Assembly: GCA_004565275.1 (NCBI GenBank) | Contig: SDOX01000002.1 | Location: forward strand, 2,867-43,658 | Reading direction: 5' to 3' | Length of the DNA: 40,792 nt | Source of the DNA: Nannochloropsis salina CCMP1776 | Taxonomy: Eukaryota; Sar; Eustigmatophyceae; Eustigmatales; Monodopsidaceae | Shown: positions 1-40,792 of the stretch, in pieces | Numbering within the stretch: the stretch's first letter is position 1 | Layout of the letters: each line of letters opens with the position of its first letter | Notes under the pieces: generated by a model | Told to the model about the DNA's origin: nothing | Seen by the model: the letters and a program-made list of their open reading frames with translations, nothing else | The model's database searches: none | Program-made: the position numbers and the translations under genes

Positions 1-105
1 TCCGCCTTGCTTGCGCCTCGCGGCACGCCCAGCACCTCATAAAAGTCCTTCTTGGCGGCGAGGGCACAGCGGGTGGACGAGTGAAAGGCCCGAAAGTGCA
101 AGGTC
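1..105 (-). CDS. DnaJ (HSP40) co-chaperone, N-terminal exon, partial
   Basis: Reading leftwards from 105, this exon encodes a short basic, Ser/Thr-rich leader ending in AFHSS, then LAAKKDFYEVLGVPRGASKA, which is the opening of a J domain (helix I, DFYEVLGV). It leaves the window before the HPD motif. The leader looks like a mitochondrial targeting peptide, so a mitochondrial DnaJ type protein that stimulates Hsp70 ATPase is likely; that is inference from the family and leader. The exon is preceded on the minus strand by a pyrimidine-rich acceptor ending in CTAG at 106-107, so the start codon lies in an upstream exon between about 106 and 300 that I could not fix. The gene is divergent from RPL5. 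The J-domain call is firm; compartment and start are not. Confidence 0.8.
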
Positions 106-1172
106 CTAGAGCAATGGACAAATAAAGAAACCGGGAAGGGATCAGGGGCAGAGAATGAGGTGGCGGTCGAGCCGAATGCCCCGTCGTCATGCTGCCCTCT
201 AGAAAGCGCGTAGAAAAACATGCATCGCCCGTTAGAAACACTTCTGGTGGTGAATGGCTGTATTAAACACTCACCCCCGCGAATGCTGCTGTCCACGCTG
301 CACTCCCCAGAATCTTGTGACACTACCATTCAAAACTATTTTCCCTTTCTTCACACTGGGGCTGGGCGCACTCCCGCAAAGATGCCTCGTTGACTCCCAC
401 CGGGAACGCCTCACTCCTCCGTTTCCTCCGCTTCCCGATACAAGTAACCGACCAGCCACGCCCTGGCTATTAGAGCACAAAGCTCTGCTACCACTACATT
501 CAATTCCTCTTGCCACTGCCTTTGTGGCAACTAAGGCGGCCCGCATTCGGTCCTGATGTGATTGTGGAGGCAGGAGGTACGTGGCGTAAGCAACTAGGTT
601 TGGTGATTTAAGTTCGTGGAACGGATATGGAAGCCATCGTAGTATTAAGTCTAATACACCGCGTGTGGAATCAGGGCAAAAAGCAGCCATTCATCGAGAC
701 TTGTTCACCACGGGCCTACCCTCTCCTTCCAAGGAACAAGTTCTCGTATCCCCCAGCCCGCCCGCCCTCCCTCCCTCCCTCCCTCCCTCCCTCCCTCCCT
801 CCCTCCACACACTGTCGCAGCGCCACCTCCCGATGCATGGCTCTCGTTCTCCCTGCCGCACAAATTCTTTTAGCCTCTCTCTTTCACGTGAGGCATTTTT
901 CACACGACAATATGTATCGAGAGTTTGCAGCACTGTGACCGTGATGCATTTTATTTCGGTGGGGGTTGGTGGCTATGAATGGCAGATAAAGCGCAAGGCT
1001 GCCACCGTTCGATTCCGTGGCCCTACATTCCTTCTCGTTACCGCTTACGAGCATATGCTCAAACAAATGCACATTGTATCGGACCCGTCAGTGGCAACTT
1101 TCTCTGCTTACTTCTCTTACATCATTTGCGATACATGTAGGCGTAAATCTATAGTCTGTGAACTTCGCAACA
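106..1172. promoter_or_regulatory. Divergent intergenic region between DnaJ and RPL5
   Basis: About 1.07 kb between two divergently transcribed genes. It must hold both promoters, the RPL5 5' UTR and probably the first exon of the DnaJ gene. I see no clear TATA element. The only conspicuous structure is a CCCT microsatellite at 765-807. The open frames in this stretch have no recognisable protein content. Confidence 0.5.
765..807 (+). repeat. (CCCT)n microsatellite upstream of RPL5
   Basis: About ten perfect CCCT units. It lies about 370 bases before the RPL5 start codon and could belong to a 5' UTR intron or the promoter. Its complementary strand is a run of GGGA units able to form G-quadruplexes. 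Confidence 0.95.
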
Positions 1173-3795
1173 ATGGTAAGTCCAACTGCTCTCTCGAGAA
1201 CCTTGTTTTCCATCGCTCCATCATAGCCACACTCATCGATCTGATGCCTGTGTGTTATCTCCCACCTTCGTCCTTTAAAAAATACAGCCTTTCGTCAAGG
1301 TTCTTAAGAATAAGCAATATTTCAAGCGGTACCAGACCAAATTCCGTCGTCGTCGTGGTGAGTGGAGGAGAGGCAGTGAGGAGCGTACGGAAGCGAGTGC
1401 GGGCAATAGGAATGGAGGTAGAAGGTCCAATTTGAAGAAGATTTTTGAAAAGAGCCAATGGGATCTCTGCTTGAAATAGTTTCACTCCCTTACTAATGAT
1501 GGTGCTCCTGAACGCGCGCATTTTTGTGTCTTGCAGAGGGCAAGACGGACTACCGGGCCCGCAAGCGCATGGTGGCACAGGACAAGAATAAGTACAACAC
1601 CCCCAAATACCGCCTGGTGGTACGTGAAGAGGGTGTAGGGGGGGGGGGGGGAGGGAGAGGGCGGAGGTTTGACGCGGCAGGACAGGTGCTTGTGAATGAG
1701 CTGTGTTGGGGGCAACAACGGGGCCTTACTGTACTTCTTTCGCTTTGATTTCATTTTCCTCATCTCGTCCACGCCTCGTTCCTCTCGCGCTTGCTCATAC
1801 GCTTGCTCGCGATTGAAAGGTGCGCTTCACGAACCGCTACTGCATCGCACAAATTGTCTACGCCACGATTGACGGGGACAAGGTCCTGGCCGCCGCCAAC
1901 TCCAAGGAGCTCGCTCGCTATGGACTTAAGGTATGTTCAAGATCCAGCCCCCGGGCTCTTCTCCCATACCTATGATTGCGGGGATGCTTGTGTATTCTCC
2001 CCAAGTACGCTTTTCATGTTGCAACTCGTTTCCCGCGGTGTCCTCCCGCTCACGTTATCCCTATTCCAACGTGCACCCATGTGGCTTACCCCCCCAGGTC
2101 GGTCTGAAGAACTACGCCGCCGCCTACTGCACAGGTCTCCTCATCGCACGCAGGCTCCTGAACAAGCTGGGCCTGGATGAGGCCTACGAGGGGGTGGACG
2201 AGGTAGGGAGGGAGGGAAGGAGCGAGGGCGAAGGGGAAGGGGACTCGGGGATGTACAGGTCGAGGGGAGTGAAAAGTTGAACTTGAGAATCATGACTTAG
2301 CAAGGACTGTTGCATTTACGCCTCGGTGAGTGTATGGCGCGTCTGGCCGCTTCTTTCACCGCTCCTTCCTCCTCCCCCGCCAGCCTGACGGCGAGATCGC
2401 GACCACCAAGGACGAGACCAACGGGCGCACCTACTACGTCCCCGAGCTCAACGATGTGCGTCTAGGCTCTTTTTTCTTCTCTTTGTCTCTCTTTTTGGTT
2501 TTCCTGTCTAGACCATTTGTTCCATCCTGTCTCCTTGGTTGTTGCCTGTTTTTCCCCGCTCCTTTTCCAGGAGCCCCCTCCCCCCCTTGAATACCTCGAA
2601 TATATTTCGGAATTATCTCGGAATTATTGGGTGAAGAGGGGGCGACGCGGATGATCTTCTGTGAGCCTTCGAATCTCGCAGTTCCCCGTCCTGTTTTTTC
2701 CGAATCTGTCCTGTCTTTCTTCGAATCTCGCTTTCCCCCTTTGTCCAGAGAGTTCGTGGTCTTTTGGCTCACCGCCTACCGTCTTCCCCTCCCTCCTCTT
2801 CTCATCCCGGGCTTTTCTGTGTTACTGTTTAGGAGAAGAAACCTTTCCGCGCCATTTTGGACGTAGGCATCCAGACGACTACGACCGGCAACCGCATCTT
2901 CGGCGTCCTCAAGGTATTGTCCATACCTCCCTCCTTCCCTCCTTCCCTCCCTCCCTCCCCCCCCTTGTCTTTCCCGCGACGTGCTATATCCCACGTATCC
3001 CTACATCGCCACGTCCAGTGCATGCACTCAGCGCCTCTTTCCCCTCTCCCTCTCTCCCTCCCTCCCTCCCTCCCTCCACAGGGCGCCTCGGACGGCGGCC
3101 TGGACATTCCTCAGTCCGAGAAGCGCTTCCCTGGGTACGACCGTGACGGCAAGCGGTACGATGCAGACAGCCACAAGGAGCGCATTATGGGCGAGCATGT
3201 GGCTGACTATATCAACTACCTGGTGGAGGAGGACCACGAGGCCTACGAACGGCAGTTTGCCAACTATATCAAGGTTGGATATGTCCTCCTTTTCCCCCTT
3301 TTCTGGCTCCTGGTGTCTTTGATTCGATGGTCACGTGGGTATCTCTGTGAAAGTTGCCTACTCACGCGTGAACCGATGTGTCCTGTCTTCCCTATCTCTT
3401 CCCTTCCCATCTCTCCAAAACCCTTTCAGCACGGTGTCTCGGGAGATGATTATCAGGACTTGCTCGAGGAGGTGCATACTGCCATCCGCGAAGACCCGAC
3501 CGCCGCGCCCAAGACGGAATGGGAAGGAGATCGCACGAAGTACAAGCGTCAGGGGAAGGTGAGGAGAAGGGAGGGTGGGAAGGACAGGGAGAGTTCGGGA
3601 TGGAAGAAGCCTGTGGAGTGAAAAGCAGGCATGCGCTTCTGCCTGTACTAGGCACTCACGTCATTTTATTCTTTTACGTAATTTTCATAGCTTTCTTACG
3701 AAGAGCGCAAGTCTCGCGTGGCTGAGAAGAAATTGGCCATGGCGGCAGCTGCTGGTGATGCCGATGATATGGAGGAGGAAGAGGAGGAAGAGTAA
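1173..3795 (+). CDS. RPL5: 60S ribosomal protein L5 (uL18), 10 exons
   Basis: Binds 5S rRNA and carries it into the 60S subunit central protuberance. Exons: 1173-1175, 1288-1357, 1537-1619, 1820-1930, 2098-2202, 2384-2455, 2833-2913, 3082-3273, 3430-3558, 3691-3795; 951 nt, 316 residues plus stop. The product starts [20 protein letters not shown] and contains the family signatures [20 protein letters not shown] and [18 protein letters not shown]; the family is usually near 297 residues and the excess is an acidic C-terminal tail of Glu residues. The first exon contributes only the ATG, followed directly by gtaagt; the second exon starts with the Pro codon. All introns are GT-AG, and the intron before 3082 carries a CCCT-expanded pyrimidine tract. 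An actively transcribed single-copy housekeeping gene is expected. Identity is very secure; exon 1 rests on the conserved MPFVK start. Confidence 0.96.
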
Positions 3796-4607
3796 CCATG
3801 GCATTGAATTGGGAGGGGAGGAAATTTGCACGGGCGACAACTCTTGGTTCCGCTCTTCAAGAGAAAAAAGTTGAATCAGCGTATGCTGTCAGAAAAGATC
3901 GTTGTCATAATTTAGTATGTCATTCATTTTGCTCTCGTTCTTGCATTTTTTAGTGTGCATGTATTGAGGAGGTCGACTCTTAATACGTACGTTTGCGGAG
4001 GCGCTTTTCTCCGGAGACGAGATACACCTTCTGAACGACGCAAGTCCTCAAACGCCCTCATCGAATAGATCTCACCTGTTGGTTGTATCTCTTTGAGGTC
4101 GAGGCCTGTCAATCCTGTGGATATAGTACTGTTTTTCGTTCGGGTGTGGCCGAGGTTTGTGAGTTAAAACCTTTCTCCGGCGACGATTCCGACGACGGAG
4201 AGGCCAGAAATGCTTCTAGCAACCGAATTAGCCGCATGGGCCTTAAATGCGGTGGTCTTGCTCCCACGACATGCAAGAGACTGCGGAAAATGCCTCCGCA
4301 ATACTCATGGCTACTAACTGTGGGAAACTCCCTGACTTGTTCTGACTTGTGCTCGATTGTCTGATGGGTACGCCCAATGATTTGAGCGGCGTCGGAGCAA
4401 GTCATTCGTCTGAGTGCGGTTCCGTGAAGCGAGACTACAGAGAAGGCAACCCAAAAATCACCCTATTTGACATAATTTCTTGTTGTTCATGACTTAAATG
4501 TCTTCAGATGCTCAACCAACCCGCCCCTCCTGGACAACACAGGTGTGCCCATTCTATCGCTTGTCGCGTGTGCTCAGAGGTGGTATTTCCCGCTCTGATA
4601 AATAAAA
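3796..4607. other. Gene-free interval between RPL5 and the His/Asp-rich gene
   Basis: About 0.8 kb between two plus-strand genes. It should contain the RPL5 3' UTR and the promoter of the next gene. I see no further coding exon, tRNA or repeat in it. Confidence 0.6.
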
Positions 4608-6229
4608 ATGGTAATGCCATCCATAGTCATGAAATATTTCACGCTCTTCATTGTGTTTGCCGCATCGGTACGTGTTTTACTTTCTTTTCTTTTCTACCTC
4701 AACTCGTCCTTCAGCTGTTGGATGGGCTCCCTTTCGATTAGGTCTTGTTCCTCCTCGTTAGAGCAGTAATTTCGCGTTTGCGAGCGTGGGTCTTTTACCT
4801 TCCAGAAAATGATTCCTTGCGACAAATACGAGCATGATGCCTTATCGCTTTGCCTTTCTTCTGTCCTGTCCCAGGCACATGCTGATTGCCCTCCCGATGG
4901 CGCTCTTCAAGTCGCTGTGTCCACAAGCAAAACGCGGGTCAGGAGGGGAGGAGTCACCATGTTCACTCTGACGTTACAGCAAGTCACGGATTGGGGAAAT
5001 GCCACTGCCATTTACCCTGCGGTATGTTCAAAAGCGAGAAGAAGGGAAGCGTAGCTGTGCTAGCCGTGCGCTGTCATTTTTCCTGACCTTGGCAACGCAC
5101 GATAATAATGTGTCTGAGGTCCGCTTACCGTTGCAACTTGCCCTCATGATTTGACACACTTACATTCTGACAGCTTATTCTCCCCGAGGAGCATCACCAC
5201 GACGACGATCATCACGATGATCACGATCATGATACCGATCATGATCATGATACCGACCAAGATCATGATACCGATCACGTTCATGATACCGACCACGATA
5301 CCGATCATGATCACGATCACGTTGAGTCGACTCGAAATCTTGCAGGGGGAGGGGGAGGGCATGAGCACGAACATGCGCCTGCCTACTTCCGAAGCGGCCG
5401 AATCAAGCCACGCATCTGGAAAAGGTCGCGTTCGAACAGGCCGATCTTTGAAGCACACGATAGCCTGGTTTATTTCATGCTCCCCTCTGACTATGCCACC
5501 AGCGTGCCCAACCCCAGGTAACTCCCACGACCTTCAATATTGAGAATTAAATGCTTCATACCTCGTTATTAGCAGGACGTGTATCAGGCAGTGTTGAGTG
5601 TGAGGGTGGGTGCTTTCCTCGACAAGGCTTTTGGTTCTCGAGGACGATCCGCGGGCCGTCCACTTGCTGTCTCGGCGCGTGCGCAGATTCGGAGGGCCAT
5701 TTCAAAGGCCCATTGCATCACACTCTTTCCTTATTCTGCTCTCTCATCCGCTTCTCCTCATCCCGCCATCTCGACGGTTGCTTTCCTTCAGGAGCATGGG
5801 TAAAAAAAGGCCATCAGCTTCAGCGCCCGAGCACGCGTTCAGGTTTGACGTGGTGGTAGGCAAGACACTGGAGGAGGATCATCTCGAATTTGATCTGGTT
5901 ATTCTTGACGGCTTAGACGGCAACATCTGCTTTGGCCCGGAACATGTAGAGGTAAGAGGGGAAAGAGAAGGAAAAGAGAAGGGAGGCTGATTAGATCCCT
6001 ATTTAGAACGAGTGACAGTCGGCTTACTAAAAATTTAAAGGTACATGTCGTAGTTAAAAGCTGAAGGAGAGGGAGCACCGCACAGTCTTTGATCAATGCA
6101 AACATGACCCCGTCATATACACAATTTCTCTTTGTGTATATAATCTTCATTGAAGAAACTTATGACTTCGGCTACTTTTACGAACAGATTGATGTCTATG
6201 GACGCATTCGACCTGAAAGGGATCATTAG
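4608..6229 (+). CDS. Secreted His/Asp-rich protein, function unknown
   Basis: Not recognised. Start ATG at 4608 (a second in-frame ATG at 4614). Exon 4608-4667 encodes a hydrophobic signal peptide (MKYFTLFIVFAAS); 4875-5021 continues with an all-beta-looking segment; 5174-5517 holds a long run of His-Asp and Asp-Thr-Asp repeats followed by a basic stretch; then 5576-5799, 5843-5951 and a last exon 6188-6229 ending in TAG (IDVYGRIRPERDH). Phases agree for exons 1-3 and for the last three, but the 5517 donor leaves phase 2 whereas the 5576 exon needs phase 0; a weaker acceptor at 5598 would fix this. The intron 5800-5842 would be only 43 nt. The His/Asp run suggests binding of Zn, Ni or Cu in the secretory pathway or cell wall (inference). 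Low confidence in the middle of the model, fair confidence that this is a secreted coding gene. Confidence 0.55.
5192..5322 (+). repeat. CAY-GAY coding repeat (His/Asp tract)
   Basis: Degenerate repeats of CATGATACCGA and GATCAC units encode a run of about 40 residues that is almost entirely His, Asp and Thr. Both His codons and both Asp codons are used, which argues for selection on the peptide rather than recent DNA slippage alone. Confidence 0.85.
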
Positions 6230-8428
6230 TTCTCGTCGGTAGCCTTGCACGGGACGTAATTTTGTTCAAGACTGAGCCTTCGGGAGGGAAATAAGAATGT
6301 GAAAAGCCTTAAAGAAATGAGTTAATGCGGCAAGAAGATAGGTGGAGGGCCACGTGAGCGATATTTTTCGATCGGTGTGTAAGGACTTGCCCATGTGTTG
6401 ACCGAGCCGCGAAGAATTAAACACATTATTCCTTATACGAATCCCAACTTAGATTGTTTAAATCTGAATTTGTTTCTACTTGCAATTCTATGCCCTCTTT
6501 ACTTTTGGGTTTTGCTCTATTTTACTCTTTGCTCGCCATTACATTCGGTCACCTTTTAGAAAAGGGAATCGTTGTGGAGATGAATCTCCTTGCTCTATTT
6601 CTTCAAGTAACCAACAGCTCAACTTATGTCGACACATTTTTCGCGCACTTTGCGTAGAAACAGGGTAGAAGACCCTGGCATCATTACTACAGAGAAAACA
6701 GCGAGAGATACGTTGTGTCCTATGCTTGCAAGCTGTAAGCGATACAAAAGAGTAGGTCCAAAAATTATCAATCAAAAGGCTGGAGAATGGTGATAAAATT
6801 GCTATCTTGTAAGAATGTGGAAGCATCCTTCCTTTCTCCCTTGTTCGGTGTCAGGATGAACATGGGACGACTCTCCCTCCCTTTCACTGCGGATTGCCAT
6901 TTCTCGGCAAAATGTGGCCATAGGAATAGATCTGTCTCCAAAAATAGTGCTGGTCTATATTAAGAGCATGTTACAGCGAACTTCTTGGGTGGGGAGCAAT
7001 GGTCAAAGACAATGAGACGTTGTAAAATATTGGCTTCAAAGGTCTGTCTGTGATTGGGTGAAAAGCCTCGTCTTTTGTCTTGTGAAGATACTTGTTTTAC
7101 CACAATAATGAGAAGCATACTATTTGTACACGTCATAGAGTATAACAGTACAGCTCAATCACTCTTGCCGTTCAGTGATACCGGTCTGTAGGCTGTCAAA
7201 TGAGCACTCATTAAGATTGTCAAGGAGATGGATAGTCTCCTGTTGCATGGCTACTTATACACCGCTTTAAATCTTTTATACCCTCGTGACTTTTGTGTTT
7301 TTACAGCATTTTTATTTCGAAGAAAAATCTGACTTTTCTTGGTGATTCTAAATCGCGTGTTTCTAGGGATAGTCCACAATTGTGAAGCGTCGCTGACACT
7401 ACGTAGCCGGTTACACAATTTCCGCTGCATTCATAAAATAAATATACCCGTCCATCTTCATGAGAGTGTATTTGTATAGCAAGAAAATGCCTCTCTGTAT
7501 GGGATGCTGCGTGCTGACTATCGAAAACTTCTCTGTCGACCGGCAAATCAGTCAAAAAACACCGCAGACCGAGAGCTCTCAGAGCCTCGAACAATAATCC
7601 AACCATAACAGCTCCTAGAGCTTATATTAAAAGAAGGGTCGGCCACCCACTCCGTTCCCCATGCACGTCGTCAAAGAAAAAATCGTCGTCCTGAAAAGGA
7701 CTGGACCGGTAGTGCTGGGAATTTCTGGTAGGCTCCTGGTGTCTAGACTGGACACTTAAATGGGTCCCGGCGATATCCGAGGCGGATCTTATGGCTTACT
7801 GGCAGGTACCGTGAGGGTGGCCACGGGCACAATTGCACTGCGGTCGTTTTGGCCGCTGCTCGACAAAATGTTGCGGAAGGCTCGCAAATTGGTAGGTGTG
7901 TGTCTTCGACAAGCTGAAATGGACGGCAATTGTGAGAGTTTCTTGGTCTGGGTGGCCCCTCCAAAGTGAGGGTCTATGACGCCAAATCAGTCATCAGATC
8001 CGGACTCGCCGCCCTAGGAAAGAATAACAGATGTGCCGAGCAAGAAACCCAAGTGTGCGCAGTGGTTTTCAAGCGAAGTCGTTTTGAGCATGTTTTGACG
8101 TTGTCCAGTTGTGGATCGAGCCTACGCTTCGATGCGAACGACCAAGTGTGACAGAAAAGAGTGAAGGTTTGGATTGGAAGTTGCCACATGAACAAGCCAA
8201 CGCGCTGGCCAATCAGCTCGCTCACCGGTCAAACAGCGTGGTACCGTGCCATTTTTTCCACTCTCACATTCACACTTTCCAATGTCTTTATGAATACGGT
8301 TGCTTTTTAGGAAGTGGTACACTTAAGCTCAATTCAAGAATTGATATCAAGTATGAATCTGGAGGAGAAATTCTGAGGCGGCGACTTCCCTGAAGTTTAG
8401 CCTGGTGGCAACGCAGGCCGAAGTTGTG
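6230..8428. other. AT-richer gene-free interval
   Basis: About 2.2 kb between two plus-strand genes, noticeably richer in A and T and nearly free of the CCCT/GGGA tracts that mark introns here. Several short open frames on both strands (for example 7301-7606 minus, 7760-7969 plus) show no family resemblance and no convincing splice context. A short upstream exon of the CCCH gene could lie near 7760-7806, where an ATG is followed by 15 codons and a gtaccg donor, but I could not connect it in phase. Confidence 0.5.
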
Positions 8429-11342
8429 ATGGATAGACCCACACCCCCTTATGGCAGCCGTAAAATCAGAGGAACAGAAGATGCTGAAGTTAAAGTGCGC
8501 CGTGACAAGCGGGAAGATGGAGTCCGAGGCGCCCTTGAAACGGGAGCCTCCGCAATGGAGAAACGTCCGCAACAAGACAGGATGCCAATAGATCCTGCAA
8601 CGAAGCGTAAAATTTGTGTTGACCACGTGTATGCCGAAGAAGGATGCATGCGTTGGGGCTGTCCATATGCGCACGTTGAAAACATGTGTGGGAGGGGGAA
8701 AGCGGGTGGTAGGAAAACTGTTGGGGGCGAAGGCGAAGAATTCGACGCGACGCGAATTGCAAGACAGGACATTACCACTGACGATCCTGGGCAACATACA
8801 AGGTACGTGGGGCCTCAGTGCCTCCCGGGAATTTTAATTCTCTCTCCGGACATATCAACCCCAAGAGCCAGAATATCTCAAACCCATGAGCCTAGAATGC
8901 GGGCCTAACACCTGAACCCCGCCCCATCACTTTCACGAATGCTCACCACCTGCACACCACCGCAGTATATCCACGCACCAGGGGCTGGATACGTACAAGG
9001 CGCCTGCCTCCTCCTCCTCCCTTGTAGGTCCCAGAGAATCCACCTCCTCCAAGCCCTCTACCCTCCCCAGAGGCGCAGATAAACCATGCACGGGTCTGCG
9101 GAGTGGTGGCCAGAAGTCACAAAGCGGCGAGCATACGGATAGAGGAGATTTGAGCACAGGCGTCAGAGGATATTTGAGCACAGGCGTAGAGGCGCAAGCG
9201 GGGCCAAGGACGGGCGTGGCGGATGAGGAGGGTAGCGAGGAAGCCTCCGGGGGAGTGGCGGAGGAAGGGAGGGAGGAAGGGAGGGAGGGAGGAAGGAAGG
9301 GAGGGACGGAGGCGTTGGTCGACAAAATTGGGGCCTTGCACCTGGGAAAGGCATTCTCGACGGAAGAGGAGAGAAGGGGAGAGGGAGGGGATGGTCCGAG
9401 ACCGACAGGAGGGAGCGAGGGTGGCAGATCCACAAAGGAAGCGATCCGGGCGGACCCTACGGCCAATCGGCCCTCCTCCACGGTGACCCCGCCGCCGCCG
9501 TTCCCTCTCGGTCCTCCCTCCCTCTCCGCTCCCCAACATTCCCCAGGATCCTCCTCTGGTGCCCTCCTAAAGCAGTCGTCGGACCCAGGCACGGTCCCGG
9601 CCTCCCTCCCTGTGCAGGTATGGTAACGGTGGACTCTCCCCTGTCGGCGGGAACGCACCTTCAGTCTCCTCACCTTTTTTTCATGCGTGGTACATGCGCG
9701 TGTTTTCTTTCCTTTCTGTCCTCCTTTCCGACGAGTTCCGCTCGGCACAGAAATGGGTATAAATCTAGCTGGCGTCCACGTCACGTCAGACCCTCATTGC
9801 CTTCTCCTTGACCTTCCCCCTCCCTCCCTCCCACCCTCCCTCCCACCCTTGCTCCCTCCCTTCCTGCCTTGTTAGGGCTCCGGTTTCCAACGCATGCCTC
9901 GAGATGTCGAAACGGGCCGGCGGATCTGCTTTTATTTCAACAACAAGGGTTGTACCATGGGAGAGAAGTGCGCCTTCGTACATGTCAAGGTGGGTGACAT
10001 GGAGGGGGGAGGGAGCCGGTAAAGGGGGGGAGGGAGGGGATGAGCGAAATGTGAAGGAAAGATTAGGAAAATTGCTCGCGATCTGCGTGTGATACGGAAG
10101 AAACTGAGAGAAGGACAACTCGAGTTTCAAAAGGGGAAAGAGAGTAGGCAAATACGGTAAAGATGGGTACGCCAAGCGCCCACGGCCGCTGTCAGGGGGA
10201 GAAAACGCCGGGTTTAGTCTCAGTCCTCCGCCTGATGTATCTAGTGACTTGACATCCTTCCCTCTCCTTCTCCCTCCCTCTCTCTTGCCCCCCTTGCCCT
10301 TCAGGCTGACTCCTCCCTCATCACCCCGGGAACGGCTCAGAAGCCCCCTCCTGGCTCGGACAAGCCCTCCACTGGCCTCTCCCTCCTCCCTCCCTCCTTC
10401 CCTCCCTCCTTCCCTCCCTCCTTCCCTCCCTCCTTCCACGCCTTCCTCCCTCCTCCCTTCCCTCCCCAAGAGGCTCGAGAAAGGAAATACGCCCGGGGCG
10501 CACGCCGGCTATCACCCCCTCTCCCCGCTGGTCTCATCACGCGGTCGCCGTTCCTTGACGATGGAATGCCCTGGGTACCTCATCCATCATACTTTCCTGT
10601 CCCTCAGGAGGAAGGGAGGGGTCGGCGGGTGGCGCGGAGGAAGGAGCGTGGACTTCCTCTAAGGAAGGAAAAGGAGCACTCGGAGTCAGAAAGAGGAGAC
10701 GGGCCGGAGGAAGATCCGCCTGAGGACGGGAAGGCGGAAGGCGGGGAGGAGGGAGAGGGCAAGGGAGGGGACAGGGGGGATGTCTTCGTGCCCAGCCGTT
10801 CGCAAGAGTCGACGGAAGCCTCGTCCCTGTTTCGGCAAAGTAGAGGGGGTGGTGGGGATGGGAGGGAGAGGGGGCGGCAGGCGGCAGGAAGGCAGCAGGA
10901 GGGAGGAAGGGCGGTGGAGGCACGAGAGGAGAGGATTGCTTCTTCTTACCCTCGGAATACGGCGGCCTTCCTCCCTTCGCACGTATCACCTCACATGGTC
11001 CCGGCCGTCCCCACGCCTTACTTCCCTCCAGTGGCCGAAGGTGCTTTTCCCCCTTCTCCGCCCGTTCCACCGGGAGCGTATCCTTATGCATATGGAGCGG
11101 CGTGTCAGCATCCCTTCCTCCCCCCCTCCCATCCTTCCCTTCCTCATGCCTCTGCGTCCGGCGTCCCTTACCCCGCTGCGCCACCCTACGTCATGTGGTA
11201 CCCCTACGTCGCTCCCTCCTACGATTCACACATGTCCTATCCCACAGCACACCTACCGCCCCACCCTGAGAACCTCCCTCGACCCGGGCAGGGGCCGTGG
11301 GAGGGGGGGGAGACGGAGGGGGGGGATGACGGACATTATTGA
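8429..11342 (+). CDS. Tandem CCCH zinc-finger protein (putative RNA-binding)
   Basis: Exons 8429-8802, 8966-9617, 9876-9989 and 10305-11342 give 725 residues with consistent phases. The first finger is CX9CX4CX3H at residues 63-82 (KICVDHVYAEEGCMRWGCPY). The second, CX7CX5CX3H, is at 360-378 (CFYFNNKGCTMGEKCAFVHV) and occupies its own small exon. About 280 disordered Glu/Gly/Ser/Pro-rich residues separate them, unlike the TTP-type pair separated by 18 residues. The C-terminal half is Pro/Tyr-rich (PYAYGAACQHP, MWYPYVAPSY), typical of phase-separating mRNA-binding proteins. Role in mRNA stability or processing is inferred from the CCCH family only. Start at 8429 is the first ATG in frame; an upstream coding exon is possible because a cag acceptor sits at about 8416. 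The last exon translates a CCCT microsatellite into Ser-Phe-Pro-Pro repeats. Confidence 0.85.
10381..10436 (+). repeat. (CCCTCCTT)n tract translated inside a CCCH exon
   Basis: Units of eight bases, read as Phe-Pro-Pro-Ser repeats in the last exon of the CCCH gene, just 80 bases after the 10304 acceptor. It may be former intron pyrimidine tract captured as coding sequence. Confidence 0.85.
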
Positions 11343-13336
11343 AGAGACAGCGGAGGATAACGGAGCTGAAGCTGCGGGGCAAACAGATGAAAAAGGAGTG
11401 TCTCGGTATTTATGACGCATATGGCCTGTACCAGCGAGGCCTGATCTCATACACCTTTGCCCAGTCCCGCCCATTATGCCGCTTCTGCTTTCTGCCCCCT
11501 TTATTACGTCCCGACAGCTTCCCTTTGGGTTCACATTTAAATACCCTCGTTCCACGTTTTGGCGGTGGAAACTGATAGAGGCGGCGAACAAAAAGCACTA
11601 ACTACCAGCTGAAGCACGATAGAAACAAAGACCGACACCTGTGGGGCTCGTGTGAATTAGGGCTACACCACCTTTGAACCAAAAGAGGAAAAGACTGCAT
11701 TCCACATTCAGAAAGAGGAAGGAGTGTGATGCATGGAATTGACACGTATGGGTGCAGATTCTATCTCTTTTCTTATAGTACATCCCTAGCACGCGGGCGG
11801 TTTCCCTCTAGTAGTTGGGGGATAAGGCATGGAAGGGTGTCGGAAGGAAAATTTAATCAGTCATTCGATCAGCTTGGTGTGTCGTACCCTTGCACATTTG
11901 TCCTGGATTGTCGAGGGAGAAAGCAGGGACCTCTACAGCAACACGGCGATGAGTGCGAACGAGCGTACTCGTGTCTTCATTTCAAAGTTTGACAACAGAG
12001 AAATCCATCAGATCACTTTTGGAAGAAAATGAATGGAATATAAAGCTCGGCGCGACAGGGCAGCAATGTGTACCTGTGGTCGTTTGGTAGTCAAGTAACT
12101 GGTTAAGAATAATGTACCTTCAAGTAAAATCGCCCATAGAGACCTCAAAGCAGGTCATGCGGCTGACTTTGGATCATTTTTTTCCTTGCTGTCTCGCGTT
12201 TGAATGGCGTCACAACGTTGGCTGAACGTATGCATGGCCAGTAGAAACTGGGACGCATCCCGGCGAGGAAATCGTTGATGCTGATCCTCGAACTTTCCTT
12301 AGACGATCGAAGTCAGATTTCACTCCAGGGGCGGAGTGGTTGTTCGGATATTTTTACTCTCCTACTATCCAGACGAGAGACTGATGACTACCTGTGTATG
12401 CCAAGGTAGTTTTTTCTCAACCGTTGCACCTTTCTATCGATCCTTTCCCTCCTTGTGTACTATTTTTCCAGATTCATCGACGAGCATCAGGGTAGGTCTC
12501 TACCAAACAGCTCCTTTTGAACCACTGCGTCATGTCAAAGCTGTACTGTACACTGAAATCACCTTTTCCTGTTTGACTGATGCGTCCTAGCGACAAGATG
12601 GCAAAGTGGCTAAAAGTTATTTGAAAACTTGGTAAGCAGGTCCACTTAGACGTTTTGTGCTACCACGTGCCTCCATGCAAAAGCACCTAGGAATCTACAA
12701 ACGCCTACACGCCCGGATTCTGCCTCGTACATACAACTCTACACAGAGATTGCTCCCCAAATATAATTATCAGATTGTATAATACAGGAAGTAGATTGGT
12801 GGAATTTCCCAAGGCTGCTCTAGATATATAGTTCACTGATTTTGTGCACGCTTCGATCAATCAATATCTGCCGCCTCGACCGTGGGCGTCTTGGGACCAG
12901 AAGATGGAAGCTGGAGCGCAGCGCTGTAAAGTGTGACGAAAACGCGGCAGTCAATCTCTTGCTATCTCGGTTACAAAAAAGATATATCAGCGCTCAGATG
13001 GCGATCTAACAACCACCTTTCCAGCCCGGCATGGTGCTGGCTGTCTATTCCTACCCTCAGTAACAGTTCGGCTTTCTTACCGATTTATGATCCCATCCTT
13101 GCTCCGGAGGGCTTGCCAGAAGGTGTGTAACCATGACGTCAGAGGCCACTGAGCACGGCCCCCCGAGCCGTCATGGGAAGCCGCAGAAAGAGGACATCTT
13201 GGTTACAATAGATAGAAAAATATATAGAAAGACACCAAATTTAGCGCGAAAATTGCCATACATGAGCACGTCAAGTGCTAAGACCCTTTCCCTCATTCTC
13301 TTCCCCTCGCTTTTTTAGCCCCGTCAAAGCCACCCC
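11343..13336. other. Convergent intergenic region, AT-richer
   Basis: About 2.0 kb between the 3' ends of the CCCH gene (+) and the MATE gene (-). It should contain both 3' UTRs. I found no exon, tRNA or repeat array; scattered short frames lack any protein-like content. Confidence 0.55.
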
Positions 13337-16300
13337 TTACGTGGCGTCGATCCAAAAGCGGTAGGCAAACCCCAACGCCCGCAGGGACTGGAACACGAGT
13401 AAGGTCATCCACACGCTGAATAGCTGCCCTGCGCCGCTCCCTACGAATGCAGTCGCACCCCGTCCGCGCGTGGTCAAATGGAGGAGGCTTCCAGAGAGGA
13501 GAACGCATAGACCCATCAGACGGGCCTACATTGTGAGTAGATGTTTGTTTGAATGTTAAACGGATCTGTTGAATTCGAAGGCCGGTGGGCGGCGTGGAAA
13601 ACCATTCCCCGGTCACTCAAAGTCCGCACATCTGCTTGCTTGCATTCTTCCGCGCGAATGAATGTGAGCAAAAACAGGCATTCGTCACGATGGAGAATCG
13701 CGATGTTCACTGCATTCCTCTAAAAGTTCCAAATTTCCTTTCTTTAACCCAGCTCCCGGACCTGTGTACCTGATAATCGAAGTCTTGGGCTCCTTGTAAA
13801 ATGCCTCCTCCGACCTGTGGAGGTTGGTCCCGGACGTGAGGATTTGTTTCTCACCGGCCTCGATGGGGCATGAATCCACCGCGACAATTTATAAAGCATC
13901 CTGATCGTCACGTTGCTTAGGCAGAGGCAGGAATAAAATAAGTGATACAAATTGTCACAACGCACCTACCTGCACGATGGCGGTGACGGGGACGAGGAGG
14001 GATACGATCCAAAGGATGGGTCGTAGCTGGGAGAGGAAAAGAGAAAGGGGGGGAGGAAAAAAGGATGAGCAGGGGAGAAAATTACGGCTTGTGAGCTCCT
14101 TCATGAAGGCCTAGGAAAGCAAGAGGATGTAAAATTGTTGAATGTGCGTCCTCCTCTGGCATCAAGTTGAAATACGCGAGCCTAATGCAAGCTCACGTCT
14201 TTCCAGTCACTGACTGGCAGCATGGCTTATGGCTCCTCTTCCTTCTTTCCTTCCTCCTATTTTCCCTTTCCCCTACTCTCTCGCCTGCTCTGACCCCACC
14301 TTCAGGGCTGCTGCGGTGTCCAGTTTGAAAACAGACCAGCTGTGCGCGGAAGCCCCCCCTAGCAGGTAAATAATGCCAAAAAAGAATCCACCCGCACTCC
14401 CATATTGCAACAGCCGCCTTCCCACCTAAGCAGAGGGCAGCAGGGAGGGACCCTGAGAGGAAAGAAGACATGAGGGGAGAAGGAAGGGAGGGGGGAAGGC
14501 CTTACCTTCCTCGCACGCATGACTCGTCCGCGACCTAAACAGTCAGCCACAAGGCCCTGCCCCACGATGCCTGTTTCGTGAATATGGACTTCCATTAATC
14601 ACGCCGATTTCAATCCCTACCCCTCCCTACCCTGCACAGTATCATCCACTTCTCTATCCCTCCCTCCCTCCCTCCCTTTCTTCCCTCTCATCCTTCCTCC
14701 CTCACCAAGCGAGTCGAGAAGGATGGAAGGGAGGAGCCAGAGCGCCATAGCGAGCTGATGGGCAGCCAGAGAGGAGGCGCTTCCCGACTTGACGATGACG
14801 AGGGAAGACGCCGCCAGAAGGAGGATCTGGTAAAGAACAGAGCGAGTCAATACGCTCCAGCCCTGGGGGAAAGAAGGGAGGGGTGGGGGGAGGCACCCGA
14901 GTGCATGGCTAGAATCAGCACGAAAGTCCCTCTACAAGGCGCGTGAGCAAGTGTCAAATATGCGCCCACCTGCGAAACAATTTTCCAGAGCGTGGGCGGG
15001 AGAGACTGAGGAGGGGGAGAGTCCATCAAGAAAGGCCACGCAGGAGGATGGACGAGGGAAGCACCGTCGTCGTCCTCTGCCAATTCGATGACCCGCCTGG
15101 AGGGGCCGTGGGGGAAACGCCGATTGAGGGACACGGAGTTTCCCTCCTCGTCGTCGCCTCCTTCTCGCTCCACCCACCCCTCCATCAGGAGACAAGGCCC
15201 CACTACTTGACTCCGCAAAAACAAGAAGGTGGCTCAGATCCACCTTCCCCCCTTCCCCCTCGCCGTCCTACCTTTGCTTCTTCTGCCTGGCGCGCATTTT
15301 GCGCTCCTGCCGCCACGCTCTCTGCCACCAGACGAGGAATTCGGACAGGTTAGTCGCCCGTCGACGGGCCGGGTACAGGGTGAAGAACTTCCAGGCATAC
15401 ATGAGGGTTGCCGCGTAGTCCGCCAGTACAGTGGTCACGCCGAAGTTCAAGAGGGCGGTGGTCGTGCGTGCTGGGAGGAGGGAGGGAGGGAGGGAGGGAG
15501 GGAGGGAGGGAGGGACGGTGAATGAATGACGGGAGAAATGAGCCGATGAACGGAGAAATAGGAGGAGAAGAGGGCGGGGTTAGGGAGGGAAGGAGGAATA
15601 CGGAAGGGAGGAGGGAATAAGGGAGGGAGGGAGGGAGGGGCAGGGGGATCACCAGTGGAGGGAAGGAGCCAGCTTAGCCATTCAGCCGGACACGCGTAGT
15701 CCTGCACAGGTATTGAGGCAAAAAGAGGACAACATGGGTACGGCTGAGGCTTCTTCAGTGGAAAGTCTTCTTTTAGCACACCAGGGCCCATATTTTCCCC
15801 TGCCGGCCCTTGCACCCTCCTGCTCTCCCTCCCTCCCGGACCGCACAAGGATGAAAGCCACAGTGATGACTAGGAGGGGGGTGGTTGTGTCCAAGAATCC
15901 ACGCAGGGCGCCCATGGCCAACGCGTTGAAGAGGACTGCAGGCATGCTCAGGGCCTAGGAAAAGCGTGGGAACGAGGGGAGGATGGTGAAAAGGGAGGGA
16001 AAAAAAGGCATTTTGGCTGCAGACGTGTGCGACAGAGAGGGGTCTTGACAAAAATGTGACAAAACCTACCCGGATTTGGAAGTATTCGACTGCGGAAAGA
16101 AAGACCTGGAAGGGAGGAAAGGGGGCCATGGGGACGCGTGAGAGGAAGGAAGAGACAGCGGGAAGGAGGGAGGGAGGGGAGGAGGGAGGGAGGGGATGAC
16201 GACACCTTCTTTTCCACCTGCCCCGCGCCCGCGAGCAAGGTGAGGAGGTGAGGGGCCGCCTGCTGGAGAAGCGGGATGAAGACGACACCTGAAGGGAGAA

Positions 16301-19300
16301 AGACAAGTCATTTATTGAATTCTTCGAATATGCACTCCCTCCCTCCCTCCCCCCCTCCCTCCCCTCCCTCCCTTCTCCTTACCGAGGAAGAGGGTCCCGA
16401 GACCCATGCGGAGGAGGAGGGAAAACATCACGTCTTCCCTCCGCTCGGCGCGAAGGCGGGCGACTGGGCGTATAGTAGGAGGAAATGGAAGGATGGAGGG
16501 TGGTAGGGAGGGAGGCAGGCAGGAAGGAAGGGAGGGAGGGAGGGAGGGAGGGGAGGAGGGAGGAAGCAAGGGGCCGAGGTGCTTACCGAGAGGGGTAGTG
16601 GGGGTCGCCACGGAGAAATTAAGGAGGAAGAAACCCAGCACGTAGACTCGGTCGGCCATCCCGAAGGCAGAGAGGGCCCTGCATAATGCAGGAGAGGTCA
16701 AGCATCCCTCGATTCGCCCACACGTTGCCCCTCAACTCCCTTCCTTGATCCCTCCCTCCTCCCCTCCCTCCCTCCCTCCCTCCCTCAAGGCGATCGTTCG
16801 CGGCCGGACGTTGTGCACTACGCCCTCTCCTCCGCCCTCAGTTACCTGTTCCCCATGCGCGTGCCCACGTAGTAGGTGTTGATGGCACTACAGAGGGGCT
16901 CCAAACCCAACGAGAGGGCAAGAGGAAGGGCGAGGCGCCAAATGACAGTGTCCAAGGCGAGGCTTTGGTCGGTGGCCTTGACCTGGGCAGGAAGGGAGGG
17001 AGGGAGGGAGGGAGAAAGGGAGGGAAGGAGGGAGGGAGGGTTAAAGGGGTTTTACGATGCAGTCTTTTCTTGCCTTTCCTGCTACGTATGCCTTTCCCTC
17101 TCCCATTCCCCCCAAGACCATTGAAACACCTACCGTTATTCCCTCCTCCATCGCCATCACCGGCAGCACTCCTACCCTTTCTCCCTCCTCTCCTTCCTCC
17201 GTCCTCCCTTCCATCCCTTCGTCCTCCGCTCGTGCCGCACCCAAGTGAGACGTCGCCTTTCTCCACTTTTGGAAGGCGCATCGCATCTCTTCCGTATCCA
17301 TCAAACCCCGTGCCAATGAACGAGCCGCCGAGCGCAAGTGGCGCCGGAGGACGGGGCTGGGCGTGTCTGGGGGTGGGGGGAGGAGGGAGAGAGCAAAGAA
17401 AATGGCCGGGAAGAGGCGAAGAAAAGGGTGCGATCGAAGAGAAGTTTTCTTGAATCATAAAGGCTGGAAGGCTTTTCTCCCTCGTCCTTGACCCGCCGTC
17501 TCCCGTCGAAGCTTCCTCGCCTCCTCCTCTCGCATGGCTCCCTCCTATGCCCCCCCTTCCCCTCCTCCTTCCCCTCTCCCACGTCACCTCTCTGTTCCTC
17601 CACTACCTCGTCCTTCCCCGGTTCTGCTTCCTCTCTCCCTCCCTCCCTCCCTCCCTCCCTTCCCATTCGCACCTGCCAGACGCATGAAGAAGACACCGAC
17701 CGCAAACCCCTTCCAGCGCATGGGAAGCGCCAGCCAACTTCCTCCTGTACCCCCTTCCTCCTCCCCTACCCCTTCTTCTTCCTTCTTTTCTCCCTCAGAC
17801 TCACCCTCCTCTTTTCCTGTGCCAATGATTCATCCGGGTACGATAGGATCATTTGTCGAAAAAAGGACCTTGGAAAAACGTTTCCCCCCTTCCTCCCTTC
17901 CCCCTTTCCCTCCTCCCTCCTTCCCTTCCCTTCCCTTCCCCCTTACCCTCTGCTGCCTCCAGCCAATCATAGCCACCTCCACTTCCCGCCTCGACCAAGA
18001 CCTCCGATGTGCTCATGCTGTCCAGACCCCCTTGTTTGCTTCGGGCAGGAGAAAGAGGAGGAGGGAAGGGAAGGAGGGGGGAAGGAAAGGAGGGGGGAAG
18101 GAAAGGAGGGGGGAAGGAAAAAAAAGGAGGAGACAGAGGGCAAGTAGACAGAAGGAAGGCGAGAGGGTTAATAAGGGAAGGAGAGAAGGAACGAAGGCAT
18201 GGGGAAGGAGAGGGGAAAAGAGGGAGGTGAGGGAAGGGGGCCCAGGTAGAAGGAGGACGATGACCGGCCCCTCCCCTGCCTCCTCCCCGGCCTTCCTACC
18301 GTCGCTCCCAAGCCAAACTGGCGCCCCCGTGCAATGTAACAGCCATACCCGTGAGTCGATTTTCCCTCGGGCCTTCTCCCTCTTTCCCTCCCTCCGTCGT
18401 CCCCTCCCTCCGTTCTGTCCCTCCTCCCTCCGCTTTCCCACCCTCGTCCGGCTTCGACGCCTGAACCTCCCTGCTCCCAGTCTCCTCCTTTTCCCTTCTT
18501 GCCAATTCCTTGAAAGAAGCCCTCAGACGGCCCATCTCCAGCTGACACACCGACTTGAGACTCCGAGGGAAGGGGGGAGGGCGCGATGGAGGAAACTTCG
18601 TCTCAGCCGCAGAAGCGGCTCCTTCCCGGGCCAGACGGTCCTTGTCTTTTTCCCGCCAAAAAGAAGCCTGTTTCAGCCATGCATCTTGAAGATTCGTACC
18701 AGGAATTCTCGTGTCGTCGTCCTTGCCGTGATCAGGGAACCAGATCCTATCGACCCTGCCATAGACTGGGGGACAGGCGGATGGTCGCCTCAGTCGGCCC
18801 AATAGGAGGAGGTGAGGCCTTCCGCCTAATGAGCCGTGCGCCATGCTCCAGTGCGTGCTAAGGAAGCAAGGAGATGTTCTAAAGGGTGGAAAGAAGGAGT
18901 GGGCAGATGGATTGGGGAGGGCAAAATGGACGAAGGGGAAGTCCCATGCATGGAGAGAATGGTAGGGAGAGGAACGGAAGGGACAGAGGGGAGAAGGATG
19001 TACGAAGTATTATAAAGAGCGTCATTCGGGATATGACCACGTACTTACGCACTCAATAGTATACTTAGTTTTCGACAGCAAAAAACTTCTAGATATTCGC
19101 ACAAAAGGACATATCACAGTAACGAAGGGAGCTGGAATAGAAAGTTTTTGTAATCAAAGAGATGAGAAAGCCGCTCACGAAGAAGGTTTTCGCCCACGCG
19201 TACCTTTGTGTGGAAATTAATATTCGTTGTGGCAGTACTCTTGAGGTTGATGTGCCGGGAGCGGGCACAAAATAGGCTTGAATGAAAGGCAGGATTAGCA

Positions 19301-19400
19301 TCATCACGTACACCAGGAGGTTGACAGGCGCACGTATGCGTGCCTTGGTGTGTCGGAATCTGTGGCGAGACTTCCACTCATAGTTATAGCGGCATTCCAT
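13337..19400 (-). CDS. MATE-family efflux transporter, probably plastid-targeted, 19 exons
   Basis: Membrane antiporter family (MOP superfamily) exporting organic compounds. Exons from the 5' end: 19204-19400, 18300-18857, 17947-18038, 17134-17366, 16846-16982, 16587-16678, 16383-16463, 16206-16288, 16070-16105, 15847-15954, 15653-15701, 15272-15470, 14970-15210, 14706-14862, 14506-14570, 14300-14425, 13970-14026, 13770-13814, 13337-13525; 2745 nt, 914 residues. MATE marks: WRLALPLALSLGLEPLCSAI (TM1), LAMGALRGFLDTTTPL, AAHQLAMALWLLPSILLDSL, ILQGAQDFDY before TM11-12. Exon 1 encodes a hydrophobic segment ending LILPFIQA then YFVPAPG, resembling a heterokont bipartite plastid signal. Residues about 66-360 are a hydrophilic extension absent from ordinary MATEs, and the loop between the two halves is about 90 residues. 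Core exons are secure; the extension's exons (18300-18857, 17947-18038) rest on phase and splice sites. Confidence 0.85.
15475..15514 (-). repeat. (GGGA)n tract, CCCT-expanded 3' splice-site tract
   Basis: Ten GGGA units in the plus strand, i.e. CCCT in the transcript, ending four bases before the acceptor of MATE exon 15272-15470. It replaces the usual polypyrimidine tract. Confidence 0.9.
16991..17040 (-). repeat. (GGGA)n tract before MATE exon 16846-16982
   Basis: Interrupted GGGA units that read as CCCT repeats in the transcript, immediately upstream of the acceptor at 16983-16984. Confidence 0.9.
18052..18124 (-). repeat. Imperfect tandem purine repeat in a MATE intron
   Basis: About four copies of a unit close to GGAAGGAAAGGAGGGG. 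In the transcript this is a long pyrimidine tract ending about 14 bases before the acceptor of exon 17947-18038. Confidence 0.85.
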
Positions 19401-20039
19401 GGTAGCGCTTGTATAGGACGGCACAGTTCTCCTACAGTTTTTGTCTCTATTGATGCAGCTACCCCGACATGCCGAGGCGGTAAAATCTCTGTTCTGCCTT
19501 TGTGAAGAAGAGCCGGGTAAGGATTGATCCTTGACCATTTTCAAGGACCCAAAGATTCGAGACATACAAAGACTAGACCCAGCATTATCCGTGGCATTAC
19601 ACAGCTACTCAGAAAAGTTGATGCTACAAATCCTAACCTCATTTTGTAAGGAGCGGTTTGCGGCAACGGCAAGGGCGATCGAGCGATCACACGCGCTGCA
19701 TCCTCAATTTTCCCCCCGTATGCATCCACGCCACCAAACACAGGATCGCCGTGTAGGCACCGTTAAAACAAACAATCCTTGTCTCAAATTGTTTATGGAG
19801 AAAGCCGTCTTGACAAACTTCATTTAATGGACACGCCAATTAAAGAAACAGATGGGTCGGCGATTGATTTTTGCTTGCCGTTAATTGAATATAGGAGCGT
19901 ACGCGTTACTCATACAAGAAATTAAATTATCTCGATTATATTATAAGGACATTAATGCCACTCGATTGACTTTACATAGTAAGAACAATTTGTACATGTG
20001 TGCTGTTCCTTCTACCCTGACCTCGCCTTGTGCCCGTAT
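19401..20039. promoter_or_regulatory. Upstream region of the MATE gene
   Basis: About 640 bases between the MATE start codon (19400, minus strand) and the stop codon of the next minus-strand gene. It should contain the MATE promoter and the neighbour's 3' UTR. It is AT-rich towards 19850-20000. No defined motif recognised. Confidence 0.5.
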
Positions 20040-21143
20040 TCACAACCACTCCTCTTGCAGCAACGGGCGTCGTCCACCCTCTCCCTGGGTCGGACGACGC
20101 CTTTGATGGTAGTTCTCGTAATAATACCTCCCAATATACCCCAACGCGCTCAATATGATGACAACACTCAAGAAAACTCCAAATTTCTGTCCTCCACTTA
20201 ACCCCGTGGGTAGGCTGCCGTCCCCGTTGCTCGCCGTCGGCGCGGGCGTCGGTGGTGGGGAGGGGGAAGGTGCAATGGAAGGAGCCAGGGTGGGCGGGGC
20301 AGTGGGGACAAGAGAAGGGTTTGAAGTTGGTGAGGTGGTCGAGGCGGTGGTTGGGGTGGCAGTGGTGTTGGAGGAGGGAGGCGGGGTCGGTGCTATGGTG
20401 GGAGCAACGCTCTGTGCGTCCGCTGAGATGGCAGACGCCTTCACCGCTGTCCTTACTCTTGATTCGGGCTCAATTGCCCTTTCAATGACATCAATTTTCT
20501 GTCCTTCCATTGCGTTGCCCTGGGGATATATTTGCGTCAGATAGTGCAGCAATTGTGCGAAGAGTACCGATGCTTCTAATGTGTGGACAAGTGTTTGAAA
20601 GGAGTCTACACACACCCCATTGATAACGCACTTGCACAAAAGAAACATCCTAGCATTTAGTTGGCACACTTACACGAAAGTCTAGTCAATGCACTACTCA
20701 AAAACCGATTGACGGACCTTATTGTGGGATTTGCCCCCCTGGAAAAATGCCGCCACTGCAATAGCCTCATGCAAGCCCTCGGCACTTGCGAGGGAGGACG
20801 GCCGAGAAGGTTGCCCATTGACAGGTATAGCAATGCGGATGCAGAAGGCGAATGTCAACAGGGTAAAAAGCGAAGGAATACCGCGGCGCTGTTTGTATCC
20901 GGAGTACATTCTACCTATACCAAAGTTTCCTGTCTGGGGGTGGTTCTGCATTTGAATAAAGGGCGAGTAAATACAGTCGAAGGCTCCATGATACCTTCCA
21001 CAGAACAATCCAAGCCCTTTTCTACACCTCTGGTGTCCAGACGGTGTGATACCCGAGATTTTTACGCGAAGCACACGGGCACAGACGTAATACTTGTGAC
21101 AGTGGTAGACGTTGTATGGGCCTGGGATGTCGACGCGCCTGCT
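20040..21143 (-). CDS. Single-pass membrane protein with Cys-rich outer domain, 5' incomplete
   Basis: Family not recognised. Firm exons from the 5' side: 20921-21143 (phase 0 in, 1 out), 20674-20784, 20040-20605. The first encodes a Cys-rich segment (IPGPYNVYHCHKYYVCARVL, then CRKG, LFCGR and FDCIY). The last encodes about 65 Ser/Thr/Pro-rich residues with repeated PTIAPT or PTAPPT motifs, a transmembrane helix (FGVFLSVVIILSALGYIG) and a short basic cytoplasmic tail. The order suggests a type I cell-surface or secretory-pathway protein with an O-glycosylated stalk. The signal peptide must lie upstream; several phase-compatible 5' exons exist on the minus strand (21225-21269, 21287-21463, and a CXXC-containing stretch between about 21560 and 21660), but they are mutually exclusive in part and I could not choose. 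Function unknown. Confidence 0.6.
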
Positions 21144-21993
21144 CTGGCCAAAAACTCAGATATCCCTTCGTTTCGCTGGACGTGAAACACTTAAAGCTCA
21201 AAAGAGGTCTTTCTGTGCGCTCACGCAGCCATGTTTCCCGGCACCACCGATGGGATGGATGTACGACACCTGGTTTTGTCACTTACCAATGTCATCGTAC
21301 TCGAATCGCCAAGACAACAGAGAGTGCCACGAAAAACGTGCCCGAAAGGTGAAAGCTGCCGTACTCCAACATTTCCCCCACACATTTCTTTTCGTTCCAT
21401 GGCATTATGTGGCTTAAAAACAACTTTTCTCTCAGGTGGCTTCATGAAATGACATTTTCTGCACTGCAGAAATTCAAAATGCGCCATTAGGAAAGCAGCA
21501 CTCGACACGGAATCAGAACTCCCACCCTTTCCATACGCTCCGTCATTTCACCGCTACCCTGCTTGCCAATTTGAATGACCTCGTCCACCACAACCAGCTT
21601 GGTTTTGATACATGAGGGCTACACCGATATCAACAATGCACTTGCTACAGTGTATTCTGCCTCCGTCTGTAAGACCAAAGAAGAAAGAGCAGCGATTTTG
21701 GGGAGGCTCAGGTATGGCAGAGGCAACAAAATATATGAATTCACGGAATTTTCGGTGGTTGCTTCAGACTAACAAAATGCACACAGCTTAAGATGTTCAT
21801 TTCCTATACCTATCGAGTGGCATATAGAGCTCGTACGAGGAGTAATCACAATCTAGGGCTTTGTGTGCGCATCCCTTCCCATGTCTCCATCAAAATCCGC
21901 CCAGCCAGAGCGTTTGATTTTCATCTTTTTCCTCGCTCCTACAAAAATGGCAGCAATAAGAACGACAGTTTCACTCGCTATCTTACCACCCCA
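21144..21993. other. Ambiguous divergent region: 5' exons of two genes
   Basis: Between the minus-strand membrane protein and the plus-strand LRR gene. Both need 5' ends here. On the minus strand a strong acceptor (pyrimidine run then TTACAG, about 21670) precedes a frame with HCSKCIVDIGVALMY and GCGGRG, consistent with a Cys-rich ectodomain. On the plus strand an ATG at 21575 opens a frame with LVLIHEGYTDINNAL, reminiscent of an N-terminal LRR cap. They overlap, so at most one is likely real. Confidence 0.4.
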
Positions 21994-24900
21994 ATGTACT
22001 CCAGGACGGTCAACCTCCACGCAAATCAACTTCGCAGCGTTGCACGCACTCCTCCGCTACTTAATCTCGTGTCCCTCAATCTCTCATCGAATCACCTGCA
22101 CTCGTTCTCCCTGTCCTCGTCTTCCTTCTCCTCTTCCTCCACCTTACGCACCTCCCCCATGCCGAGTCTTACCCATCTCGACCTTTCATGCAACCAAATT
22201 ACGGCATTGGACACTACTTTTCCTTACCTCCCCTCTCTCCAAATACTATTGGTCCCTTTCAACCGTATCGAAGACCTAGAGGGCTGGGGTCAGTACGGAT
22301 CGTGCCTGTTGCCCGGTGGGTGAACAAGCCTTCCAAGGGAAGGGGAGGAAAGACTGGGGCAGAATGCTGTTACTTCTTTTCAAAATTTGCTCCATCAGAC
22401 GCGTTGCCCCCGCGACTGAACTGGTACTTCCCCTCTTTTCCCCCGCAGCCTTGCGCACGCTCGACCTGCGAGACAACCTCCTCTCCCACCACCTGCCACC
22501 CTCCCTCCCTGCCAACGTCTGTCCTCTGCTGACCGCCCTCCTTCTCCAAGCCTGGCGCCCCTCTTCTCCTTCCTCCTCCCTTCCTTCCTCCTCCCCTTCC
22601 TCCTCCCTTCCATCCTTCCCTGCTTTCGTGCAGGGCAATCCTGTCTGTGCGAGGCCCGGCTACGTCTCTGTCACAGCAGCGTTGTTCAGGGAGCTGAAGA
22701 GGCTCGACGGTCTGGACTTAGGTAAGAGCGAGGGAAGCAGCCGGTAAGCGGACAGGAAGGGGAAGGAAGACAGAGGCTTGTGGCTGCACGACAAGAAAGG
22801 GGAAGGAAGGCAGAGGCTTAGAACGACGTCCTTGATGGGCGGGTACATGAAAGGGGAACATGATGGGAGGGGAAGAAGCTCCATCCCAACATCTTTCCCC
22901 CTCCACACCTAACGATGGGAGGGGGAAAAGCTCCGTCCCAACGTCTTTACCCTTCCACACCTTTCCTTTTTTCACAGCTGAGATATTGGCCATGGAACGT
23001 CGGGAAGAAGGTGGCCTGAGGAATCCCGCTTCCTCCACCGTCCCCTCCCCCCCCTCCTCCGTGCCCTTCCTCCCCTCCCTCCTCCCCTCCTCCCTCCCTT
23101 CTACCCCACCCGGTAGGAAAGCGAGCTCATCCAGGATCGAAGCGGATCCGGAGCAGAAGCAGGGACCGCGCCAAGGCCATCATCAGCACGCAGGATACGG
23201 GCAGCACGTGGAGAAGGAATGCAAACGAAGCATCGGGAAAGCCCAGTCCCGGAATGGGTGGGGCGGTTGGAGGGGCGGGCGGTCGCAGACATTGGTGGGA
23301 GCACGGCGGGTGCGTGATGAAAGAACGGGTCTAACCTACATTCCGCATAAAATCAGCATCCGGCAAAAGGAAAACTCTGCCATGGAACAAGCAATAGAAG
23401 AGGAGGAGGAAGAGGGAACGGAGGAGGATTGTTCGGGAGAGGAGGAGGAGGAGGAGGAGGAGGAGGAGGAGGAAGAAGAAGTGGTGTGGAGGAGGAGGCG
23501 GGAAAGAAAAAAGGGATGGAAACGAGAGTCTGTTAGAAAAAAGGCAGAATGGAGAGAAAAAAGAAGGACGGACAGGGGGAGCCTCCACAACCATCGTCCT
23601 CAAGAGAGAGGTGGAGGGGGAGGCGTTCCGATCTGCCCGTGCCGGACGGGGACGAGACGCAGCGCGGTCGATGGACTCGCACCGAATGGAAGGGGGGAAC
23701 GGGAGATATCAGACGTTGTCCTCTTCCCTGTGCCTCCTCTCCTCCATACTCTCCGTTCCCCAACTACTGTCCGAGACGGTACATTGAGGAGCCAAAGCCC
23801 TCCCTGACTTCTCCCTTCCCTCCCTCCCTCCCTCCCGGCCGCCTCACTTTCCATCACACCCACGACGAAGCGGTGCAGACTCTACCCCCCCCCCTTCCCT
23901 CCTTCCTTCCCTTGCCCCCTTGCTGACTCAATTTTGCGCCCTTTTCGAGCGGAGAAATACCCGGACTTTGACACGCGCCTGGACCCTGTGGCGATGCGAA
24001 GTCCGCATGGAGGGTGGGTGGGGAGTGAAGAAAAGAGGGGCAATGGGGAGGAAGAAAGGTAGATGTGCTTGAATTCGTGCAGTAGTTTCATACTCAGGGA
24101 TGCTTCTGCGCGCGGTTGGTGGGCGCATCGGTTGAACATTGCTCTCTTTCCCTTCACCGCGTCGTTTTTTTTTCTCGGCTGTAGAGCCCGTTCAAGCGTT
24201 CCCCACAAGCCTCCTCCTTATCTCGAAGGATGCGACTGAATCTCTCCCTCCCTTGTTCTCTTTCCCTATTGACCCAGCCATGCTGGAGCGGCAGCAGTCT
24301 GAAACCGCTTTGATGCTTCACGATGTACACAAACGTCATGCGGCCGACCAGAAACATTTGCAGGCGTTGCTAAGAGAAAAGGAGGAAAAGGTGAGGGAGG
24401 GATTGAGGGAGTTTGGGAGATGCAGGGCATCATGAGGTAGGAGCGGGATGGTGAAGGCCGGGAGGAGGAGAGGGGAGTATAGACAACCAAACGATTGGAA
24501 GCCGGTGTGGAAGATAAGAATGGATATTCTGCCAAGAAACCTCAAAAATTGGTCGCAAATTTAAAATGCCTCAAAGTTAAGGGTGGTCCAAGCCAAGTCT
24601 TCGTCTTTGGAAGGAGCGGTAGAGGCGCTTCGACGGCTTCAAGGAGAGGTGAGACCTCTTTGTCTGCTTGCCCTTTCTCTTTTCTGTATTCCTTCCTCAT
24701 TTCTAAATCGACCCGGTTGGCACGCAGCATGAGGATAAATTGAGTGACGCCTATGAAACAGTGCGGGTGACGAAAGAGAACGCACAGGCTGAGCTTCAGG
24801 TAGTGTCCTTTTCCTCCTCTCGTTCCTCCCTTTCTTTTTTCCCATTGCCCCCCCTGCTTCGTCTCTGCGACTGATCTTTCATGATCATCTTCCTTCTTTC

Positions 24901-27900
24901 AGGCAATGACAACCTCAGTTGAGCTGAGGGGGAAAAAGTTAGCCGAGGAGGCAAACGAGGCCGCCCAAATTTACCAAGCAAGTGTGAAGAAATATGAAAA
25001 GGTACAGCGACTACAGGGGCGTGGAAGGATCGGAATGGGGCAGGTATTGAAGTCACGGGGAAAGAGAAGAGGGACCACCACCATCTGATTCCCGTCGGTG
25101 TGACAGGCGCTGCTGCTCGCGCAGGAGGCTAGGGAGCGGGAGGGGAAGGAGAGGGAGAAAGAAACGGCCACACGTACGTCAAGGAGGAATTTTTGTGAGG
25201 AAGGGAGGGCGTCTACCTACGATGCACTTACTTTATCTCCCCGTCAAGCTTCTATTCCACGTCCCTTCTTCCTCTCCCTCCATTTCCCCTCTAATTCTAG
25301 CCCGCATTTATCTTGGGAAAGTGCTTGCTTTTTCGAATATTTCGTGTCATAAAGACATTGTCACGCACTCTCCGCTCTTTTTCTCTTTCCCTATCTTGCT
25401 TCCTCCGGTAAGTACGGGAGACGCTCTCTGCCACGTCGCGCCTGCTAGCTTCATACAAAACGCACGCCAAAAGGGACGAAGCGATCTTCTCTGCCCTGTC
25501 CGAGGAGAAAGCGGTAGGTTGCACGCTATAGGACTCCGAAAGCCCTTGCTCTCCGTCCTGACCTCCCTCTTGCAGACCCGTCTTTGCTCTCCTTCCCCCT
25601 CATTCCCCCCCAACATTCCTCTGCGTGCCAGTTTTCCCTTCAAGCTCTGATTGCTCGTCTTACTCCCCCCCCCCACTTCTACCTTCCCTCTCCCTCTCAC
25701 CCCTCCCGCCATAAGTGCTTAGAAACTAATCTTGCACAGGCAAAGTCAGAATTAGAGGCGAAACAGACGATGTTGGACGATCAGAACAAGGCAATAGCAG
25801 GTGAGAGAGAAGGGACAAGTGATTGAAAATAGGAAGAAGGAAAGTGAGTGATGAAACACAAATGAGAAGAGTTAAAGAGAAGTAGTGTATCTGCATGTAC
25901 TTATAGCGACGTAATAGCGAACCAGGGTCATCTCATATCTCTGTCGACTTCTGCTTCCCCTCCTTTCATTCTCCATCCTTTCCATCTCTCCCGCCCTTTT
26001 CCCAGCCCTCGAGCAGGCAGAAAAACAAAAAAGGGACGATTGTGAGACGGAACAGCAGCGTCACAAGAAAGTAAAAGCCGCGATGACACGCGACATCGAG
26101 AGCCTACGAGAAGAGGTAACAGTGAGGGGTAGACGGGAGGACGGATTGAGCGAGGGTAGGAAGGGCAAGCACGATTTACCAATCTCCTTGAGACCACAGG
26201 GAGACGCAAAACCCCATGAAAATGTCGAGGCAGGCAATGAGGAGAAAGCGAGAGAAAGCGAAAAAGCGATGAAATGAGGAAATCAGGGATATCTTAAACT
26301 TGGCTTCCCTATTCCTGTCCGTTTTCCCGCCGTTTCCTTCCTCACAGCTCTCGCGAGCCCACTCCCTGACCAGCTCCCTCCAAAACTCGCTGTCGGCCTG
26401 TCGAGAGGACCGCGACCGGGCTCAAGCAGCCCTTCTCGCCGCCTCAAAGTCCGACCCAACCCCCTCCCCTCCTCCGGCCCCGCCCCCTTGCCTCCCCCCA
26501 TCGGCCCCAGTCATCCAGGAGGCGGTGGATCGGGCCCTGGAGCAGGCCGAGATAGAGCACACGAGGCAGTTGAAGGCGAAAGAAAAGTCTCTACGGTCAG
26601 ACTGGCAACGGGCCGAGGGAGGGAAGAGGGGAGAAAAAAGGGAAAGACGGTGCTTGCTGGGACATGGGCAGTAAAAGACGTCTGCATTCCTGGTCAATAT
26701 CTGGCCGAGTCCTTTTCCACGGGGCATCTCGTATAGATCACACTTCTCTGACATTTTTTTTTTCGCCCCACCCTTCTTTTCCTTGACATGCTTACAACCC
26801 AGCTTCCTGCAAGACGAGTTGACCGCACAGGCCGCTGTGTTTGAGCGACGGCGAGCCGAGTCCAAGATGAAGGCACGAGAGGAGAAGGACGGGTAAGGGC
26901 GCAGGGGGAATGAGAGAGTATAAGCCCAAAAGTGTATTTTTGAGAGAGATACGAAGATGGAGAAGACGAAAGGTCTCAGGAGGAATCAGGAAGCGGCAAA
27001 AGGCGGACGACGTGTGAAGGGAATGGAAACAGAGGGACCAGGGAGGGAAGCGGTTTGATAGGAGGAAGCACGGTAGCCCCGGAAGGAAGGAGGAGAAGTA
27101 CAGCTCATCGATCAGCGGTCTTGATCTCCTGTGTATGACTATATGCGCTTTACATCGTGCCCCTTTAATCGCTCCTCTTTACCTCCCTCCCTCCCTCACC
27201 TCCAGGGCTATTGACCTTCTCACCCACGAGCTCACACGCCGGTCGCAAGCTCTGAGCCTCTTGGAAGAGGAAGTCACCGCCAAAGATGCCGAAACAAAAG
27301 CCGAACAGGGACGAAGGGCGGAGGCGGAGCGAGAGATTGAAAGTGGGTGCGCTCAAGTGGGGCATTGCAACGCCCGTTGCTGGCCCCCGAGTCCTTCGCG
27401 CCTTTTTCTTTTCCTTGTTGAATCCGTTTCTTTCGTCTCTGCTCCCCCTTCTCACACCTCCTTCTTTTCACATTCTTTTTCCCCAGCCCTCCGCCACCGG
27501 CTCACCTTTTTGGAAGAAAAGGTGTCTCGGGCAGAAATCTGCGCCGGGGCAGCGCAGCGGCGATGTGTTGTGGTGGAGAAAGAGAGGTGCGGAGGCGAGG
27601 GAAAGGAAGGGAGGGGCGTGGGAAAGGAGAGAGCATAGGAGGAATGAAGAGGTAAAAGGGCCCAAAAGGAATACAGGGCGGAGGAGGCGAGTGAACCCAT
27701 TTTAACGCCTTCGATTGATAGACACCCTCAGCACCCTGGGACAAGGAATATCTCTCCTTCCTGCGCCACCTCCACCGCATCTCCCTCTTCTCTCTCCCTC
27801 CGACCTTGCTCACTGCCTTCTCCTCCGTCTTTCCCTCTTAACCGTCGTACTATAGGGTCCAGGAACGCCGGTGCTGGGCGGAGAAAATGACGTGCATGAG

Positions 27901-28294
27901 CTCCCTCTTTCAAGACTTTGCCCTCTCTTCCTCCCTCAAATCTCCTTCCTCCTCCTCCCCCTCTTTTTCTTTTTCCTCCTTCCCTTCACCCCTTTCTCCT
28001 GAGAAACATCTTTCTCCTCCTTCTTCTGCTCCTTCATTGACCCCTCCCTCGGTCCCTCCATCGGTCCCTCCATCCACGCCTCCTCCCCGCCCTGCTTCGT
28101 CGTGGCGGGACGCGGGAATAGGAAGAGAGCCCTCGGTCCTTGGCAGCACAAGGGACAGGGTGGGAAGGAATGGAGGAGGAGGAGGAGGAGGAGGAGAAAG
28201 AGGCGGAGGAGGAGGAGGGAGAAGAGGAGGCGGAGGAGGAGGAGGAGGAGGAGGAGGAGGAGGAAGAGGAGGAGGAGGAGGAGGAGGAGGGTGA
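21994..28294 (+). CDS. LRR and coiled-coil protein, LRRCC1-like (centrosomal type), 16 exons
   Basis: Exons: 21994-22288, 22449-22721, 22978-23778, 24278-24390, 24577-24648, 24728-24799, 24903-25001, 25107-25173, 25449-25513, 25716-25800, 26006-26115, 26348-26595, 26803-26892, 27206-27342, 27487-27586, 27856-28294; 3066 nt, 1021 residues. About five SDS22-type LRRs (NLVSLNLSSNHLHSF, LTHLDLSCNQITALD, LRTLDLRDNLL) end in the cap GNPVCARPGYVSV and LKRLDGLDL, as in LRRCC1. Then a low-complexity region with a poly-Glu run, coiled coil from about residue 457 to 876 (for example ALEQAEKQKRDDCETEQQ), and a Ser/Pro tail ending in poly-Gly. Short in-phase coiled-coil exons support the model. LRRCC1 proteins act at centrioles; that role here is inference. 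The start is uncertain: the ATG at 21994 leaves the first LRR incomplete, so an upstream exon is likely. The 22978-23778 exon may hide introns. Confidence 0.8.
22862..22963 (+). repeat. Tandem duplication of about 50 bp in an LRR-gene intron
   Basis: Two adjacent copies beginning GATGGGAGGGG and ending CTTCCACACCT or CTCCACACCT differ at a handful of positions. Just upstream (22757-22820) another pair of copies of GGGGAAGGAAG-CAGAGGCTT is present. All lie in the intron 22722-22977. Confidence 0.85.
23437..23482 (+). repeat. (GAG/GAA)n coding repeat, poly-Glu
   Basis: Uninterrupted Glu codons within the third LRR-gene exon. Mostly GAG with GAA at the end. Confidence 0.9.
28171..28291 (+). repeat. 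(GGA)n repeat encoding the poly-Gly end of the LRR gene
   Basis: About 120 bases of GGA units with GAA, AGA and GGC interruptions, read as Gly with a few Arg and Glu up to the TGA at 28292-28294. A splice out of this exon before the repeat cannot be excluded. Confidence 0.85.
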
Positions 28295-28763
28295 GAGACG
28301 TGGGCGGAGTGGAAGGTTTTTGACCAAGAATAGTGTGAAGTCAGGTGGTTTGTGACAGCCCCAAAGCAGAGGGATGCATTTCCCTTCAAAGCAACGAATA
28401 CGAAGGATCATGGATTGTCAAAGCCACATTTTGTGATGTAGGATCAAGATAGGACAAGGGCAGTATCACTCACGTTTTTCTTACAATACTCTCCCAGAGA
28501 CTGGACCCCCCCTCTCCTTCCCTTCAGAATTCTCGCCCTGCCTCCCTCACGACCTCCCCCCCTCTCTCCCCTTCCCCTTCCACATTTTCCCTCCCTGCCC
28601 GTGCCAGCCTATTCTACGATCCCTTCATCTCCCCTCTCTTTCTAAATCAACACCGCACAAAAGCTTTGCACATGACCCCGATCCGATCCTCCCCCGGCAT
28701 GTCTCCTTCCCTCCCTCCTTCCCTCCCTCCTTCCCTCCCTCCTTCCCTCCCTCCCGCCTTCCT
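28295..28763. other. Convergent intergenic region between LRR and PP1 genes
   Basis: About 470 bases between two stop codons on opposite strands. It contains a (CCCTCCTT)n tract at 28706-28755. No further coding exon seen. Confidence 0.6.
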
Positions 28764-32384
<3,621 letters not shown>

Positions 32385-33865
32385 GGTGGGAAGCGAGGAA
32401 GAAGCGGACGGCACGATGGAAACGGAATAAGATTCCGTGCCTCTTGAACTTATTCTGCTAGTCTTGCTGATGATTGCGTCGGTTTTTATGGTGGACAACA
32501 TGGGGGGGACATGCGGCTGCGGAAAAAAAAAGGGAAACCAGGATGGAAAGATCTCTCTCTCCCAGTTTCCCGAGATTCAAGGACGCACAAAAGATGCCAA
32601 AACCACAGATGAGGGCGCAACAACAATTCCTCCCCAGGCCAGTGCACCGTCAATCGCCTCCACGCCTGCGAATGTTAGGGTATGAACGGTGAAGGTGAAG
32701 GTGCGTTCATTGTGTACGACCTCGACGACGCAAACCATGTCGTCATCGCTACAGCCTCTCGGAAAAGCAAGTTGCTGGCGTTAAGCGACCGCACTGCCCT
32801 TTTTTTAGCCTAGGGGGTGTTTTAAAAGCCTACTTTTACACCCCACCACCCGAGACGTAGAGTATCCTCACTGTCTCACGTACTGTCTTTTTGGATGCGT
32901 GACTGACGTCGGTGCTGCGGATAGGGTGGAGCTTGTGGGAGTTGCTAGAACAGAAAGTATCAGGGAGGGGCATTTTCAGCTGGGTGGTTCGATAAAGGAT
33001 TATGGCGCTTCGAACGCAAAAAGAGTTTTCCTGGGAGACCGTGGTGGTTGCAAAAAGCAATTTCAAATCTAGAGCTAGTCGAGTGATATCTGCACCCCCA
33101 AAAGAAGCGTTTGATCGACTTTGCAGCGGCCTGTCCGCTAAACGATTTTTCCTTCGCTATTTATTTCCGCGTGGCGTTTGATTCGACACGCAGCAGTTGT
33201 GATTAGGTACACAACAGATGGACACCAACATCTTATTTCATTTGGCACGCGGGTGATTGAAGCATCATGAGTACGGGACAGCTATTGCTCATAAACGCCA
33301 TCTATTTCAGAATTTCGTACTTAGAGTTCAATGTCATCCTCAAAAATCCCTTGAAAGTTACTCCGTTTGTGCCTCATTATGTACTCAATTAATAGCAGGG
33401 TGACTGAACATGGTTCAAAGATAGCTTATGCACTCTCCCTTTGCGCTGTAAAGTGTGTGGGATCCAAATGGAGCGCAATTTGTTTATTTATTGTCATGGC
33501 GCCAATGAGGTGGTGCCCAAAGTGGTATAGGCTAGTACCAACATCGCGCTTCCGTCCCTTTCACGATTTCAAACCTGGCAACAATTTCCAGCTGTCCAAC
33601 AATTGTTGGTTGCGTTTTCTGGAAGAATTCCTGAGGCGTTTGAAACTGCGCTTCAGCAATCTTTCGCTCGGCGTTTACTCGGGGGCATCTCTTCGCCCCA
33701 TTTGATGGTTGCTTCTTTTTCGTGCAATACCTCCCCCCATTATTACATTTTGAAGATCGCGTCACTCCAGGCCCAATCCTCCCTTCCTTCTCCTTACCCT
33801 GCTACGCGGACGCCACCCCATTTTCCACGACCTCATTCATCTCTTCTCCCTTCCAGGGACCTTAC
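32385..33865. other. Interval upstream of PP1 and downstream of the WWE gene
   Basis: About 1.5 kb. It should hold the PP1 promoter and the end of the WWE gene. A possible last WWE exon lies on the minus strand at about 33532-33700: after an AAAAG acceptor a frame runs through QTPQEFFQKTQPTIVGQLEI to a TAG. The rest (32500-33500) is AT-richer and I see no gene in it. Confidence 0.45.
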
Positions 33866-35633
33866 CAGGCGTGTCACATGGATAAAGATATTTACAATCG
33901 ACCGCGAGGTCCAACGTGGAAGGAAACCAGGCAGAGCCTTGCCGCCGGCACAGTCTTCGCTTGCCTGGAGCTGCGCCTCCTCCCCCTCCCTCCTCCCCCG
34001 CCCTTCCCCTTGCTGCTGTCGCTGCTTTAGCCAGTGCTGCTGCACCTCCTTGCTGCTTGCAAATGGTTGTAAAATGTGCATTTAGCCGGACGAGAACGTC
34101 ACAGGGTGGCATTTTCCCCACCTTGTCCTCTTGTCCTCCCTCCCTCCCTCCCTCCCTCCCTCTCCTTCCTCCCTCCCTTCCTCGCGTTTCTTCCTCCCTT
34201 GCCTTGCTACCCCCGCAACAGCCCTGCCTTTCCCCGCCCCTCCCTCACTTCCTCCCTCACGCCTTTACCTGACTCTCCTGATCGCGCCCTTCGCCCACGT
34301 CTCTGTCGTGCGAGCAACCACTTGCCCCACCGCCACCACATCCGCTCGTGTCGGCCTCTGTTGAGAGAAAGCTACCCGGATTTTGAGGGCCTGCTGCTTC
34401 GTCCAGCTCGACACTGCGTCCGCGTCTGAGGGAAGGGCGGAAGGCAGGCAGGGAGGGAGGGAGGGAGGGAGGGAGGGGGGGGAGGGAGGGGAGGGAGGGG
34501 AGGGAGGGACATCGTTAGGAGGCAAGCAGGTTGTACCAGGGTCCTCTGTCTCCCTCCAACCCTCCCTCTTCCACCCTGCCCTCCCTTGCTCGCTCTCCCC
34601 TCTCTGCCTCACCCAATGTCGCCAGCGTCTCCTGCCCTCGCCGCCACCGGCCTTTCCATCGACGCACCACCGCCCCTAGTCCATGTGATGGTTTAGGACC
34701 CCGCGTCATCCGACGGACTCTTCGTTGGGTGCCTGTGGACCGGTTGCTTTGCACATGCTCTTCCACTCCGTTGGCTTGCGGGCTGGCAAAATGCACCACG
34801 TAGGAGCGCGGAGGGCCTTCATCAGTGGCGTGGGCGCCGTGCGGGCGGTGGGTACGAGGGGGGTGGGCAGACTCTCCGGGAGGAGAAGGACAAGGGGGGG
34901 CAGGCGGAGAAACGAGGAGAAGCGCATGGGTTTTCCCGCACCGCCATTCCCGTTCCAAAAGAAGCTGGGCTTGTGGTCCATATTCAAATTCGTTGCCCCA
35001 TTCGTCCAGGTACATCCAGCAGAACATCGTGGTGATGGGGCCAGAAGGAGGGGGCGGAAGGTCCTGAACCTCCTTGACCACATCGCACCATCCACCGGGG
35101 GAAGAAGAGAGAGTAGAGGGGGCTTGACGGGACGGAGACAAGGGCTCGGTCGGTGCCGTGGCAGGTAATGCATGGCTTTGGGACGCATGGATGGAGCATA
35201 AGGGAGGAATTTCAGGGAGGTCATCCAGCATATCCCACGTCGCTTCCTCCTCCCCTTCGGTCTTGATTTCCTCTTCTCCACCGCATGGGACCCCTCCATG
35301 ATCCGTGGTGCCTTCATCCGGCCCAGGCCAGAGGGGATTCTGCGTTAATGAGGATGGTTCCCCTGGAAGCAAGGACGGGCGCTGGATGGAAAGAGGACGC
35401 TGGTCGTCGTCAATGACCACCGTATCCTCCTCTCCCTCCTCTCTTCCCTCCATTCCCTCCATTCCCTCCATCCCTCCGGCCATTCCTTGCGTCTGAACCT
35501 CTTCCCTGCTTCTCCCCCGGTGGCTTTCCACAAGGCCCGACCATCCCCTCCCCTCCTCGCTTATGCCAGCCCTCTCGACTCGCTGCTTCAGCTCGAAGCC
35601 TGAGTCCACTGCAGACAGAGAGGGATCATTCAT
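33866..35633 (-). CDS. WWE-domain protein, ends incomplete
   Basis: Exons from the 5' side: 34613-35633 (phase 1 out), 34269-34425, 33866-34055; phases agree. Residues about 202-309 match a WWE domain: CWMYLDEWGNEFEYGP, an LLLEREW segment, SYVVHF, then QSNRSTGTQRRVRR, the last being the characteristic N-x-x-TG-x-x-R-x-VRR ending. An insertion of about 30 Pro/His-rich residues splits the domain. WWE domains bind iso-ADP-ribose of poly(ADP-ribose) or occur in ubiquitin ligases; which applies here is unknown. The N-terminal 200 residues are acidic and disordered, with a GMEGMEGMEG repeat; no RING, HECT, PARP or UIM domain was recognised. The third exon is Gln/Lys/Arg-rich. The start ATG at 35633 may be internal, since the frame stays open upstream to about 35674 behind an acceptor. 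The 3' exon is unresolved. Confidence 0.72.
34447..34508 (-). repeat. (GGGA)n tract before WWE exon 34269-34425
   Basis: Perfect GGGA units followed by GGGGA variants; CCCT in the transcript, about 20 bases upstream of the acceptor at 34426-34427. Confidence 0.9.
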
Positions 35634-36147
35634 TGCCTTAGGGACCCCTACCTGGACAATGAGCGCATAAATTCTGTAGATCGTGCGGAAGGAGGGGAAA
35701 TGTCAAAGAACACTCTGGTCCTCATGGCTTGTGGTATCCACTGCTTGAGCCTCTTGAGCTATTGTTACAAGCCTTCCGTCCAAAAAGAATAAATCTCATT
35801 CAATGATGTCTTGAAAGTGTATTCTTGTGCACGGTTTCCCCCGCGCACATCTACATAATCTTGGCGCATAAAACTTCTCAGAAGGAACGGGGGCCCTTGA
35901 AGTACTAGAACGTCGCTTTTGGGCGAGGCTAAGTGACGAGTCTTCGCCTTAGGTAAATCGACAGGCGTTTGTTGTGTGCCGCAACAAGTAATACCAAAGC
36001 ATGTCCTACCACGTAGAAACTTTACCTCGATGGTTTCTCTGTTGCACTTGTTTTGCATATGGTTCATAAACAATGCATTCTTCCATGTGTGGAAGCGTCA
36101 ACCTCCCCGTTCCTCTTCTCTGGCCTTATTTCAACTTGTAACACTGC
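35634..36147. promoter_or_regulatory. Divergent intergenic region between WWE and FKBP-MsrA genes
   Basis: About 510 bases separating two divergent genes. It should contain both promoters, and possibly a 5' exon of the WWE gene near 35640-35740. No recognisable regulatory motif; no CCCT tract. Confidence 0.5.
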
Positions 36148-38975
36148 ATGCTGCCCACTGTTTCCTCAAGCAGGATGTCAGGATGGGCTGTAGCGATTAT
36201 TTTGCTTCCCACTTACGGCTTTGCTTTCTTTCGAAACGCCCCCTTCGTGCCTTCTACTCCACGCTCCTTCTCCCTCGCCACGAGACTCAGCACTGCCAAG
36301 GCCTCTCCCGGGGATGTCGCGACAATCGACCTTTCTATAATGCTTGAGGACGGCACCGCCATGCCGGCTGATTTTGATACAGGTATATGCCTGGCCAAAA
36401 TCGATGATTGGTCGTTCATGGTGTACATTCTTTTAAAGCCGCTCGGGGCATGACTAACAAAGCCAGAGCTTTGAGGACTGAGTAAAAAGAGGCGTGTCTC
36501 AGGTTTAATTTTTTCCGTTCTTGGGGATTGAAATTCATCGTGCAGTACGAATGAGCATGCAACTATGTATGACATCGGTCTCACGTGGGACTTACAATTT
36601 ATCGCGTCCCTTCCCCAGGGTCACAGGTACGCTTTCGCCTCGGTCATGGAGGACTGCCTCCTTACGTGCACGCCGCCGTGGAAGGAATGCACGTCCAAGA
36701 AAGAAGAACACGATCAGTGCCACCGGACGAGGCGTACGGGCCTTACTATCCGGAGCTGGCCGCGGATATTCCTGCGGAAAACACACCTCCAGGGATGAAA
36801 GTGGGCGATAAGGTGCGTCGAGGGTGAGGATGGAAAGGTACGGGGCCATGAATGATGCAATTGAAGTGCCCGCGGCGTTTCGATAGAGACCGACAGGGCG
36901 GTAAAGGGAAAAAGTCACCAGTGGGCGGGACGATCCAAAGAAGAGAAGGAGCGTGTGATCCGGTCAGAAAGGAAGGGCGGCGTCGAGGCGGAGCCTGATG
37001 GGATTCACGCCAACCCCCCCCCCTTTTACTTCCCTCCGTCTGCCCTCCTCCCCGCCCTTTTCCTGCCCTTAGGTCAAACTCACCAACGGCTTGACAGCCC
37101 GGGTCACCCGGCACGACCCCGCCCAAGGACTTTTCAGCCTCGACGGCAACCATCCTTTCGCCGGGCGCACCCTCTCGCTCTCCCTGCTCCTCCACGACCT
37201 GATGCCTGCGGACAGCCCCTGCTTTGCGATGGTGCATCTGGCAGCCGGGTGCTTCTGGGGTCTGGAACTAGCCTTCCAGCGGCTCCCAGGGGTGGTCGCC
37301 ACGGCGGCAGGGTACACGCACGGAGGCACGAGAGGGGAGGGGGGGGAACGGCGGGCGCCGACGTACAGCGAGGTGTGCAGCGGGCGCACGGGCTATGTCG
37401 AGGCGGTGGAGGTGCTATTCGATGAGGGAGTGGTCTCTTTCGAGAAGATCTTGGAGGTTAGGGCGGGAGGAGGGAGGGGCCAGGGCGAGCTCCCTTTCAA
37501 GGCCCCCTGTGCGTCTTTCATTCGCAGCGTGCACCCGCAGCTTGCTTCACGAGACACTAAATTGACTTGTTGCCCGGTTGTTTCCTATATATTCACTGAA
37601 ACCTCATTGTGCCCGCTGCAACTTATCCCCCATCTGTTTTTTTTTCGTTGACAAATGTGTGTTTTTCGGGATGTAAAATTGGGCCCTACAGGTCTTTTGG
37701 AACCGTCATGACCCCACCCAGCTCAACGGCCAAGGCAACGATCTGGGTGAGAATGGAAGGGAGTGTGGCGAACAGGCAGGGAACAACGTGAGAGAACTTC
37801 TGGGACGTCAAGGAGAGAAGCAGTGGATCACCTTTACGGTCCAGGGTTCCCAAGGCGTTCTCATTTCCCCATTCTCTTGCCCCTCCCTTTGTCTCCTTAC
37901 GGGTACCTCCCCCCCACAGGCACACAATACCGGGGAGGCATCTATTACACTTCCGACGCGCAGAAGCGGGCGGCTGAGGAGAGTAAGGCTCGGTGAGTGT
38001 GGGAAGGGATGCGAGGCAGAGGTGGGAAGGAGAGCATCAAGAGGGAGGAGAAGAGAGTGAAGAAGGAAGGCATTAGGCCCGTGGAGATCGAAAAATCTTA
38101 TCCAGAGGCTCTTTCTTGTAGGTTGGAAGCATCGGGACTTTACGACAAACCTATTGTGACGGAAATTTTGCCAGCCGACATTTTCTATGCGGCCGAGGTA
38201 CATAAAGGGGGAGCACCCCAAGGGTTTCGTAGGGTAGACTCGAAAGGGGAGAAGAAGGCGACGCGAAGGATGGGATTTGCGTGCGGGATGGGCGAGCAGC
38301 GGGTGGGAGGGAAGGGTGTGGAGACGAGGAGGAGGGATAGGAGGAAGAGGCAAGAGAGCTCGAGGAAGGTGGGGATAAGCGGCGTACCCTCCTTTCTGAT
38401 TTTTACATTGGGAGAGGGAGGTTATAGCTGATCAGATTCTCTGCTCCTTTCCTCCCTTCTCCTTCCCTTTCCACCCTCTCACTATGATCTTATACCATGG
38501 CCCCCTCCTCGCCGCCATATCTTTAATCTTCCTCAGGAATATCACCTTCAGTGAGTAGCTGCACCCATCCCTATCCATCTTTCCCGCCTGTGCTTTGGTC
38601 CTGATGACTATGAAACTCAACCATTTCTCACTCATTGCACGTTCTGCATGTTTGCCACCACTTAACAACGCCTTTTGTTGGTGGGGGAAGAATCTTTGAG
38701 ATTCAGCTCGCTGTGCCCCTCCTGTCTTTCACGACCACAAAAGATTCAAACAGATTACCGTGACGGGAAAAAAGCCACACTCACCGCGTGCATCTCGATA
38801 GAGAGACGGACAAAGAAGGGAACAAAGACTGTCAGACTTCATCTCACGCTGAGAAAGTAAACGATGTCTGATCCTCTCTCAATGTGCACGTCACTCATAC
38901 TACCGCAGATACCTCATGAAAAATGGGCAAAGCGCCAAGACGAACGATCCTGCCCCCATCCGGTGCTACGGATAG
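36148..38975 (+). CDS. SlyD-type FKBP fused to peptide methionine sulfoxide reductase A, plastid-targeted
   Basis: Exons 36148-36382, 36619-36812, 37073-37456, 37692-37746, 37920-37992, 38122-38197, 38537-38550, 38909-38975; 1098 nt, 365 residues. Residues 1-30 form a hydrophobic signal ending GFAFFRNAP, resembling a bipartite plastid signal (Phe after Ala). Residues about 57-185 are an FKBP prolyl isomerase of SlyD kind (DLSIMLEDG, AVEGM, PPDEAYGPYYPE, GMKVGDK, SLDGNHPFAGRTL). Residues about 197-365 are MsrA: GCFWG with the catalytic Cys near 203, PTYSEVCSGRTGYVEAVEV, FWNRHDPTQLN, GTQYRGGIYY, AAEEYHLQYL, and a C-terminal CYG that could supply a resolving Cys. MsrA reduces methionine-S-sulfoxide; FKBP isomerises X-Pro bonds. 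The two domains meet within one exon (37073-37456), so the fusion is not a gene-model artefact of joining neighbours. A second ATG at 36175 is an alternative start. Confidence 0.92.
38537..38550 (+). other. 14-nt micro-exon of the FKBP-MsrA gene
   Basis: Flanked by CCTCAG and GTGAGT, it encodes the conserved EYHL of MsrA (GAA TAT CAC CTT CA). If unspliced at its end, the frame stops at once with CAG TGA, so inclusion and correct joining to 38909 are required for the C terminus. Confidence 0.8.
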
Positions 38976-39549
38976 GGGAAATCGGCGTAGGGAGTGCGGG
39001 AGTGAGGGCGGGAGGGAGGGATGATGGAAGGTGCCAGAAGACGAGGGCTCAATCAAATGCGAACAATTTAAAAGTAAGAAGAATAATAGAGAGATTCGAG
39101 AGCACAAGGCGGCAATTTACCCTTCGGTCCCGTTTCCTTATCCTTCTCTTTTCTCTTGCCTGCCTCGTTTACAACACCCTTGCCCGCGGTCATCAATCGC
39201 CCCCCACCTCCCTCCCTCCCTCCCTCCCTCCCTCCCTCTTTCCCTCCCTCCCTTGCTCCGCCGCGTCCTCTGCTCCATCCGGCCCTTAGACCCATGTCTG
39301 CTGCCCCAAATCTCCACGATGGAACTCGCTTAGCCTCTCTCCCGCCCCTTCTCATCTTCCCTTCCCTTCTCTTCCTCTCACAAGCCCTTCCTCCTTCTTC
39401 CCTTCCTTCCTTCCCTCTTCCACTACGCCAAGACCCTCCCTCCCCTTCCTTTGTCCTCCCGTGACGTCCCTCCGACTTGGACTGCTGCATCTCTATTGCC
39501 CTCCTCCTCCCTTCGCCCTCTCCTTCCTTCCCTCCCTCCCTCCCTCCCC
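38976..39549. other. Convergent intergenic region between FKBP-MsrA and E1-beta
   Basis: About 570 bases between two stop codons on opposite strands, largely pyrimidine-rich on the plus strand, with a CCCT microsatellite at 39206-39252. No coding exon recognised. Confidence 0.6.
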
Positions 39550-40792
39550 TCATTTCTTGCTTCGGTAGGTAGTTCTTTTCACCGCGGTCACGATGTCATC
39601 GATCTGAGGGAGGGCAGCCTTCTCCAAGTTGATGGCGTACGGCATGGGCACATCGGCGCCTAGAGGGAGGGGCAGAGGGAGGGAGGAAGGGAGGGAGGGA
39701 GGGAGGGAGGGAGGGGCCGAGGAGGAGGGGAGGGGAGGGAGGGGCCGAGAGAAGGAGGGAGGGAGGGAGAAAGGGAGGGAGGGAGGGGAGGAGTGAAGGG
39801 AAGCGAGGGAGTGAAGGCGTTGATCTTGCACTCAATCAATACCATGCTTCATCCGCTAATGCAATGCCCCTTCTTATTAATGATAGTTGCCCTCCGTCCC
39901 TCTCTCCGTCTTTCTCCCTCCCTTCCTCCCTCCTTCGCACCCGTGACTCGCTCGGGCGGTGCGTCCAGGTAGTCAAACGCTTCACTCTCCATCACCAGCG
40001 AACAAAGCTCTGCGCCCAAACCTGAGGGAGAAAGGGAGGAAGGAATGAAGGAATGAAGGAAGGGAGGGAGGGAGGGAGGGAGGGAGGGAGGGGAGAGGCG
40101 TCAAGGCGGTTGTCTGTCTTATGGACCTCTCTTCCTCGACACGGCGAAATTAAATTTCTCCCTCTTCCCTCCCCTTCCTTCTTCCCTTCCTTCCTTCCTC
40201 CCCTTCCTCCCTCTCTCACCTTCTTTCTCGAGGACCTTCGCCGCTTCCAGCGAGAAGCCGACCATGCGAGAGAAAGTGACAATGGACACATCGGTGCCCG
40301 CACGCTCGATCTGAGGGGGAAAAAGGCGGGAAGGAAGGAGGGAGGGAGGGAGGGAGGGAGGGAGGGAGGGAAGAAGGTTGTCGACCGTGAAGCATCTAGC
40401 TACATGAGAAATAAAAATGGCGATAGGAAAGGAGAAATGGAGGGAGGAAGGGAGGGAGGGAGAGGAGGGAAGGAGGGAGGGAGGGAGGGAAGGAGGCCAC
40501 GCACCTTAGCTTTGCCAATAGGAAGCACGAAGTCGTCCCGTTGAGCCTCGTCCGAGAACGGGAATGAAACGCCCTGGTGTAACGGAAATTCAAAAATGGG
40601 ATCAACGTCAATTCAAACGTCGAGTCGATCCATGAAAGCAGATGAAAATGGAGAGAAGAGAAAGTCCCCCCGCCCTCCCTCCCTCCCTCCCTGTTCCTCC
40701 CCCCCGCCCAGTCTTTCTTACGTAGAGCAGCTCGTTTTCCAGCACAATGACCGGGTTGTTGTCCCGAATGGCCGCTTTCATCAGGCCCTTGG
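39550..40792 (-). CDS. PDHB: Pyruvate dehydrogenase E1 component subunit beta, partial
   Basis: E1 (alpha2-beta2, thiamine diphosphate) decarboxylates pyruvate and acetylates the E2 lipoyl groups. Exons: 40722-40792 (continues off the right edge), 40505-40573, 40220-40310, 39941-40021, 39550-39659, phases consistent. Motifs: [70 protein letters not shown]. Compared with the family, about 40 residues are missing between KVLEKEG and LGAELC, the part that normally reads roughly INLRxIRPLD through GWPQxGVG in the transketolase C-terminal domain. No exon for it is visible in the intron 40022-40219. Whether the enzyme is mitochondrial or plastidial cannot be told since the N terminus is outside the window. 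Confidence 0.93.
40060..40092 (-). repeat. (GGGA)n tract in the E1-beta intron 40022-40219
   Basis: Eight GGGA units, CCCT in the transcript, about 40 bases upstream of the acceptor of exon 39941-40021. Comparable tracts at 40338-40372 and 40440-40492 lie in the next intron upstream. Confidence 0.9.

Follow-up and report, generated by a model that had tools for sequence, protein, structure and literature searches.

A predicted gene joining an FKBP domain to methionine sulfoxide reductase A behind a plastid-type presequence in Nannochloropsis salina

In Pfam usage, the term rotamase usually denotes the parvulin family. The nearest precedent for linking methionine sulfoxide reductase A (MsrA) to a prolyl isomerase-type domain is alfalfa MsMsrA7, which the available part of its description presents as a gene model of seven exons encoding 340 amino acids, with PMSR and rotamase domains, a signal peptide, a transmembrane stretch and a predicted location in the endoplasmic reticulum (ER); the authors of that paper liken the rotamase part to ROF (FKBP) genes (PMC10253413). 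Compared by description rather than by sequence, MsMsrA7 resembles the fusion reported here in joining these two kinds of domain, but differs in its predicted ER location and transmembrane stretch, where the algal fusion has a plastid-type presequence. In Emiliania huxleyi, the accessible portion of the source describes another algal domain addition to MsrA, in which the partner is a glutathione transferase (GST-MSRA, both selenoproteins; PMC7539508). For Thalassiosira, Msr and FKBP are named as separate proteins in the part of the text available (PMC5599023). In Mariprofundus ferrooxydans, one slyD copy is placed close to msrAB in the available section of the report (PMC10490939), an independent hint that both activities cooperate.

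The locus analyzed here lies in a 40,792-nucleotide stretch of DNA from Nannochloropsis salina CCMP1776 (the window). As the sequence-only reading had proposed, it was confirmed to be one gene with FKBP and MsrA in one predicted frame. The gene comprises eight in-frame exons on the plus strand (36175-38975; Table 1), and all seven introns (129-358 nt) have GT...AG ends. The spliced frame of 1071 nt, including the stop codon, encodes 356 residues from the ATG at 36175 or 365 residues from the ATG at 36148; the shorter version is preferred because A is found at -3 of the former and T at -3 of the latter. Exon 2 ends at 36814 and 36813 were rejected since they break the frame, which the end at 36812 keeps. 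In the product, the presequence is followed by an FKBP domain with the SlyD/SlpA insert-in-flap and then by a complete MsrA. A domain search of the 365-residue version detected both Pfam profiles above their cut-offs, with PMSR at residues 197-352 (E 1.7e-55; 187.9 bits against a curated cut-off of 23.7) and FKBP_C (PF00254) at residues 50-120 (E 1.2e-10; 42 bits against 21.1). The MsrA model TIGR00401 scored 191.1 bits against a cut-off of 108.1, starting at residue 188 of 356. Chance could hardly produce a profile match that spans eight in-frame exons.

The end of the FKBP domain with DGNHPFAG and the MsrA active site both fall within exon 3 in one open frame, and the link between the halves is therefore direct, in agreement with the earlier observation that the insert-in-flap and GCFWG share this exon. 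The frame used is free of stops throughout the 384 nt of exon 3, and each of the five other frames contains one to four. Read-through from exon 2 into intron 2 adds four codons (VRRG) before a stop, and read-through from exon 3 into intron 3 meets its first in-frame stop ending at 37651. Given these predicted splice sites, any product with the complete FKBP domain must also carry the beginning of MsrA. The inter-domain linker is about eight residues long (ADSPCFAM), since the alignment with Escherichia coli SlpA stops at residue 179 (138 + 41) and TIGR00401 starts at 188. The 14-nt microexon may escape automatic gene models.

Table 1. Features of the fusion gene, in positions of the window
Feature	Position	Strand	Content
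Exon 1	36175..36382 (alternative start ATG 36148)	+	Presequence (MSGWAVAIILLPTYGFA, then FFRNAPF) and FKBP start
Exon 2	36619..36812	+	FKBP core and first portion of insert-in-flap
Exon 3	37073..37456	+	Remainder of insert-in-flap (DGNHPFAG), last FKBP strand, linker, MsrA start: GCFWG (Cys194), Tyr232, Cys236, Glu244
Exon 4	37692..37746	+	MsrA VFWNRHDPTQLNGQGND (Asp279)
Exon 5	37920..37992	+	MsrA TQYRGG (Tyr284)
Exon 6	38122..38197	+	MsrA core
Exon 7 (14-nt microexon)	38537..38550	+	GAATATCACCTTCA; required for conserved EYHxQYL
Exon 8	38909..38975	+	MsrA C-terminus PIRCYG with candidate resolving Cys354; stop TAG
Internal in-frame ATG (Met187)	37229..37231	+	Directly before MsrA core; G at -3, G at +4

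Two further loci were noted in the window. On the minus strand at 39849-40792, exons resemble by eye a pyruvate dehydrogenase E1 beta-type gene; among the pieces scanned, one matched Transketolase_C just over the cut-off (E 6.6e-6), one fell below it (E 7.9e-5) and one gave no match. Upstream of the fusion gene and divergent to it, a 395-residue open frame on the minus strand (34515-35702) yielded only a weak, sub-threshold match to WWE (E 0.0039).

Among solved structures, the MsrA half was closest to poplar MsrA (2j89; E 5.5e-49), to which it aligned up to the last residue, and with which it shares a full MsrA domain, the catalytic residues and the C-terminal PIRCYG. In E. coli MsrA, the catalytic residues are Cys51, Phe52, Trp53, Tyr82, Glu94, Asp129 and Tyr134. 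Equivalents of all of these are present in the fusion and are identical in 23 of 23 aligned sequences, and by this comparison the MsrA half looks intact. The candidate resolving residues are Cys354 in the tail and Cys236. The fusion differs from the poplar enzyme in its FKBP domain in front, in a seven-residue Gly/Arg-rich insertion (GYTHGGTRGEGGERRAPTY) in the loop before Tyr232, found in none of the 22 other sequences, and in its tail, which reads TNDPAPIRCYG against GCNDPIRCYG in poplar, with one Cys of the plant-type pair (354) present and the first absent. The loop insertion could disturb the active site.

Elsewhere in the genome, three further MsrA loci (C72, C99 and C8) and two MsrB loci were found. 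A phase-1 intron in the Gly codon before TQYR, ahead of exon 5, is common in place and phase to the fusion gene, C72 and C99; similarly, a phase-0 intron between AE and (E/T)YH, ahead of exon 7, is common in place and phase to the fusion gene and C8. In a midpoint-rooted tree of 23 MsrA sequences, the fusion grouped with the three paralogues and poplar MsrA at a modest local support of 0.83, and pairwise identity to the fusion places a bacterial MsrA (L043; 59.7%) no farther away than the paralogues (53.5-57.3%). On account of the shared introns and the tree grouping, the sequence comparison says that the MsrA half derives from the alga's own MsrA family.

The insert-in-flap of SlyD and SlpA binds unfolded chains, and SlyD ends in a His-rich metal-binding C-terminal tail. 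The nearest solved relatives of the FKBP half were the E. coli SlpA entries 2m2a (E 1.1e-6) and 4dt4 (E 1.7e-6), ahead of the SlyD entries, and the alignment with 2m2a covered residues 9-138 of 140, the whole domain with the insert included. Like E. coli SlpA/FkpB, the FKBP half has, along the entire domain, the FKBP fold with insert-in-flap and NHPxAG, but it is joined to MsrA, its site residues are further changed and it has no stand-alone copy in the genome, where a search for a second copy of this domain gave no match at E up to 1. The FKBP_C profile gave 14 exon matches elsewhere in the genome. The designation SlyD-type holds in the broad sense, with the insert-in-flap and NHPxAG present in whole-domain alignments, but is doubtful in the narrow one, as the NCBIfam model for SlyD (NF008008) scored 14.8 bits where its cut-off is 174. 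The FkpB/SlpA model (NF011676) scored higher, at 29.3 bits, but likewise below its cut-off of 125, so that NCBIfam ranks the two in the same order as the solved structures. The SlyD-type His-rich tail is absent, and MsrA stands in its place. By these alignments, the FKBP half is closer to SlpA/FkpB than to SlyD.

Plastid-targeted proteins of heterokonts begin with a signal peptide, followed by a Phe at the cut and then a transit stretch. Judged by eye, the N-terminus of the fusion is signal peptide-like up to FFRNAPF. Similar presequences were seen by eye in two LHC genes of the same genome (MRVIALLSLASMASA-FIAPTP and MRVAAALIATLATASA-FLAPAS) and in the C99 MsrA (MRTTSLL...GVRA-FQYP), and the pattern common to these N-termini is a signal peptide-like stretch with Phe after the expected cut (A-F). 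For one LHC protein, the best match among solved structures was to fucoxanthin chlorophyll protein entries, which we take to be those of diatoms; this match places the host among the ochrophyte algae. The likeness of the presequences is in keeping with the earlier description of the N-terminus as plastid-type, and a plastid location of the fusion protein may be inferred from it. Several LHC matches are clustered at G000:C6:829578-834272, two of them with equal scores in opposite orientation (829578- and 831985+). The stand-alone MsrA at G000:C99:302820-303451 (L002, L004), with the plastid-type presequence MRTTSLLASATVIGVASKGVRAFQYP, is a natural control for the fusion.

To look for other FKBP-MsrA fusions, the mature fusion (315 residues) was used as a query against bacterial genomes taken by the phyla of L017, L019 and L020. 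Matches were obtained in 337 of 398 genomes of the first phylum at 1e-30, and at 1e-36 in 52 of 299 genomes of the second and 105 of 288 of the third. Among the bacterial matches listed, none starts before query residue 105 of 315. Because a separate weak FKBP piece would stay hidden under such strict E-limits, 16 of the long open frames listed were scanned for domains; 13 contained MsrB, three were MsrA alone and none had an FKBP domain. Bacterial MsrA/MsrB fusions resemble the algal fusion in carrying a second protein-repair domain on MsrA, but the partner is SelR (MsrB), not FKBP. One of the 13 frames with MsrB (L058:378-1823, genome G904) strings together SOUL haem-binding, MsrB and MsrA domains, in that order.

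The fusion matched 1082 plasmid and 26 phage records, none of either at 80% coverage. A Halarchaeum plasmid match (H1) with an apparent coverage of 79% was rejected as a stretched alignment, the upstream gene being on the opposite strand. Also rejected as a fusion was a 358-residue FKBP of Sinorhizobium meliloti, in which Pfam found FKBP_C alone in the 327 residues scanned. This insert-in-flap FKBP (L053:543-1619, plasmid pC) continues into a long C-terminal part, the scanned residues of which match no Pfam family, and its gene sits between a molybdopterin-binding gene and a sulfite oxidase gene. Scans with six short patterns, which reach close relatives only, gave four loci in genome contigs, all MsrA frames without FKBP by eye, and no loci in viral contigs. 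Within the limits just given, the searches of 985 bacterial genomes, 72,556 plasmid records and 50,697 phage records turned up no FKBP-MsrA fusion; relatives would be expected in eukaryotes.

Among the listed titles and abstract openings of open-licence PMC papers, none showed a plastid FKBP-MsrA fusion; the full texts of further papers and subscription journals may hold one. The earlier remark that the pairing was not known as a plastid enzyme stands to that extent, but the alfalfa gene model, with its predicted ER location, argues that the pairing of MsrA with a prolyl isomerase-type domain is not without precedent, as far as its available description goes (PMC10253413).

The explanation that we favor, with somewhat better than even confidence, is that a SlpA/SlyD-like FKBP and a plant-type MsrA are imported together into the plastid, where the FKBP half holds clients beside the reductase, and that the alga's own MsrA gene gained the FKBP at its 5' end. 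A nuclear ochrophyte gene would thereby supply a fusion to the plastid stroma. The MsrA half would reduce methionine S-sulfoxide in stromal proteins through the usual sulfenic-acid cycle at Cys194, which would be resolved by Cys354 or Cys236 and then probably recycled by thioredoxin. The FKBP half, its isomerase site weak or lost and its insert-in-flap retained, would keep damaged or unfolded clients next to the reductase by means of the short tether of about eight residues; this client holding and its benefit we infer. The gene itself would have originated from one copy of the alga's own MsrA gene through the acquisition of an FKBP unit at the 5' end. Since the stand-alone C99 MsrA has a plastid-type presequence, the fusion would not be needed merely to supply the plastid with MsrA. 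Points that count against the favored explanation are this same C99 enzyme, the modest tree support, the nearness of the bacterial L043, the loop insertion and the missing first tail Cys.

Alternatively, the protein could be a bifunctional enzyme, with clients refolded by prolyl isomerase activity of the FKBP half while MsrA repairs them. The isomerase-site residues of FKBP12 are Tyr26, Asp37, Ile56, Trp59 and Tyr82. In an alignment of 10 sequences (this domain, three of the alga's own FKBPs, four bacterial loci, SlpA and an FKBP12-SlyD chimera), the Tyr26 position is occupied by Leu53 (Tyr or Phe in nine of the nine others), the Asp37 position by Pro64 (Asp or Glu in seven of nine) and the Ile56 position by Pro83 (Ile, Leu, Ala or Ser in the others, and Pro in none of the nine), all of which argue against an active enzyme. 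Val86 at the Trp59 position has little weight, as Trp is found in just two of the nine others. Where an active isomerase would have its residue set or close stand-ins, this domain reads Leu, Pro, Pro, Val and Tyr. In favor of activity, the domain retains Tyr109 at the Tyr82 position, along with Phe75 and Leu82; two aspartates, Asp66 and Asp68, are found close to where Asp37 has been lost; SlpA, too, differs from FKBP12 at a number of these sites; and the alfalfa MsrA gene model, in its available description, also has a prolyl isomerase-type domain (PMC10253413). Because hallmark positions have been lost (Tyr26 to Leu, Asp37 to Pro and Ile56 to Pro), isomerase activity appears doubtful, with weak activity or none expected, and we consider a bifunctional enzyme unlikely. 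An FKBP domain is present, as the sequence-only reading had it, but its name of prolyl isomerase is in doubt with these three positions changed, and the coupling of refolding with methionine sulfoxide repair that was built on it is put forward here as a hypothesis.

The eroded isomerase site would suit an FKBP half that merely caps or steadies the N-terminus of MsrA without contacting substrate, and MsrA is commonly found fused to other domains (MsrB in 13 of the 16 long bacterial frames; GST in E. huxleyi, according to the accessible portion of PMC7539508). The insert-in-flap with DGNHPFAG has been kept, however, while the isomerase site has not, and such a passenger role seems to us just as improbable as bifunctionality. 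Far less probable, to the point of being very unlikely, is that a promoter or start in or just before exon 3 yields a stand-alone cytosolic MsrA from Met187, beside the fusion or instead of it. The place of this codon immediately before the MsrA core and its sequence context would permit such a product; against it, several in-frame ATGs lie upstream, C72 already provides an MsrA without an evident presequence (by eye), and the splice sites found yield no FKBP-only counterpart.

It is possible, though on balance we would not expect it, that the fusion serves the chloroplast as a dedicated repair machine, with a former prolyl isomerase now acting as the client-holding arm and giving MsrA access to unfolded or freshly imported stromal proteins that are poorly accessible to the free enzyme. 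If the favored explanation is true, isomerase-type chaperones and MsrA would have come together independently in two more cases, the alfalfa model and the bacterial slyD near msrAB, as far as their available descriptions go. The finding touches the question of how buried or misfolded sites become accessible to methionine sulfoxide reductases, and a natural chaperone-MsrA fusion, with its stand-alone paralogues as controls, would permit a direct test of that access.
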